Positions 1 through 64,000 of a stretch of 64,000 bases of DNA are shown here, in pieces. Source of the DNA: Fidelibacterota bacterium (GTDB lineage Bacteria > Fidelibacterota > Marinisomatia > Marinisomatales > UBA1611); contig JADHUI010000008.1 in the NCBI GenBank assembly GCA_016784605.1, positions 1 through 64,000 on the forward strand. Reading direction: 5' to 3'. The position numbers were made by a program, and so were the translations under genes. The notes beneath the pieces were generated by a model. The model did no database searches and was not told where the DNA came from. It saw nothing but the letters and a program-made list of their open reading frames with translations. Positions within the stretch are counted from its first letter, which is position 1; each line of letters begins with the position of its first letter.

Positions 1-125
1 AATATCAATCGCATGGCTGACACCTTGAAATCTCTATCATATGTCTTTCTTATTCGTCTATTATCCATTTTGCTTCCTTTCAACTTATTCAAGTTAAAAA
101 GTTGCTTAACTACATGTACACTTTT

Positions 126-1271
126 TTATACTAGGTCCACTTCGTCTATATTAGTCAAAACAACAGACTCAATGTGGTATTCTACTTTTAAAATAGTGCT
201 AAATATTTCTATATAAAAATCATCACTATCTTCAAAATATTCATCATTTTTAATGATTGAAATATTAAAATCGGAATTTGATTCTTCTTTGAAAATATCG
301 ACAATATCTGAAAATAAATCTCCATTAATTATCCATCTGAACTCATCATCATCTAATGGAACGGCGGGATTAAAAGAACTAATATTATATTCCATTGAGC
401 CGAGATTAAACCAATTATTTTCATTTGGGGAAGGTTCAGGGAAAATATTCCCAAATTCGATAAACCCCGCTTGAATACTTATATCTCCAAAATTGCTCGT
501 ATCATCAGGAATGGATATGTATTGGGGGTCAACTATGATCTCAATTTCATCAAAATATATATCGCCATTTTCTACCGGCTCTATTAATACACCATTGCTA
601 AATTGATTGTAATTTCTCCAAACTACATTTTCCACAACAGTATCCCATATTCCGTTTTCATTCGTATCATTAAATATTTCCGCATCATCCCAATGCCCGC
701 TACTATCTGTATCAACATATTCCTCAGCTAAATCATATTGCCCATTTCCATTTTCGTCAATGTATGATTCCCCTTCATCCCAAACACCATTATTATTTTC
801 GTCAACAAATTCTTCATCATCATCCCAGACTTCATTTCCATCAATATCTGTAAGTGGTTCGGCATCGTCCCATTGCCCATTGCCATTCTCATCAGTATAT
901 TCTTCTGCACTATCATCGACTGAAAACAAAGTATTTCCTACATATGAAAATATTGAATTATCATATGTATTGCTGGTTAACCGTTCAATTCTTTGATAGC
1001 TTCCTGAGACGCTTGAATATGTTTCATCCAATTGATCCAATGCAATTGACATGTACTCTTCAGAATCATTTAGAGGTATATCAATATAATTTCCATTACT
1101 ACCTTGATAATGAATGGGTTTCGATGAATACTCTACTCTATATCTATCATTACCTAGAGAGTATGTTTTAGAAAAATGGGTTCTTTTTTCAACTTTTTCT
1201 ACTTCACCATATACAAAATTGACGATTGATAGCAGTACGATAATAATGATTTGCTTATTTAAAATAGTCAT
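126..1271 (-). CDS. Secreted protein with tandem acidic calcium-binding-like repeats
   Basis: Function unknown. I chose the ATG at 1271 because AAAGGAG lies just upstream and the protein then opens with a clean signal peptide (MTILNKQ followed by a run of Ile/Val/Leu, ending about residue 22). Residues about 123-211 hold six tandem units of 14-15 residues of the type DENGNGQWDDAE, the D-x-N/D-x-N/D-G-x-x-D-x-x-E pattern of EF-hand or thrombospondin-type-3 calcium loops. The rest is beta-rich with no family I recognise. It is the last gene of the minus-strand cytochrome operon, 42 bases after the preceding gene. Very similar acidic units are inserted in the TonB receptor at 49893-53975. A role as a Ca-stabilised surface or periplasmic protein is inference. 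Confidence 0.7.
   Translation of the reverse strand: MTILNKQIIIIVLLSIVNFVYGEVEKVEKRTHFSKTYSLGNDRYRVEYSSKPIHYQGSNGNYIDIPLNDSEEYMSIALDQLDETYSSVSGSYQRIERLTSNTYDNSIFSYVGNTLFSVDDSAEEYTDENGNGQWDDAEPLTDIDGNEVWDDDEEFVDENNNGVWDEGESYIDENGNGQYDLAEEYVDTDSSGHWDDAEIFNDTNENGIWDTVVENVVWRNYNQFSNGVLIEPVENGDIYFDEIEIIVDPQYISIPDDTSNFGDISIQAGFIEFGNIFPEPSPNENNWFNLGSMEYNISSFNPAVPLDDDEFRWIINGDLFSDIVDIFKEESNSDFNISIIKNDEYFEDSDDFYIEIFSTILKVEYHIESVVLTNIDEVDLV
639..905 (-). repeat. Tandem repeat coding for acidic Ca-binding-like units
   Basis: About six imperfect 42-48 base units inside the preceding gene, each coding a 14-16 residue D/N/G/E-rich unit ending in W/Y-D-x-x-E. On the plus strand the units are visible as recurring 'tcatccca' and 'ccattttc' blocks. 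Confidence 0.7.
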
Positions 1272-1313
1272 GATTGGCTCCTTTGTGTATCTGTTTATTA
1301 TAATAATATTCAA

Positions 1314-2630
1314 TTATTTGAATCCTCTTGCAACAAAACCGAAGGCCCATCCATATTTTTTTCCTACTAAAACAGCTATATTTCCATTGTAATCACTATT
1401 AAAAATTCTCAGACCGGCATCATAAAGATAGGTATAATCGGTGTTATAGCTATAATTCAGACCGTTATAATGAAGTATTCTAAACCTCATTGATGTGTAT
1501 AGATGGTCATTCTGACTTACGATATTCACACCTTTTAAAAAGACGTGACGATTTCCATCGTTAGGCTGATTTTCAAAGATTGATTCACCTGTAATATAAT
1601 TATACTTCCAAATTTTATTAATATCCGCTATGTATGCAGTATCTCCATAAACATCTAAACCATAGATTTGCTCTATTCCTTCAGGAATATCTATTCTACC
1701 CCACTCATTTGGGTTTCCATTTGAATAAAATAAAGAAAAAACTCCATCTATCATTCCGCCAGAATCACCAATAACGAAAATATGTTCACCATTGGGCGTC
1801 CCATCCATATCGGCCAATCGTGTTTTAACACCCGTATCGAACGGATTAAAGTTTGTTCCATCATAATGGACAATATGTGCAGTTTTTGACCCCCGCCAAC
1901 CTGCAAAATACATATTGGATGAAGATGTACCCCAACTGGCATCACCTACACTTACACTATCAAAGCCCATATCGTGGAGCTGATATAAAGTCCATTCATT
2001 TCCTTCCAAACGAACCGGATAACCTAATGTTGTTACCCAGATATCATTTTCATTAAAATAGGTAATAGTGTATAAAACTAAATTGCCAAAAACTTTAGTA
2101 AATGTCCATTTATTACCATCCCAATGCCCCAGATTGTAATTGGTATATCCTCCTGGCAAAAAAGTTGCTGAATCTTCTAAAGCAAATGCACCTACGATAT
2201 AAATATCATTCTCATTGACAATATGTACATCTTGTATCTCTGAACCATACACACCTAAAGTATCAAATATCCAATTCACAAAGTTATGGCTTGTGGTATC
2301 CATGGTTGTTAAGGTGAGAGTATTACTTTCTCCAATGCGTTTTGTCCCATCCATCCAATATCCAGTATAAGTGTAAGATGTATTTGGGTTAAGGCCTGTA
2401 TCTTTGATAAGGGTGTCCGATTGAAGTGAAAGCGTTTGTACAATAGAATCATCCCGTGTGAGTTCAAAGGTAAATTGAGCAAGGGAATCTTCCGGCTCTA
2501 CATGTAACCTAACGGTGGTAACACCTATTGCACCTTCAGAGAGCGTTAGATTGGTATTTTGATTTTCATCTTCTTCTTCAAAAAGAAAACAAGCTGAAAA
2601 TAAGAGTAAGACGGGAAAGGCTTTTTTCAT
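1314..2630 (-). CDS. Lipoprotein with Fn3-like domain and beta-propeller-like region
   Basis: Function unknown. Start taken at 2630, giving MKKAFPVLLLFSAC, a short lipoprotein signal with Cys at residue 14; an upstream in-frame start would add 17 residues without a signal. Residues about 25-110 look like a fibronectin-III-type domain (T..S...L.P.TSYTYTGYW). The remainder has repeated blades with motifs such as NDIYIVGAF, NDIWVTTLG, NMYFAGWRG, HIFVIGDSG and TAYIADINK, spaced about 45-60 residues apart, as in WD/kelch-like propellers. It lies 11 bases after the 4-heme lipoprotein gene, so it is probably in the same operon and acts at the outer membrane. Confidence 0.65.
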   Translation of the reverse strand: MKKAFPVLLLFSACFLFEEEDENQNTNLTLSEGAIGVTTVRLHVEPEDSLAQFTFELTRDDSIVQTLSLQSDTLIKDTGLNPNTSYTYTGYWMDGTKRIGESNTLTLTTMDTTSHNFVNWIFDTLGVYGSEIQDVHIVNENDIYIVGAFALEDSATFLPGGYTNYNLGHWDGNKWTFTKVFGNLVLYTITYFNENDIWVTTLGYPVRLEGNEWTLYQLHDMGFDSVSVGDASWGTSSSNMYFAGWRGSKTAHIVHYDGTNFNPFDTGVKTRLADMDGTPNGEHIFVIGDSGGMIDGVFSLFYSNGNPNEWGRIDIPEGIEQIYGLDVYGDTAYIADINKIWKYNYITGESIFENQPNDGNRHVFLKGVNIVSQNDHLYTSMRFRILHYNGLNYSYNTDYTYLYDAGLRIFNSDYNGNIAVLVGKKYGWAFGFVARGFK

Positions 2631-2641
2631 TATTAACTCAT

Positions 2642-3067
2642 TTATGGTAACCAAGTTGATAATTCGTCTGTTGTATGGCATATATTACATCCAGTCGCTA
2701 TTTTTCCTGTCAAATCTGATCCATGGCAAGACCCGCAATCAAGGGCGCCCCGATCATTCAACGCACCACCATGGAAATTATCCGAAATGGGTTGCATCCA
2801 ATCACTCCAAGCAGGATGTCCACTCGGACCGCCATCATGACATTCGTAACAAGACACACCACTGGAGCCACCATAAAAATCATTTAAGACTGGTTCGCCA
2901 TGGCAAGATTGACAACTTTCAATACCTGATTCGGCTATTTTAGCCATGTGAGATTCACTCGATTCTGAAATCAGCCAATCTGTAGGATGCATTTGGGGTT
3001 CAGATATTTCTGTACAGCTGGAAAAAATTGAAATAAAAATCAATAAGAGTGTAAACGTTTTTTTCAT
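2642..3067 (-). CDS. Tetraheme cytochrome c lipoprotein
   Basis: A 141-residue protein with a lipoprotein signal (MKKTFTLLLIFISIFSSC, Cys at about 18) and four CxxCH heme c sites: CQSCH, CYECH, CGSCH and CNICH. Extra histidines (GGPSGH, NFHGG) could give bis-His ligation. It is expected to be anchored to a membrane on the periplasmic or outer face and to pass electrons between the other multiheme cytochromes of this operon. It starts 3 bases after the stop of the 11-heme gene, so the two are surely co-transcribed. No substrate-binding domain is visible. Confidence 0.8.
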   Translation of the reverse strand: MKKTFTLLLIFISIFSSCTEISEPQMHPTDWLISESSESHMAKIAESGIESCQSCHGEPVLNDFYGGSSGVSCYECHDGGPSGHPAWSDWMQPISDNFHGGALNDRGALDCGSCHGSDLTGKIATGCNICHTTDELSTWLP

Positions 3068-3070
3068 ATT

Positions 3071-3907
3071 TTATCCTGGGTGACACCGTGAGCAGGTTGG
3101 GTCGGCGGAAATTTGGTGGCATACTTGACATAAGCCAGGATCGTTGATTGCATCTTGAGCATGCATGCCTCCGCCTGTGATATACTGCCCCGCCCAACTA
3201 GGCAAATTATGATTCATAGGCATGACTTTTGATTGACTATGGCAAGATTTACAAGTTTGAATATTTTCATGACAAGAAGCACATTCCATTAGATTCATTT
3301 TAGCTTCTAAGCCATGAGTGATATAATAATTTCCTGGATGGACGGTAGGCTCAATGGGCGTGAGAGAATGACAAGATTCACACATATCTTCTTGATGACA
3401 TAAATTACAATTTTCTTGTCCGACAACAGTAGAGTTCAATCCGTGAGATTGAACCCATTCGAGAGTATGGTTTTCGGGAATGGCGTTTTCATGACATGAT
3501 TTACAATCAGAAAAATTCCACGTATTGGGGGTATCATCTTTTTCATCGTCTAATAAATTTGTGTGACAAACAAGGCAATCACCTGTTCGACTTAGATGTG
3601 ATTGATGGGCAAAGTCAGGTCCATTTCGTTTTTTTAATAATGGATACGTATCTAATTCATCCACATTTGCATGGCAAAGGCTGCAATCCCCGTCTTCATC
3701 CTCAGACACATCTTCATGGCAAGATTCACATGCATCCATAGAGGGAAGTAATCGCGTATTTAAGGATAAAGATGCATTAACATTTTCATGGCATTCGGTG
3801 CATTCGATTTCTTCATCATTCACATGAAGTTCATGAGGAAACATGATCCAATCTGATTGTTGGGAGAACCCCAAAGATAAAAGCAGGATAAGACTAAAAA
3901 ATCGCAT
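3071..3907 (-). CDS. Periplasmic or secreted 11-heme cytochrome c
   Basis: A 278-residue multiheme cytochrome. I chose the ATG at 3907 (MRFFSLILLLSLGFSQ, Sec signal cleaved after about residue 15) because GAAGGAG precedes it; a GTG at 3925 would put the SD inside the gene. Eleven CxxCH motifs are visible: CTECH, CESCH, CSLCH, CLVCH, CKSCH, CNLCH, CESCH, CASCH, CKSCH, CQVCH and CSRCH. Many single histidines lie between them, as in cytochrome c3/c7-like wires. It overlaps the 3' end of the beta-barrel gene by 14 bases, which suggests translational coupling and supports a porin-cytochrome partnership. Confidence 0.85.
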   Translation of the reverse strand: MRFFSLILLLSLGFSQQSDWIMFPHELHVNDEEIECTECHENVNASLSLNTRLLPSMDACESCHEDVSEDEDGDCSLCHANVDELDTYPLLKKRNGPDFAHQSHLSRTGDCLVCHTNLLDDEKDDTPNTWNFSDCKSCHENAIPENHTLEWVQSHGLNSTVVGQENCNLCHQEDMCESCHSLTPIEPTVHPGNYYITHGLEAKMNLMECASCHENIQTCKSCHSQSKVMPMNHNLPSWAGQYITGGGMHAQDAINDPGLCQVCHQISADPTCSRCHPG

Positions 3908-5105
3908 GGATTGAAACTCCTTCACGATAATCTATTTTAAAATAGGGGTTAGAATAAAATTGAGAGAAAAATCGCAATTGAATGGTTTTAGTCAACGACC
4001 AGTTTAACCATGTAAATAAGGATGAAGAAGTAACGGGTTCTACAATATTTCCATCACTTAATAAATTTAGAGACACAGACCCACCCAAATCTATCTTTGA
4101 GTTTAGAGAATATTTTGACCCAATGGATCCGCCAAACTGTGTTGTTTCTCCATAATTCCCAAATAATAATGTCCCAGAGAATTGATGACTATTGATGGTT
4201 GTGTGGTAATACAGATTGGATGCATCGGAAAATCGAATGGATAATTGATTTAGTATGGTATAATTTGAACTAAAATTTGATTGCAGTCCAAATGTTGCCG
4301 TAGAAGGAAGAGAAATCGATTGAGTCACCCAACTCCAATTTTCAAATCCAGAATATTTCTTTTCTCGATAACCAATAAAGAATCGTCCAACTTTTGTGTT
4401 TTTTGATAATCTTAACCTTAAATAATGTGGACGAGAATTATTTTGATCCCAAACAAATGTTCCATGAAAATTCATGGCGAATAATTGAGTATATCCATTT
4501 AATCCGGAAAAAATGTGTAAGGAATCTTTTTCACTGTTTATCCAAGAAAAGAGAGAAATATTCTTTTTCCAAGAACCTTTAGACCAAGATAAAACACCCT
4601 GAAGCTTTTCCATATAAATTTCTTCAGATAAAAAAGATTCACTTACATAAGATGTATCACTGAAATCAATGACAGATCGAAACCCGCCTAAAACATCAAG
4701 TGTGCCAAAAGTTTTATGTTTATATCTTAGCGATATTCCATCAATCCGCGTTAATAGTGCGGGCGACCAATAGGGGATTCGTCCCAATTGAAATCTGAAA
4801 TGGTCGGTCTTGACTTCAGATATAAATGAGTGAAGTCGAAACGGATTTAAATGTTGATTTGTTTTGGTCCCATATTCGAAGAGAGATGAGATGGAAGCAA
4901 ACCGCCCCAATGATTGCTGATAAGAAAGATTCGCTTGCCAATGAAGGGATTCGCCATCATCTAAAAAACTCATACGGGGATAAACAGTGGATGCAGAAAA
5001 TTGGATATCTGGTGACGTCCCCCTCACCGGAATAATGAAAATCACAAATGAAAGCAAACGAAGGAGGAGTAGGTTCTTGGAATGTTTGATTTCTATGTTT
5101 TTCAT
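3894..5105 (-). CDS. Outer-membrane beta-barrel protein of the cytochrome operon
   Basis: A protein of about 403 residues with an N-terminal hydrophobic export signal (residues about 12-30), then alternating polar/hydrophobic strands with many aromatic residues (FRFQLGRIPYWSP, SLRYKHKTFGTLDVLGGF, HYLRLRLSKNTKVGRFFIGY), ending in phenylalanine, as outer-membrane barrels do. The start is uncertain: 5105 and 5117 are both possible and neither has a strong SD. No named family is recognised. By position, between a rhodanese lipoprotein and multiheme cytochromes, it is the candidate porin sheath of an electron conduit, like the barrels of Ext or MtrB-type systems. That role is inference from context. 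Confidence 0.65.
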   Translation of the reverse strand: MKNIEIKHSKNLLLLRLLSFVIFIIPVRGTSPDIQFSASTVYPRMSFLDDGESLHWQANLSYQQSLGRFASISSLFEYGTKTNQHLNPFRLHSFISEVKTDHFRFQLGRIPYWSPALLTRIDGISLRYKHKTFGTLDVLGGFRSVIDFSDTSYVSESFLSEEIYMEKLQGVLSWSKGSWKKNISLFSWINSEKDSLHIFSGLNGYTQLFAMNFHGTFVWDQNNSRPHYLRLRLSKNTKVGRFFIGYREKKYSGFENWSWVTQSISLPSTATFGLQSNFSSNYTILNQLSIRFSDASNLYYHTTINSHQFSGTLLFGNYGETTQFGGSIGSKYSLNSKIDLGGSVSLNLLSDGNIVEPVTSSSLFTWLNWSLTKTIQLRFFSQFYSNPYFKIDYREGVSIHAIF

Positions 5106-5220
5106 TTTTTTCTGCATCCACTTAATGATATTAAAAAACAACCCATCGCCCAATTCAAAAGGACAAGCAACCTATAGTATGATTTTAGATGATGAGTTGT
5201 TTTCACGATTTATTCTTTAC

Positions 5221-6150
5221 TTAGAAGCCAAAAGGTTTCGGCCATTTATGTCCAGGTAACTCAGACCAATGCATATTATTAAAACCAAACTTAATCGATT
5301 TTACATCATATCCAATGACGGTTAAGTATGCAATAGATGAAGCAGCAGTTTGTCCTGTGTAACAATAGAAAATATTATTACCGGCGGGATCAAATGCAGA
5401 TAAGTTTCCACTCACAGTCAAAGTTCCAGGTGATAATTGGTATGCACCATCAATATGTCCATGACCTAAATAATCTGCTTCACTCCAATAATTCATAATA
5501 TTGTAGGAAGAAGCATCGGTAATCACATCACCCGCAAGAATAAGTAAACCATTACTCCAGGCTTCGATAGCAGCGTCAATTCGTGCATCCAATATTTCTT
5601 CAGCTGTTTCAAATCCTGTGCTCAAGACGGGATAATCGAATGTAGGCAATGCTTCAGAAGCTGTTGTGACTAAATCACCTGCATATTGATCAGAACAATT
5701 AGATGTCCATGAATCTAAACTAACATCATAAACACTCATGCCAAACTTCATAACATAAGCTTCATATCCTTTAAGGCGAAGCAATGTATGTGCGAATGAA
5801 GCTGTTTGACCTGAATAGCATGTAACCAAAATAGGTCCTGTTACATTTTCAGCTTCATCAAACATATTGGATAATGTTACATTAACCGCACCTTCTATGC
5901 CCATGGAAGCAAAATCTGTAGCAGATCTAAGATCAAATACTGTATAAGCAGAATAATCAAATTCAGCATTCAAAGCGCCTGCGGCTAAGATCCAATCACC
6001 CATATTATTAACGTATCCGCCATCCGTTCCTTCTAAATATTCAACTAGGACGTCAAATTCATTAATTTCATCTACGACTTCATCTTCACATCCGGTCAGC
6101 CCGAGAAGGGCAATACCTAAGATGAGAATAAACCATTTGTTACTTTTCAT
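5221..6150 (-). CDS. Lipoprotein with two rhodanese domains
   Basis: A 309-residue lipoprotein. The ATG at 6150 has AAGGAG nine bases upstream and gives MKSNKWFILILGIALLGLTGC, with lipobox LTGC and Cys 21. Two rhodanese (sulfurtransferase) domains follow. The first has a CYSGQTAS active-site loop with Cys about 111, preceded by VFDLRSATDF; the second has CYTGQTAAS with Cys about 263 and SEADYLGHGHIDGAYQLSPG. Both catalytic cysteines are present. Rhodaneses move sulfane sulfur; an exported lipid-anchored pair beside multiheme cytochromes recalls the rhodanese-like lipoprotein encoded in one Geobacter ext cluster. The physiological substrate is not evident. Confidence 0.8.
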   Translation of the reverse strand: MKSNKWFILILGIALLGLTGCEDEVVDEINEFDVLVEYLEGTDGGYVNNMGDWILAAGALNAEFDYSAYTVFDLRSATDFASMGIEGAVNVTLSNMFDEAENVTGPILVTCYSGQTASFAHTLLRLKGYEAYVMKFGMSVYDVSLDSWTSNCSDQYAGDLVTTASEALPTFDYPVLSTGFETAEEILDARIDAAIEAWSNGLLILAGDVITDASSYNIMNYWSEADYLGHGHIDGAYQLSPGTLTVSGNLSAFDPAGNNIFYCYTGQTAASSIAYLTVIGYDVKSIKFGFNNMHWSELPGHKWPKPFGF

Positions 6151-6189
6151 GGTTTGTACTCCTTTTTTTGTTGTTTTTTTATTAACATT

Positions 6190-6201
6190 CACGATATCGT
6201 G
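6190..6201. promoter_or_regulatory. 12-base perfect palindrome in an operon gap
   Basis: CACGATATCGTG lies in the 80-base gap between the multiheme and rhodanese genes, flanked by TTCAC/GTGAA arms (6188-6192 and 6201-6205) that give an alternative stem. It could be an operator, an internal promoter site or an RNA-processing hairpin. No T-run follows on the minus strand, so it is not a terminator. Confidence 0.3.
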
Positions 6202-6230
6202 TGAATTCTTTTGTAAAATCTTTTTCATGT

Positions 6231-7703
6231 TTAACCAGGATGACATGGGTTGCAACCCACTTTTGCGTATGTCCCAAGAACAGATTGATTTGCGCTAATT
6301 TCATTTTCAATCAAATCGACCGTTTTTAAATAAAGTGCTGTGGTATCGGTAGATGAATAATTTGAATAATTTCCTTCTGAATCATATCTCACACCATGGT
6401 TGTGACAATTATCCGAACAAAAATCAGAATCGGTTGTATCTGTTTGACTTGTCCAAAGTTTAATATTGTGAGGGGTTGATACTTCCCAAGTAGGTCGCGC
6501 ATCAAAGTTCGCTAATTCTGGATGTCCCCATTTTGTATAGGAATCAGGTGCAACAGGAATATGTCTTAATACAGCCCATTTTCCGTTTCTGAGTTCATAA
6601 TCATTATTAATTCCAATCTTAAAATCAGGATACTCTAAATAACCGTTTCCACCGGCATTGACATTCGTTTCTCCATCAACAGGGCCATACCCTTCTTTCC
6701 ATTCGCCACCAGAGTGACACGTATTACAATTATTATAAGGTTGAGAGTGGCAGACAAAACAACTAAGACCTTCACCGGAAGTTGGCCAATGTTGCTGGTG
6801 GTATTCATTCGCTTCAGCAACATCGCCGTGACAATAATCACACTGTACTTGTTCTTCATCTTTCAATAAATGATAACGGGATTCATATTCCGATGCGTCT
6901 GCATGAAAATCTTCCACATGGCAATCAAAACATTTTAATCGTTTTAAATAATGAACGTCTGCAATATTCCCAGTTAATTCCCCTTTAAAATCTGTCCCTA
7001 TTCGACTTCCGTGACAAGCCATACAATTATCGGTTTGGTCTGGAATGCGATTAAATTTATGATTATCAATTAAACCACCATGGGCACTATTTGGCCGACT
7101 AATATGACATTGCCCGCAGGTCGTATGGCAACTGGTACATTCTCCGTCGAATCCACTGGTAAGAGATTCTGGACATGCGTCAAAGTCGGTATGTTTACTT
7201 CCGGCTCCCAATTCTCGTTGAGCAATTGTTGTTTTTTCTCCCCAAGCCATCGTATGCATACTGTTTTTATTTGATTCAACGAGTTCGCTATGACAGGGAT
7301 TACAAAATTCTTCAGGATTAGATGATGGGTCTCTTGTAAATCCATGATCTGTTGAGTGAGCTGTTTCTAATTCTGAAGAAGGCTCTACTCCACCATGACA
7401 ATTGATACATCCAATTAATCCATGAACTTGATCTATATCTTTAAAGGAAGTGTTGCCCCCTTTTAATTCAATCAAAACTTTTTCCCAAGGCTCCAACGGA
7501 GTCACTGAGCCTCCTCATCCACCGCCAGAAGGTGCGGTAGCATTTTCTTCTGCAACAAGTTTCTGTAATACACCTTTATTCGTATGGCACCCCTCACATG
7601 TGGCTGGATCACCTAATGGTGTTGATACAATACCTGGATCGCAAGCCGACATAAGGATTAAGAAGCTAGGAATGATGGATAGTTGTGTAAGGTTTTTTAA
7701 CAT
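6231..7703 (-). CDS. Dodecaheme-type cytochrome c lipoprotein with in-frame TGA (possible selenoprotein)
   Basis: Read through one in-frame TGA at 7515-7517, this is a single 490-residue protein. The 5' part (62 codons) supplies the export signal and lipobox (LILMSAC) and one heme site (CEGCH); the 3' part has no signal of its own but carries ten CxxCH sites (CINCH, CNPCH, CTSCH, CGQCH, CMACH, CFDCH, CDYCH, CFVCH, CNTCH, CNPCH) and one CxxxCH (CSDNCH). The TGA sits in a glycine stretch, SGGG-TGA-GGS, same frame on both sides. Either the codon is recoded (selenocysteine is the natural candidate), or the gene is disrupted, or a GTG at 7505 restarts an unexported fragment. TGA is an ordinary stop elsewhere in the window. 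The start codon overlaps the MerR stop by one base. Confidence 0.7.
7488..7512 (-). promoter_or_regulatory. SECIS-like hairpin just after the in-frame TGA
   Basis: On the minus strand the RNA after the UGA can fold two ways: AGGCUC/GAGCCU (6 bp, 13-base loop), or an inner CUCC-GUU-GGAG hairpin whose loop begins 17 bases after the UGA, extended by AGG/CCU across a 5' bulge. The second matches the bacterial SECIS rules as I remember them (apical loop 16-37 bases from UGA, a G among its first two bases). This was judged by eye only. Confidence 0.3.
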
Positions 7704-8161
7704 TATTTTTGAGACATCTTATAATAGGTTTTTAAATGATCAATATTTTCTGATGCTAAATACACATCACATTCCCTGCATTCGGCATCTTGACACGATG
7801 GAGATGTGTCCGCAATCTGCCAACAGACTTTATCGTCAGCTAAATAGGCTGGACAATTTTCTCTCTCTGATTGTGTGCAAGGTTTTATATCCCAACAAGG
7901 GATTAGGGCTAATAAACGACGAATACCTGCTAAATTCAATTTATCTTCAACAATCAATTTTCGAATACACCCAAGCCACTCAAGGTCTTTTTGTGAAAAT
8001 AATCTTCGGCCGGAACGTGTTCGATATGGAATTAATAAACCGACTCTTTCATAAAGTCTAAGCGTTTCAGATGAAACACCAATTTTTCGGGAAGCGAGTC
8101 CAATTGCAAAAACAGGCTCGAAGGGATCGGGCTCAATTGAACGTGAATTGTAGGATAGCAT
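7703..8161 (-). CDS. MerR-family regulator with Cys-rich sensor tail
   Basis: A 152-residue regulator, first gene of the minus-strand operon. Residues about 17-85 form the MerR winged-helix DNA-binding domain (AIGLASRKIGVSSETLRLYERVG, SGRRLFSQKDL; the Y of LRLYE is typical). The C-terminal 65 residues carry nine cysteines in the order CWDIKPC, NCPAY, VCW, SC, CRECDVY. This resembles the 'two-CW' type cysteine domains found in many anaerobe proteins and could bind an Fe-S cluster or metal. A sensor of redox, metal or sulfur state controlling the downstream cytochromes is a reasonable inference. MerR proteins usually bind a dyad between -35 and -10; a strong dyad lies directly upstream. Confidence 0.8.
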   Translation of the reverse strand: MLSYNSRSIEPDPFEPVFAIGLASRKIGVSSETLRLYERVGLLIPYRTRSGRRLFSQKDLEWLGCIRKLIVEDKLNLAGIRRLLALIPCWDIKPCTQSERENCPAYLADDKVCWQIADTSPSCQDAECRECDVYLASENIDHLKTYYKMSQK

Positions 8162-8165
8162 TTGT

Positions 8166-8193
8166 ATAACCTGTATTTCAGCCTACAGGATAT
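8166..8193. promoter_or_regulatory. Candidate MerR operator (inverted repeat)
   Basis: ATAACCTGTA-N8-TACAGGATAT, arms matching at 9 of 10 positions, only 4 bases upstream of the MerR start codon. Size and symmetry fit a MerR-family operator, so autoregulation is likely. TATACA between the dyad and the ATG is a possible -10, which would make the transcript nearly leaderless; no -35 at a standard distance is evident. Confidence 0.5.
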
Positions 8194-8318
8194 TACAAAT
8201 TCTGCATTGAACATGCAAGATAATAAGATCATATAGTCCTATTATGGCAAATCGAGCGTATCCTCGTCGACAAAATATTTATAAACGAAAAAAAGAAAAA
8301 GATTGTATAAATTAAACC

Positions 8319-9239
8319 ATGCCTAATCTTTCATTATCTATAAAAGAAAAAGCACTTGAAATAGGGTTTCAAAAAGTGGGTATAACAAAACCGATTGTAG
8401 ATGAAAAGTCTAGAAAAGCATTAGAATCGTGGCTTAATGACGACTATCATGCAACGATGGAATGGATTGTAAGACGAAAAGATGAACGAGGAAATATATT
8501 TGAGTATTTTCCGGAAGTTCAATCAATAGTATCCTTTGGTATAAATTATTTTTCAGGCCACAATCAAAATGATTTAAATGGCGGATATAAATTAAGTAAT
8601 TATGCTTGGGGTGATGATTATCACGATTATGTCAAATCTAAAGGATTCCAGCTATTACAATATATAAAGGAGAAAATACCCAGTGTAAAAGGAATTGTAT
8701 GTGTAGATACATCTCCCGTAATGGAAAAGCCTTTGGCGCAAAAAGCGGGTCTAGGTTGGCAAGGAAAACATACAAATCTTATTACGAGAGATTTCGGTAG
8801 TTGGCTATTCTTGGGTGAACTTTTGTTGGATATTCCACTAGAGTATGATTCGCCATTTTCAGAAGATTTATGCGGTTCATGTACTGCTTGTATTGATAGT
8901 TGTCCAACCCAAGCCCTCGACGCTTATATATTGGATGCGCGGAAATGTATTTCCTATTTATCTATTGAACATCGAGGTGAATTACCTAACAACCAAAAAG
9001 ATTTACATGGATGGATTTATGGTTGTGATATTTGCCAAGAAGTGTGTCCGTGGAATCAAAAGTTTTCGGTCGTTACGAAGGAGTCACCTTTTCAGCCGAG
9101 AGAAAACATTTTTAATTGGAGAAAAGAAGATTGGAACCAAATGGATGAAGATGGGTTTCGTACTTTATTTAAAAAATCTCCGGTGAAAAGAACAAAGTTT
9201 ATTGGAATAAAAAGAAATATCAATCAAAATAACTCATAA
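8319..9239 (+). CDS. queG: Epoxyqueuosine reductase QueG
   Basis: A 306-residue cytosolic enzyme for the last step of queuosine tRNA modification: cobalamin-dependent reduction of epoxyqueuosine to queuosine. The N-terminal DUF1730-like part (VSFGINYFSG, VCVDTSPVMEKPLAQKAGLGWQGKH) is typical, and two ferredoxin-type [4Fe-4S] motifs follow: CGSCTACIDSCP at about 187-198, and CDICQEVC with its following CP at about 236-245. Length is slightly short because the C-terminal HEAT-like extension of the longest homologues is missing. No clear SD precedes the ATG. It is followed 18 bases later by elbB. Confidence 0.93.
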   Translation: MPNLSLSIKEKALEIGFQKVGITKPIVDEKSRKALESWLNDDYHATMEWIVRRKDERGNIFEYFPEVQSIVSFGINYFSGHNQNDLNGGYKLSNYAWGDDYHDYVKSKGFQLLQYIKEKIPSVKGIVCVDTSPVMEKPLAQKAGLGWQGKHTNLITRDFGSWLFLGELLLDIPLEYDSPFSEDLCGSCTACIDSCPTQALDAYILDARKCISYLSIEHRGELPNNQKDLHGWIYGCDICQEVCPWNQKFSVVTKESPFQPRENIFNWRKEDWNQMDEDGFRTLFKKSPVKRTKFIGIKRNINQNNS

Positions 9240-9257
9240 AAGATAAGGAGAATTATT

Positions 9258-9920
9258 ATGGCAAAAGTTGGTGTAGTTTTATCAGGATGCGGTTTTCAAG
9301 ATGGAGCAGAAATTCATGAGTCTGTTCTTACATTACTTGCATTGGATCGAGCAGGAGCAGACGTTCAAATCATGGCTCCAGATATGAATCAGTTTCATGT
9401 AGTAAATCATTTGGATGGTTCAGAAATAGAAACAAGCCGGAACATTCTAATAGAAAGTGCTCGTATTGCTCGTGGAAATATTGTCGATGTTGCAACTGTG
9501 TCAGGGTCTGAATTAGATGCACTCATTTTCCCGGGCGGAAATGGAATGGCAAAAAATATATTTGATTATATTATGTCCGGACCAGAGTGTGAAGTCATTC
9601 CGGATGTGTATAATTTAACAGCAGAAATGTTGATAGCAGGAAAACCAATTGGTGCAATTTGTATTGCGCCTGTCATGATGGCGAAAGTATTACAAAACTT
9701 GGGTAAAACCGGGCAATTAACAGGTGGCTGCAATGAAGGGATTAGTGCAGATATGGTAGAAATGGGTGTTACAGCGGTTCAAGCAGGTCATGGCGATATA
9801 GTCGTTGATGAAGAAAATAAAATAGTATCAACGCCAGCTTATGTTGAAGCAAGCTCAATCAAAGAAGCGGCTGAAGGAATCGAAAAATTGGTGATGAAAG
9901 TTCTAGAAATGGCTGGTTAA
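9258..9920 (+). CDS. elbB: ElbB-like DJ-1/PfpI family glyoxalase
   Basis: A 220-residue protein of the DJ-1/PfpI superfamily, ElbB branch (isoprenoid-biosynthesis protein with amidotransferase-like fold; E. coli ElbB shows glyoxalase III activity). Features: MAKVGVVLSGCGFQDGAEIHE at the start, FPGGNGMAKN, and the nucleophile elbow GAICIAPVM with Cys at about 135. AGGAG precedes the ATG. It is probably co-transcribed with queG. Physiological role, such as detoxifying reactive carbonyls, is taken from the family. Confidence 0.88.
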   Translation: MAKVGVVLSGCGFQDGAEIHESVLTLLALDRAGADVQIMAPDMNQFHVVNHLDGSEIETSRNILIESARIARGNIVDVATVSGSELDALIFPGGNGMAKNIFDYIMSGPECEVIPDVYNLTAEMLIAGKPIGAICIAPVMMAKVLQNLGKTGQLTGGCNEGISADMVEMGVTAVQAGHGDIVVDEENKIVSTPAYVEASSIKEAAEGIEKLVMKVLEMAG

Positions 9921-9930
9921 ATGATTGTAT

Positions 9931-10815
9931 CTATCGACTGACACGTACATCCACATCACCTAAGCCCACAGATATTTCCACTTCTAAAGTTGGGAGTCCT
10001 TTTTCCCAATCTAAGGATTGATATTCATTTTCGTCTAATTTTTCTAAATCATCTATATCGATGGAAGCGAGAAAGGAATGTTCTGCAACAAGAGTAATGT
10101 TCACATTTTTGGGTAAAACCAAATTTATTGATCCAAGGCCCACATTTACTTCTAATGTTGCATCTTGGCTAAATGAACCCGATAAATCCACATCTGCATC
10201 TCCTAAACCTATATCAACTCTATAATCTTTTCCATTTAAGTTCCCTAATCCTCGGCCATTAAAATCAGCCATACCAATTTCAATAGAAATTTCATCACAA
10301 AAAATAGGGTTGGGTTTTTGAATAATTACATTTACGTCACTCAGTCCACATTCAAGATTAAAGTCTGAAATAGAAATATGTGTTAAATCAATATCTGCTT
10401 CACCTAAGCCAAATTCTAAATCTAACTCAGTGGGAATTCCTATAGGCAGTTGAAAATCCATTTCATTTTTTATATCATCCATTTCAAAATCCCAATGTTT
10501 CAGGGAAAAAGCCACATTCCCCCATCGGTGGTGATCTATTTCTAAATCAAAATCGAAGTCACCGTGGCTATTCAACCTTTCTAAGGATACAACCGGTTTT
10601 CCAACTTTTGAATAGTAAAAAACGGTTCCATCTAATTGTTTTGGCTTATCGTTAGCGGATAATTGCAGTGTACCCAGCCCAAATTCAATGGTCGTTTCTA
10701 GAGACGATAAATCATGTAATGAATAATGATAATAGTCTCGAATGGCTTTTTGGTCATTTTGGGCGAAAACAAAAAGAAATAAAAAAGGAAAGAAAGATAG
10801 ATATTTCATTTTCAT
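9931..10815 (-). CDS. Exported beta-sheet 'toast rack' protein (LiaF/DUF4097-like)
   Basis: A 294-residue exported protein. The start at 10815 lies one base after the stop of the preceding gene and gives signal peptide MKMKYLSFFPFLFLFVFAQ. The mature part repeats a short unit of the type 'E-x-G-L-G-D/E-A-D-I/V-D-L' (LEFGLGEADIDL, LECGLSDVNVII, VDIGLGDADVDL, VNVGLGSINLVL, VSVGLGDVDVRV), each about 25 residues long, as in the LiaF/DUF2154 'toast rack' and DUF4097 folds. Last gene of the ECF sigma operon and likely made in response to envelope conditions; the biochemical role of the fold is unknown. Confidence 0.7.
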   Translation of the reverse strand: MKMKYLSFFPFLFLFVFAQNDQKAIRDYYHYSLHDLSSLETTIEFGLGTLQLSANDKPKQLDGTVFYYSKVGKPVVSLERLNSHGDFDFDLEIDHHRWGNVAFSLKHWDFEMDDIKNEMDFQLPIGIPTELDLEFGLGEADIDLTHISISDFNLECGLSDVNVIIQKPNPIFCDEISIEIGMADFNGRGLGNLNGKDYRVDIGLGDADVDLSGSFSQDATLEVNVGLGSINLVLPKNVNITLVAEHSFLASIDIDDLEKLDENEYQSLDWEKGLPTLEVEISVGLGDVDVRVSR

Positions 10816-10816
10816 C

Positions 10817-12358
10817 TTAAAAATTAAAATGGAGTCGTACAGTTGTTTCGAGATAATCTGAACCGTCGAGCGGTTTTGCCAAATTAAACCCAATCCCCAA
10901 ACCATCGTCAGATTCAGTTCCAATCCCAATACCAACAGCGGAAATAAAGTCATTTTTGCGATCAGATATTTGTTGAATATCCATCATCTTTTCAGAATCG
11001 AAAGCTAACCCAGAATCAAAAAACACTTTAAAAAATAAATCTCTATCTGTGAAGTCAGGCGTCATAATTAATTCCACATTCGTTTGTATCATATGATTTC
11101 CAGATTTTGTTTTATAAGGAAATGCAGATACAGAACCGAGTCCTCCAATACCAAAATTTCGGAATGAATGTAGGCGTCCATTAGAAAAACCTAGGATCGT
11201 TTGATTCCTAAAAACAAGCCCAGGGGAAAATTCCCAATTGAGGCGCGACATAATAAGCATTCTATTTCTTAATTCATCCGTATCTACACCAATCTTTTCA
11301 TCCGGGTATTCGCCATCGCCATCATTTACAATTTGTTCTCCTTGAACCAAAAATGCATACCCCGTTTTAAATGGGTGATGGTTCTTTGATTGAAAGGCAA
11401 GAGTGGCCTTATAAAAACCCACTTTACTTGAAGGTTGGACAAATGGGTTTTCTCTTAAGGCTCGGTTTTTTTCCGCAATACTCCACAAGGAGTAATTTAC
11501 AGGAATTGAATCTTGTTGAACATCAGAAGTATAAGCTTTGAATTTGAGTCGATTAAAATCTAACGCAAATCCTAGCTCCCAACCTTCCTCATCCCATCGA
11601 TCATAAAAATCTTGCCGAGCGAAAAGACTTGCGAGAGTATTCTCTTCTTCTGTTATGCGATATTCGTCATCGGATTTTGCTTCTTTAAACACACTTCCAT
11701 AAAGAATAAAAAAGCGATTTTTGAAAAATGATTTTTCAAAGGTGATTCGTCCAGTAAAATCTTTGAGCGCTGTTCGATAAGCAGCTGAAACGCTTAAACG
11801 AAATGGGGAGTGATCTCCGTGGTCAAAATCTGAATCGAAAAAAGTGAGCCGAGCTCCTTCATTTCTATTATAAATCAAAAAATCTTCTTTTGGATGAATC
11901 CATCCATCTCGTAACCATTCTGATTTATCTCTTAATTCAAAAAATGCATTTTTCCGAGTTTCAGCAGAATCGGTAAATGTTTCCCGATACACTAATCCTT
12001 CATTCAAATTTGCTTCAATAATTTTCCCATTAATAATAGCGCCATTATGGGTTAGTACGGTTCCTCCCACAGCAATAATTTCACCATTTATTACAGCTGT
12101 TGCGCCAATAGTAACATCTCCGCCGATGACAGTAATTTTATTGTCTGTTTGTCCGTAAATAAATAAATCGCCTCCCATAATTCGAATTCGATCATCCACC
12201 ACTTCTGTAGAATCAATTATATAATCGGAGTAAAATTTCATTTCATTGCGAACGAGTTGTGAACTTGATTCTTTTTCCATGGACATTGCCCAAAGATTTC
12301 CTGCAAATAGTATAGAAAAAAACATAGCGTGTCGAATATGATTATTTTGGAATTTCAT
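10817..12358 (-). CDS. Outer-membrane barrel protein with bactofilin-like N-terminus
   Basis: A 513-residue protein with a signal peptide ending near residue 24. Residues about 40-115 contain short beta-helix repeats (IRIMGGDLFIYG, KITVIGGDVTIG, EIIAVGGTVLT) like polymer-forming bactofilin or DUF4097 strands. From about 140 the sequence is barrel-like, with a segment GIGGLGSVSAFPYKTKSGNH resembling the Omp85/surface-antigen C-terminal repeat, and it ends in phenylalanine. This suggests an outer-membrane barrel with a periplasmic beta-helix stub. It sits 4 bases after the DUF4097 gene in the sigma-factor operon. Function unknown. Confidence 0.65.
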   Translation of the reverse strand: MKFQNNHIRHAMFFSILFAGNLWAMSMEKESSSQLVRNEMKFYSDYIIDSTEVVDDRIRIMGGDLFIYGQTDNKITVIGGDVTIGATAVINGEIIAVGGTVLTHNGAIINGKIIEANLNEGLVYRETFTDSAETRKNAFFELRDKSEWLRDGWIHPKEDFLIYNRNEGARLTFFDSDFDHGDHSPFRLSVSAAYRTALKDFTGRITFEKSFFKNRFFILYGSVFKEAKSDDEYRITEEENTLASLFARQDFYDRWDEEGWELGFALDFNRLKFKAYTSDVQQDSIPVNYSLWSIAEKNRALRENPFVQPSSKVGFYKATLAFQSKNHHPFKTGYAFLVQGEQIVNDGDGEYPDEKIGVDTDELRNRMLIMSRLNWEFSPGLVFRNQTILGFSNGRLHSFRNFGIGGLGSVSAFPYKTKSGNHMIQTNVELIMTPDFTDRDLFFKVFFDSGLAFDSEKMMDIQQISDRKNDFISAVGIGIGTESDDGLGIGFNLAKPLDGSDYLETTVRLHFNF

Positions 12359-12362
12359 AATA

Positions 12363-13607
12363 TTAATCCTTACTAATTTTTATGTCACCCGAATGGTGAA
12401 TAGTTATTTTACAGGGGTAATCTCCGCTCAAAAGAGAGGTTGTTGCATTTAGATTCCCACCTTGATTGTTTTCATCCAAATAAAATTCAGATTCGATGGC
12501 GCTGGTAGCATTTTCTCCATTATGTTCAATATGAACGGATGCAGGAAAGTCATCCGGGATAATTAATTCAATATCACCTACGAAACTGGTCAAATCGATA
12601 GAATGATTTTTGAGTTGGGTATCATATTCTTTTGCTATCACAATATCACCCGCTTGATTAACGGCTTTTATCGCACCAAAAAGGTTAACGCCCTTTATGG
12701 ATCCTCCCGAATTAATACAGTCGATATTCCCATGGACATCTTCAATTTTAATATCACCGCCTCCAGTGGTAGCCAATGCATTCCCGAAAAGTTTTTTTAT
12801 AGTAATATCACCGCCTACTGTCTTGAGATCTACATTAGCCTCAATCAAACCAACATGTATATCACCCCCTGAAGTTGAAGCGATTAAATGTTGGCCCTTA
12901 TAAAAAGAAACAAATATTGATCCACCCCTTGTAGCGACATCTGCATTCCCGGTTATATGTTCCATTTCAATATCACCACCCGCTGTTTCAATATTGATAA
13001 TTCCTTTTACATGCGATGCGTCAATATCGCCTCCTCTAGATAGGAGTGTAAAGCGTCCATTTACATGATCAATATCAATAGTACCCCCTGCAGTCTCAAT
13101 GGTGCCCTTTCCATTTAATTCGCTTAATTCAATATCCCCACCCCCGGTTTTAAAATGAAATTCTCCTTGAATATTTTCAGCTTCTATGTCACCGCCAATA
13201 GTGTTAAAAATTAAATTAGTCGTCATGGGGATTTTTAATTCGAGTGTATATGATACTCGGCCAATATTATTTTTTGGCCCAATAAAATGAATTATCTTAT
13301 TTGATCGATTATATTGAACATGAACTTTATTTTGATCGATAATGATTTTTGCTCTTTTTTCTGTAAGTACCTTTATGTTCATTTTTAAATCTGCTTTTAC
13401 GCCAGAGCCTACATGTCCTATGATAGAGATATCTCCCTTAAAGCCATTTATGCGAATAGTAGATGTACCATCATCTAATACAGGGTCAAAAGTATATTGC
13501 TCGGTATAGCGATATCGACTTTTCCGTTCTTGCTCAAAGGAATCAAATATCTTTTGTGGATAAGCAAGAGTAGATAATAAAAAAAGGTATATAAGAAAAT
13601 TCATCAA
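12363..13607 (-). CDS. Exported DUF4097 beta-strand repeat protein
   Basis: A 414-residue exported protein (signal peptide about residues 1-18, MMNFLIYLFLLSTLAYPQ). Residues about 135-335 are a right-handed beta-helix-like array of roughly eleven 19-20 residue units containing GGDI or GGSI (FNTIGGDIEAENIQGEF, TGGGDIELSELNG, SRGGDIDASHVKG, TAGGDIEMEHITG, TSGGDIHVGLIEA). This is the DUF4097/adhesin-like repeat. Its ATG overlaps the anti-sigma factor stop by 4 bases, so translation is coupled to the regulatory genes. Role unknown; the operon context suggests an envelope-stress output. Confidence 0.75.
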   Translation of the reverse strand: MMNFLIYLFLLSTLAYPQKIFDSFEQERKSRYRYTEQYTFDPVLDDGTSTIRINGFKGDISIIGHVGSGVKADLKMNIKVLTEKRAKIIIDQNKVHVQYNRSNKIIHFIGPKNNIGRVSYTLELKIPMTTNLIFNTIGGDIEAENIQGEFHFKTGGGDIELSELNGKGTIETAGGTIDIDHVNGRFTLLSRGGDIDASHVKGIINIETAGGDIEMEHITGNADVATRGGSIFVSFYKGQHLIASTSGGDIHVGLIEANVDLKTVGGDITIKKLFGNALATTGGGDIKIEDVHGNIDCINSGGSIKGVNLFGAIKAVNQAGDIVIAKEYDTQLKNHSIDLTSFVGDIELIIPDDFPASVHIEHNGENATSAIESEFYLDENNQGGNLNATTSLLSGDYPCKITIHHSGDIKISKD

Positions 13608-14569
13608 ATCTCCGGCTCAATTTTACCATTATTTAAATCTTCAAAATCAGCCAAGATACTTTCGGCGCGCGATTGAATAAATGAATGATTATCCATAAGC
13701 CTAATCACTTGTAGCGCAGGGATCATTTCCGGTGTAGGGTGTGCTTCTAAAATATCCATCGCACTAAGTCTAACAGCAATATTTTCATCTTCCAAGATCG
13801 ATTTAACGCAAGCATCAATAAGGAGATTGTCTGCTATATAAGATTGTAACATACGAGCTGATTTTAACCTTACACCTGGATTGGCATCCGATAACATGGA
13901 TGAAATAAGAACATTTCGACCTTTTTCTTTTAGTTGAGCTTGCTCAAGAAGTTTTATTACCTTGAGTCGCTTTCCCGGATTTTCATCATTCAATAAAAGA
14001 TAAAAAAGTATATTTCGAATTAGGTCGTCTTTTACATTTCCAGAATATTCGATTTCATTGGATGCATGAATTGCTAGATTGATTGGCTGAGCATTATTCC
14101 CATTTGATTGAATATCCACATGTGTGAGTAATCCGCGATTCATTAATTGGATAATATCCATTGCATCATTTTTCTGAGTCATATTTTTCCCGAGAAAAAA
14201 AGCTATAATAATAGCTGCAATCGCCATCCATACTGGTTGTTTCACTGAAATTGATTTGTGAATAACAGGTTTTCTTTCCTCGTCAGACAGTCCAATATTA
14301 TCGAGATGTGAGCCCCTAGCATCCAATGCTTTATTATTTTCAGCATTAATTATTTTTCGAAGGGACATACGTTGAAAATGTAATTGTTCTTCTGAAACAG
14401 CTATGGAGTATAATGACTCTGTTTGTTTGATAGTGGATTTATATTCTTGAACCCATTTTTGACATGCTTCAATTTGAGCCAATTCAGCTTCAAAAGCAGA
14501 TATTTCATGAGAGTCCAATTCTTTCAATACATACAACGCAGCTTGCTCTTTAAGTTGTATTTTTGTCAT
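13604..14569 (-). CDS. Membrane anti-sigma factor with HEAT-like repeats
   Basis: A 321-residue protein encoded directly after an ECF sigma factor, with a 4-base ATGA overlap. The N-terminal ~95 residues are helical and resemble the cytoplasmic anti-sigma domain of FCB anti-sigma factors (LKEQAALYVLKELDSHEISAFEAELAQ) without a visible HxxxCxxC zinc motif. One transmembrane helix at about 112-129 (WMAIAAIIIAFFLG) is followed by a periplasmic part with HEAT-like helical repeats (LLNDENPGKRLKVIKLL, MLSDANPGVRLKSARML, ILEDENIAVRLSAMDIL). The repeats may sense a partner or misassembled envelope protein; that is inference. Confidence 0.8.
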   Translation of the reverse strand: MTKIQLKEQAALYVLKELDSHEISAFEAELAQIEACQKWVQEYKSTIKQTESLYSIAVSEEQLHFQRMSLRKIINAENNKALDARGSHLDNIGLSDEERKPVIHKSISVKQPVWMAIAAIIIAFFLGKNMTQKNDAMDIIQLMNRGLLTHVDIQSNGNNAQPINLAIHASNEIEYSGNVKDDLIRNILFYLLLNDENPGKRLKVIKLLEQAQLKEKGRNVLISSMLSDANPGVRLKSARMLQSYIADNLLIDACVKSILEDENIAVRLSAMDILEAHPTPEMIPALQVIRLMDNHSFIQSRAESILADFEDLNNGKIEPEI

Positions 14570-15123
14570 GATTGATTTCGTCCGAACTGATAATCTTTTA
14601 AGCCAGAACGCATTTTTTCCATAGCGCGAAAAAGATATTTTTTGATGGTGCCTGATGAAATATCCATAACTTCGGATATTTCACGAATTTTCAGTCCTTG
14701 CAAATGCTTTAATATAAAGACGGTTTTTTGCTGTTTAGGTAGTGAGCTCAGAAGGTGGTTAATTTGATTAGCAATTTCTTTATCTGGTGCAGGGTCTGCG
14801 GGAAGAGCTTCGATAGGATCGGGAAAATCGAGTGAAGGTTCTTGAATTTCCATTTTACCCTCTTTTTTTTGGTGATTTAAGAATGAATTGACCATAATAC
14901 GATAAAGCCATGTATAAAAAGAACTTTCCATTCGGAAAGACCCAATATATCGATATGCTTTCAGAAAAACTTCCTGGTATAAATCTTCTGCATCTTGTTG
15001 ATGTCGCGTGAGTTGAAGGGCTAATGTCATCATTTTTTCATCATGGTATGCCACCAATGCGTGAAACGCTTCAGCATTTCCCGTCTTTGCGTCGAGAATA
15101 AGATGTTGTACTTCAGGTTTCAC
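14566..15123 (-). CDS. ECF-type sigma-70 factor (RpoE-like)
   Basis: A 185-residue extracytoplasmic-function sigma factor. Region 2 is at about 25-90 (DAEDLYQEVFLKAYRYIGSF, FYTWLYRIMVNSFLNHQKK) and region 4 at about 125-175 (LPKQQKTVFILKHLQGLKIREIS, SGTIKKYLFRAMEKMR). No region 1 or 3 is present, as in ECFs. The stop codon is a TGA overlapping the anti-sigma ATG, which also shows that TGA terminates normally in this genome. It likely drives its own operon (anti-sigma, DUF4097, barrel, toast-rack). I could not identify a convincing autoregulated promoter in the 125 bases upstream. Confidence 0.92.
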   Translation of the reverse strand: MKPEVQHLILDAKTGNAEAFHALVAYHDEKMMTLALQLTRHQQDAEDLYQEVFLKAYRYIGSFRMESSFYTWLYRIMVNSFLNHQKKEGKMEIQEPSLDFPDPIEALPADPAPDKEIANQINHLLSSLPKQQKTVFILKHLQGLKIREISEVMDISSGTIKKYLFRAMEKMRSGLKDYQFGRNQS

Positions 15124-15247
15124 AACGGGACTGTTTTACTCACTTTGACAATTGAAATAAAAAAAGGTTGTCTGTCATATAATTACTTTTGATATTGTTG
15201 CTTGGAATTTACTCATGCCAATATGAGCCAAAGGAACGAGGAGAAAC

Positions 15248-15279
15248 AAAAAAGCCCCTGAATGATTCAGAGGCTTTTT
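15248..15279 (-). terminator. Intrinsic terminator after mdh
   Basis: On the minus strand GCCTCTGAA-TCA-TTCAGGGGC (9-bp stem with one G-U, 3-base loop) is followed by TTTTTT. It lies 22 bases past the mdh stop and separates mdh from the sigma-factor operon. An A-run upstream makes it potentially bidirectional. Confidence 0.85.
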
Positions 15280-15300
15280 CATGTAGTCTATTTTTGTGAT

Positions 15301-16331
<1,031 letters not shown>

Positions 16332-16355
16332 AATTAAGTTTTAAACGGTGAAGGC

Positions 16356-16613
16356 TTAATTGGGTAAAAGAACACTCACTATTTTTCGATCGCGTCCTTT
16401 ACGTCCAAATTTTACAGTCCCATCTGCCGTAGCAAAAAGACTATCATCGTTAGCCCGTTTTACATTGGCGCCGGGATGAATTTTTGTCCCACGTTGTTTA
16501 AGAATAATACCGCCCGACAAAATAGATTGCCCATCTGACACTTTAACACCCAATCGTTGCGCGTTAGAGTCGCGTCCATTTCTCGAACTTCCTTGACCTT
16601 TCTTATGTGCCAT
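16356..16613 (-). CDS. rpmA: Ribosomal protein bL27
   Basis: An 85-residue large-subunit protein that lines the peptidyl-transferase region. [24 protein letters not shown] is the classical start of L27, followed by [15 protein letters not shown] and a C-terminal [13 protein letters not shown]. It follows rplU by two bases, the usual bacterial order. No N-terminal processing extension of the Firmicutes type is present. Confidence 0.97.
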
Positions 16614-16615
16614 AG

Positions 16616-16999
16616 TTAAGCCTCTTTCTTTTCTTTAGCTGGCTTCGGTTCTGCTTTTTTTGCAGGTGCCTTTTTCTTCGCGGCAGCTTTTAATTGAATT
16701 TTGTTAATTTCTACTTCGGTAAAGTGTTGTCGATGACCATTTTTTCTTTGGTATCCTTTGCGACGTTTCTTTTTATAGATAAGAACTTTTCGTTCTCGTC
16801 CATGTTCAATGACGGTTCCAGTGACTGTGGCCTTAGCGACAGTAGGGGAGCCAATTTTAGTGGCTTTCCCATCATTAAAAAGAAGTACTTCATCAAAGGT
16901 GACTTTGGCCCCAGCTTCTTGTTCCAGTTTTGGAATGCGAAGCTTACGGCCTTCGACCGCTTTGAATTGTTTACCTAATATATTTACGATAGCATACAT
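16616..16999 (-). CDS. rplU: Ribosomal protein bL21
   Basis: A 127-residue large-subunit protein. The core ([54 protein letters not shown]) is typical L21; the last ~25 residues are a low-complexity Lys/Ala/Pro extension beyond the usual ~103 residues, as occurs in some FCB species. GGAG lies upstream of the ATG. Followed directly by rpmA and preceded by rng. Confidence 0.96.
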
Positions 17000-17025
17000 G
17001 TTTTTTCTCCATAAAGCCGGCGAAG

Positions 17026-18567
17026 TTACGCGGAAGATTGATCCTTATCAAGCCCTAGTTCGTTTGTAACATCGGTATTATCTTTTACTCTAAAAAAGCG
17101 AAATTCATCCAAAAAGATATCATGATTTTCTTCAATCTTTAGATGAACAAAATTTTGCCACATAAGACCACGTAAAATATGTTTTTTCTCTTTAGTCATA
17201 TAGTGAGCATTATCTGGATGCAATTCTAATCTTAAACGCAAATCGCGATATTTTGATTTGTAGCGTCGAAGCCAATGATCAATACGGGTAATAAGAGTAT
17301 CTCGAGACACAATTCTTCCAGCTCCGCGACATGTGGGACATTCATCACTCATGGAATCAATTAAACTTAAACGAATTCGCTGTCGTGTCATCTCTAAAAG
17401 CCCAAATTCTGTAATAGGTGCAACAGCTACTTTTGCACGGTCTTTTCGAAGCTCTTTCCGAAGTTCATGATATACTTTTTTACGGTTTTCTTCTTTTTTC
17501 ATATCAATAAAATCAATCACAATTAAACCGGATAAATCTCTTAGCCGCAAGGAACGCGCTACTTCACGCGCTGCTTCTAAGTTAATTTTCAGTGAATTTT
17601 CTTCGTGAAGTTTTTTCCCAACAAATCGACCACTATTAACATCTACAACAACCATAGCTTCGGTTTTTTCAATAATAAGATATGCGCCACTTTTTAGCCA
17701 CACTTTTGTGCGTAGGAGTTTTTCAATTTCATTTTCAATTCCAAAACTTTCAAACAAGGGTGCTTTGAGTTTATAATATTCTAATCGGTCACACAGGCCA
17801 GGTGATGTTTCTTCTAAGTATCGTTGTGTTTTCCGAAATAATTTTTTAGAATCAATAATAATCTTGGCTACATCCGGTGTGAGTAAGTCTCGTACAACGC
17901 TCGAAGCTGTTTCTAAATCTTCATAAACAATAACGGGCGCCTCACCTTGATCTCCTTTTTGTTCCATCTTTTCCCAGTTTTGAATCAACATATTAAAATC
18001 GTTCGTAATATGTTCTTCACTTTTTCCTTCTGCCACGGTCCGAATGATAATGCCAACATCTTTTTGGCGAAGAGATTGGGCAATCTTTTTTAAGCGACGT
18101 CTTTCATATTTATCCCAGATTTTTTTGGATATACCAATATAATTTTCGCCTGGAACTAGAACGAGCAACCGGCCGGGTAAAGCTACTTCAGTGGTTACAC
18201 GTGGACCTTTCCCAGCAAAAGGTTCTTTTATTACCTGAACATATATTTCTTGGCCTGTTCTTAGATCGACTGAAATATTATCAGATTGGTGGTTCTTTTT
18301 GCGACCGCCTCGTCCGCCTTCAACTTCTGTGATATAATCATTGTTTTCAATTTCGGAAAAAGGGAGGAATGCATTTAAGTCATATCCAATATCTACAAAA
18401 GCGGCTTGCATGCCAGGCAGAACATTTTCTACCTTCCCTTTATAGATGTTTCCCACCATCCGTTGCTTATCTTCTTGTTCTATATAAACTTCTACGAGTT
18501 GGTTATCTTCTTGGATTGCTATCCGAGTGTCACCCATACTCTCGTTTATAAATACTTCTTTTTTCAT
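17026..18567 (-). CDS. rng: Ribonuclease E/G family endoribonuclease
   Basis: A 513-residue RNase G-type protein for rRNA maturation and mRNA turnover. Start set at 18567 (MKKEVFINESMGDTRIAIQED), where homologues begin; AGTAGG lies upstream. S1-like domain at about 35-130 (GNIYKGKVENVLPGMQAAFVDIGYDLNAFLPFSE) with a basic insertion, then the catalytic DNase-I-like region with VVVDVNSGRFVG and LSGLIVIDFIDM (metal-binding Asp), and a CPTCRGAGR zinc-link motif. No long C-terminal degradosome scaffold, hence RNase G rather than RNase E. Upstream of rplU, a common arrangement. Confidence 0.92.
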   Translation of the reverse strand: MKKEVFINESMGDTRIAIQEDNQLVEVYIEQEDKQRMVGNIYKGKVENVLPGMQAAFVDIGYDLNAFLPFSEIENNDYITEVEGGRGGRKKNHQSDNISVDLRTGQEIYVQVIKEPFAGKGPRVTTEVALPGRLLVLVPGENYIGISKKIWDKYERRRLKKIAQSLRQKDVGIIIRTVAEGKSEEHITNDFNMLIQNWEKMEQKGDQGEAPVIVYEDLETASSVVRDLLTPDVAKIIIDSKKLFRKTQRYLEETSPGLCDRLEYYKLKAPLFESFGIENEIEKLLRTKVWLKSGAYLIIEKTEAMVVVDVNSGRFVGKKLHEENSLKINLEAAREVARSLRLRDLSGLIVIDFIDMKKEENRKKVYHELRKELRKDRAKVAVAPITEFGLLEMTRQRIRLSLIDSMSDECPTCRGAGRIVSRDTLITRIDHWLRRYKSKYRDLRLRLELHPDNAHYMTKEKKHILRGLMWQNFVHLKIEENHDIFLDEFRFFRVKDNTDVTNELGLDKDQSSA

Positions 18568-18850
18568 GTATTTACCTACTATTATAACTGAAACAGAAGA
18601 GCCTTTGCCTGCATGTATTATATACAAGGAGTGGCCATTCTTGCACCAGAATGTTATTTATTTTCTTGGTGTGAGGGGAGAATGAAGGAAGGAAATCGAA
18701 TCGAGTGCCCAACGTGGGCGATAAAAAAAATGTCTGTACCGTCAAAAAAAGGTTGAAACTTTAACGTCCTTCTAAACTCTTCAACATGAGAAGATACACG
18801 TTTTTCCTCATATTTTACAATAAATACATTTTTTTAGGATTACCTTTTCC

Positions 18851-18879
18851 TTGAACTTAGAGTTTTGGTGAAGTAATAT
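18851..18879 (+). promoter_or_regulatory. Sigma-70-like promoter of the metH operon
   Basis: TTGAAC, a 17-base spacer, then TAATAT. The predicted transcription start (about 18886) falls exactly at the 5' edge of the riboswitch aptamer, which supports both calls. Confidence 0.7.
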
Positions 18880-18883
18880 ACAT

Positions 18884-18967
18884 AGTCGTGATTTGAGCCG
18901 TATTGCTGCGACAGTTAAATAATAGCTAAAAGGGTGGCGCAGCCGGCTCTCAATGCCGGTTTTTTTT
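18884..18967 (+). promoter_or_regulatory. SAM-II riboswitch with terminator-like expression platform
   Basis: 18884-18936 matches the SAM-II (metA) aptamer pattern as I recall it: P1 stem GTCG/CGAC enclosing GATTTGAGCCGTATTGC, then an A-rich linker and GCTAAAAGGG that forms the pseudoknot. It is followed by CCGGC-TCTCAAT-GCCGG and a run of eight T (18943-18967), an intrinsic-terminator shape. Aptamer bases GAGCCG (18895-18900) are perfectly complementary to CGGCTC (18944-18949) in the terminator's left arm, so an anti-terminator could form when SAM is absent. The start codons of metH lie in or just after this hairpin, so translational control is also possible. Confidence 0.85.
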
Positions 18968-21900
18968 ATGCAAAAATTCAAAGATATATTAAATAAACGT
19001 ATTTTAATTATGGATGGGGCCATGGGAACCCAAATCCAATCTTTCCGTCTGGATGAGTCGGGTTTTCGAGGCGAACTATTCAAAAACTATTCCCAGCCCT
19101 TACAAGGAAATAATGATTTACTTTCCTTAACACAGCCACAGATCATTTCGGAAATTCATGGAAAATACTTGGAAGCGGGTGCCGATATCATTGAAACAAA
19201 CACCTTTAATGCTAATGCGATTAGTATGGCTGACTATCAATTGGAGCATGTTGTTTATGATATGAATGTAGCCTCTGCTCGATTGGCGAGAGCTGTGGCA
19301 GATACATTTACTGAAAAAGATCCAAATCAACATCGTTTCGTCTGTGGCGCCATTGGACCAACTGCCAAAGCTGCAACTTTAAGCCCAGATGTTAATCGGC
19401 CAGAATTCCGCAACATTTCATTTGATGAATTGGTGGATGCTTATGGAGAGCAAACACATGGGTTGCTTGATGGGGGTGTAGATATTATTCTAATAGAAAC
19501 AGTATTTGATACTCTCAATTGTAAAGCAGCTTTATATGCAGTAAATACAATTCTTGATGAACGAAAAATTTCAATCCCCGTGATGGTATCTGGGACTATC
19601 GTCGATGCAAGTGGTCGCACGCTTTCAGGGCAAACAGTGGATGCTTTTTGGGCTTCCATACGTCATGGAAATTTGGCGGCCGTTGGGTTGAACTGCGCTT
19701 TGGGTGCTGAAGAAATTCGCCCCCATTTAGATGCTATTTCACAATTGGCTCATATTCCAACATTTGTATACCCAAATGCAGGTTTACCTAATGAGTTGGG
19801 AGGTTATGACGAATCACCAGAATCTATGGCCTCTATTATAAAAGAATTTGCTCAATCGGGGATGGTTAATATGGTGGGCGGATGTTGCGGAACATCTCCG
19901 GAACATATTGTAGCCATGAAAAAGGCCGTTGAAAATATTCCGCCAAGGCGCATTTCTAAAAAATCATCCTTTACACAATTAAGTGGTTTAGAACCATTTA
20001 CTTTTTTCCCAGATAGTAATTTTATTAATGTAGGGGAAAGAACCAATGTCGCCGGATCGGCCAAATTTAAGCGCCTGATTTTAACTGAAGCGTATGAAGA
20101 AGCTTTGTCTGTTGCTAAGCAACAAATAGATAATGGTGCCCAAATAATTGATATCAACATGGATGAAGGGTTGTTGGATTCAAAAAAAGCAATGGAAACG
20201 TTTCTCCGTATGATTGCATCCGATCCAGATATTTCTCGCGTGCCTGTTATGATTGATTCATCGAATTGGGATATTATTGAAACGGGGTTAAAAAATCTCC
20301 AAGGTAAAGGAATTGTAAATTCCATTTCCTTAAAAGATGGAGAAAAACTTTTTATTGAGCGAGCCAATAAAATTTTAAAATATGGCGCAGCTGTTGTTGT
20401 AATGGCTTTTGATGAAAACGGTCAGGCGGATTCCTATGAAACGAAAGTGGATATTTGTACCAGAGCCTATACCTTGCTCGTGAATCAAGTAGGTTTTTTA
20501 CCTGAAGATATCATATTTGACCCCAATATATTTGCAGTAGCTACTGGAATTGAAGAGCATAATAATTATGCAAATGATTTCATCAGAGCTACTAATACAA
20601 TTAAAGCAACTTTACCTGGTGTCCACATTAGTGGCGGTGTAAGCAATTTATCTTTCTCCTTTCGTGGCAACAATGGTATCCGCGAGGCAATGCATTCTTG
20701 CTTTTTATATCATGCGATTCAAGCAGGTATGGATATGGGGATTGTGAATGCAGGCCAATTGACCATTTATTCTGATTTAGAAGAAAATGTAAAAACGAGA
20801 GTCGAAGATGTGCTTTTTAACCGACGCGCCGACGCCACTGATCGTCTATTAGAGATTGCTGATTCGGTTGTGGGCTCAAAGAATAAAGATTTAACAGATT
20901 TAACTTGGAGAGAAAAATCTGTCAAAGATCGATTAATCCATGCTTTAGTAGAAGGAATCACCGCTTTTATTCAAGAAGATACGGAAGAAGCGCGGAAAAT
21001 TATGGCTGAACCTATTGATGTAATAGAAGGCCCCTTAATGGATGGTATGTCTGTTGTTGGTGATTTATTTGGGGAAGGTAAAATGTTTTTACCTCAAGTG
21101 ATTAAGTCAGCCCGCGTCATGAAAAAAGCTGTAGCTATTTTAGAACCCTATATTGAAGAAAATCAAAAAGAAGGTAAATCAAAAGGCACAATAATTATGG
21201 CAACCGTAAAAGGGGATGTTCATGATATTGGTAAAAATATTGTAGGAGTTGTTCTTGGATGTAACGGGTATCGAATTGTTGATATAGGCGTTATGGTTCC
21301 TGTAAATCAAATACTGGCTTCCGCTAGAGAAGAAAAAGCAGACATGATTGGTTTATCCGGTCTCATTACGCCCAGTTTGGATGAAATGGTTCATGTAGCG
21401 AAAGAGATGGAAAGGAACCAATTTGATCTACCCTTATTGATTGGCGGTGCTACAACAAGTAAAAAACATACATCCATTAAAATTGATGAAGCTTATTCTG
21501 GACCCGTAATTTATGTTCAAGACGCATCAAGAGCAGTGGGCGTTGTTCAACAATTATTATCTAAAGAATACAAACAAACCCTTATTGATAAGACGACTGA
21601 TGAATATGTGTCTATAAGAGATAATTATAACAACAAGACTCAATCGCTTCTGTCGGTAGAAGTAGCGCGGGAAAGAAAAATTCCCATTGATTGGCAAAAT
21701 TATACTATACCAAAACCACTTTTTGAGGGTGTCAAAATATTAAATGAATATTCTCTTAATGATCTTGTTCCTTTCATTGATTGGACGCCTTTCTTTTCTA
21801 CGTGGGAACTAAAAGGGAAATATCCAGAAATATTATCTCATAAAAAATTTGGAGTAGAAGCAACAAAACTATTTGAAGATGCTCGGTCCCTTCTAAAAAT

Positions 21901-22525
21901 GATTATTCGAGATAAACGATTAACGGCGAAAGGGATATTTGGTATTTTCCCTGCTGTATCCATGAATGAAGATGTAAAAATTAATCACCAAAATGAAGAA
22001 ACCACTTTTTCGTTTCAACGTCAATTGTTTGATAAAGGGATTAATCGTCCTAACAGAAGTTTGTCCGACTTTATTTGTCCAAAAACTGAGAATAAAAAAG
22101 ATTGGTTAGGTGTTTTTGCAGTTACGGCAGGACATGGTTTAGATTCATTGGTTTCTGAGTTCAAATTGAAAAATGATGATTATAATGCCATTTTAGCTCA
22201 GTCAATAGCCGATCGCCTCGCGGAAGCATTTGCTGAACATTTGCACCAAAGAATTAGGACAGAATTTTGGGGATATTCGCCCACAGAATCCCTAAATAAT
22301 GAAAATTTAATATTAGAACAATATCAAGGTATACGACCTGCGCCCGGTTATCCTGCCTGCCCAGACCACGCAGAAAAAGATAAAATATGGTCTGTATTAA
22401 ATGTGGAAAAAACCATAGGAATTTCTTTAACGGAGTCGCGAGCCATGTTGCCTGCCGCTTCGGTAAGTGGATGGTATTTTTCGCATCCTGAATCTATTTA
22501 TTTTGGTGTGGGACGGATAAACTAA
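18968..22525 (+). CDS. metH: Cobalamin-dependent methionine synthase MetH
   Basis: About 1185 residues, full length. It transfers the methyl group from methyltetrahydrofolate to homocysteine through B12. Domains in order: homocysteine-binding/Zn domain to about residue 320 ([25 protein letters not shown] cysteines); pterin-binding domain about 340-630 ([14 protein letters not shown]); cap and B12-binding domains about 640-890 with [12 protein letters not shown] (axial His) and [13 protein letters not shown]; reactivation domain to the end ([12 protein letters not shown]). The start is uncertain: ATG 18953 lies inside the riboswitch hairpin, ATG 18968 just after its T-run, and neither has a near SD. 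First gene of a long methionine/threonine operon. Confidence 0.96.
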
Positions 22526-22556
22526 ACATGCTTACTTTGGCATAGGACAAAATCTT

Positions 22557-24947
22557 ATGAAAATACTCAAATTTGGCGGTTCATCCGTAAATACTCCCGA
22601 AAGGATAAAACATGTTGTTCAGCTTATTGTATCCGAACATCCATGTGCCGTGGTTGTGTCCGCTTTTGGTGGCGTAACAGATCAACTAATTCAATTGATG
22701 GAAATCGCAGAAAAAGGTATTCCATTTAAGGATGAATTAGATTCATTAATAGATAGACATATTCAAACAATTAACACACTTCAAATTCATACACATAAAG
22801 ATGAATTAACCCAAACGATTCGTGGCATTGAAATGGAGTTGAAAAAATCCCTAAAGACTATATCGGGGAAAAAGGAATGCACACCAAGGTTGAATGATCT
22901 TGTTTTAAGTGTTGGTGAAAGGTTGTCTGCAAATATTATTACAGAAGTTTGCGTGGATATAGGTATTGATGTCAAATATTTAGATGCAAGGAAGGTTGTT
23001 TTAACGGATGACCATTTTGGTAGCGCCTTTGTTCATTATCAAGATTCATACAATCGGATTCGAACAGAATGCGAAGATAAAACCATAACAAGAATTATAA
23101 CTGGATTTATTGGTTCCACAGAAGAGGGTGAAACGACCACATTTGGAAGAAGCGGGTCCGACTATACAGCCTCTATTTTTGGAGCTGCGCTCAATGTGGA
23201 TGAAATTGAAATTTGGACGGATGTAAATGGTATTTTATCTGCGGATCCTAACGTTGTTCCAGATGCCAAGACAATTTCACATATTACTTATGAAGAAGCC
23301 ATGGAATTGGCTCATGCTGGCGCAAAAGTTATTTTCCCCCCAACCATGATTCCCGCATTATATAAATCCATTCCAATTCGAATTAAGAATACATTTGAAC
23401 CGGAAAACCCCGGAACGATTATTACAAAAAATAGAACATTGGGAAAACATTTTGCTGTTGGAATTTCTTCTCTTTATAACATTACACTTATACGTTTTCA
23501 AGGCGCGGGAATGGTGGGAAGATATGGCGTTATTGGCCGTGTGTTTGAAGCATTAGCCAATAAAAAAATTAATATTATCCTTGTTTCGCAGGTGTTCAGT
23601 GAACATTCAATTTGTTTTGCCATTCAGCCAGAAGAAGTTTCTTTGGCTCAGTCTTTATTGAATAATGAATTTGCGTTTGAGTTAGAAAATAAATTTATTG
23701 ACTCCATTAAGATTGAATCTGATTTATCTCTGATTGCGGTGGTGGGAGAAGGCATGCGTCACACGCCAGGAATTTCAGGGAAATTATTCAGCGTTTTAGG
23801 TGAACAGAATGTGAATCTCATTGCGATTGCTCAAGGATCATCCGAACGAAATATTTCTTTTATTATTAAAAATGAAGAAGTGGAATCGGCCATTCGTTCC
23901 TTGCATGACTATATTTTCTTGGACAATGAAAAAATAAATGTTTTCATTGCCGGCGTTGGGTTGGTTGGGTCTGATTTAATTCGATTAATCCAAGATCAAC
24001 CATCTTTAAACATTTGCGGTATCATGAATAGTCGAAAAATGATCATGAATCATGATGGTATAGAAACTGCCAATTATAAAGAAAAATTAGCGGATGGAGA
24101 ATTAGCAAATATAGATTTATTTATTTCAAGTGCTACTAATTCTCGAAATGCTGTATTTGTGGATGTTACATCTTCATCAACCATTGCAGAAAAAACGGCA
24201 GATATTCTCCAAAAAGGTATTTCAGTTGTATCCGCCAGTAAATTGGCCAATAGCATGAATCAGGATTATTATAATCTGATTCGACAAAATGAAAAACAAG
24301 GTCAATCTACATTTAAGTATGAAGCAAATGTTGGGGCAGGGCTTCCCATCATTGAAACGTTGCAAACATTATTGAATACAGGCGATGTTGTTGAGAAAAT
24401 TGAAGGCATTATGTCAGGAACGTTGAGCTATTTATTCAGTCAATTCGACGGGTCTATTCCATTCAGTGAATTGGTTAAAAATGCCAGATCTCAAGGATAC
24501 ACTGAACCAGATCCAAGAGATGATTTAAACGGAATGGATGTGGGACGAAAAATTCTCATTTTAGGCAGAGAAACGGGTGCTGAACTGGAAATGGATGATG
24601 TTTCTATTGAAAATTTAATTCCTGAAAAATTGAACCCGAAATTATCCATTGATGACTTTTTAATCCAATTAGCTCTATATGATGATTTATTTCTAAATAC
24701 GTATATGTCAGCCAAAACTGATAATAAGGTATTACGATATATTGCAACATGGGATGGGCAAAAAGCGCTTGTTGGATTAAAAGCCGTTGGAGAAGACAAT
24801 CCGTTTTATTATCAAAATGGAAGAGAAAATTTTATTGTATTTACAACCAAAAGATATAAAGATAGCCCCATGGTAATTAAGGGACATGGTGCAGGAGCAG
24901 AAGTCACTGCAGCTGGAGTATTAGGAGATATTTTAAAATGTCAGTAG
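22557..24947 (+). CDS. thrA: Bifunctional aspartokinase / homoserine dehydrogenase
   Basis: A 796-residue fused enzyme for the first and third steps of the aspartate pathway. Aspartokinase domain about 1-290 (MKILKFGGSSVNTPERI, TFGRSGSDYTASIFG, WTDVNGILSADPNVV); two ACT domains about 305-455 that normally bind an amino-acid inhibitor (threonine in ThrA-type enzymes); homoserine dehydrogenase domain about 460-796 (NVFIAGVGLVGSDLI, EANVGAGLPIIETLQ, IEGIMSGTLSYLF, EPDPRDDLNGMDVGRK). Its 3' end overlaps asd by 10 bases. Inhibitor specificity (Thr or Met) cannot be read from the sequence by eye. Confidence 0.95.
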   Translation: MKILKFGGSSVNTPERIKHVVQLIVSEHPCAVVVSAFGGVTDQLIQLMEIAEKGIPFKDELDSLIDRHIQTINTLQIHTHKDELTQTIRGIEMELKKSLKTISGKKECTPRLNDLVLSVGERLSANIITEVCVDIGIDVKYLDARKVVLTDDHFGSAFVHYQDSYNRIRTECEDKTITRIITGFIGSTEEGETTTFGRSGSDYTASIFGAALNVDEIEIWTDVNGILSADPNVVPDAKTISHITYEEAMELAHAGAKVIFPPTMIPALYKSIPIRIKNTFEPENPGTIITKNRTLGKHFAVGISSLYNITLIRFQGAGMVGRYGVIGRVFEALANKKINIILVSQVFSEHSICFAIQPEEVSLAQSLLNNEFAFELENKFIDSIKIESDLSLIAVVGEGMRHTPGISGKLFSVLGEQNVNLIAIAQGSSERNISFIIKNEEVESAIRSLHDYIFLDNEKINVFIAGVGLVGSDLIRLIQDQPSLNICGIMNSRKMIMNHDGIETANYKEKLADGELANIDLFISSATNSRNAVFVDVTSSSTIAEKTADILQKGISVVSASKLANSMNQDYYNLIRQNEKQGQSTFKYEANVGAGLPIIETLQTLLNTGDVVEKIEGIMSGTLSYLFSQFDGSIPFSELVKNARSQGYTEPDPRDDLNGMDVGRKILILGRETGAELEMDDVSIENLIPEKLNPKLSIDDFLIQLALYDDLFLNTYMSAKTDNKVLRYIATWDGQKALVGLKAVGEDNPFYYQNGRENFIVFTTKRYKDSPMVIKGHGAGAEVTAAGVLGDILKCQ

Positions 24948-26038
24948 AAAAATATATAAAAGTCAGCGTTTTGGGTGCCACTGGAATGGTGGGACAAAAT
25001 TGTTTACGATTGTTAGAAAATCATCCATGGTTCAAAGTCGTTGATGTGGCGGCTTCTGAGAGATCATCCGGGAAAACATACAAGGATTCTGTAGAAGGTA
25101 AATGGCATATGGAGACAGATATTCCCCATGATGTTTCAACTTTAATTGTTCGAGATGTGCATGATTTTGATTCAATTCCTGACGATGTAACATGTGTATT
25201 CTCTGCTTTAGATTTAGATGAAAAGGAAGAGACTCGAAACTTTGAATTTGGATATGCGGAAAAAGGATATGCTGTGATTTCTACAAGTTCGGCAAATCGA
25301 CAAACAGATGATGTCCCCATGATTATCCCCGAAATTAATGCAGATCATACGAATGTTATTCCGATACAACAGCAGAATCGAGATTTGCCAAGCTCTGGAT
25401 TTGTGGCTGTTAAACCCAATTGTTCCATCCAATCTTATATTGTTGTTTTAGAAGCTTTAAAACAAGCGGGATTTCCAATAGATCGCGCTCAAGTGACGAC
25501 CTTGCAAGCATTGTCAGGTGCAGGTTATAAAGCATTATCCAATCCTGATTTACAAGAAAATGTAATCCCATTTATTGGGGGAGAAGAAGAAAAGACTGAA
25601 AAAGAACCGTTAAAGATTTTTGGGAAAGTAACAAGCGAAGGCATTATTCAATCTACAGATTTAATCGTAAATGCGGTTTGTACTCGTGTCCCGGTTGTAG
25701 ATGGACATACAGCGGTTGTCCATATTGGTTTTTCGGATAAAGTACCATCGATAGATGAATTCAAATCTATTTTATCATCTTTTAGCGCAGAGCCACAATC
25801 AATGAATTTACCATCCGCACCAAATCCGCCTATTTTAGTTTTGGATGATATCGATCGCCCTCAGCCAAGATTAGACCGAGATTCTGGAAAAGGAATGGCC
25901 GTAACGGTTGGGCGAATTGCTAAAGATACATTTTTTGATATTCGCTTTATTGGTTTATCTCATAACACGGTTCGCGGTGCGTCTGGTGGTGCTATTTTGG
26001 TGGCAGAATTACTAGTAGAAAAAGGATTTATTTCATGA
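24938..26038 (+). CDS. asd: Aspartate-semialdehyde dehydrogenase
   Basis: A 366-residue enzyme reducing aspartyl phosphate to aspartate semialdehyde with NADPH. It belongs to the archaeal/fungal-like Asd branch: VSVLGATGMVGQNCLRLL nucleotide motif, catalytic Cys at about 166 in VKPNCSIQSYIV, and late His in VDGHTAVVHI. It overlaps thrA upstream by 10 bases and thrB downstream by 4. The stop is TGA. Confidence 0.94.
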   Translation: MSVEKYIKVSVLGATGMVGQNCLRLLENHPWFKVVDVAASERSSGKTYKDSVEGKWHMETDIPHDVSTLIVRDVHDFDSIPDDVTCVFSALDLDEKEETRNFEFGYAEKGYAVISTSSANRQTDDVPMIIPEINADHTNVIPIQQQNRDLPSSGFVAVKPNCSIQSYIVVLEALKQAGFPIDRAQVTTLQALSGAGYKALSNPDLQENVIPFIGGEEEKTEKEPLKIFGKVTSEGIIQSTDLIVNAVCTRVPVVDGHTAVVHIGFSDKVPSIDEFKSILSSFSAEPQSMNLPSAPNPPILVLDDIDRPQPRLDRDSGKGMAVTVGRIAKDTFFDIRFIGLSHNTVRGASGGAILVAELLVEKGFIS

Positions 26039-26967
26039 GTGATTCTATTCGAGTTAAAGGATATGCATCTGTTGCGAATGTATCCTGTGGCTTTGATTGT
26101 ATTGGATATGCCATTTCTGATCCAGGTGATGTTATAACATTATCTAAAAGAAAGTCATCCGGCATTGAGATAACAATGTCAGGATACGGTTCTGATTCTA
26201 TTTCATGCGATTTAGAAAAAAACACGGGTGGTAAAGCAGTTCTTTCATTGCTCGAAGCAATAGATAGCCAACAAGGATTTAAACTTCATATTGAAAAAGG
26301 CATTCCGCCGGGGAGCGGGATTGGTTCCAGTTCTGCCAGTGCGGCTGCCGCAGTATTTGCAGCAAATGAATTATTGGGAAATCCATTATCCCTTGACGAA
26401 TTACTGATTCATGGCATGGCAGGAGAAGCGGTTGCTTCCGGTGGGTTTCATGCAGATAATATTGCTCCCGCACTTTTTGGCGGCATCATTTTAGTTCGGA
26501 GTTATGACCCATTGGATATTTTGAATTTACCCGTTCCGGAGAATTTGTTTAGTACGGCTGTTTTACCAGATATGACGATTAATACAAAGGAAGCGAGAAA
26601 AATTCTTCCTACAAATATCCCATTAAAAAATGCGATTGAACAAGCAGGAAATTTATCCGGATTTACTTTAGGCCTTCATGAGTCTGATTTTGATTTATTA
26701 GGCCGTTCCATGGTGGATCACTTTGCCGAACCTTATCGAGCGAAACTGATTCCGGGTTATGATGCCGTTCGTAAATCTGCTCTTGATTCAGGTGCAATTG
26801 GTTGCGGCATTTCCGGTTCAGGTCCATCCGTATTTGCCCTTTCAGATTCATTAGAAAAAGCACAGGTAATTGGCACTGCCATGGTTAAAGAATTTCAAAA
26901 AGTAGGATTATTAAGTAAGGCATATAGTTCACCTATCCATACCAATCATCCAGAAATTTTAGGATAA
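26035..26967 (+). CDS. thrB: Homoserine kinase
   Basis: A 310-residue GHMP kinase that phosphorylates homoserine. Motif 1: VKGYASVANVSCGFDCIGYA; motif 2 (ATP loop): GIPPGSGIGSSSASAAAAV at about 93-110; motif 3: IGCGISGSGPSVFAL near 265. ATGA overlap with asd and 3 bases from thrC, so the threonine branch is tightly coupled. Confidence 0.95.
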   Translation: MSDSIRVKGYASVANVSCGFDCIGYAISDPGDVITLSKRKSSGIEITMSGYGSDSISCDLEKNTGGKAVLSLLEAIDSQQGFKLHIEKGIPPGSGIGSSSASAAAAVFAANELLGNPLSLDELLIHGMAGEAVASGGFHADNIAPALFGGIILVRSYDPLDILNLPVPENLFSTAVLPDMTINTKEARKILPTNIPLKNAIEQAGNLSGFTLGLHESDFDLLGRSMVDHFAEPYRAKLIPGYDAVRKSALDSGAIGCGISGSGPSVFALSDSLEKAQVIGTAMVKEFQKVGLLSKAYSSPIHTNHPEILG

Positions 26968-26970
26968 AGG

Positions 26971-28263
26971 TTGCAATTTTATAGCACCAGGAATCAGTCA
27001 AATTTAGTTGGGTTTAGAGATGCCTTATTTCAAGGATTAGCACCAGATGGTGGATTATATCTTCCAGAAAATATTCCAAATCTTTGGGATAAAATAAAAT
27101 ATAAAGATGGTTCATATCCTGAATTAGCATTTGAAATATTATATCCTTATGTTGATGGAGAAATTTCAAAATCATCTTTAGAAGATATTTGCCAAAATGC
27201 TTTTTCTTTTAGTGTGCCCGTAAATGAAATAAAAAAGGACCATTATATTTTAGAATTATTCCATGGTCCCACTTTAGCCTTTAAAGATTTCGCCGCTCGC
27301 TTTATGGCGAGATCAATGGAATATTTTTTAGATAATAATTCTAAAGAATTAACAGTACTTGTGGCCACGTCGGGTGATACGGGAAGTGCTGTTGCGAGTG
27401 GTTTTCACAATGTAGATGGTATTCGCGTTGTTATTTTATACCCAAAAGGCCGCGTAAGCCCAATTCAGGAAAGCCAATTAACGTCACTTGGTGGCAATAT
27501 AACAGCTATAGAAATTGATGGAAGTTTTGATGATTGTCAGTTGTTGGTTAAAAAGGCATTTCAAGATAAAGAATTGAACGAATCAATCAACTTAAGTTCT
27601 GCCAATTCCATAAATATTGCACGACTACTCCCGCAAAGTGTTTATTATTTCTGGGCACACAGACATATAGGCAAAAATGAATCAATCATTATAAGTGTTC
27701 CATCGGGCAATTTTGGAAATCTAACGGGAGGACTTTTTGCCAAAAAAATGGGATTACCTGTTGAAAAGTTTATTGCATCCACAAATAAAAATGATGTTGT
27801 CCCAGAATACTTGAAATCAGGTCAATTCCAGCCCAGACAATCTATTCATACTTTATCGAATGCGATGGATGTAGGAGATCCAAGCAACTTATCGCGTATC
27901 CAAGAATTATATCAACATGATTTAACCAGCTTAAGAAATGATATTGTGGGTTATTCTTATTCAGATGATGAAACGATTAATTCAATTTCAGAAACTTTTT
28001 CAGAAAATCGCATGATTTTAGATCCACATACTGCTGTTGGGTATGCAGGATTATTAAATTATAAAAAAGAATTTAAGAGCAATGCTCCAGGCGTTGTAAT
28101 CTCGACAGCACATCCAGCAAAATTTATCGAAAGCGTTGAACCCGCTATCGGAGAAAAAATTCCTATCCCCAATCGATTACAGCATTTTATGGAAAAAGAG
28201 ATGCGAAAGATAGAAATGCCAAATCGAATGTTGGATGTTAAAGAATTTTTACTCACAGCTTAA
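26971..28263 (+). CDS. thrC: Threonine synthase
   Basis: A 430-residue PLP enzyme converting phosphohomoserine to threonine. It begins with TTG at 26971 (MQFYSTRNQSNLVGFRDALFQGLAPDGGLYLPE), preceded by AGGA eight bases away; no better start exists. PLP lysine in HGPTLAFKDFAARFMAR at about 110; phosphate loop ATSGDTGSAV; SVPSGNFGNLTGG later. Completes thrA-asd-thrB-thrC. Confidence 0.95.
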   Translation: MQFYSTRNQSNLVGFRDALFQGLAPDGGLYLPENIPNLWDKIKYKDGSYPELAFEILYPYVDGEISKSSLEDICQNAFSFSVPVNEIKKDHYILELFHGPTLAFKDFAARFMARSMEYFLDNNSKELTVLVATSGDTGSAVASGFHNVDGIRVVILYPKGRVSPIQESQLTSLGGNITAIEIDGSFDDCQLLVKKAFQDKELNESINLSSANSINIARLLPQSVYYFWAHRHIGKNESIIISVPSGNFGNLTGGLFAKKMGLPVEKFIASTNKNDVVPEYLKSGQFQPRQSIHTLSNAMDVGDPSNLSRIQELYQHDLTSLRNDIVGYSYSDDETINSISETFSENRMILDPHTAVGYAGLLNYKKEFKSNAPGVVISTAHPAKFIESVEPAIGEKIPIPNRLQHFMEKEMRKIEMPNRMLDVKEFLLTA

Positions 28264-28283
28264 TTAAATAAAAAGGCATCATC

Positions 28284-29426
28284 ATGAAAAGAGATACAAA
28301 AATTGTTAGGGGGCAAGTACAGCCAGACCCAACTACAGGAGCCATTATACCTCCTATTTATCAAACAGCAACATATGCCTTAGAAGAAGTGGGGAAAGAT
28401 AAAGGGTTTGATTATACGCGATCTGCTAATCCAACCAGGCAAACGATGGAGGAATATTTAGCTTTGATTGAAGGCGGACAGTTTGGCGTCGCATTTTCAA
28501 GCGGGATGGCCACCGTGGACAGTTGCTTAAAATTGTTAAAATCAGGCGACCATATTATTTGTTCTGATGATGTTTATGGCGGTGTTTCTCGTCATTTCAA
28601 CCAAATTTTAAATAACTATAATCTTGAATTCACTTATGTGGATTCGCAAAATGTAGCCAATATTGAAGCGGCTATTAAGCCTAAGACAAAAATGATTTGG
28701 ATAGAGACGCCCACAAATCCACTCTTAAAAATCACAGATTTGGAAGCAGTGGGCAAAATTGCAAAATCCCATAATATTCTATTTGGGGTAGATTCAACTT
28801 TTGCTACGCCCGTATTTTTACGTCCGCTAGAATTTGGTGCAGATTTGGTTATGCATAGCACAACAAAATATTTAAGCGGTCATAATCAACTTATTGGTGG
28901 AATCGTTATTACAGATCGGGAAGATTTATTTGATTCATTGAAATTTATCCAAAAAACGGTTGGGGCTGTTCCAGGTCCATTTGATTGTTGGTTGACTATA
29001 CTTGGATTAAAAACATTAGATGTAAGAATGCAAAAACATAATGAAAATGGGATTCAAATTGCACACTATCTTGAAGGACACCCTAAAGTGGAACGCGTGA
29101 TTTATCCCGGGTTGGAATCACATCCAATGCATCATATAGCCCAGGAACAAATGTCGGGGTATAGTGGAATGATTTCTTTTGAGCTTAAGGGTGGGCTAGA
29201 ATCTGGGAAAGCATTAATGAATTATGTAGAACTTTGTTTGCTCGCAGAAAGTCTTGGAGCCGTTGAATCAATGATTACGCACCCAGCGACCATGACGCAT
29301 GCTGATGTGCCACGAGAAGATAGATTGGCACGTGGTTTTTCAGATGGATTGGTTCGCCTGTCTGTTGGAATTGAAAATGTAACAGATATTATTTCAGATT
29401 TAGAACAAGCATTGGAAAAAGCCTAA
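28284..29426 (+). CDS. metB: Cystathionine gamma-synthase / lyase family PLP enzyme
   Basis: A 380-residue Cys/Met metabolism PLP enzyme. Key motifs: YTRSANPTRQTMEEYLA, FSSGMATVD, the substrate-side IWIETPTNPLLKI, and the PLP lysine in MHSTTKYLSGHNQLIGG at about 196. Families MetB (cystathionine gamma-synthase), CTH/MetC and O-acylhomoserine sulfhydrylase are hard to separate by eye; position between the threonine genes and MetH, under a SAM riboswitch, favours a methionine-direction role. Followed 4 bases later by gltB. Confidence 0.85.
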   Translation: MKRDTKIVRGQVQPDPTTGAIIPPIYQTATYALEEVGKDKGFDYTRSANPTRQTMEEYLALIEGGQFGVAFSSGMATVDSCLKLLKSGDHIICSDDVYGGVSRHFNQILNNYNLEFTYVDSQNVANIEAAIKPKTKMIWIETPTNPLLKITDLEAVGKIAKSHNILFGVDSTFATPVFLRPLEFGADLVMHSTTKYLSGHNQLIGGIVITDREDLFDSLKFIQKTVGAVPGPFDCWLTILGLKTLDVRMQKHNENGIQIAHYLEGHPKVERVIYPGLESHPMHHIAQEQMSGYSGMISFELKGGLESGKALMNYVELCLLAESLGAVESMITHPATMTHADVPREDRLARGFSDGLVRLSVGIENVTDIISDLEQALEKA

Positions 29427-29430
29427 CTCA

Positions 29431-32400
29431 ATGACACAGGGACCATTGGTTAATAGGGAAAAATTTCATGATGCATGCGGAACAGGGTTTATTGTAACTC
29501 TAAACGGAAGAGCCGATAAACGTATTTTGCCATTTGCATTGAATGGATTAAAAAGGTTATCCCATAGAGGAGCCATTTCTGCAGATGGAAAAACGGGAGA
29601 TGGTTCAGGAATATTAACCGATATACCCGCAAAATTTTTCAGAAATATATTAGCTACAGAATTCAATTATGCTATACCAAATTCAACAAAATTAGCTGTT
29701 GGAATGGTTTTCACTTATGGGCGAGAAAAGAAATGGCTAGAAAAAATAGTTAAAGATAAAACGAAAGAATTAGGCATATCTTTAATCGGGATTAGAAATG
29801 TTCCCACAGATTTAAATCATCTGGGAGAAATAGCTAAAAAATCAAAACCAACCATACTTCAATATTTATTTACAGTAAAATCATCTCGTAGTGAAAAAAA
29901 TATTGAATCGAGGTTATATCTATTAAGAAAATTAATAGAAGGTGAAACCCTTTCCCGAAAAAAGAAAAGCTATTTTTGTTCGTTATCTTCAAAAACAATT
30001 GTGTATAAAGGATTAATGTCTTCGGACGAGTTAGATAAATTTTATCCAGATCTCCGCCATCCAAATTTTGTTGTTAAAATGGCTATGTTTCATGAGCGAT
30101 TTTCCACAAACACTGAATCCACATGGGAAATGGCACAACCTTTTAGAATGGTTGCGCATAATGGCGAATTTAATACAATCAAAGGAAATCGATTATGGAT
30201 GAAAGCTCGTGAGAATGAATTAAAATCAACCTATTGGGGCAATCAATTAAAATCCTTATTTCCGATTGTTAATTCCAAAGGAAGTGATTCTCAGAGTTTT
30301 GATCAAGCTATTGAATTTTTAACACGAAGTAGTCGAAAATTATTTCATAGTTTTTTGATGCTCATACCAGACCCGCATTTTTATAATAAAAAAATGAAAA
30401 AATCATTAAGAGATTTTTATATCTATCATGAAAATATTATAGAGCCGTGGGATGGTCCAGCAGCTATTGTGTTTACCGATGGTGATATTGTGGGCGCAAA
30501 AATGGATAGAAATGGATTAAGACCGTTACGTTATTCCATTACAAAGGGTGGCTTGGTTGTTATGGCGTCAGAAGCAGGTATTATTGATATTGATGATAAC
30601 GATTTATTGGTCCATCATCATATGGCTTCGAGTGAAATTTTCGGTGTATCCATTTCTGAGAAAAAAGTATTAAAAAATCATGAAATAAAAACAGATTTAG
30701 CCACACGCCGTTCCTATTCCAAATTAGTAAATAAAAATCTGATAACGTTAGATCGAAAAACAAATGAAAAGGAATTTGGTCAATTCTATCTACCGAAAAG
30801 TGGATTTGATCAAAGGATTCGGGTTGCTCTTGGGTGGTCAAAAGAAGATTTGACGCGATTTTTAATTCCTATGGCTACGAGTGCTCGAGAGCCAATAGGC
30901 TCAATGGGAGACGATACTCCATTGCCAATGATGTCAGAAATAGGGCGACGATTTTATGATCATTTTAAACAAATGTTTGCTCAAGTAACAAATCCACCAA
31001 TAGATCCTATTCGTGAACAAAGAGTCATGGCCTTATTTAATTATATTGGGAGTGAAGAAAATTTATTAAATAAAAATCCGCGATTTAGAGGCGCTATGAG
31101 AACACTTAGCCCAGTTTTATCTCCATCTGATTGTGATAGACTTTCAAGTTATCAATATGACTTTCCCCAAGAAAAAATATATTGCCACTATAAGAAAAGT
31201 AGCAATATTGAAGGGCGACTAAAACGAATCAGAAATAAATGTTTAGAAGCAGTGAATCGTGGCGCAAAAATGATTATTCTTAGTGATGAAAATTTAAATG
31301 AGCATTTATTACCAATTCCAATGCCTATAGTCGTTTCAGATGTTCACCATTATTTGGTCAATAAGAAAGTCCGGAGCAAAGTATCTTTGGTGTGTTATGC
31401 CGGAGACGTTGTTGAAGATCATCATATTGCTGTTTTGGTTGGATTGGGGGCAAGTACCATTTATCCCTATATGGCCTATGAATTAATTCGTGAGCATTTT
31501 CGTGAAGCAGATTGGATTGAGCATTTATCAAATTACCGATATGCACTTGAAAAGGGGCTGTTGAAAATAATGTCTAAAATGGGCATATCTACCATAAGTA
31601 GCTATCAAGGGAGTATGTTATTTAATATTGTCGGTTTAAATGAAAAAATAGCCAAAAAATATTTTCCATCTTTAGAAAGTCATTTGGGCGGTCATACTTT
31701 CAGTGATATACATTCTATTTTATTAAATAGAAATGAAAAAGCATTTGATTCAACCGAACCATCGTTTATAGAAAAAGGGTTATATCGATTTAGAAATAAT
31801 GGAGAATTGCATGGGTTTGCCCCGAAGCATTTTAAATGGATTCATCAAATAATTCGCCAGAAAAGCGTTCATCGGCCAACAGATAGTACCCCAGTTTATA
31901 TCCGTGATTTATTCCAAATAAAGTCTAAAAGAAATTCTATAGATTGCGATCAAGTAGAATCCATTGAAAACATTTTAAGGAGATTTGGGTCTGGGGCCAT
32001 TTCATTTGGCGCTATTTCAGATGAATCGCATAGAGAATTAGCTCGTGGAATGTATCTTGTTGGTGGTCGGAGCAACACGGGTGAAGGTGGAGAAATGGTT
32101 GATAGATATAGTTTAACCAATCCCGATAAGAGTACAAATTCTTTTGTAAAACAGGTTGCCAGCGGACGTTTTGGTGTATCTTCTGAATATTTATCAGCCG
32201 GACAAGAAATCCAAATCAAAATGGCACAAGGCGCTAAACCGGGCGAAGGGGGACAGCTTCCCGGCCATAAAGTTTCATTGCAAATTGCAAATGCACGTTT
32301 TGCGACCCCAGGCATTCCTTTAATATCGCCGCCACCCCATCATGATATTTATAGCATTGAAGATATAAAACAATTAATCCACGATTTAAAGGAAGTGAAT

Positions 32401-33894
32401 CCGCGGGCTAAAATTTCTGTAAAGCTCGTATCCCAACCCGGAATTGGAGTCATTGCATCGGGGGTAGTTAAAGCAGGCGCTGATATTGTTCTTGTTTCCG
32501 GAGGCGATGGTGGTACGGGTGCGAGTCCATTAACATCATTAGTTCATACAGGATTCCCATGGGAATATGGATTAGCTGAAGTTCACCAAACTTTGTCCGA
32601 TAATCAATTAAGAGACCAAACCATTCTACGGGTTGATGGTGGATTAAAAACAGGAAAAGATATTATAACAGCCGCATTGTTGGGAGCCGAAGAATTTGAT
32701 TTTGGAACATCCTTGCTCGTAGCTCTTGGATGTGTGATGGCAAGACAATGTCACCTTAACACATGTCCAGCGGGAATTGCCACTCAGGAAGAAGCTTATT
32801 TGAAAAAATTCAAAGGAAAAGCGGAGCATGTTCAACTCTACTTAAATCATGTTGCGAAAGATATTCAAAATCAATTAAGCCAATTGGGGTTTATAAAAAT
32901 CCAAGCGCTAATAGGTCGTACTGATTTATTATTTATAGATAAAGATTATAGAAAGTATATAAAAAACCGTGGTATTGATTTATCAAAAATATTGAATAAA
33001 AGCAATAAAAGTGGACTACCGCTAAAGAGCGAAAAGAAAATCCACTTTATTGAAAGTCAGCATAAAAAATCGATTGATGAAACAATTCTTGATGAAGCTC
33101 GTCCGGCCTTATTAACGCACGGGCATGCAGTTATTAGCAGACATATTCAGAATAAAGATAGATCGGTGGGAACACGTTTATCCGGTGAAATTACTTTTAT
33201 TCATGGTAGAAGTGGATTTAAGGGAGAAGTTCAGTGTTTAATGTCAGGTGTTGGTGGCCAAAGTTTTGGCGCATTTTTAACAGATGGTGTAGAGCTGAGA
33301 TTAAAGGGCGTTGCCAATGATTTTGTGGGGAAAGGTATGTCTGGAGGGCGGATAACCATTCGAATGCCAAAAGAAGTTCGATTAAGGAAAAAAGAATTTA
33401 CTGTAATGGGGAATGTAGCTTTATATGGCGCAACAGGCGGATCGTTATATGTATCCGGTAGATGTGGGGAGCGTTTTGCCGTGAGAAATAGTGGAGCCTC
33501 AGCCGTTGTAGAAGGAATCGGGAATCATGGGTGTGAATATATGACACGGGGCACTGTCATTGTTTTAGGTGATATTGGTATCAATTTTGGCGCAGGTATG
33601 ACAGGCGGTCTTGCTTTTATTTATTCAAAAAGAAAATCACTTACATCGTCCTTAAATATTGATTTTGTTTCAGATGATTCATTAAATGTAAATGATGAAA
33701 GAATGGTAAAACGATTAATTAGAAATCATGATTATCATACTCGTTCGCCCATAGCTAAAAAAATATTGAAGAATTGGGCAGAAGAAAAAAATAACTTTCG
33801 TAAAATAATACCCCACTCTTCGGGAAATATTGATTTTGAGAAAATCTATAATGAAAAAATAAAAGATCGATTAGGCATTTATTTAAATGAATAA
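29431..33894 (+). CDS. gltB: Glutamate synthase large subunit
   Basis: A 1487-residue GOGAT large subunit. It makes glutamate from 2-oxoglutarate and glutamine. Class-II amidotransferase domain at the N-terminus with the catalytic Cys at about 16 (DACGTGFIVTL), R-F-S-T-N and NGEFNTIKGN motifs; central and FMN domains (SGDDGG-like LVSGGDGGTGASP; GAEEFDFGTSLLVALGCVMARQCH); Cys cluster for the 3Fe-4S centre (CVMARQCHLNTCPAG); C-terminal GXGXG beta-helix. No gltD small subunit follows; the next gene is a peptidase. A separate partner encoded elsewhere, or a ferredoxin-dependent enzyme, is possible. Confidence 0.95.
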   Translation: MTQGPLVNREKFHDACGTGFIVTLNGRADKRILPFALNGLKRLSHRGAISADGKTGDGSGILTDIPAKFFRNILATEFNYAIPNSTKLAVGMVFTYGREKKWLEKIVKDKTKELGISLIGIRNVPTDLNHLGEIAKKSKPTILQYLFTVKSSRSEKNIESRLYLLRKLIEGETLSRKKKSYFCSLSSKTIVYKGLMSSDELDKFYPDLRHPNFVVKMAMFHERFSTNTESTWEMAQPFRMVAHNGEFNTIKGNRLWMKARENELKSTYWGNQLKSLFPIVNSKGSDSQSFDQAIEFLTRSSRKLFHSFLMLIPDPHFYNKKMKKSLRDFYIYHENIIEPWDGPAAIVFTDGDIVGAKMDRNGLRPLRYSITKGGLVVMASEAGIIDIDDNDLLVHHHMASSEIFGVSISEKKVLKNHEIKTDLATRRSYSKLVNKNLITLDRKTNEKEFGQFYLPKSGFDQRIRVALGWSKEDLTRFLIPMATSAREPIGSMGDDTPLPMMSEIGRRFYDHFKQMFAQVTNPPIDPIREQRVMALFNYIGSEENLLNKNPRFRGAMRTLSPVLSPSDCDRLSSYQYDFPQEKIYCHYKKSSNIEGRLKRIRNKCLEAVNRGAKMIILSDENLNEHLLPIPMPIVVSDVHHYLVNKKVRSKVSLVCYAGDVVEDHHIAVLVGLGASTIYPYMAYELIREHFREADWIEHLSNYRYALEKGLLKIMSKMGISTISSYQGSMLFNIVGLNEKIAKKYFPSLESHLGGHTFSDIHSILLNRNEKAFDSTEPSFIEKGLYRFRNNGELHGFAPKHFKWIHQIIRQKSVHRPTDSTPVYIRDLFQIKSKRNSIDCDQVESIENILRRFGSGAISFGAISDESHRELARGMYLVGGRSNTGEGGEMVDRYSLTNPDKSTNSFVKQVASGRFGVSSEYLSAGQEIQIKMAQGAKPGEGGQLPGHKVSLQIANARFATPGIPLISPPPHHDIYSIEDIKQLIHDLKEVNPRAKISVKLVSQPGIGVIASGVVKAGADIVLVSGGDGGTGASPLTSLVHTGFPWEYGLAEVHQTLSDNQLRDQTILRVDGGLKTGKDIITAALLGAEEFDFGTSLLVALGCVMARQCHLNTCPAGIATQEEAYLKKFKGKAEHVQLYLNHVAKDIQNQLSQLGFIKIQALIGRTDLLFIDKDYRKYIKNRGIDLSKILNKSNKSGLPLKSEKKIHFIESQHKKSIDETILDEARPALLTHGHAVISRHIQNKDRSVGTRLSGEITFIHGRSGFKGEVQCLMSGVGGQSFGAFLTDGVELRLKGVANDFVGKGMSGGRITIRMPKEVRLRKKEFTVMGNVALYGATGGSLYVSGRCGERFAVRNSGASAVVEGIGNHGCEYMTRGTVIVLGDIGINFGAGMTGGLAFIYSKRKSLTSSLNIDFVSDDSLNVNDERMVKRLIRNHDYHTRSPIAKKILKNWAEEKNNFRKIIPHSSGNIDFEKIYNEKIKDRLGIYLNE

Positions 33895-34606
33895 ACAAAC
33901 TGAATCATCCGCGATTGATAAACATATTATAGCCATTGGCGGAGGTGGTTTTGGGCGAAATCCAAACCATCGAAAAATTGAACAATATATTTTAGACTTA
34001 ACCGGAAAAGAAAAGCCAAATATCGTTTTCCTTCCTACCGCAAGTGCAGAAGATTCCAACTATATTGTCAATTATTATTCCTGTTTTTCAAAATTGAACT
34101 GTGAACCAAGTCATATAACTCTATTCAAAAGAACACCAAGATTAGATAGCATTATCAATAAAGCAGATGTGATTTATGTGGGGGGCGGAAATACTAAAAG
34201 TATGTTAGCTGTATGGCGCGAATGGAAAATTGATAAACTTTTATTAAAAGCGTACAATAAGGGTACAATTTTATGTGGCGTAAGCGCTGGTGCTATTTGT
34301 TGGTTTGAAGAAGGAATTACAGATTCTTGGGCAAGCAATTTAAATAGCATGGAATGTTTAGGATTTTTACCCGAAATGGCCTGTCCCCACTATCAAGAAG
34401 AAAAAGATCGACGACCCAGTGTGCATGAAATGTTAAAGAAGGGAAAATCAGGTCCTGGTTGGGCGATTGATGGAGGCGCAGCAGCTCATTTTAAAAATGG
34501 AGACTATTTTAAATCCATTCAATTTTATCCAGATTCTTTTGTCCATTATGTATCTTGCGCGAATGAAGTAGTGAATGAAGATACCAAAAACATGTATGTC
34601 ATATAA
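33887..34606 (+). CDS. pepE: Peptidase E-like (S51 family) protein
   Basis: A 239-residue class-I-glutaminase-like fold protein. Features: IIAIGGGGFGRNP at the N-terminus, IYVGGGNTKSMLAVW, and the nucleophile elbow CGVSAGAICWFEEG with Ser at about 144. Family S51 members cleave Asp-X dipeptides or cyanophycin products. It overlaps gltB by 8 bases and so probably belongs to the same transcript; release of aspartate from dipeptides would fit the pathway, but that is inference. Confidence 0.85.
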   Translation: MNKQTESSAIDKHIIAIGGGGFGRNPNHRKIEQYILDLTGKEKPNIVFLPTASAEDSNYIVNYYSCFSKLNCEPSHITLFKRTPRLDSIINKADVIYVGGGNTKSMLAVWREWKIDKLLLKAYNKGTILCGVSAGAICWFEEGITDSWASNLNSMECLGFLPEMACPHYQEEKDRRPSVHEMLKKGKSGPGWAIDGGAAAHFKNGDYFKSIQFYPDSFVHYVSCANEVVNEDTKNMYVI

Positions 34607-35198
34607 AGAAGATCATCCCCAATTCTGGGAAGATATCTACCTTCTGGATGACGCTGGCTGGGATTTAGGGGGTCCTACACCCGTTTTTGCCCAAATTGGG
34701 AAAGAAATAACTCCAGGCAAAATCTGTATTGTTGGGTGTGGTCGTGGACATGACGCAATCATGTTTGCCAAAAAAGGATTTCATGTAACTGCTATAGATT
34801 TTGCTCCTTCTGCCATTAAAGCCGTGAATGAATTGGCCTTGGAAGCCAATGTGAAAATCGATGCAATTCAGATTGATCTTTTTTCCATGTTACCCAAATT
34901 TAATAACACATTTGACTATGTTGTTGAACAAACGTGTTTTTGTGCCATTCAGCCAAAACAGAGGGAAGATTACGCACATGTGGTTCATTCAATATTAAAA
35001 TCTGGCGGTCTTTTAATTGGCCTATGGTTTCCTTTAGATAAAACCATGGAAGAAGGGGGCCCACCTTGGGCGACGAGCATTCAAGAAGTTAAATCTCTTT
35101 TTAATCATGGTTGGGAAATTGAAAAAGAAGAATGGCCTGATTTATCTATTTCCCCAAGAAAAGATCGAGAAAAATTGATTATTTTTCAGAAAGATTAA
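34596..35198 (+). CDS. TPMT-family SAM-dependent methyltransferase
   Basis: A protein of about 200 residues of the thiopurine S-methyltransferase class (MSYKEDHPQFWEDIYLLDDAGWDLGGPTPVF at the N-terminus is characteristic). SAM motif I is VGCGRGHDAIMFAKKG, followed by VTAIDFAPSAIKAV and FDYVVEQTCFCAI. I prefer the internal ATG at 34596 over one 7 codons upstream because homologues begin near the HPxFWE motif; the gene overlaps pepE by 11 bases. Substrate unknown; family members methylate thiols, selenium or tellurium compounds, or other small molecules. Confidence 0.8.
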   Translation: MSYKEDHPQFWEDIYLLDDAGWDLGGPTPVFAQIGKEITPGKICIVGCGRGHDAIMFAKKGFHVTAIDFAPSAIKAVNELALEANVKIDAIQIDLFSMLPKFNNTFDYVVEQTCFCAIQPKQREDYAHVVHSILKSGGLLIGLWFPLDKTMEEGGPPWATSIQEVKSLFNHGWEIEKEEWPDLSISPRKDREKLIIFQKD

Positions 35199-35246
35199 CC
35201 GATTTCATCTTTTTGCATCTTTCATTTTTAAACTAACTTTCGTGCT

Positions 35247-36029
35247 ATGAATACAAATTTAAATATTGCAATTAATGCCGCAAAAGAAGCGGGTGACATC
35301 ATCATGGGTTATTATAAAGCAGATTATGAAATTAAAGATAAGAGCTATCATAACCCCGTAACTACGGCAGATTATGCTGCAGATGCTCATTTAAAAAAAG
35401 TATTATTGGAAGCACGCCCTGATTATGGATGGCTTTCAGAAGAAACGGTCGATTCACCTGAGCGACTTTCTAAAAAATATGTTTGGGTTGTAGATCCTTT
35501 AGATGGAACAAAAGAATTTGTTGAAGGTGTTCCCAATTTTGTTGTGAGTGTCGCTTTAGTAGAAAATGGAAAACCTATTGTGGGTGTGTTATTTAATCCA
35601 GTAACAAAAGAAACATTCACAGCTTCTGATGGAGAAGGCGCCCATCTGAATGGAGCTACAATCCATTGTACGACTAAAGAAGATGTTGGTAATATGGTTA
35701 TATTAAATAGTCGATCCGAAACGCGCCGTGGTCTTTGGGCTCCATTTGATGGAACGTTTGGTGAATTAAAAGCAGTAGGGTCCGTTGCCTATAAGTTAGG
35801 ATTAACGGCTGCAAGTCAAGCAGACATATTTGCTTCACTAAGGCCAAAAAACGAATGGGACATTTGCGCTGGGAATTGTATAATCAATGAAGCTGGTGGC
35901 AAATTAATTGATTTAAATGGAAACCAAAGAATTTATAATCAAGAAAATACACTAATTACACCAGGCTTAATTGCAGGTAAAATTGAAGCAGTCGATAAAA
36001 CATTAAACATATTATCAGGAAAAAATTAA
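35247..36029 (+). CDS. Inositol-monophosphatase family phosphatase
   Basis: A 260-residue Mg-dependent phosphatase. Metal-site motifs are clear: SEETVDSPERL (Glu), WVVDPLDGTKEFVEG and the late WDICAGNCIINEAGG. The family includes SuhB (inositol phosphates), CysQ (3'-phosphoadenosine 5'-phosphate) and histidinol phosphatases; residues do not let me choose. CysQ activity would fit the nearby sulfur amino-acid genes. Confidence 0.88.
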   Translation: MNTNLNIAINAAKEAGDIIMGYYKADYEIKDKSYHNPVTTADYAADAHLKKVLLEARPDYGWLSEETVDSPERLSKKYVWVVDPLDGTKEFVEGVPNFVVSVALVENGKPIVGVLFNPVTKETFTASDGEGAHLNGATIHCTTKEDVGNMVILNSRSETRRGLWAPFDGTFGELKAVGSVAYKLGLTAASQADIFASLRPKNEWDICAGNCIINEAGGKLIDLNGNQRIYNQENTLITPGLIAGKIEAVDKTLNILSGKN

Positions 36030-36030
36030 T

Positions 36031-36993
36031 ATGACTCAATTACCAGAAGATGCCATTAAATGTTTAGATAAAGGGTTTGTCCGGCTCGTGGATTCCATGG
36101 GTGGAGATGATGCAATTGTTCAAGCCGCTCGTGTGAGTTATGGTCAAGGAACAAGCAAAGTATCTCAAGACCGTGGGTTAATACGGTATTTGATGCGTCA
36201 TCGACACACCACACCTTTTGAAATGGTGGAATTCAAATTCCATTGTAAAATGCCAATCTTTGTAGCCAGACAATGGGTGCGCCATAGAACAGCCAATATT
36301 AATGAATATTCGTTAAGATATTCTGAAGCTCGAGATGAATTTTACATACCAAAACCTGAACATATCCAATTCCAGAGCGCACTAAACAAACAAGGAAGAT
36401 CTGGAGAAGTCCCGGCAGAATTAAAACAAAAAGTATTGGATTATTTTAAAGAAAATTCTGAGCGAAGTTTTTCCCTATACCAAGAATTGAATGAAGCGGG
36501 CGTTGCAAGAGAATTAGCGAGATCCTTACTCCCTGTCAATATATACACCGAATGGTATTGGAAAAATGATTTACACAATCTTTTACATTTTATTGGGTTG
36601 CGCTCAGATGGACATGCCCAATATGAAATACGAGTATTTTCGGATGCAATGGCTCATTATGTAAAAGAAAAAGCACCATTCGCTTGGGAAGCATATCAAG
36701 ATTATGTTGTTCATGGAATGCGTTTTTCTCGCGTTGAGCAAGGATTGCTTGAGAAACAACTTCCCCCAAGAGTGATTGATGATATTTCTGAAGATATTGC
36801 TTATCAAATTACAGCCACTCTTCATAAAGGGAAGCCGCGAGACGAAAATGATTTATATCCCTTATATCAAAAGCAAGGTGGATCTGATTCAGAATCTGAT
36901 TTTAAACTGAAATGGGAGTCGGGAGAAATTGAAACGAGCAATATTCGAGAGCTTCGGGAATTCAGAGAGAAGCTCATTTCATTAAAAAAGTAA
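36031..36993 (+). CDS. thyX: Flavin-dependent thymidylate synthase ThyX
   Basis: A 320-residue FAD-dependent dTMP synthase. The ThyX signature is at about 85-105: RQWVRHRTANINEYSLRYSE. Other motifs: LMRHRHTTPFEMVEFKFHCKMP and LHNLLHFIGLRSDGHAQYEIR. It is longer than the ~220-250 residues of the Thermotoga enzyme because of a C-terminal extension of roughly 60 charged residues. It starts one base after the preceding stop. Uses methylenetetrahydrofolate, so it shares folate chemistry with MetH. Confidence 0.95.
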   Translation: MTQLPEDAIKCLDKGFVRLVDSMGGDDAIVQAARVSYGQGTSKVSQDRGLIRYLMRHRHTTPFEMVEFKFHCKMPIFVARQWVRHRTANINEYSLRYSEARDEFYIPKPEHIQFQSALNKQGRSGEVPAELKQKVLDYFKENSERSFSLYQELNEAGVARELARSLLPVNIYTEWYWKNDLHNLLHFIGLRSDGHAQYEIRVFSDAMAHYVKEKAPFAWEAYQDYVVHGMRFSRVEQGLLEKQLPPRVIDDISEDIAYQITATLHKGKPRDENDLYPLYQKQGGSDSESDFKLKWESGEIETSNIRELREFREKLISLKK

Positions 36994-37051
36994 CAAGAGT
37001 GTTTATGTGGCCGCGCGTTAAAGTGTTCAAAACTCCCACCATCTAAATAAT

Positions 37052-37732
37052 ATGAACATATCAAAAGATAACAAGGGTCATCGTCAGCGTTTAAGAGAAA
37101 AGTTTCTAAAAAATGGATTGGATGGATTTCATGATTATGAAATCATTGAATTACTTTTAACTTTGGGCACACCTCGCTCCGATTGTAAACAACCCGCAAA
37201 AGATGCATTAAAAAAGTTTGGATCACTTAAAGCTGTTTTGGAGGCAGACCCTCAAGATTTAAAGACAATTAAGGGTATTGGTGATAATAATATATTCGGA
37301 TTGAAGTTTTCTCAAGATGTGGCTCGCCGTTATTTACATGATCGAATTATCGATCAAGACTATTTAAAATCTTCGAATGATGTTTTGGAATATCTTCAGC
37401 ATAATTTAAGAGATAAAAATAAAGAAATATTTATGGTGATTTATCTTAATGGCCGAAATCAAATTATAAAAATGGATGAACTCTTTGAAGGAACACTTAA
37501 TACATCTGCTGTCTATCCGAGAGAAGTCATGAAGCGTGCTTTGGATAATAATGCAGCCGCATTGGTTTTTGTTCATAATCATCCTAGCGGAAATCCAAAC
37601 CCGAGCCAAGATGATATTTCCATTACAAAAAAATTAAAAGATGCGGCTCTTGCGATTGATATTTCTGTTCATGACCATTTAATTATTGCAGGAAATGATA
37701 TTTACTCATTTGCTGATCATGGTTTGGTTTAA
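37052..37732 (+). CDS. radC: RadC-family JAB1/MPN metalloprotein
   Basis: A 226-residue RadC protein: helix-hairpin-helix region about 40-80 (LGTPRSDCKQPAKDALKKFGSLKAVL, LKTIKGIGDNNIFGLK) and the JAB1/MPN+ domain with EVMKRALDNNAAALVFVHNHPSGNPNPSQDD, the zinc-binding HNHPSG motif. Biochemical role remains uncertain in this family; some members promote recombination or transformation. Confidence 0.93.
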   Translation: MNISKDNKGHRQRLREKFLKNGLDGFHDYEIIELLLTLGTPRSDCKQPAKDALKKFGSLKAVLEADPQDLKTIKGIGDNNIFGLKFSQDVARRYLHDRIIDQDYLKSSNDVLEYLQHNLRDKNKEIFMVIYLNGRNQIIKMDELFEGTLNTSAVYPREVMKRALDNNAAALVFVHNHPSGNPNPSQDDISITKKLKDAALAIDISVHDHLIIAGNDIYSFADHGLV

Positions 37733-37823
37733 GTATTAATGCGATAAAGTGTGCATGTTTTCACATATTTATACAAATCTTACATGAGTGCACATACACC
37801 TTAAATCTCAAATACTTAAATTT

Positions 37824-38282
37824 ATGAAAAAATTTAAAACGAAACTGATTACCTACGATATTTCCGGTGCTTGGACATTTTTAACCGTTCCGTTTGATGT
37901 GGAAAAAGAATATGGATCCAAAGCCAAGGTGAAAGTGAAAGGAACCATTGACGGTCTGTCATACAAAAGTACGCTCCTTCCTTTGGGTGGCGGGAAACAT
38001 AACTTAATTGTTAAAAAGGCAATCCGCGAAAAAATAGATAAATACGCAGGTGACACAGTTTCAGTTACCATGGAAAAAGATTTATTTGAAACTATCATTC
38101 AAATCCCAGATGATTTTAAGGAAGCAATGCCCAAACCAGCATCAGAATATTTTGAATCGCTCACACCATCATATAAGAAAGTTTATATTGAATGGATTGA
38201 AAGTGCAAAAAAAGAAGAAACACGTAAGCGTCGGATAAAAAAAGCTGTTGAAAAATTATTGGCTAAAGAGAAATTAAAATAG
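37824..38282 (+). CDS. DUF1905 / YdeI-like protein
   Basis: About 152 residues. The N-terminal 95 residues match DUF1905 (AWTFLTVPFDVEKEYGSKAKVKVKGTIDG, LLPLGGGKHNLIVKKAIREKI) and the C-terminal ~55 the YdeI/OmpD-associated type (FKEAMPKPASEYFESLTPSYKKVYIEWIESAKKEETRKRRI). The start at 37824 (MKKFKTKLITYD) is preferred over 37788, which adds an unconserved leader. Function unknown. A separate DUF1905 protein is encoded at 40175-40486. Confidence 0.78.
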   Translation: MKKFKTKLITYDISGAWTFLTVPFDVEKEYGSKAKVKVKGTIDGLSYKSTLLPLGGGKHNLIVKKAIREKIDKYAGDTVSVTMEKDLFETIIQIPDDFKEAMPKPASEYFESLTPSYKKVYIEWIESAKKEETRKRRIKKAVEKLLAKEKLK

Positions 38283-38335
38283 AATACATGCTTAAGATTC
38301 ACCATCACCTTGTAGAAATGTTGTTGGAATAATTA

Positions 38336-38364
38336 TTGAAAACTATAATAGTTGAATTTAATAT
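38336..38364 (+). promoter_or_regulatory. Sigma-70-like promoter of the acyl-CoA dehydrogenase gene
   Basis: TTGAAA, 17-base spacer, TAATAT, 70 bases upstream of the ATG. A small TTGGTT-A-AACCAA palindrome lies between promoter and gene. Confidence 0.55.
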
Positions 38365-38433
38365 TTACGATCTGGACTCTTGGTTAAACCAAAAAAACAT
38401 AACTAAGTCGTCTAAGCTAACAAAGGAAATGTC

Positions 38434-39606
38434 ATGAAACAGTTCGGCCCCGATTTTTATAATATAACTGATTTACTCACCGAAGAAGAATTATTAATTC
38501 AACAAACAGCATACGATTTCGTCCAAACGGAATTTATGCCACTCATAAATGAACATTATGAGAATTCAATATTTCCCATGGAACTGGTTCCAAAGATGGG
38601 GGAATTGGGATTTTTGGGATCGGCTTTACCCGAAGAATCAGGCGGTGCTGGCGTGAGCAATGTAGCTTATGGGCTCATTCTTCACGAATTGGAGCGAGGC
38701 GATTCCGGGTTGCGATCTTTTGCCAGTGTTCAAGGTGCACTAGTCATGTATCCCATTCATGCTTATGGTTCAGAAGAACAAAAAGCCAAGTGGCTTCCTG
38801 GATTGGGCGCCGGAACAAAGATTGGTTGTTTCGGACTCACTGAACCAAACTTCGGTTCCAACCCCGGTGGTATGGTCACACGCTGTAAACGCGACGGAGA
38901 TGATTGGATTATTAACGGCAATAAAATGTGGATCACCAATGGAACCTTAGCTGATGTATCTGTTGTTTGGGCGAGAGACGAAGATGGACTCGTCCGTGGA
39001 TTTTTGTTAGAAAAAGGAATGGACGGATTTACATCCAGCGACATTCATGGGAAATTGAGTTTAAGAGCATCCGTAACATCGGAACTTTCCATGGCGAACG
39101 TCCGAGTTCCCGATTCAGCACGACTCCCCAATATTGAAGGATTAAAAGGACTGTTGAGTTGCCTTACCCAAGCACGCTACGGGATTTCTTGGGGAATGGT
39201 TGGCTGTGCCGTGGATTGTTACAACACTGCGCTGGAATATTCTAAAGAGCGGAAACAATTTTCCAAGCCTATCGGTGGATATCAATTGACACAGAAAAAA
39301 TTAGCGGATATGGTTACACGAATTACCGAAGCGCAATTGCTGGTGTATCGTTTAGGGAGGTTAAAAGATGAAGGCAAAATGACCTTTCAGCAGGTTTCCA
39401 TGGCTAAGCGGAATAATTGTGTTTTGGCAAGAGATGTTGCCCGTATTTCCCGGGGCATTCTTGGGGCAAATGGTATCACCGAAGATTATCCAATCATGCG
39501 CCACATGGCCAATATTGAGTCTGTTTATACCTACGAAGGAACCCACGAAATGCATACACTAATTTTAGGTGAGGCAATAACGGGGATGGCTGCCTACGAT
39601 TCGTAA
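38434..39606 (+). CDS. gcdH: Acyl-CoA dehydrogenase, glutaryl-CoA dehydrogenase-like
   Basis: A 390-residue flavoprotein dehydrogenase that passes electrons to ETF. Motifs: GCFGLTEPNFGSNPGGM (FAD and substrate), KMWITNG, LRASVTSELSMANVRVP and IESVYTYEGTHEMHTLILGEAITGM, where the Glu of YEGT is the catalytic base. The overall pattern and the LRSFASVQGALVMYPI segment resemble glutaryl-CoA dehydrogenases. AAGGA precedes the ATG. The electron acceptors EtfAB and the membrane oxidoreductase are encoded at 56190-59963. Confidence 0.88.
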   Translation: MKQFGPDFYNITDLLTEEELLIQQTAYDFVQTEFMPLINEHYENSIFPMELVPKMGELGFLGSALPEESGGAGVSNVAYGLILHELERGDSGLRSFASVQGALVMYPIHAYGSEEQKAKWLPGLGAGTKIGCFGLTEPNFGSNPGGMVTRCKRDGDDWIINGNKMWITNGTLADVSVVWARDEDGLVRGFLLEKGMDGFTSSDIHGKLSLRASVTSELSMANVRVPDSARLPNIEGLKGLLSCLTQARYGISWGMVGCAVDCYNTALEYSKERKQFSKPIGGYQLTQKKLADMVTRITEAQLLVYRLGRLKDEGKMTFQQVSMAKRNNCVLARDVARISRGILGANGITEDYPIMRHMANIESVYTYEGTHEMHTLILGEAITGMAAYDS

Positions 39607-39700
39607 TATGTGTTAACCTAATGAATGGTTAATAATTACAATTATTTAGTGAATGTCTATGAAAATTGAAAATCATTGTTTTTTAACCCCTTTGTGTTTC

Positions 39701-39719
39701 TCCCGAAACAAGTTCGGGA
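39701..39719. repeat. Small REP-like palindrome
   Basis: TCCCGAA-ACAAG-TTCGGGA, 7-bp stem with a 5-base loop, in the gap after gcdH. The unit has the look of dispersed REP palindromes and could also act as a weak terminator or mRNA-end hairpin. Only one exact copy was noticed here. Confidence 0.4.
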
Positions 39720-39769
39720 TTCGAGCACACTATTACAGGGGAAAATAGTTTCGCAAAAGTGAATCATCC

Positions 39770-39811
39770 ACCATCTCCCCTGTCATAGGGGAGAATTAAA
39801 GATGGGTTATT
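39770..39811. repeat. Nested intergenic palindrome
   Basis: CTCCCCT-GTCAT-AGGGGAG (39775-39793) is enclosed by outer arms CCATC (left) and GATGG (right), giving a two-level hairpin of the kind seen in dispersed intergenic repeats. No coding potential. Confidence 0.45.
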
Positions 39812-39875
39812 ATAATAGATGAAACGTTGATTGATGGTTATAGAATTCATAACAATTTGACTTTATAGACAGACA

Positions 39876-40067
39876 CTATTTAGGATTGGCTATTTGACCG
39901 CCAATTGCCCAGTCACCCTTTTTGACTTCTTCAATGGTTACCCATTGTCCTTGTCTGGTTTTTTCTCCACAGACTTCAATTAATGCTTCGGTTACATTTT
40001 CAAGCATTTGTTTTTTTTGTTCGTCAGTAAATACTTTTTCGATTACTCTTATTGTTGTAAATGGCAT
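39876..40067 (-). CDS. 4-oxalocrotonate tautomerase family protein
   Basis: A 63-residue protein beginning MPFTTIRVIEKVFTDEQKKQM. The residue after Met is Pro, the catalytic base of 4-OT-family tautomerases once Met is removed; length is exactly typical. AGGGAG precedes the ATG. Substrate unknown; active as a hexamer in relatives. Confidence 0.85.
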   Translation of the reverse strand: MPFTTIRVIEKVFTDEQKKQMLENVTEALIEVCGEKTRQGQWVTIEEVKKGDWAIGGQIANPK

Positions 40068-40174
40068 TTTTCATTCTCCCTTTATTTTGTAAATCCTTCA
40101 AAAGTTACAGAATTAATGAACGAATAAAAAGAAATGTGTCCAAATCATTATTACATCACTTTAACCGTGAACGA

Positions 40175-40486
40175 CTAAAACTTAATTGTAATAGAAACGT
40201 GAATCGTGTTTCCATCCGATATATTTTCAGCTTTTCGAACAGAAGCTTTTAGGGGTAGAACATAAGAGTTTTCCTTTTTATCGGGGAAAATAGATGTTTC
40301 CCATTGTGTTTCTCCTACTGAAACGTCAACAGGAATGGATCCCCAACCTTTGGACGTATGCCCACAAATTTCCTTAATTTCTTTCCCTAGCGATTCAGGT
40401 AGCGTAATAAAATGCCATGACCCATTTTCTGCATTATACAACCAAACCTTATTTTCAAATTCAAAGGAAATACGCTGATCCATCAT
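40175..40486 (-). CDS. DUF1905 protein
   Basis: A 103-residue single-domain DUF1905 protein (WHFITLPESLGKEIKEICGHTSKGWGSIPVDVSVG, WETSIFPDKKENSYVLPLKASVRKAENI). Two consecutive ATGs (40486, 40483) could serve as the start. Function unknown. It lies 12 bases downstream of the asparaginase-like gene and is probably co-transcribed with it. Confidence 0.75.
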   Translation of the reverse strand: MMDQRISFEFENKVWLYNAENGSWHFITLPESLGKEIKEICGHTSKGWGSIPVDVSVGETQWETSIFPDKKENSYVLPLKASVRKAENISDGNTIHVSITIKF

Positions 40487-40498
40487 ACTTTAAGCCTA

Positions 40499-40987
40499 TT
40501 AACCTAACTCTTCAAACTCGCCTGTTTCTTTATTTTTACGGCAATTATCATGAGAAAAATATCGCCCATTCATAGCAATATAGACTCCCGGTTCCAGTGT
40601 TTGTGCAAATGCAAGAGCACTGCCCAGATTAAACATTCCATCCGAGCTTCCAAATTTATAGGGAATCATTGCGCCGGTAATGACAATTGTTTTATTTGAA
40701 ACACAATTAGCTATAACACCAGCTGTGCGTACTAATGTGTCCGTTCCATGTGTAATAACAATTTGATTAAAGTTGGATGATTCACAATATTGAGCAACTG
40801 TTTCACGGTCCCGTTCAGACATATCTAAACTATCAATCATCATGAGTGTATCTACCTGAATGTTTAATCTGGATCGCCCCAGTGAAAGCATTTCTGGGAG
40901 ATGAGAATCTTTAAAAAATAATTTCCCTGTTAATTCGTTATACTCTTTATCGAAGGTGCCGCCAGTTAATAATATTTGAATTGCCAT
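40499..40987 (-). CDS. Short asparaginase-like protein (N-terminal domain only)
   Basis: A 162-residue protein matching only the N-terminal domain of type I/II L-asparaginases: LLTGGTFDKEYNE (first catalytic Thr), VDTLMMIDSLDMSERDRE, VITHGTDTLVRTAGVI (second Thr/Asp) and ITGAMIPYKFGSSDGMFNLG. Ordinary asparaginases are 320-350 residues with a second domain; here a stop follows directly and the next gene is unrelated, so this is either a genuine short single-domain form or a truncation. The catalytic triads are intact. Confidence 0.8.
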   Translation of the reverse strand: MAIQILLTGGTFDKEYNELTGKLFFKDSHLPEMLSLGRSRLNIQVDTLMMIDSLDMSERDRETVAQYCESSNFNQIVITHGTDTLVRTAGVIANCVSNKTIVITGAMIPYKFGSSDGMFNLGSALAFAQTLEPGVYIAMNGRYFSHDNCRKNKETGEFEELG

Positions 40988-41005
40988 AATATTGATTTTA
41001 AAGGA

Positions 41006-41221
41006 TTAATGAGAGAATGAAACTACAAATAAGAATATTGAAATGATAAAGAAGATGATTCCAATAAGGGGGTAATATTTTCGTTCTTTTTCTACATTAT
41101 ATTTGAAAGGGAGTCTATTAATTACATACTGTTGAAATTGAAAAACTTTCTTTGGCCAAAGGAAAAGGGTCAAACCGGCAACTAAAAAAACCATAGCTCT
41201 AATAACAAATACGATTTTCAT
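41006..41221 (-). CDS. Small two-helix membrane protein
   Basis: A 71-residue protein with two hydrophobic helices (about 4-24 and 48-68) joined by a basic loop (FKYNVEKERKYYP). No family recognised. It starts 18 bases before the asparaginase-like gene and may be in the same operon. Confidence 0.55.
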   Translation of the reverse strand: MKIVFVIRAMVFLVAGLTLFLWPKKVFQFQQYVINRLPFKYNVEKERKYYPLIGIIFFIISIFLFVVSFSH

Positions 41222-41306
41222 ATAATAAAATTAACTTCAATATCATTTTAAATTGCAAAGATTATTGTTTTTAAATTTCAGCTAGAAATAAAGGGATTAG
41301 AAATCT

Positions 41307-41741
41307 ATGTATGAACCAACAATTAACTATTTGGCTGTACTTATTGCCACAGTTACCCATTTTACATTAGGTGGGTTATGGTATTCCCCCGCTCTATTTT
41401 TAAACCAATGGCTAGACGGAATGGGAAAAACGAAAGAAGATGTTAATAATAAAAAAGTTGGTGGCCACGGTATTGGATTATTGTATCAATTTTTAGGGAC
41501 ATTTGTTTTGGTTTTTATAACAGCTCATATGGTGGATTTTATGAAAGTAGTCTATCATGATTTGCCCAATTTAACCGTCGGACTAACCTCTGCTTTTTGG
41601 TTATGGTTGGGTTATATTTTTACGTTTGGAATTACTGGCGTTGTATTTGAAAAACATTCCTGGAAATTATTTTCCATAAATATGGGATATCAATTTTTGG
41701 GGCTTATGGTCGTTGGGGCTATTTTAGCCGTTTGGGTCTAG
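41307..41741 (+). CDS. DUF1761 membrane protein
   Basis: A 144-residue protein with four predicted membrane helices. The N-terminus NYLAVLIATVTHFTLGGLWYSPALFLNQWLDGMGKTKED is the DUF1761 hallmark. Function unknown. It is two bases from the following cation-efflux gene, so they are co-transcribed. Confidence 0.8.
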   Translation: MYEPTINYLAVLIATVTHFTLGGLWYSPALFLNQWLDGMGKTKEDVNNKKVGGHGIGLLYQFLGTFVLVFITAHMVDFMKVVYHDLPNLTVGLTSAFWLWLGYIFTFGITGVVFEKHSWKLFSINMGYQFLGLMVVGAILAVWV

Positions 41742-41742
41742 A

Positions 41743-42915
41743 ATGAAAATATTTAATTATATAACGAACAAGTTTGCCCCGAAAGGGAAAGAGCCCGTCC
41801 GCATATATCGTTCGCGAATTGGGAAACTTCAAGGGTGGGTTTCAATTATCATTAATGGCTTATTATTTATTGTAAAAATGGCCTTAAGCCTTTTGGTTGG
41901 TTCTATCAGTTTATTGGCAGATGCGATTCACACATTATCCGATCTTGTCTCATCAGCGGTCGTTATTTGGGGGTTTAACGAAGCGGAAAAACCAGCAGAT
42001 GAAGATCATCCCTATGGGCATGGACGAGCAGAATATATTGCCACACTGATTATAGCCATTCTCTTAGCTGTGGCAGGGATCGAGTTTATTCAGTCATCCA
42101 TTAACCGACTGATGAATCCCGAACCTATATTTTCTGAATGGTGGATGATTGGTTTGCTTGTTGTTACGATTATTTTAAAAGAATTGACCGCTCAATATGG
42201 AGAATTTTTATCAGAAAAAATAGCCTCTGGTACTTTACATGCAGATGCGTGGCATCATCGAACAGATGCTCTTTCATCCCTTTTGGTTGTTGGGGCCATG
42301 GTAGCAGGAAAATTTGGATATTATCAAGTGGATGGTTGGGCCGGGTTAGGAGTGGCGATTTTTATTATTTGGACAGGATTTGAAATAGCAAAATCGGCTA
42401 TTGATGATTTATTAGGAAAACCACCATCCGAGGATGAAATCATTGAAGTCAGGCAAATTGTTGAAGGGATTCAAGGTGTATTAGGCGCCCACGACATTGC
42501 CATTCATAGTTATGGAAAAGATAAGTTTATTAGCATTCATATTGAAATTGATGGAAATGAATCTCCTGCATCAGCTCATGATATATCTGAAAATGTTGAA
42601 AATAATTTGAAGGAAAAATTAGGAATTTCACCTACGGTTCATGTCGATCCTATTTATCCGAATCACCCTAAAGTGAAAGAAGTGAAAACTTATTTAGATA
42701 AGTTCTGGAGTCATAACGAAAGATTATCCAATTTTCATGATATTCGAATTGTGGACACAGATGAACATCATGTTATATTATTTGGTGTGAATTTTAAACC
42801 AGGTACGACAGAAAAAATGGCCGTGAAAACCTGTAATGAGATTGAGGTTGGATTATTGGAAACATTCCAAGATTTTGAAGTGATGATTAAATCGTCTGGT
42901 CTGCATCAGTTTTAA
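41743..42915 (+). CDS. Cation diffusion facilitator family metal transporter
   Basis: A 390-residue CDF protein. Membrane domain about 30-235 with HTLSDLVSSAVV (D in TM2), DHPYGHGRAEYIATL, HADAWHHRTDALSS (H-D metal site); cytoplasmic dimerisation domain about 240-330 (GVLGAHDIAIHSYGKDKFISIHIEID), then an extra ~60-residue C-terminal piece. It should export Zn, Fe, Mn or Co; specificity not readable by eye. Its 3' end overlaps the convergent birA by 29 bases. Confidence 0.88.
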   Translation: MKIFNYITNKFAPKGKEPVRIYRSRIGKLQGWVSIIINGLLFIVKMALSLLVGSISLLADAIHTLSDLVSSAVVIWGFNEAEKPADEDHPYGHGRAEYIATLIIAILLAVAGIEFIQSSINRLMNPEPIFSEWWMIGLLVVTIILKELTAQYGEFLSEKIASGTLHADAWHHRTDALSSLLVVGAMVAGKFGYYQVDGWAGLGVAIFIIWTGFEIAKSAIDDLLGKPPSEDEIIEVRQIVEGIQGVLGAHDIAIHSYGKDKFISIHIEIDGNESPASAHDISENVENNLKEKLGISPTVHVDPIYPNHPKVKEVKTYLDKFWSHNERLSNFHDIRIVDTDEHHVILFGVNFKPGTTEKMAVKTCNEIEVGLLETFQDFEVMIKSSGLHQF

Positions 42916-43681
42916 TCACGATTCCTGAATGGAATTCTTTTTGATTTCCATCCATATTTAAAAGGGCGCTCCCTTTTGAATTAATCCCCATAAATGTTCC
43001 GATATGAGTTTTACCATTATCGTGGATTGTAATGTCTTTTAACATATGAGAACAACTGGATTCCCAATCATGAATTATTTCATCTATCTCATTCTTTGAA
43101 ATGTGTGCAATAATACTTTCTAGTTGATTTAAAATTGAAGCTAAAATGCGTTCTCTTTGGAAAGGAATTTCTTTTTCAATGAACAATGATGTGGATGAAT
43201 CAGCGATATCTTCAGAAAAATCATCTAAATGTTGATTCACATTTAATCCAATGCCAATGACAAGGGCAGAAATGTGGTTTCCTGAAATTCTAGATTCACA
43301 TAATATTCCGGCAACCTTTTTATCTCCAATTAAAATGTCATTTGGCCATTTGGTTTTACTTTTTATGTTATGGTCATTTAAGGCTTTATAAATGGCAACA
43401 GCCGTAGCGATAGAAAAGAGTCCAGAAGTGGAAATAGACGTCTTTGGGCGTAGTAGAATTGAAAAGGCTAATCCTTTATCTGGAGATGTAATCCATTTAT
43501 TCCCTTGCCTTCCACGACCTTTTGTTTGGATTTCTGCAACAACAACACTTCCAGAAGGAGCGCTTTCTTGATATAATTCCCACGCATCATCATTGGTTGA
43601 TTCTGTTTTTGTAAAATAGTCAATTGTTCTACCACATTTAACGGTAGTTAGGTTTGCTTGCACTAATTGGGTAAATAGCAT
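42887..43681 (-). CDS. birA: Biotin--protein ligase BirA (catalytic form)
   Basis: A 264-residue biotin protein ligase without the N-terminal HTH, so not a repressor. Motifs: STNDDAWELYQESAPSGSVVVAEIQTKGRGRQGNKW (biotinyl-AMP loop), KTKWPNDILIGDKKVAGILCE and VIGIGLNVNQ. Last gene of the minus-strand group with methylmalonyl-CoA mutase. Propionyl-CoA and acetyl-CoA carboxylases need its product. Confidence 0.93.
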   Translation of the reverse strand: MLFTQLVQANLTTVKCGRTIDYFTKTESTNDDAWELYQESAPSGSVVVAEIQTKGRGRQGNKWITSPDKGLAFSILLRPKTSISTSGLFSIATAVAIYKALNDHNIKSKTKWPNDILIGDKKVAGILCESRISGNHISALVIGIGLNVNQHLDDFSEDIADSSTSLFIEKEIPFQRERILASILNQLESIIAHISKNEIDEIIHDWESSCSHMLKDITIHDNGKTHIGTFMGINSKGSALLNMDGNQKEFHSGIVIKTDADQTI

Positions 43682-43687
43682 TTTACT

Positions 43688-44299
43688 TTAGATTGAAAAG
43701 ATGAAACGTAATTGTAAATAAGTAAGAACAAATCCAGCTATAGAGCCTACTGTAACTTGAGCGATTGTATGGGCCTTGAGTATAATACGAGATATGGAAA
43801 TAATTATGACAAATAGTCCCATAATGATGGGAGCATGAATCCCAGATATCCAAAGAGCAGCCATTGGACCCGTTACACCCATTGCATGAATTGAAATTTT
43901 CCAGTAACGCGTTACCATTAAAGTAAAGAGAGTATTTGTCATAAAGCAAAACATGAGTCCTTGGATTAAGGGTGGCGCATCTAAAGTGAATAAACTACTG
44001 AAACCTAATGCGGCATAAATGACCCCCAAAATTAAGGGAAACATTCTTTGTTCTCTATTTGACGCATCTAGATCGCTTATTTTACCGGTATATTTTAAAT
44101 ATATAACCGTTGCTATTGGAAGTAAGTTTAAAAACAGGAAAGAAATAGATGTTAGAACCCACGGGTTCGATTTAATGTTTAGATGAAAAAAAATAAAATA
44201 TATATAAACAAAAAATGATAATAACATGGGATGCAAAAGGAGCGAAAACCCTTTTGCTAAAGAAATCATTTTAGGCGAATCGTCGTTACTTGTATTCAC
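43688..44299 (-). CDS. PAP2-like integral membrane protein
   Basis: A 203-residue protein with about five to six membrane helices. A terminal [19 protein letters not shown] segment resembles motif 3 (H...Q/D..G...G) of PAP2 lipid phosphatases, and N-terminal [15 protein letters not shown] recalls FCB 'PAP2-related' proteins; motifs 1 and 2 are degenerate, so catalytic activity is doubtful. It overlaps the mutase gene by 14 bases and lies 6 bases upstream of birA. Confidence 0.6.
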
Positions 44300-45770
44300 C
44301 GGCGACTAACCGCAAAGCATCCGCCACTTCACCCAGAGTGCACCCACTTTTTATACAATCAATGAGTAATGGCATGATATTATCAGCTCCGGCGGCGCTA
44401 TTTTTTAAAGTGGATAATTTTGATTGAATAGCACCGTTGTTTCGCGATGCCTTAAACGATTTCAACCCATCTATTTGTTTTTGTGTTTCTGTTGGATCGA
44501 TTTTTAATATTTCGGGGTTGGAAGATTCTTCTGTTTTGAATTTATTAACCCCTACAATGATTTGCTCTCCCGAATCCACATCTTTTTGATAAGAATAAGC
44601 ACTATTGGAAATTTCGTTTTGAATCCATCCTTGTTCTATAGCAGAAATAGTTCCACCCAAGTCATCTATTTTATCTATCAACTCAAAGGCTTCATTGACT
44701 AAATCATCTGTCAAAGCTTCTACAACATAACTTCCACCAAATGGGTCAGGGTAGGACGGGATACCAGATTCATGAGCAATAATTTGTTGCGTCCTTAAAG
44801 CTAATCGAACCGAATCATCGGTTGGGAGAGCGAGAGCTTCATCTTTACTATTGGTATGCAATGATTGTGTGCCCCCTAAGATGGCTGACATTGCTTGAAT
44901 AGTGGTTCGCACAACATTAGTATCAATTTGAGATGCCGTTAACGTGGATCCGCCTGTTTGCACGTGAAATCGACATAAAAGCGCTTTCTCGTTAGTAACG
45001 CCAAAACGATCTTTCATAATAGTTGACCAAATTTTACGTGCAGCACGGAATTTGGATACCTCCGTTATGAAATCATTATGCGCATTAAAAAAGAAAGATA
45101 ATCGTTTCCCGAATAGGTTCGGGTCTAGACCTCTGGAAACAGCCGCATCAACATAGGCAATGGCATTAGCAAAAGTAAAAGCTAATTCTTGAGATGCGGT
45201 TGAACCTGCCTCTCTAATATGGTATCCTGAAATAGAAATAGTATTCCATTTGGGAACATGTGTTTCGCAAAATTCAAAAACATCTGTAATGAGACGCATT
45301 GAAAAATCCGGTGGATAAATATATGTTCCTCGCGCCACATATTCTTTTAAGATATCATTTTGAATAGTGCCTCGTAATTGATGAGAAGAAATGCCATTTT
45401 TTTCAGCGACGGCAATATAGAGCGCTAACATTGTGGGTGCCGTGGCATTGATTGTCATAGATGTTGAAACTTGATCTAATGAAATACCATCGAAAAGTGT
45501 CTCCATATTCTCTAAAGAAGAAATAGGAACACCCACTTTTCCCACCTCGCCATCTGCCATTGAATGGTCTGAGTCATACCCAATTTGTGTTGGCAAATCA
45601 AATGCCACAGAAAGGCCTGAAACGCCATTTTCTAATAAATATTTATAACGCTTATTGGATTCTTCTGCTGTTGTAAAACCGGCGTATTGGCGCATGGTCC
45701 AAAGCCGTTGCTTATACATGTCAGAATAAATACCTCGCGTAAAAGGAAATTGACCCGGTTTCTTTGACAT
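44286..45770 (-). CDS. mcmA: Methylmalonyl-CoA mutase, large-subunit catalytic domain
   Basis: A 494-residue catalytic (TIM-barrel) subunit of the B12-dependent acyl-CoA mutase family: [80 protein letters not shown]. It stops before any B12-binding domain, so it must pair with a separate small cobalamin-binding subunit, not found in this window. The YDSDHS tyrosine and the HIREAG segment fit methylmalonyl-CoA rather than isobutyryl-CoA mutases, but this is by eye. Links propionyl-CoA and succinyl-CoA. Confidence 0.9.
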
Positions 45771-45795
45771 TATTTTTGACCCCTAACAAAAAAGT

Positions 45796-46521
45796 TCACC
45801 TGATACCTCGCTCTTTTTTGATCGAATGATAAGCATCGTTTACTGCTTTAAATTTATCTTCAGCTAATTTTTGAAAATCTTCCCCCAAATGAGTGACTTT
45901 ATCCGGGTGATATTTATTGGCCATTTTCCGATAAGCTTTTTTTATTTCATCATTTGTAGCCTTGGGATCTGTCTCTAAGATGGTAAATGCCGCCGATGTG
46001 TTTGGGATAAACATTGCTTTAATGGATTCAAAATCATTTTGATTTACATTTAAATAACCAGCCATTGTATGGATTACGCGTATTTCAGTTTCATCCACAT
46101 GGCCATCTGCAGCAGACAATCCAAACAAAATATGAATGAGCTCCAAACGACTAGGGTGGTCCATTTGCCTTTGAATTTGCCTACACACGTCTTTTAACGG
46201 ATAATCTTTATCAAGAATATCTTTAAAGAGAGTCATAAACTGTTGGACTTGATGATTTGGGAATTGCCCCGAAAGGAATTTCCTCACATAGTCTAATTCA
46301 GATTTTAGCAACTTTCCATCGGCTTTCATCACTTTCGCCAATAGAACTAAGATTGAAACAATAAAATCGCCAGGTTGTGTATGCGCTTTCCCGGCTTGAG
46401 TATAAGTGTAAGATGACTGATTATCTGACATGCCTGCTATAGCATACCCAATAATTCCGCCAATCGGTCCAGCTAATGCCCAACCAAGTCCACCCCAAAA
46501 TAATTTTTTTCCGACTGCCAT
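45796..46521 (-). CDS. DnaJ-domain protein with TerB-like region (DjlA-like)
   Basis: A 241-residue protein. N-terminal glycine-rich hydrophobic segment (LFWGGLGWALAGPIGGIIGYAIAG) that may insert in the membrane; central TerB-like helical domain about 55-165 (FIVSILVLLAKVMKADGKLLKSEL, LSAADGHVDETEIRVI); C-terminal J domain about 172-241 with the HPD motif (KMANKYHPDKVTHLG). Same architecture as DjlA co-chaperones, which act on DnaK. Directly upstream of the mutase gene (25 bases). Confidence 0.88.
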   Translation of the reverse strand: MAVGKKLFWGGLGWALAGPIGGIIGYAIAGMSDNQSSYTYTQAGKAHTQPGDFIVSILVLLAKVMKADGKLLKSELDYVRKFLSGQFPNHQVQQFMTLFKDILDKDYPLKDVCRQIQRQMDHPSRLELIHILFGLSAADGHVDETEIRVIHTMAGYLNVNQNDFESIKAMFIPNTSAAFTILETDPKATNDEIKKAYRKMANKYHPDKVTHLGEDFQKLAEDKFKAVNDAYHSIKKERGIR

Positions 46522-46542
46522 AATTTTCTTTCTTTAATTTAA

Positions 46543-47133
46543 ATGAAATTAGTTAGAATATTGGCTAAAGCTACACAGGTTCAGTTATATTCAGATATGA
46601 AAATTCCAACAAGAACAAAAGCTCTGTTAAAGTGGAAGAAGTTTCAGAATAAGAAAAAAATGGAAAGCCCAACCCTTTCCATGTCTCAAAAAGGGGAAGG
46701 GGTAAACGCCTTATTGGTTTTTCTACCTGAAAACTTAGAAGATGCACGTATTATGGGTCATTTTATTAAATCACTAACGGGAAATGTCGCAGTTCATTTT
46801 ATTTGCCACCAAAAGGTCAAAAGCGTTTATCCGGATGAATTGCAGGGTAATATTATATCATTTTCAGATGAAGATATAAATTGGTGGGGTATTATTTCGG
46901 AAAATGCATTTCGTGAAAAAATAAAAAATATTAAAATGGATGCTCTCGTCAATTTGAATATAAAAGATCATTTTTTGTATCATGAATTAAGTAGTTCAAT
47001 ACAGGCACCATTAAAAATAGGATTCCACACGGATGAATCTGATGATTATTACAATATTATTATTGATCATCGTAAAGGAGCCTTTTTAGAAAAGAGTTTT
47101 GATACGTTAAATAAAATTTTAGGAATAGAATGA
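46543..47133 (+). CDS. DUF6913-like hypothetical protein
   Basis: A 196-residue protein with a basic N-terminus, then an alternating alpha/beta pattern (GVNALLVFLPENLEDARIMGHFIKSL, MDALVNLNIKDHFLYHELSSSI, PLKIGFHTDESDDYYNIII) like the DUF6913 family of FCB bacteria; it may have a degenerate glycosyltransferase-like fold. Start uncertain (46543 or 46597). It overlaps the following GlmU-like gene by 4 bases, so it probably belongs to the same pathway. Function unknown. Confidence 0.6.
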   Translation: MKLVRILAKATQVQLYSDMKIPTRTKALLKWKKFQNKKKMESPTLSMSQKGEGVNALLVFLPENLEDARIMGHFIKSLTGNVAVHFICHQKVKSVYPDELQGNIISFSDEDINWWGIISENAFREKIKNIKMDALVNLNIKDHFLYHELSSSIQAPLKIGFHTDESDDYYNIIIDHRKGAFLEKSFDTLNKILGIE

Positions 47134-48293
47134 TATATATTTATGAAGATCAATATACGCTGGATTTAGAACCCATTGTACTTACACGGCCAACTTTTGG
47201 TATTCGCTCAGGACCAAAAACATTTATTGAACAATTAATGGGTATAATAGACGAGCCAATCTCAGGAATTGTAAGAAGCGAAATGGGTGAATTAACTCAA
47301 AATGATTATCCAACTATTCGTGTAAACCCATCCACTTTTGAAGATGGAATATGGCTATTGGGATGTACCTATTGGAATCGAGAAACAATTCAACTTATTC
47401 GTGATTCGCCCAATACTGTTTTTAAATCAAAAGGACGAATGGTTGGGGCAAATCTTTCAGAGGGGCAGGCAAAAAAATGGATTGAACGGGGTGGCCCATT
47501 TAAGAATACGATTCAAGGATTGAGTGAAAAAAATATTGATATACTTTCTGCCCGATTTCTGTGGGATATTATTAGATATATTCCTGACTCTATTTCATCT
47601 TCCGTTGAATCGTTTAGTTTTGGTTCGTCGGATAAAAAAAATATATTTATTCATCCATCAAGTATTATCCATGATCAAGTTATTTTAAATACAAGTAATG
47701 GCCCAATTATTATAGATGAAAATGTGGAAGTAAAACCATTTACAATGCTTGAAGGACCTTTATATATAGGACCTGGTTCATCCGTTAAACCTCACAGCCA
47801 CATTAAAGAATCCATTATCGGTCCACAGTGTAAGATTGGAGGAGAAATTCATGGATGCATTTTTCAATCGTTTTCAAATAAGGTTCATGACGGGCACTTA
47901 GGGGATTCCTTTATTGGTGAATGGGTTAACTTAGGCGCTGGGACCACTAACAGTAATTTAAAAAATGATTACTCCAACGTTGTTATAGAAGTTAATGGCG
48001 CCAAACGCGACTCAGGTGGATTGTTTTTAGGTGCATTAATTGGCGATCATACAAAAACAGCCATTGGAACACAATTGAATACAGGGACAGTTATAGGTGC
48101 AGGATGTAATGTGCTGGCTCATTCATTTCCCCCAAAAACAATCAACTCATTTACTTTTTATTTAAATGGGAAAAAACGAAAAATGAATTGGGATAAATTT
48201 TTAAAATCTACAACCACAGTTAAATCAAGACGAAATCTAATATTAGGGGACGATGAAATAGCTGTTTTGGAAGGGATTTATAATAAGCAATAA
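47130..48293 (+). CDS. GlmU-like protein: nucleotidyltransferase-type domain plus left-handed beta-helix
   Basis: A 387-residue protein. The N-terminal ~190 residues resemble a degenerate sugar-nucleotidyltransferase domain (YEDQYTLDLEPIVLTRPTFGIRSG) but lack the LAAGxGTRM loop; the C-terminal ~180 residues are hexapeptide repeats (FIHPSSIIHDQVIL, VKPFTMLEGPLYIGPGSSV, GEWVNLGAGTTNSNLKNDYSNV) of the GlmU acetyltransferase type. It is probably the 'GlmU-family' protein of FCB bacteria rather than canonical GlmU. Likely an acyl- or acetyl-transfer step in cell-envelope sugar synthesis; not certain. Confidence 0.78.
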   Translation: MIYIYEDQYTLDLEPIVLTRPTFGIRSGPKTFIEQLMGIIDEPISGIVRSEMGELTQNDYPTIRVNPSTFEDGIWLLGCTYWNRETIQLIRDSPNTVFKSKGRMVGANLSEGQAKKWIERGGPFKNTIQGLSEKNIDILSARFLWDIIRYIPDSISSSVESFSFGSSDKKNIFIHPSSIIHDQVILNTSNGPIIIDENVEVKPFTMLEGPLYIGPGSSVKPHSHIKESIIGPQCKIGGEIHGCIFQSFSNKVHDGHLGDSFIGEWVNLGAGTTNSNLKNDYSNVVIEVNGAKRDSGGLFLGALIGDHTKTAIGTQLNTGTVIGAGCNVLAHSFPPKTINSFTFYLNGKKRKMNWDKFLKSTTTVKSRRNLILGDDEIAVLEGIYNKQ

Positions 48294-48355
48294 AACCTAT
48301 TGCCGTACGGTCTCTCACGGCATATATTGACCCCCGATTTTTATGGAGATTACGA

Positions 48356-48745
48356 ATGCTTGAAGGAATTATTTGCCCAAAATGCGAATCAACATTACAA
48401 GATGTTGATTTAAAAGATTCTCTTGTTTGTATTAATTGCAAAACAGACTTAAGAAATAGAGAATATCTTGATTTTCTAGAACACCTTATGACGAATGGTA
48501 TCGTCGAAAACCTTGATTTTTTTGATGCTGAAATCTACAGTGAAGATGTAGAAGACCTAGATCAAACGGAACAAGAAGAAGGTGATCCATCTCAGTATGA
48601 GAAGAAAAAGGATTTATTTAATATTTACGAAAACGAAGTCATTCATAATAACAAACAAGAAGAAGACACTAAAGATTACACTCAGTTTGAAGGAATTGAA
48701 GAAGATTGGGAAGACTTCAACGAACGCGATTTTAAAAAAAAATAA
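48356..48745 (+). CDS. Acidic zinc-ribbon protein
   Basis: A 129-residue protein. Two CxxC pairs at the N-terminus (ICPKCESTL and VCINCKTDL) form a likely zinc ribbon; the rest is strongly acidic (EDVEDLDQTEQEEGD, IEEDWEDFNERD) and probably disordered. GGAG lies upstream. It may bind nucleic-acid machinery, but no family is recognised. Precedes the DUF3467 gene by 17 bases. Confidence 0.65.
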   Translation: MLEGIICPKCESTLQDVDLKDSLVCINCKTDLRNREYLDFLEHLMTNGIVENLDFFDAEIYSEDVEDLDQTEQEEGDPSQYEKKKDLFNIYENEVIHNNKQEEDTKDYTQFEGIEEDWEDFNERDFKKK

Positions 48746-48762
48746 CCTTATAGGACTCGATT

Positions 48763-49089
48763 ATGCCTAATGATAAAAAAAATGTGCAACAAATTAATAT
48801 CGAATTAGACGCTGAAGTTAGTAGCGGTGAATATGCGAACTTTGTTGTAGTGACACATTCACCCGCTGAATTTGTAATGGATTTTACTCGTATTTTACCC
48901 GGTGTCCCAAAGGCAAAAGTTCATTCACGAATCATTATGGCGCCTCAGCACGTAAAAGCATTCGCAAATGCTCTTCATGAAAATATTAGAAAATTTGAAG
49001 TAAAGAATGGCGAAATAAAAATGCCATCTCGCGAAGATGGTTTTTCTGCTTTTGGTGTAAAACCGCCTTCAGATAAACTTCCGAACTAA
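48763..49089 (+). CDS. DUF3467 protein
   Basis: A 108-residue protein: NIELDAEVSSGEYANFVVVTHSPAEFVMDFTRILPGVPKAKVHSRIIMAPQHVKAF is typical of DUF3467, found widely near basic housekeeping genes. Function unknown. It ends two bases from the convergent PAP2 phosphatase gene. Confidence 0.88.
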   Translation: MPNDKKNVQQINIELDAEVSSGEYANFVVVTHSPAEFVMDFTRILPGVPKAKVHSRIIMAPQHVKAFANALHENIRKFEVKNGEIKMPSREDGFSAFGVKPPSDKLPN

Positions 49090-49091
49090 TT

Positions 49092-49694
49092 TTATAAATT
49101 ATTATTTTTAGATTCGTCTGCATACCAAACCCAGGTATGCCCTCGTTTTAATTCTCTCATCTTTAGAATGACCCATAGGCTGAGTACAATCCAGGCAATG
49201 CCATAGCCGTACAATGCGCCCATAATAATATCTCCGGGGTAATGAACTCCCACATAAATGCGTGAAAATGAAATGATACTAGCCCAGATATATAGGGGTA
49301 CTTTATAGTGAGAAAAAAAATAGCCTACAATGGTTGCAATCATAAAGCTATTCGCTGCATGATTTGATGGGAGACTTAATTTTCCGCCCTTATTCACCAA
49401 TAAATTTATTTCAGAAATGAGTGTATAGGATGGTCGTAATCTGCCAAAAAATGGTTTTAAATATTGTGACGCTGAAAAATCTGTCAGAGCAAATCCTAAA
49501 AGCAATAATGTAAATGCAATTTTACCTCGTGCCCCAGTTTTAAATAGTAATATAAAGGATAGAACGATAAAAGGAATTAGCCAATTATTTTGATTGGTTA
49601 TAAATGGCATTATTTGATCCAATATTGGATTTGATAATCCTTTGTTGATAAAATATAAAAGTGATTTATCTAATGAATTAAGTTGCTCAATCAT
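49092..49694 (-). CDS. PAP2-family lipid phosphatase
   Basis: A 200-residue membrane phosphatase with all three PAP2 motifs: KPFFGRLRPS (K..R.R), SLPSNHAANSFM (PSNH) and SRIYVGVHYPGDIIMG (S-R-x5-H-x3-D). About five membrane helices. Such proteins dephosphorylate undecaprenyl pyrophosphate or phosphatidic acid; the substrate here is open. Faces the periplasm. Confidence 0.87.
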   Translation of the reverse strand: MIEQLNSLDKSLLYFINKGLSNPILDQIMPFITNQNNWLIPFIVLSFILLFKTGARGKIAFTLLLLGFALTDFSASQYLKPFFGRLRPSYTLISEINLLVNKGGKLSLPSNHAANSFMIATIVGYFFSHYKVPLYIWASIISFSRIYVGVHYPGDIIMGALYGYGIAWIVLSLWVILKMRELKRGHTWVWYADESKNNNL

Positions 49695-49791
49695 GTGCTT
49701 GAAAATTAAGATGAATAATTTACATTTAATATTTTATGGAAGAAAACTCTTGCTGAAGGAATCGATTTAACCTAACTTTTTCGACAAGATT

Positions 49792-49863
49792 TTAAGCAGG
49801 ATAATGAAAAAGAAATCTGGTTGTTCCCCCGCTCCCAGGTTTTAAAGTATCCTGCTTATTTTT
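49792..49863 (+). ncRNA. Structured intergenic element, possible small RNA
   Basis: AAGCAGGATA and TATCCTGCTT are perfect 10-bp arms enclosing about 45 bases that hold a second CTGG/CCAG stem and a C-rich loop; on the plus strand the right arm is followed by ATTTTTTTAT. A plus-strand RNA ending here is suggested, but no convincing promoter was found. It could instead protect the 3' end of the TonB receptor mRNA (minus strand). Confidence 0.3.
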
Positions 49864-49892
49864 TTATATGAAGCTGAGGGATTTTGAATGAA

Positions 49893-52800
49893 TTATAATT
49901 TTGTAGAGAATCTGAACACAACTACACGCCCCAATGCAGGTCCACCAATTATTTCTGTATGGCGATGATCAAGCAAATTATTTACGGTCAAATTTCCAGA
50001 AAGATTATCATTAAATGTATATCCAACATGAAGATCAAAAATGGTATAAGGATCAATTTTCCCAAAATAGATTCCAGATGACCATTTATAGCCATCAACA
50101 TATCGCGCATTCAACGATGTTGATACCGGCCATCTTCTAGGGGCATATTGCAACTTAAAACTTCCTTTATGTTTTGGCGCATTAATGGGATCTAGTGCTT
50201 TTGTAATTGGGTTATAAAATTCCGTCATACTAAGATGAGAGTAGGTTACGTCTAAATTCCATTCACGATTTATGAACCAAGTTAAACTTGCATCCATCCC
50301 CCACATATCAACCTCACCATAGTTTATATATCCAACAACAACTGGGGGCGCTAATCCCGCAACGGTGTCCATTGCCGTTACTCCTTGAATGCCATTTCTC
50401 CAATGTTCAAATGATTCATCAAAATCATCTTGATCGGATATAATATTATTGTCCAAGTCTTCAATTGTGTTAATAATACCATCATTATTATAATCCGTTT
50501 CTAAAATAGAGCGCTCAACAACAATGGGTGTAATAAAGGTAACGGGGCTTACAAAACTACTATAGTGGCTCGTATATAAATCTAGCGTACCAAATAATCT
50601 GGAATTTAAACGACCCTTATAACCCACTTCCCATGAATTAACAATTTCCGCTTCAATTTCGGGGAGGTCTTGGACTGTTTGCCCATAAAACCCTTCTATT
50701 CGAGGATCAACCGAGGGATAAAAGAACATACTCTGAGACGTATCGACTGGCATATATTCAAATTCTTCTATGTCGTAATAATAAGGATTGCCCAATTCAT
50801 TTCTTGGAAAGTTATATCCTCCACTTGCGCCACGAGCATATACTTTAAAAATAGATACACGCGTTACAAATATATCCAAAAACAAGGCTTGATTCGTAGG
50901 TGTATTGAAAGCAGTTGCCCATGTTAACCGAAAATTCTGGTTTTCTTTTGGTTTAAAGGCTAACCCAATTTTAGGCGAAAATTGAATTCCATTTTTTTGC
51001 GATGCATCAAATTCCCAATCGAGAGGGTTGTATCCCATGCCGTAGCCCTGGTTGTTGAAATTAATCACATTTGTTAGCCTATCATGGATATCAAGTCTTG
51101 TTGCTTGAATAATTTCTAATTTATCGGTTAATTTCCAATTTAATTGATAGTATGTGCCCAATTCATTGACTGTATATCGATTATCTTCAGCTGCTTCATC
51201 AATCCCTTCGTCAATATTTTCATCAATTTTACCATCGCCATCGTTATCAATACCATCAGCATAGACAAAAAAAGTATTTTCTCCAATCCAACGAACACCA
51301 GGTTCAACAGTTTCGCCAAAGGAATAAGAACCGTCTCCATCGTCATCTACATAATCAGGTAGACCATTTCCATTTAAATCATCAAAGTCATCACTGTCGC
51401 CATCATTGTCTAACCCGTCTGCAAGCGCATGAAAAACATTATCCGTATAGGTAACAGTTCCATCATTGTTAACACTTGTTGTATCTAAAGGAGTCCCTCC
51501 AAATGCACCAGGAGTATTGGTGGCCCACGATGAATAAAACTCTCCATCATCATAAAATGTATTATCATTCCTATCAGCAAAGGTATAAGGTGATCCGGCT
51601 TCACCTGTTCCATTATTATCTTTTCTATCTAATAGTTCTTTATCAGATAAAATAGTTCCTCGCGTATCTGGTAGAGTCAAAAAGTAGTCAACTCCCCAAA
51701 CAAATCGAAGATCACCTTTTAATAATTCCATAGCATGTTGGAATTGGGCACTGAATTTTTTTGAGCGATCATAAATCAGAGACCCGGTTGCCAAATTTCT
51801 GGTAGGATGATCTGATTCACCAGAGTAACTCGAATTAAGATAAGTTTGTAAAAAAAAGTTTTTCCAACGAATCTTACCCTGATAATATCGATATACCCAT
51901 CCATCCGCTAAATATCGTGCAATTCCTGTAATATTAATATTTCGCGCCCAAGCATATCCATGAGATAAACTTAAAGTAAAATCAGAATTTGGTTCCCAGT
52001 CAAATCTCATGTCATAGCGGTAGTTTCTTACATTAAAATCGGGGTAATCATCTAAACCATCATCATTAGCATCTTTATAAACATGAGGGAGATTGCCATA
52101 ATTAAGAACAAAATCTCTTTCATCAAATTCATCAACACCCACTTCGCCAATACTAGGTTTCCCATCTCCATCTAAATCATTATTTTCAAATTGGTCCCAT
52201 TCGCCGTTCCCATTTAGGTCTGTGAATGTTTCTCCATCCCAGGTACCATTTCCTTCGCCAAAATCGCCCGTTCCGTCAACACCATCAAGACCCCAGTCAA
52301 TTAATACTTCACCTTCATCCCATTCGCCGTTTCCGTTTCCATCAATAAATAATTCTTTTCCATCAAGTGTTCCATTCCCATTTAAATCAGAAAATAATTC
52401 AGCGGAAATATCATAGGTTGATCCATCCGTATCCACATAGAGCCCCCAATCATCATCATTGTCGAGCCCATCATTTCCCCAGGAATCATTATACTGGCCA
52501 TTCCCGTTAGTATCAAAAATAATATTTCCATCATCATCGTAATCATAATCACCAAATCCAAATTTATGAGTAGAATCAAGACCTACGCCAACGGTATAAT
52601 TAGACGAACCTTCGATTGTGCTTCCAAAACGGTCCAACCAAGCGCTACCAATTTCATCTGCTTCGTCGATTAAACCATCCCCATCATTATCCACATTATC
52701 ATACCAAATTTCTGCATCATCATCAATGCCAATATCGATACCTTCATCAATAGCGCCATCACCATTATTATCTATACCATCTGCATATTGGGAACCAATT

Positions 52801-53975
52801 TTATCATCCGTGACATACCAAAGAATGATACCATTATCCAAAAAATATCGGTTAAATGGGTCATTTTGAGCTTCAGCGACCATAGCTGCAGTAATAATGG
52901 GTGAGCCTGTTTCGGAAGAAAAGGATGCTATATTATCACCAAAGGTGCTCCCTATCCAACTTTCATCTGCATCGTCGAAATAACCTAACATATCTTCAGT
53001 AAATAATGGGCTATTAGCTTCACCTGGATTTCCGCCATTATCGATAAAATTATGTTTAAGGTTAGGGCGTCCAATAAAGGCAGGATCATGCCCCTCTAAT
53101 TCATCTGCGTTATAGTGTGTCCAATCTTGACCGCGCAACGCAACACCAGAAATTTTAATGCCAAAATCTCGATATTTGTGAGCTGTCCTAAATGTTAATT
53201 TTTGAAGTAAATCTGTATCTTTCTGATTTAAAAAACCACCTTGTATATTTATAGATGTCCCTTGTGTTCTAAGCGGAGAACTGGTAACAATATTTAAAAC
53301 GCCGCTATGTGCATTCGGACCGTAGAGCGCAGAAGATGGACCCAAGACAACTTCAATTTGTTCCACATCTTCAAAGGAAACGGGAATAACATTGTAGGCT
53401 GTTAATCTTAAAGAAGGCACGTTGGCCATCCGACCATCCGTTAAAGTTAATAATCGTGAACTAAAGGAAGAATTAAATCCACGCGCAGTCATGTTATAGC
53501 TATCAATACCAGATTGGGTAAAGTCAATCCCCTTTGTTCCTTTTAAATAATCCCCAAGGTTCGTATTGCTTTCTCTGCGAATATCCTTTTTTGTAATGAC
53601 AGATATAGCTGCCGGCGCATCTTCAACTCGTTCACGGCGCCTTGATGCTGTTACAACGTATGTTTCCATCTGAATTGCTTCAGGCGCTAAATTAAATTCT
53701 TGTTGGATAGATTTATTATAAGGAATGGTAAGATTAAACTCTAATGGCTCAAATCCAATATAGGTAACCAAAATTTTATAATCACCCGCTTTTATATTTG
53801 CAATGGTATAACTCCCATCTACACCCGTTGCAGCCCCCATAGTTGTTCCAGAAAGAACCACATTTGCGCCCAATAATGGATCGCCATTTGTTTCATCTTT
53901 CACATAGCCAGATAGTGAGCTGTTTTGAGAAAAAATGAAATTAAATAATAAGGATAATAAGATGATTTTTTTCAT
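49893..53975 (-). CDS. TonB-dependent outer-membrane receptor with inserted acidic repeat clusters
   Basis: A 1360-residue receptor. Signal peptide 1-16; carboxypeptidase-regulatory-like domain about 18-95 (GYVKDETNGDPLLGANVVLSGT); plug domain about 115-245 (APAAISVITKKDIRRES, GRMANVPSLRL, VLGPSSALYGPNAHSGVLNIV); barrel to the C-terminus (NLTVNNLLDHRHTEIIGGPALGR). Unusual: two clusters of DNDGDG/DLNGNG-type Ca-binding-like repeats interrupt the barrel region at about 390-650 and 850-935, making it far longer than ordinary SusC/TonB receptors. Substrate unknown; no SusD-like partner is next to it. Upstream gene encodes a sorting-domain protein; a terminator hairpin lies between them. Confidence 0.85.
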   Translation of the reverse strand: MKKIILLSLLFNFIFSQNSSLSGYVKDETNGDPLLGANVVLSGTTMGAATGVDGSYTIANIKAGDYKILVTYIGFEPLEFNLTIPYNKSIQQEFNLAPEAIQMETYVVTASRRRERVEDAPAAISVITKKDIRRESNTNLGDYLKGTKGIDFTQSGIDSYNMTARGFNSSFSSRLLTLTDGRMANVPSLRLTAYNVIPVSFEDVEQIEVVLGPSSALYGPNAHSGVLNIVTSSPLRTQGTSINIQGGFLNQKDTDLLQKLTFRTAHKYRDFGIKISGVALRGQDWTHYNADELEGHDPAFIGRPNLKHNFIDNGGNPGEANSPLFTEDMLGYFDDADESWIGSTFGDNIASFSSETGSPIITAAMVAEAQNDPFNRYFLDNGIILWYVTDDKIGSQYADGIDNNGDGAIDEGIDIGIDDDAEIWYDNVDNDGDGLIDEADEIGSAWLDRFGSTIEGSSNYTVGVGLDSTHKFGFGDYDYDDDGNIIFDTNGNGQYNDSWGNDGLDNDDDWGLYVDTDGSTYDISAELFSDLNGNGTLDGKELFIDGNGNGEWDEGEVLIDWGLDGVDGTGDFGEGNGTWDGETFTDLNGNGEWDQFENNDLDGDGKPSIGEVGVDEFDERDFVLNYGNLPHVYKDANDDGLDDYPDFNVRNYRYDMRFDWEPNSDFTLSLSHGYAWARNINITGIARYLADGWVYRYYQGKIRWKNFFLQTYLNSSYSGESDHPTRNLATGSLIYDRSKKFSAQFQHAMELLKGDLRFVWGVDYFLTLPDTRGTILSDKELLDRKDNNGTGEAGSPYTFADRNDNTFYDDGEFYSSWATNTPGAFGGTPLDTTSVNNDGTVTYTDNVFHALADGLDNDGDSDDFDDLNGNGLPDYVDDDGDGSYSFGETVEPGVRWIGENTFFVYADGIDNDGDGKIDENIDEGIDEAAEDNRYTVNELGTYYQLNWKLTDKLEIIQATRLDIHDRLTNVINFNNQGYGMGYNPLDWEFDASQKNGIQFSPKIGLAFKPKENQNFRLTWATAFNTPTNQALFLDIFVTRVSIFKVYARGASGGYNFPRNELGNPYYYDIEEFEYMPVDTSQSMFFYPSVDPRIEGFYGQTVQDLPEIEAEIVNSWEVGYKGRLNSRLFGTLDLYTSHYSSFVSPVTFITPIVVERSILETDYNNDGIINTIEDLDNNIISDQDDFDESFEHWRNGIQGVTAMDTVAGLAPPVVVGYINYGEVDMWGMDASLTWFINREWNLDVTYSHLSMTEFYNPITKALDPINAPKHKGSFKLQYAPRRWPVSTSLNARYVDGYKWSSGIYFGKIDPYTIFDLHVGYTFNDNLSGNLTVNNLLDHRHTEIIGGPALGRVVVFRFSTKL
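51170..51420 (-). repeat. Acidic repeat cluster in the TonB receptor (second)
   Basis: Codes for about 80 residues with DNDGDGKIDENIDEGIDEA, DLNGNGLPDYVDDDGDGSY-type loops, the same style of calcium-binding-like unit as the protein at 126-1271. Confidence 0.6.
52030..52800 (-). repeat. Acidic repeat cluster in the TonB receptor (first)
   Basis: Codes for about 255 residues rich in DGIDNNGDGAIDEG, DNDGDGLIDEADE, DLNGNGTLDGKE and DGNGNGEWDEGE units. Placed between plug and distal barrel strands, presumably as large extracellular loops. Confidence 0.65.
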
Positions 53976-53992
53976 AAAGGTACCATAATAAA

Positions 53993-54028
53993 AATGAGCA
54001 GCCTGAATTTCAGACTGCTCATTTTTTG
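53993..54028 (-). terminator. Terminator or attenuator between sorting-domain gene and TonB receptor
   Basis: AATGAGCAG / CTGCTCATT (9 bp), continued by CTGA/TCAG across a one-base mismatch on each side, with T-runs on both strands. It lies only 18 bases upstream of the TonB receptor start, leaving no room for a separate promoter, so partial read-through may set the receptor level. Confidence 0.8.
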
Positions 54029-54061
54029 GTTAATGTTAATTAAAAGTGTTTATTAACACAG

Positions 54062-55840
54062 TTATTTCAACAGGAGCATTTTTCCTGTTAAAGTGCGATT
54101 GTCAGATTTGACTTTGTAGAAATACATTCCACTTGGAACATTATTCCCAAAGTTGTTTTTTCCATTCCAAGACATGGAATAAGTACCTGCAGCTAATTGA
54201 CCATTATGAACAGTAGCCACTTCTTCCCCAAGTAAGGAATAAATGGTTAGTTTCACATCTGAGAATTTCTCAGTAGCAAATTTGATACTTGTGGATGGGT
54301 TGAATGGATTTGGATAATTTCCAAATAATTCAAATTTACCCGCAATAGGGGCATTATCATCTACAGAAACAACAGCTGTGTTATAGAATTTTGGATTCAC
54401 ACGTTGAGTGGTATTATCAGGAATACACACATTGTCTAACTCCCAGACAAGGCGCCCAGAGGAGAATGTATGAGTGCTTGGGTCGTATTGTGAATCATGA
54501 TCTGAATCGTCAAGTTGAATGCCCATTTGTGCTAATGCGCCTAACGACATAACAACGCCAACATAGGCTGTTTCTTCAGCACATCCGTCCATGTCTCCTG
54601 TCGTCACAAAGCAATTTAGGAATACATCATACAAGTCAGCTCCAATTTGAGCACCGTATGCATTTGCAGTTGTACTATCTACACCCCACATGGTTGCAAC
54701 AGAAACAAAACCAGCTGTGTATGCAGCAGTTACGTCTCCAGTTGAATCAAAAACAGCTTCAGCAGCATCTGTGAATGCCAAAGCACTGGATAAGAAGTTG
54801 TATGTGAAATAATAGCCCGTGAATTGAAATAATTCATCACCATTAAAAGGTTCGCCATCGCTTCCAACCGGATCAAATAAATATCCCCAGTTTGCATCAA
54901 CCAGACCAACAGTAACGGTATCTCCATTTTCATCTACTTCTTCACTACCGGGTCCACCAATCATTGGATAAGTTCCAACATTAATAGGTGGAATTTCTGT
55001 ATAATACCCAAGAGATTGATAGTAAGCTAACAAGGCAGCAGTCCCGCCAACAGTTACTGTATCCGATTCTACTGTTGGGACACCCACGCTCCCATTTAAG
55101 TGACCATCATCATCAACACCTAAACCACTTCCAGTTCCATCGTGTGCTTCCCAATATATTTCAATATCGGAGGATTGGGATAAAGTATTATCTGTATAAT
55201 TCACAGTCATCATACCCCAGTTTTCCATATCAGTTCCTGAACCATAATCAACACCAGCAACCATCGTTGCTAAATCAGGTGCATTAAATTGTGCAAAAAT
55301 ACTGGACTGTGTAATTCCCCAACCAAGCGTATAGGTATCTTCATCCACGGGAAGAAGCGCTGACCCCTGCCAAGTGCCATTTTCTGCAACAGCAGGTATA
55401 ACAGCTGTAGTGGAACAATCGATTGTTTCCGTTGTGGGATAAGTGCTGCCATCATTGATCGTAAAATTACCATCATCGTAGAGATCAATATTAAGAGCGA
55501 CACCCGGTGCTGTTGGATCTCCTGTAAGCATATAGCCGAAGTAAGCTAATAGTTCAGGCGATACCAGTGGAATAAATGTTGTTCCTAGTGTATCTCCTGG
55601 TTCAAACTCCAATAAATCCCATGTGACGCCTTGTCCGGCGGCAGCATATTCAGAATTCGGCCAAGATGCTGTTACAGCATAAGATGCTTCTGCACTGTCT
55701 TGAGCGCTGTCAAACTCTCTCACTTCATAGGTATAATGAACTGTCACATAGTTTAATTCATAATTCCCTTGAATGGATTGAGAAAAAGCCACACCAATAA
55801 ACATGACAGATGCTAATAGAATATTAACGAATGATTTCAT
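54062..55840 (-). CDS. Secreted protein with type IX secretion sorting domain
   Basis: A 592-residue protein with signal peptide 1-20 (MKSFVNILLASVMFIGVAFS). The last ~85 residues form a FlgD-Ig-like/type A sorting domain: FELFGNYPNPFNPSTSIKF, VKLTIYSLLGEEVATV, GTYSMSWNGKNNFG and VPSGMYFYKVKS, ending TGKMLLLK. That targets cargo to the type IX system in FCB bacteria. The cargo part has no family I recognise; it is acidic, Thr/Asp-rich. AGGAG lies upstream. It is probably transcribed together with the TonB receptor downstream. Confidence 0.85.
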   Translation of the reverse strand: MKSFVNILLASVMFIGVAFSQSIQGNYELNYVTVHYTYEVREFDSAQDSAEASYAVTASWPNSEYAAAGQGVTWDLLEFEPGDTLGTTFIPLVSPELLAYFGYMLTGDPTAPGVALNIDLYDDGNFTINDGSTYPTTETIDCSTTAVIPAVAENGTWQGSALLPVDEDTYTLGWGITQSSIFAQFNAPDLATMVAGVDYGSGTDMENWGMMTVNYTDNTLSQSSDIEIYWEAHDGTGSGLGVDDDGHLNGSVGVPTVESDTVTVGGTAALLAYYQSLGYYTEIPPINVGTYPMIGGPGSEEVDENGDTVTVGLVDANWGYLFDPVGSDGEPFNGDELFQFTGYYFTYNFLSSALAFTDAAEAVFDSTGDVTAAYTAGFVSVATMWGVDSTTANAYGAQIGADLYDVFLNCFVTTGDMDGCAEETAYVGVVMSLGALAQMGIQLDDSDHDSQYDPSTHTFSSGRLVWELDNVCIPDNTTQRVNPKFYNTAVVSVDDNAPIAGKFELFGNYPNPFNPSTSIKFATEKFSDVKLTIYSLLGEEVATVHNGQLAAGTYSMSWNGKNNFGNNVPSGMYFYKVKSDNRTLTGKMLLLK

Positions 55841-55908
55841 GTATGTACTCCTGTTTTAGGTTGTTAAATAAAGAAACGCCTCTCTTTTAAGGATTCAATC
55901 CATGTACT

Positions 55909-55937
55909 TTTATAGATTGAACTCTTGAAACTATCAA
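55909..55937 (-). promoter_or_regulatory. Sigma-70-like promoter of the sorting-domain gene
   Basis: On the minus strand TTGATA, 17-base spacer, TATAAA; predicted start near 55902, about 60 bases upstream of the ATG. Confidence 0.6.
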
Positions 55938-55986
55938 TATATTGATATGAAAACCAAGATAAATCAATTCGCAAAAAAAGATGTAA

Positions 55987-56100
55987 TTATCTCTGATTTT
56001 TCTTTTTTCTCGGATTGATGATGTAAACCAAGACTAGGAGCAAAATTACAATTCCTAATGTGAATAAAAAATTGGCAACTACAACTGTATTGAGTGTCAT
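55987..56100 (-). CDS. Small single-helix membrane protein (37 residues)
   Basis: A short gene in the gap before etfB. It encodes MTLNTVVVVANFLF-like N-terminus (exactly MTLNTVVVANFLFTLG), one strongly hydrophobic helix (about residues 5-29) and a basic tail, INPRKKKNQR. The charge pattern fits an N-out/C-in single-pass protein. No clear SD. No family recognised. Its coding nature is supported only by composition and topology, so it may be spurious. Confidence 0.4.
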   Translation of the reverse strand: MTLNTVVVANFLFTLGIVILLLVLVYIINPRKKKNQR

Positions 56101-56128
56101 TTTAATGAGAGATTGTGCTTATTATTTT

Positions 56129-56156
56129 TTGTAAATTCCACTATTGAATTTATAAC
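56129..56156 (+). promoter_or_regulatory. Probable promoter of the etf operon
   Basis: TTGTAA, 16-base spacer, TATAAC, about 35 bases upstream of the etfB ATG. Moderate match to sigma-70 consensus. Confidence 0.4.
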
Positions 56157-56189
56157 TATTTATACAAAATCCAAGAAAGGACGCTCCCC

Positions 56190-56960
56190 ATGAAAATCGC
56201 CGTACTGATTAAACAAGTCCCGGGTGCAGAATCTGCTTTACCTATTAATAGTGAAGCAATAGGAGTTCAAGAAGATCAAGTTTCATTTTTAATGAATGAA
56301 AGTGATAGTTATGCATTAGAAGAAGCTCAAAAAATCATTGAAGCGCAAGGAAGTGGCGAAGTTGTCGCAATCAGTCTTGGTCCCGACCGAGTGCAAAAGA
56401 TTATACGAGAAGCATTAGCAAAAGGCGCTGATCGCGGTATTCATTTACAATCAGAAGCGTCAGGGTTAGTTGATCCATTAACTCTAGCAAAGCAATTTGC
56501 TAAAGTGTTAGAAAGTGAGCATTTTGATCTCATTTTTTCTGGACTTCAATCGGATGATTCTGGAATGGGCCAAACAGGCATTATTTTAGGTGAATTACTG
56601 AATATGGCTACAGCATCTTTAGTTGTTGAAACTGAATTAGGAGAAAATTCTCTAAAGGTTAAACGTGAGCTAGAAGCGGGCTGGTTCCAATGGGTTACAC
56701 TTACTTTGCCGGCATCTATTAGTATTCAATCTGGTTTGAATCAACCGCGTTACCCGTCTCTTCGGGGAATCATGGGCGCCAAGAAAAAAGAATTAAAAAT
56801 TGTTCCTGAATCAGATTTTATTGTTGACGGTGAAAAACAATCTATTCGTAAAGTTTTCGTACCAAAAACAGATAAAAGAACAGAAATGATCGATGGTGAA
56901 CCGGATGCTGTTGTGGCAAGGTTGGTCGAAATTTTAAAAAATGATGTAAAAGTATTGTAG
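56190..56960 (+). CDS. etfB: Electron transfer flavoprotein beta subunit
   Basis: A 256-residue ETF beta subunit: MKIAVLIKQVPGAESALPIN, VVAISLGPDRVQKIIREALAKGADRG, DLIFSGLQSDDSGMGQTG and LPASISIQSGLNQPRYPSLRGIMGAKKKE are classic. With EtfA it carries electrons from acyl-CoA dehydrogenases to a membrane oxidoreductase. AAGGA precedes the ATG. Next gene starts 9 bases later. Confidence 0.95.
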   Translation: MKIAVLIKQVPGAESALPINSEAIGVQEDQVSFLMNESDSYALEEAQKIIEAQGSGEVVAISLGPDRVQKIIREALAKGADRGIHLQSEASGLVDPLTLAKQFAKVLESEHFDLIFSGLQSDDSGMGQTGIILGELLNMATASLVVETELGENSLKVKRELEAGWFQWVTLTLPASISIQSGLNQPRYPSLRGIMGAKKKELKIVPESDFIVDGEKQSIRKVFVPKTDKRTEMIDGEPDAVVARLVEILKNDVKVL

Positions 56961-56969
56961 GGGATTATT

Positions 56970-57938
56970 ATGGATATTTTAGTTGTATTAGAATCAAGTA
57001 ATGGATCGCTTCATCGAATGAGTCGTGAGGCTATTGTTGGAGCACAATCGCTTGCCGCAGAAAATGGGCTGAGTATTGGTGCTCTTTCTATGGGGGCGGA
57101 TGCTGAACAAATTGCATCAATTGTTACGAGTTATAATATTGATGAAGTGTTGGTGGTAAATAATGATTTATTATCACCCTATAATGCAGATGGGTTTGCA
57201 GAATGTGTGAAGCAAGTGGTGGAACAAGAAAGCCCAACCTTGGTTGTTATAGGGCACACTTATCAAACGCGAGATTATTTTCCAAAAGTGAGTGCTCGAT
57301 TAGATAAACCTTTTATCCCGGATGTTATTTCAATGAATAAAGAGAACGACTCATTTGTTTTCACCAAAACAGTGTTTAATGGAAAACTTGGATCTGAAGT
57401 TGTATCGAATGATTCCGCATGCACCTTAATCAGCTTTCAAGCTGCAGCTTTTTCGGATGAAAATATTATGTCTGGTTCTGCTACTACGCGACAAGTTGAT
57501 ATTTCATTGGAGCCAGGTAATGTTAAATCCACATCGGAGGCGCCCTTTCAAGAAGAAGCGGGAGGCGTTGATTTATCGAGTGCTGATCTTATTGTAAGTG
57601 TTGGCCGAGGGATTGAAAAAGAAGACAATATTCCAATGGCAAAAGAGCTTGCAAATGCCTTAAATGGAGAATTAGCATCGTCTAGGCCTGTCGTGGATGC
57701 TGGGTGGTTACCTTCATCTCATCAAGTGGGGAGTTCTGGCCAATCCGTTTCTCCGAATTTATACATTGCTTTAGGTATCTCTGGTGCGATTCAACACGTT
57801 GTTGGTATGAAGGGATCGAAAAACATTATTGCTATCAATAAGGATGCTGATGCACCTATATTTGAAATAGCCGATTATGGTGTTGTGGGAAATGTGTTAG
57901 ACATTGTGCCTAAACTAACTGAGGTTATTAAGGGATAG
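56970..57938 (+). CDS. etfA: Electron transfer flavoprotein alpha subunit
   Basis: A 322-residue ETF alpha subunit. The C-terminal FAD-binding domain is clear: ADLIVSVGRGIEKEDNIPMA, ASRPVVDAGWLPSSHQVGSSGQSVSPNLYIALGISGAIQHVVGM and IIAINKDADAPIFEIADYGVVGN. No N-terminal ferredoxin extension. The following Fe-S oxidoreductase gene starts 6 bases later. Confidence 0.95.
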   Translation: MDILVVLESSNGSLHRMSREAIVGAQSLAAENGLSIGALSMGADAEQIASIVTSYNIDEVLVVNNDLLSPYNADGFAECVKQVVEQESPTLVVIGHTYQTRDYFPKVSARLDKPFIPDVISMNKENDSFVFTKTVFNGKLGSEVVSNDSACTLISFQAAAFSDENIMSGSATTRQVDISLEPGNVKSTSEAPFQEEAGGVDLSSADLIVSVGRGIEKEDNIPMAKELANALNGELASSRPVVDAGWLPSSHQVGSSGQSVSPNLYIALGISGAIQHVVGMKGSKNIIAINKDADAPIFEIADYGVVGNVLDIVPKLTEVIKG

Positions 57939-57944
57939 AAAAAA

Positions 57945-59963
57945 TTGCTTTCTTTAATTGAAAAGATAGTTTTTCTAGTTTTAGTTGCAGGATCTTTAGG
58001 CCTTGCTTGGGTTAACTTTGGAAAAATGTTCAAAGCAATTGGCCGCGGGTCACGCCCAATTCAATGGGGAAAAGCAATCCGAAATTGGCCAAAAGGTTTG
58101 GCTGTATTTCTAGGGCAACAAACTCTATTTAAAACACGTCCGGTTGTGGGAGGTATCCATGCAGTGGTTGCGTGGGGGTTTACGCTTTACATAGCTGTAA
58201 ATATAATTGATGTTTTTTATGGTTTTATTCCAGGATTTCATTTTTTTAGTGAGCATTGGTTTGGACAGTTATATCGTCTATTTGTGGATATTTTTAGTCT
58301 TTTTGTTTTAATCGGTGTAAAATATTTTGTTTTTAGGCGATTTATTTCTAAAGACCCTAAACTTGAAACGAAAGAACCTGTGTTGTTGAGCACTTCTGCT
58401 CGGACCGGAATGAAAAAAGATTCCTTTATTGTAGGCATGTTTATTCTGATGCATATTGGTTTTCGTTTTGTAGGCGCTTCATTCGAAATTGCAGGGCATG
58501 GACCAGATCCCTATCAGCCTGGAGCGAATTTAATGGCATTATTATGGCAATCTTTTGATCCTGTCATTATTGTATATGCTGAACACGTATGTTGGTGGTT
58601 GGCGTTAGGGTTAATTCTCGCCTTTATTCCATACTTTCCATATTCGAAGCACGCCCATTTATTCATGGGCCCATTAAATTTTATGGTAAGAGAAGATCGA
58701 CGTTCTCCAGCTGTTTTTGAAACGATCGATTTTGAAGATGAGAAGATTGAACAATTTGGCTCATCAAAACTAGAGCATCTTCCGCAGTCTCAAATTTTAG
58801 ACGCATATGCTTGTATTATGTGTAATAGATGTCAGGATGCATGCCCGGCTTATACAACAGGTAAAGAATTGTCTCCTTCTGCGATTGAAATCAATAAACG
58901 GTATTATTTAAATGAACATTTAAATGATTTTTCCGCAGGCAAAGATTTAGATGAACCCATGTCAAAATGGATGTTAACCGAAGAAGCAGCATGGTCTTGC
59001 ACCACATGTGGTTTTTGTGTAGAAGTTTGTCCCGTTGGAAATGAACCTATGGTAGATATTCTAAGAATGCGTCAAGATTTAGTTATGATGGAAAGTCGTT
59101 TCCCTGAAGACGCCATGGATGCATTTAATAAAATGGAAAATTATGGTAATCCCTGGGGTTTATCCCCGCAAGAGCGAGAAACATGGATGGAAGGTTTAAA
59201 TGTTCCATTGATGCGAGAAAAGAAGAAAGCGGATGTGTTATATTGGGCTGGTTGCGCCGGTGCTTATGATAATCGCGGAAAAGATATTTCTCGTGCTGTA
59301 AGTCAAATTTTCGATAAAGCTGGTGTGGATTATGCTTGTTTGGGAAATGAAGAAACATGTACGGGAGATTCTGCTAGACGCATAGGAAATGAATATTTGT
59401 TTCAAATGATGGCCATGCAAAATATTGAAAAATTTGAAGAATATGGTATCAAAAAAATTGTAACTCAATGTCCCCATTGTTTAACAACCTTAAAACATGA
59501 TTATGCTGAATTGGGAACTGAATTGGATGTAGTTCACCATTCTCAATTTATCAATGATTTGGTTAAAGAAGGAAAAATTGCTCCCCAGCCTTCCATAACA
59601 GAGGATGTTACTTATCATGATGCTTGTTATTTAGGAAGGCATAATGGCGAATATGATGCGCCTCGAGAATTAATTCAATCTGTACTCAGTGAGGGTCATT
59701 TGGTTGAAATGGATCGCAATAAAGAAACAGGGTTTTGTTGTGGCGCTGGTGGAGGCAATATGTGGTACGAAATAAATACCGGCGATCGAATAAATTACGA
59801 GCGATTTAAAGAGGCCGCCGATACAAAAGCAACAACGGTAGCAACTGCCTGTAATTTTTGCAATATTATGATGGAAGATGGATTAAAAGTCACAGGGCAT
59901 GAAGAAAACATGGTTGTGAAAGATGTGGCAGAATTAGTATTAGAAGGTTTATCTGATATTTAG
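57945..59963 (+). CDS. Membrane Fe-S oxidoreductase (ETF:quinone type, NarI-like plus HdrD-like)
   Basis: A 672-residue protein starting with TTG (AGGGA upstream). N-terminal ~250 residues have about five to six membrane helices with histidines, like a NarI/DsrM-type cytochrome b; then two [4Fe-4S] motifs (CIMCNRCQDACP near 289 and CTTCGFCVEVCP near 351) and two CCG domains (YWAGCAGAYDNRGK ... CPHCLTTLKH; YHDACYLGRHNGEYD ... FCCGAGGGNMW ... ACNFCNIMM). This architecture next to etfBA is that of proposed ETF:menaquinone oxidoreductases. It should take electrons from ETF into the quinone pool. Part of the etf operon. Confidence 0.88.
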   Translation: MLSLIEKIVFLVLVAGSLGLAWVNFGKMFKAIGRGSRPIQWGKAIRNWPKGLAVFLGQQTLFKTRPVVGGIHAVVAWGFTLYIAVNIIDVFYGFIPGFHFFSEHWFGQLYRLFVDIFSLFVLIGVKYFVFRRFISKDPKLETKEPVLLSTSARTGMKKDSFIVGMFILMHIGFRFVGASFEIAGHGPDPYQPGANLMALLWQSFDPVIIVYAEHVCWWLALGLILAFIPYFPYSKHAHLFMGPLNFMVREDRRSPAVFETIDFEDEKIEQFGSSKLEHLPQSQILDAYACIMCNRCQDACPAYTTGKELSPSAIEINKRYYLNEHLNDFSAGKDLDEPMSKWMLTEEAAWSCTTCGFCVEVCPVGNEPMVDILRMRQDLVMMESRFPEDAMDAFNKMENYGNPWGLSPQERETWMEGLNVPLMREKKKADVLYWAGCAGAYDNRGKDISRAVSQIFDKAGVDYACLGNEETCTGDSARRIGNEYLFQMMAMQNIEKFEEYGIKKIVTQCPHCLTTLKHDYAELGTELDVVHHSQFINDLVKEGKIAPQPSITEDVTYHDACYLGRHNGEYDAPRELIQSVLSEGHLVEMDRNKETGFCCGAGGGNMWYEINTGDRINYERFKEAADTKATTVATACNFCNIMMEDGLKVTGHEENMVVKDVAELVLEGLSDI

Positions 59964-59995
59964 ATAAACCATCCTTCCTAAACTGTTTATATTTG

Positions 59996-60004
59996 TGTTA
60001 TAAT
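59996..60004 (+). promoter_or_regulatory. Extended -10 promoter right before the carboxyltransferase gene
   Basis: TGTTATAAT (extended -10, TGn-TATAAT) ends 8 bases before the ATG at 60013, where no SD is visible. Transcription would begin at or next to the start codon, giving a leaderless mRNA in addition to any read-through from the etf operon. Confidence 0.4.
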
Positions 60005-60012
60005 TAGCCATC

Positions 60013-61782
60013 ATGAGTAACCATTTTTTCCTATCATTTGAGAAAGACGAAAAATTCTCCTATTCACAAGATGCAATTGATGCATTATCTGAGTATGAAA
60101 AATATGAATTATCTTTTCACCCGGAACGCCCAAAATATAAAAATTATCTAACAATATTTTCTGACGTAAAAGAAGTATTTGGTGAAAATAAATTTGGATC
60201 GTGTCTGATTCAAACACATCAAGCTACATTAGATGGTATTCCTGTAATGCTTGTTGGGCAACAAAGCGGTCCTTCTTCTGATTATAAAAATATAATGGAA
60301 ACATTAAAAGATCCGGAAGCCATTCAAAAATGGAATCATGGAATGCCCGTTCCATATTCATATGAAAGAGCGATTAAAGCAATAAAATTAGCTGGACAGG
60401 AAGATCGAATCATTATCATTTTTGTTGATACACCGGGAGCGGACCCTACGGAGCGATCAGAATCTAATGGGATTGCTTGGCGAATTGGTGATACAATTCA
60501 TGCATTGGCGGATGCAACCGTTCCTACAATGGCTGTCATTATGAATCGAGCTTGTTCTGGAGGCGCCATTGCATTAACAGGTTGTGATGTAACACTTGCC
60601 ATGGAAAATTCTACTTATTTAGTCATAACACCCGAAGCATGTTCATCCATATTATTTCATACTCGATCTCGGGCCAATGAAGCGGCTGAAGTATCCCAAA
60701 TTACGTCGAAAGAAGGATTTCGTCATGGAATTGTAGATGAACTTATTCCTGAACCGGATGGACCTGCTCATCGATTTAAAGATTCAGCCATCGCATCGGC
60801 TAAAAAAGTCATTCAAAAAAATATACATCTATTATCAAAACGCCCAAAAGAGGCAATTTTTAACGAACGTATTAAACGGTGGGGAAAAATGGGCCAATGG
60901 GAAAAAGCGTCAGAAAATGAGATTACTTCCATTCAAAAACCGTTGTCTCGATTACCCAACTCTAATGGGTCTGGATATGTAAAACGTCATTCAGGTTGCT
61001 ATGATGATAAAGGAAATCATATTTATGATCCAGCTCATTTAGGCAAATTAGAATTGGATAATTTTGTATGCGACATCTGCGGAAAACGAACCGTTCGCCC
61101 ATCTGCGTGGGATTATTTAAACTGGATCGTAGATCAAGATTCATTCAAGGAACATTCTGAAACAAAGTATATTGTTGATAAAGATATTTTATCTTTTCCA
61201 GATTATCATCAAAAGTTGGAACAAACCCGCATCAAAACAGGGCTAATGTCAGCCATGTTGACGGGCGATGCGAAACTTAATGGAATTCCTATTGTTATTT
61301 GTGTGACTGATTTTGGGTTTTTGGGTGCATCTTTTTGTATGAGTACTGGCGAAAAAATATGGCAAGCAGCCAATAAAGCAATCGAACAAAAAGCCCCTTT
61401 GATCATTCAAGCCGCCGGAGGTGGAGCCAGAATGCATGAGGGATGTTCGTCAATGGTGAGTATTCCAAAAGTACATGTAGCTTTATCGCGAGTTGAGAGA
61501 GCGGGATTACCCGTAATCACCTTAATTACAGACCCAACATTGGGGGGTGTGGCCATTGGAATGGCTTCTCGTGGCATTCAACTATTTGAAGAAAATGCGG
61601 GCCATATTGGGTTTTCAGGGAAAAGGGTGATTGAACAATTTACAGGTAAAGCAACATCTCCCGATTTTCAAACGACTCATTGGTTGAAAAATCATGGACA
61701 TGCAGAGCGCATTGTTGCTCCAAAAGATTTAAAAGATTATATAAATAAGCTCATTGAATCGCCTCAAAGTCAGGTAGAATAA
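60013..61782 (+). CDS. Fused acyl-CoA carboxylase carboxyltransferase (AccA-AccD type)
   Basis: A 589-residue biotin-dependent carboxyltransferase. Residues about 50-290 are AccA-like (IIIFVDTPGADPTERSESNGIA, ACSGGAIALTGCDV, LVITPEACSSILF) and residues about 345-585 AccD-like (GLMSAMLTGDAKLNGIPIV, VTDFGFLGASFCMSTGEKIW, AGGGARMHEGCSSM, LITDPTLGGVAIGMAS, GFSGKRVIEQFTG), joined by a stretch with a CDICGKR half zinc ribbon. The order alpha-then-beta in one chain is not the bacterial norm of two genes. The last residues (PQSQVE) and stop are encoded by a CRISPR-repeat-derived sequence. Biotin carboxylase and carrier genes are not in the window. Confidence 0.85.
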   Translation: MSNHFFLSFEKDEKFSYSQDAIDALSEYEKYELSFHPERPKYKNYLTIFSDVKEVFGENKFGSCLIQTHQATLDGIPVMLVGQQSGPSSDYKNIMETLKDPEAIQKWNHGMPVPYSYERAIKAIKLAGQEDRIIIIFVDTPGADPTERSESNGIAWRIGDTIHALADATVPTMAVIMNRACSGGAIALTGCDVTLAMENSTYLVITPEACSSILFHTRSRANEAAEVSQITSKEGFRHGIVDELIPEPDGPAHRFKDSAIASAKKVIQKNIHLLSKRPKEAIFNERIKRWGKMGQWEKASENEITSIQKPLSRLPNSNGSGYVKRHSGCYDDKGNHIYDPAHLGKLELDNFVCDICGKRTVRPSAWDYLNWIVDQDSFKEHSETKYIVDKDILSFPDYHQKLEQTRIKTGLMSAMLTGDAKLNGIPIVICVTDFGFLGASFCMSTGEKIWQAANKAIEQKAPLIIQAAGGGARMHEGCSSMVSIPKVHVALSRVERAGLPVITLITDPTLGGVAIGMASRGIQLFEENAGHIGFSGKRVIEQFTGKATSPDFQTTHWLKNHGHAERIVAPKDLKDYINKLIESPQSQVE

Positions 61783-62180
61783 ATTTTCAGACTTTAAATC
61801 ATCTTCGGTAGGCAAGTTGTGGTTTGCTCTCAAAGTCAGGTAGAATAAATTGCGTGAATGAGACAGTTACTAATGCAGTCTGTTGTGGTTTGCTCTCAAA
61901 GTCAGGTAGAATAAATTTGGGATATTTTCAATGAAAGTTGAAAAATAGTTGTGGTTTGCTCTCAAAGTCAGGTAGAATAAATTCTATGGAAAAAACAAAC
62001 CCACAACCCGATTGTTGTGGTTTGCTCTCAAAGTCAGGTAGAATAAATTCAGATTCGACAGTTACCTATTCGACTTGGGTTGTGGTTTGCTCTCAAAGTC
62101 AGGTAGAATAAATTTAAAAAAGGAAAATAAAATGAACGTACTAAGTTGTGGTTTGCTCTCAAAGTCAGGTAGAATAAATT
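61763..62180 (+). CRISPR. Type II-C CRISPR array (one partial and six full repeats)
   Basis: Six identical 36-base repeats (61816-61851, 61882-61917, 61948-61983, 62014-62049, 62079-62114, 62145-62180) beginning GTTGTGGTTTGC and ending GGTAGAATAAATT, plus a 23-base identical 3' part at 61763-61785 that overlaps the preceding gene. Spacers are 30, 30, 30, 30, 29 and 30 bases. The GTTGTGG start is typical of type II-C repeats, so crRNAs should be read on the plus strand (spacer, then repeat 5' part), convergent to cas2. TAGAAT near the repeat end, with TTGTGG 18 bases upstream, could be a built-in promoter as in Neisseria II-C arrays. Confidence 0.97.
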
Positions 62181-62300
62181 AACAAACCTACAACTGTCAA
62201 TATATTTGGAGATAGACGAAATATATATCCAAAATAGATGGAATACTTAAGGATGAATTGAGTTGTCATTCCGGATATTTTGTAAAAATTATCCGGAATC
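62181..62300 (+). ncRNA. Candidate tracrRNA next to the array
   Basis: AACAAACCTACAAC (62181-62194) directly follows the last repeat. It can pair 11 bases with repeat positions 1-11 (GTTGT and GGTTTG) with one bulged U at 62189. The last repeat supplies a TAGAAT -10 at 62170-62175, so a transcript could begin at the anti-repeat. Downstream are weak stems (GTC/GAC; TTTGGA/TCCAAA) and the strong hairpin at 62268-62299. The pairing is shorter than typical and no T-run follows, so the real tracrRNA may lie elsewhere, for example upstream of cas9 outside the window. Confidence 0.35.
62268..62299. repeat. Perfect 10-bp palindrome (REP-like)
   Basis: ATTCCGGATA-N12-TATCCGGAAT, flanked by GTC and CCA, the GTCATTCC...GGAATCCA form of widespread REP/dRS3-like palindromes. 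It may be a dispersed repeat, or the terminal hairpin of an array-adjacent RNA. Confidence 0.55.
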
Positions 62301-62409
62301 CATTCTAAAGGTTATACTCTATTTTGGGATGTTCTTCCAAATTATTCATGAGAAAAGTAAACAGGATACCAGATATGTATGGGAATAAGGGTTTACCAAA
62401 TAAGTTTAA

Positions 62410-62739
62410 TTAAAACATTTCCAATTGATGGTGTTCTAAGGGAGGTGGGATAGAAGCATGTCCGTAAAAACTTTCAATGAGCCCAAATTGTTTATCTGTT
62501 ATACGAATAATGCTTACTGTCCCTTTAGGGGGTAAAAAAGATTTAACTCTTTTAATATGAAGTTCTGCATTTTCTCGACTGGCACAATGGCGTAAATAAA
62601 CGGAATGTTGCATGTGTGAAAATCCATCTTGTAATAATCCCTTTCGAAATCCATTTGCACGTTTCCGATCTAATTTTGTTTTGGTTGGTAAATCGAACAT
62701 TACAATAAGCCACATAATTCTATAGGCACTTAATGGCAT
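62410..62739 (-). CDS. cas2: CRISPR-associated endonuclease Cas2
   Basis: A 109-residue Cas2 of the type II kind: YRIMWLIVMFDLPTKTKLDRKRANGFRKGLLQDGF (catalytic-site Asp in FDLP), SVYLRHCASRENAELH and KGTVSIIRITDKQFG. It overlaps cas1 by 10 bases and lies 229 bases from the array end, oriented toward it. With Cas1 it inserts new spacers. Confidence 0.96.
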   Translation of the reverse strand: MPLSAYRIMWLIVMFDLPTKTKLDRKRANGFRKGLLQDGFSHMQHSVYLRHCASRENAELHIKRVKSFLPPKGTVSIIRITDKQFGLIESFYGHASIPPPLEHHQLEMF

Positions 62740-63623
62740 AAAGTTGGGTAAATAATTTTTTTATCTTCACCCATAAAACATCTCACCAATGAAGATGTGG
62801 TGCTGGAAGCGGCTATCATAAGGGGTTTTTTATTTTTCCCCATTTTTACATCCATAACAGGTAATTGAAGCAATGTCTTTTTTGTTTCGGGTGTTAAATC
62901 TAAATAATCATCTTCCGCCAATACCATATTAAGAACTAATTCATCCACCATGGGGCGATAGGGTTCCATAATATCGTCCGCTAAAGGAAAAGGATTATAT
63001 TGTGATTTATGATGAATACCTAAAGATGGGAGAAGTCCGCTCCCCACGATAGCTCTCGCTATCACAGCCCTTAAAATAGCATAACCATAATTCAATAAAT
63101 TATTAGGAGGTCCCCCGAATCGTTCTCGCTTAAAGGAAAAAGGATTAAATAATCGTTGCCAATAATACCGCGCCACCCGTCCTTCAATATTCCCCGGATC
63201 ACCGGATTTTACTTTTTTGGCATTTTCTATAAGATATTTATCGGGGATTGATTGAGATTTTAATAAGTCAGACTGATTTTTTATTTTGGCTAAAATAGTT
63301 TGTTTCCATAACCGTTTCTTTAAAGGGACACCAGCTTTCATTTGAATACGAAAATGTTTTTGTTGGACCGCATTGCCTTCTAATGGCATAAACCAAGCAT
63401 TGGGCATATGTTTATCATCGGCGGTTAGGATGGCTGTATTATTTTCTACACATCGGGAAAGCAATGTTTTGGAAATAGAAATGGCATAATGATCTAAAAT
63501 AATAAATCCTATATCTTCTATTGGTATTCGGACATTTCGTTCATTATCCCGTTGAATAATGAGTTGATTATCTTTTGTCGCAAGTTTGGCAGGTGAGCCA
63601 AAATACAATGTGCGTTTTATCAT
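62730..63623 (-). CDS. cas1: CRISPR-associated endonuclease Cas1
   Basis: A 297-residue Cas1 integrase: MIKRTLYFGSPAKLATKDNQLIIQRD start typical for type II, then NIEGRVARYYWQRLF with the catalytic Glu, NLLNYGYAILRAVIARAIVGSGLLPSLGIHHKSQYNPFPLADDIMEPYRP with His and Asp metal ligands. It starts one base after the cas9 stop. No csn2 or cas4 follows, which places the system in subtype II-C. Confidence 0.97.
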   Translation of the reverse strand: MIKRTLYFGSPAKLATKDNQLIIQRDNERNVRIPIEDIGFIILDHYAISISKTLLSRCVENNTAILTADDKHMPNAWFMPLEGNAVQQKHFRIQMKAGVPLKKRLWKQTILAKIKNQSDLLKSQSIPDKYLIENAKKVKSGDPGNIEGRVARYYWQRLFNPFSFKRERFGGPPNNLLNYGYAILRAVIARAIVGSGLLPSLGIHHKSQYNPFPLADDIMEPYRPMVDELVLNMVLAEDDYLDLTPETKKTLLQLPVMDVKMGKNKKPLMIAASSTTSSLVRCFMGEDKKIIYPTLCH

Positions 63624-63624
63624 T

Positions 63625-64000
63625 TTAAGCCGGTGAAAGTCGCCCTAATTCATCACATTTTACTTTTATACCTTTAAATGAGTTAAATGTTTTTGCTATC
63701 TTCCCAATATCATAATCGGCCACAGACACTGTATGGTGACTAAATTGTATTCGACCATCCATTACCATTTTTTGAACCCTAAATAATTGTGATCCAAAAC
63801 CTTTTTGGGATGGTGGTGCTTCCCAATCAATATCATTTTTGCTTACATCCAATAACACAAGTTCATTTATGGCGAGGGACATCAAAAAAGAGTATCCATC
63901 TTTAGTGTGAGTTTTATCCACAACAGGAGTTCCTTCTTTCTTTCTTTGTACTGCATCGAATAAAGAACAAATACGAAAATCTCTTTTACCTTCTTCATTC
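63625..64000 (-). CDS. cas9: Cas9, C-terminal end (partial, runs off the window)
   Basis: The frame is open from 64000 to the stop at 63625, giving the last ~124 residues of a larger protein. Segments YSFLMSLAINELVLLDV, LFRVQKMVMDGRIQFSHHTV and KVKCDELGRLSPA match the C-terminal PAM-interacting region of type II-C Cas9 proteins (compare the 'F.L..NDLV' and 'IDELGKEIRP' endings of the Neisseria enzyme). Nuclease domains lie outside the window. Gene order cas9-cas1-cas2-array is the II-C order. PAM specificity cannot be read from this piece. Confidence 0.9.
   Translation of the reverse strand, partial: NEEGKRDFRICSLFDAVQRKKEGTPVVDKTHTKDGYSFLMSLAINELVLLDVSKNDIDWEAPPSQKGFGSQLFRVQKMVMDGRIQFSHHTVSVADYDIGKIAKTFNSFKGIKVKCDELGRLSPA

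Follow-up and report, generated by a model that had tools for sequence, protein, structure and literature searches.

A predicted selenocysteine-containing 12-heme cytochrome family of Marinimicrobia, encoded in a conserved cluster with a double-rhodanese lipoprotein

The stretch of DNA analyzed here (the window, 64,000 nucleotides, from contig C17 of the 2.17-Mb assembly G000, whose relatives are Marinimicrobia, Candidatus Neomarinimicrobiota) contains a multiheme cytochrome gene broken by an in-frame TGA, which raises the question of whether this codon ends a protein or is read through as selenocysteine (Sec). On the minus strand, positions 7703 to 6231 form a single frame of 490 residues if the UGA is read through, and the sole interruption of this frame is the TGA at positions 7515 to 7517, corresponding to residue 63 in the context PSGGG-U-GGSVTPL. 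Reading of the frame bears out the original prediction that this codon splits a short N-terminal part, comprising a signal peptide, a lipobox (LMSAC), and one CXXCH motif, from a heme-rich body in the same frame. The body carries ten CXXCH motifs and one CX3CH motif (CSDNCH), so the eleven further heme sites originally proposed for it are reached only if the latter is counted. It was also correctly predicted to lack an export signal of its own: starting at the GTG at position 7505, the body alone has no signal peptide. The whole read-through protein has 11 CXXCH motifs and one CX3CH motif, giving 12 heme sites, with the Sec between hemes 1 and 2, and as an exported protein with several CXXCH motifs, it meets the criterion for a multiheme c-type cytochrome. 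The assignment of positions 6231 to 7703 as one gene for a Sec-containing, 12-heme c-type cytochrome lipoprotein rests on this frame reading and on purifying selection 3' of the TGA (see below). The Pfam domain PF14522 matches 44 of the 45 members of the cytochrome family, and the CX3CH motif, which forms heme site 11 (residues 429 to 434), is kept across the whole family.

The gene was found in 12 of 61 relative genomes, and the nine best matches each contain one internal TGA. A profile search identified the cytochrome family in 42 of 245 genomes of the phylum; the homologue scan of genome contigs returned Marinimicrobia only, and no systematic survey was made outside the phylum. After removal of duplicates, TGA is present at one aligned position in 36 distinct genes from 8 families across Candidatus Neomarinimicrobiota, one of which (L112, a fragment at a contig edge) was left out of the tree, leaving 35 in the tree-based tests. 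Conservation of this column goes far beyond what chance would give. One close relative (L008, genome G237) has TGC, encoding Cys, at this position and adjoins two TGA genes (L006 and L089) in the tree. TGA in relatives and Cys in one of them is the pattern that the original prediction had named as support for Sec. It had also named a sense codon other than Cys as grounds for refutation, and such codons do occur, with Thr, Ala, Ser, Asp, His, or Arg at or near the TGA position in ten other rows, where the exact alignment register is loose for L018, L019, and the tandem copies. We did not count these as a refutation because the non-Cys relatives belong to rhodanese-less lineages or are second copies, and their substitutions can be read as loss of function. 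A non-Cys residue in most Sec-less relatives is nonetheless unusual for a selenoprotein, and the fact that most Sec-less rows carry one at the aligned position counts against our best explanation, as does the lack of a second Cys partner near the Sec. The codons 3' of the TGA are under purifying selection, with dN/dS values of 0.03 to 0.11 in ten pairs.

A putative SECIS hairpin, assigned on the basis of covariation, lies on the minus strand at positions 7489 to 7503, formed from a six-pair stem and a GUU loop (7495 to 7497), 17 nt after the UGA, exactly where it had been predicted. In the window species, a single A.C mismatch interrupts the stem, and the sequence could also fold into a longer one. 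From the work on bSECISearch, bacterial SECIS elements are reportedly hairpins situated just 3' of the UGA, with a small loop that has a G within its first two positions; the loop and distance of the GUU hairpin satisfy rules of this type. In an alignment of 30 distinct sequences (36 nt from the UGA, gap-free), the GUU loop is invariant in all 30, the stem positions are paired in 93.3% of cells versus 74.2% in shuffles, and 35 double changes are observed in the stem versus 12.2 in shuffles. Sliding the partner strand by 1 to 3 columns reduces pairing to 49% or less. The stem pair types include GGCUCC/GGAGCC, GGUUCC/GGAACC, GGAGCC/GGCUCC, and GGUACC/GGUACU. The TGA of the divergent L007 is shifted out of the aligned column, and 23 nt downstream there is a hairpin of another sequence, with 8 bp and the loop GGU. 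Most Sec-less copies are without the stem (0 to 3 of 6 pairs), with L019 keeping 5 pairs. The Cys form L008 retains the stem, with G-U pairs, as expected after a recent change from Sec to Cys.

The genome check suggested with the original prediction found all four components of the Sec machinery in G000: adjacent selA and selB genes, a selC tRNA-Sec with the anticodon TCA, and selD. This selD gene (L066, G000:C21:5749-6675) is itself a TGA gene (MSHGSG-U-ACKIGP), and its UGA is followed after 33 nt by a hairpin of 8 bp whose loop, GUU, is that of the cytochrome hairpin. TGA also serves as a normal stop elsewhere in the window, as had been noted, terminating 3 of the 42 open reading frames of at least 200 aa. 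The cytochrome family genes have one internal TGA each, and some of them also end in TGA. The locus thus meets the criteria for a selenoprotein gene, namely, a conserved in-frame UGA with a TGA/Cys pair, a SECIS hairpin, and selABCD, and the selenocysteine reading put forward originally is supported by these features together with the covariation of the hairpin. On this comparative evidence, in the absence of protein or mass-spectrometry data, we consider it close to certain that the locus encodes one exported 12-heme lipoprotein cytochrome, with the UGA at 7515 to 7517 predicted to be decoded as Sec by SelB, tRNA-Sec, and the downstream hairpin.

The main alternative raised originally was that a normal cytochrome gene has been interrupted by a nonsense mutation or by a sequencing or assembly error, through a G-to-T change in a GGA glycine codon. 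The TGA does lie inside a GGG-x-GG run where GGA would suit, and the gene is known from assemblies only. Against this, TGA occupies the same column in the 36 distinct genes, and because it recurs in independent assemblies, an error is excluded; selection also continues past the codon, and the hairpin 3' of it covaries. A nonsense mutation and an oddity confined to one species are likewise excluded, and we can give this alternative hardly any credence. The flanking glycines would also be compatible with a changed genetic code, under which this lineage reads TGA as glycine or tryptophan. Such a change is at odds with the use of TGA to end other window genes, with the pattern of one internal TGA and sometimes a terminal TGA in family genes, with the presence of selC (anticodon TCA) alongside selA, selB, and selD, and with the Cys found in the clearly aligned close relative without TGA, and we exclude it as the least credible reading of all.

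It could also be that two proteins are made, with the TGA terminating a one-heme lipoprotein and the downstream cytochrome being translated independently, and that the two are maintained as a conserved operon pair. The GTG at 7505 would be available as a start, and a two-protein reading was left open in 2007 for GSU2937-2936 of Geobacter, where no SECIS was found (PMC1914089). In the present case, the SECIS is present and covaries, and L008 and other Sec-less relatives encode single continuous proteins through the TGA position. Furthermore, since the body lacks a signal peptide, its hemes could not be attached. The chance that two proteins are made here appears vanishingly small.

The Sec cytochrome gene is embedded in a cluster on the minus strand, the first gene of which encodes a MerR-family regulator (7703 to 8161; PF13411, 1.6e-14) whose stop codon is overlapped by the ATG of the cytochrome. 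The regulator has a conserved Cys-rich C-terminal part, and most of its seven conserved Cys columns (Cys in 30 to 34 of 34 orthologues) are located there; its sequence suggests a sensor of metal, sulfur, or redox state. Following the cytochrome are a double-rhodanese lipoprotein (5221 to 6150; Pfam PF00581, 8e-14) with the active-site loops CYSGQT and CYTGQT, and a predicted outer-membrane β-barrel of 419 aa (3894 to 5153), counted as the third conserved cluster gene, which is inferred to be a barrel from its sequence and from the cluster parallel discussed below and has no match in Pfam or NCBIfam. The neighborhood map then places a periplasmic multiheme cytochrome of 284 aa with 11 CXXCH motifs (3071 to 3925) and a 4-heme lipoprotein cytochrome of 141 aa (2642 to 3067). 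This order, from merR through the Sec cytochrome, double rhodanese, barrel, and 11-heme cytochrome to the 4-heme cytochrome, is kept over several families; in family f30, 8-heme and then 6-heme cytochromes follow the rhodanese instead. We looked for Sec at the rhodanese active sites and found none, and both active-site Cys residues are kept wherever the full gene is readable. Beyond the 4-heme lipoprotein, positions 126 to 2681 of the window encode two proteins (455 and 395 aa) without Pfam matches, unlike the relatives L115 and L120, in which further 4-heme and 17-heme/cytochrome-b genes follow. The rhodanese gene of G054 (L114) is interrupted near 10847 by a single in-frame stop (IN*WAEADW), after which the second domain is intact; the stop is probably an assembly error or a young nonsense change.

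An adjacent rhodanese is present beside every TGA homologue for which flanking sequence is available, counting the incomplete rhodanese gene of L122 and the interrupted one of L114, and is absent beside the Sec-less genes of G042, G037, G049, G222, G225 (one copy), and G127. For G042, G037, G049, G222, and G127, no such rhodanese was found in any part of the assembly, and the same five genomes retain selA or selB despite the absence of both Sec and rhodanese. Because the barrel gene directly follows the cytochrome in G042, G037, and G049, the absence of the rhodanese there is real. The Cys variant, L008, keeps its rhodanese, but cut to 142 aa. The tree requires at least six changes for Sec and at least five for the rhodanese. 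A test of co-loss on independent pairs gave p = 0.125, but with only four informative pairs, it cannot reach significance. When independent losses were simulated with placement by branch length, the observed agreement arose in about 1 to 2 of 100,000 runs, both with all rows and in a stricter test. The latter drops the tandem second copies in G242 to G244, given that in G243 and G244 a rhodanese is in fact present at the locus, next to the copy with Sec; without these three copies, the simulation gave a p value of about 2e-5. Long branches could favor the loss of both features, and the assemblies are incomplete. The tie between Sec and rhodanese that emerges from this comparison appears strong, but it is not conclusive.

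The mechanism that we consider most likely, tentative and somewhat short of probable as it is, has the Sec working with the persulfide of the rhodanese while the hemes carry electrons; it is inferred, and the exchange itself is untested. In this scheme, a flexible, glycine-rich loop between hemes 1 and 2 would carry the Sec, which would cooperate with the rhodanese lipoprotein, whose Cys would bear sulfane sulfur (or selenium) as a persulfide and exchange it with the Sec. Electrons for cleavage or formation of the Se-S bond would be supplied or removed by the heme chain, which the remaining cytochromes of the cluster would connect to the cell. The result would be a periplasmic or cell-surface reductase or oxidase for sulfur (or for selenium or tellurium oxyanions). 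Without the rhodanese, the cytochrome would remain an electron carrier, and the Sec would become dispensable. The substrate has not been identified, and by analogy with the cluster parallel, reduction of selenite, tellurite, or metal would be equally compatible.

Alternatively, the Sec could be real but serve to ligate a heme or a metal, or be the site at which selenite/tellurite or metal is reduced, with the rhodanese merely belonging to the same pathway. The conservation list contains nine invariant non-heme His residues and one near-invariant His for eleven core hemes; hence, there may be one heme without a His ligand, which the substrate or the Sec could then bind. In addition, in the parallel extHIJKL cluster of Geobacter, selenite and tellurite reduction depend on the channel ExtI and were impaired by deletion of extI (PMC5877670). 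Taken alone, this alternative leaves the matching absence of rhodanese and Sec unexplained, and we regard it as unlikely, if still in contention. Structure prediction on eight sequences gave a pLDDT of 29 and was not used, leaving the placement of the Sec relative to the hemes unsupported by a model, and a profile search of solved structures returned one chance-level match only.

Overall, our best explanation joins Sec decoding, a Marinimicrobia family in a conserved cluster, and the inferred rhodanese-linked mechanism, and we hold this combination with high confidence, the mechanism within it remaining as tentative as stated above. A further possibility, about which we have more doubts, is that the Sec cytochrome and the double rhodanese form an obligate pair throughout the phylum, with sulfur or selenium exchanged at the Sec and electrons carried by the heme wire, constituting a cell-surface redox enzyme whose only catalytic cofactors are Sec and heme. 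If so, the same pairing in Geobacter extHIJKL, where the Sec cytochrome is apparently unrelated, would have arisen by convergence or have diverged deeply.

The closest known parallel is ExtKL (GSU2937-2936) of Geobacter, which was put forward in 2007 as a Sec cytochrome, with no SECIS identified (PMC1914089), and which adjoins the rhodanese lipoprotein ExtH and the outer-membrane channel ExtI (PMC5877670, PMC6148476). In both systems, the multiheme c-type cytochrome with the predicted Sec is encoded next to a rhodanese lipoprotein and an outer-membrane channel. The Sec of ExtKL, however, follows five N-terminal hemes, whereas that of the Marinimicrobia cytochrome follows heme 1 of 12, and the search of 2007 found no SECIS (PMC1914089), in contrast to the covarying hairpin described here. 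Membership in the ExtKL family was rejected, as the window protein has no match to NF040886 at E 10 and none of the 45 members matches at E 1; the rhodanese and barrel of the cluster likewise match no Ext NCBIfam model. By these tests, the Marinimicrobia cytochrome parallels ExtKL in context but would not be a member. The new type of redox site envisaged by the original prediction is therefore not without precedent, since ExtKL had already been predicted to be a multiheme cytochrome with Sec, encoded next to a rhodanese (PMC1914089, PMC5877670, PMC6148476), and what stands is that the two belong to different protein families.

ExtM (NF040943), from the same Geobacter cluster, shares the number of 12 hemes and is not described as a selenoprotein (PMC5877670). 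It was rejected because the best score, in some deep paralogues, is 36 bits against a cutoff of 800 bits, and the match is limited to one or two heme segments, with the Sec segment outside. ExtKL, GSU2204, and an octaheme family are included among the cytochrome-related selenoproteins in a 2026 review of the selenoproteome (PMC13188914), and TIGR04315 and NF041027 resemble the present family in being selenoprotein families tied to multiheme cytochromes or their barrels (PMC13188914). Octaheme tetrathionate reductase (TIGR04315) was rejected for lack of a match at E 10, and the GSU2204 family (NF041027) gave no match to the window protein at E 10. MtrCAB/Pcc-type conduits similarly bring together, within a single cluster, a barrel and multiheme cytochromes of the periplasmic and lipoprotein kinds, but no known barrel model matches here, and the Marinimicrobia cluster additionally contains the rhodanese and the Sec cytochrome.

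The window gene founds a selenoprotein family typical of Marinimicrobia and located in a conserved cluster, which apparently has not been described before in this abundant, uncultured marine phylum. No NCBIfam selenoprotein model matches it, and none of the cytochromes in the 2026 list (PMC13188914) corresponds to it. Annotation is likely to split genes of this kind into a truncated gene and an unexportable cytochrome. The joint loss of Sec and rhodanese offers a testable clue to the role of Sec in multiheme cytochromes, including ExtKL of Geobacter. Marinimicrobia have been implicated in polysulfide turnover in oxygen-minimum waters (PMC5688066), and the family may represent a selenium-dependent step in the sulfur cycling of these waters.

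Two groups of family members deserve separate mention. L003 (G018:C66) and L010 (G058:C114) encode protein-identical Sec cytochromes within the same cluster in genomes assigned to different families, suggesting mis-binning or very recent transfer. In the genus g83, L108, L110, and L111 represent a second, divergent Sec paralogue with the rhodanese upstream instead of downstream, and the hairpin of L108 has the loop AGUU.
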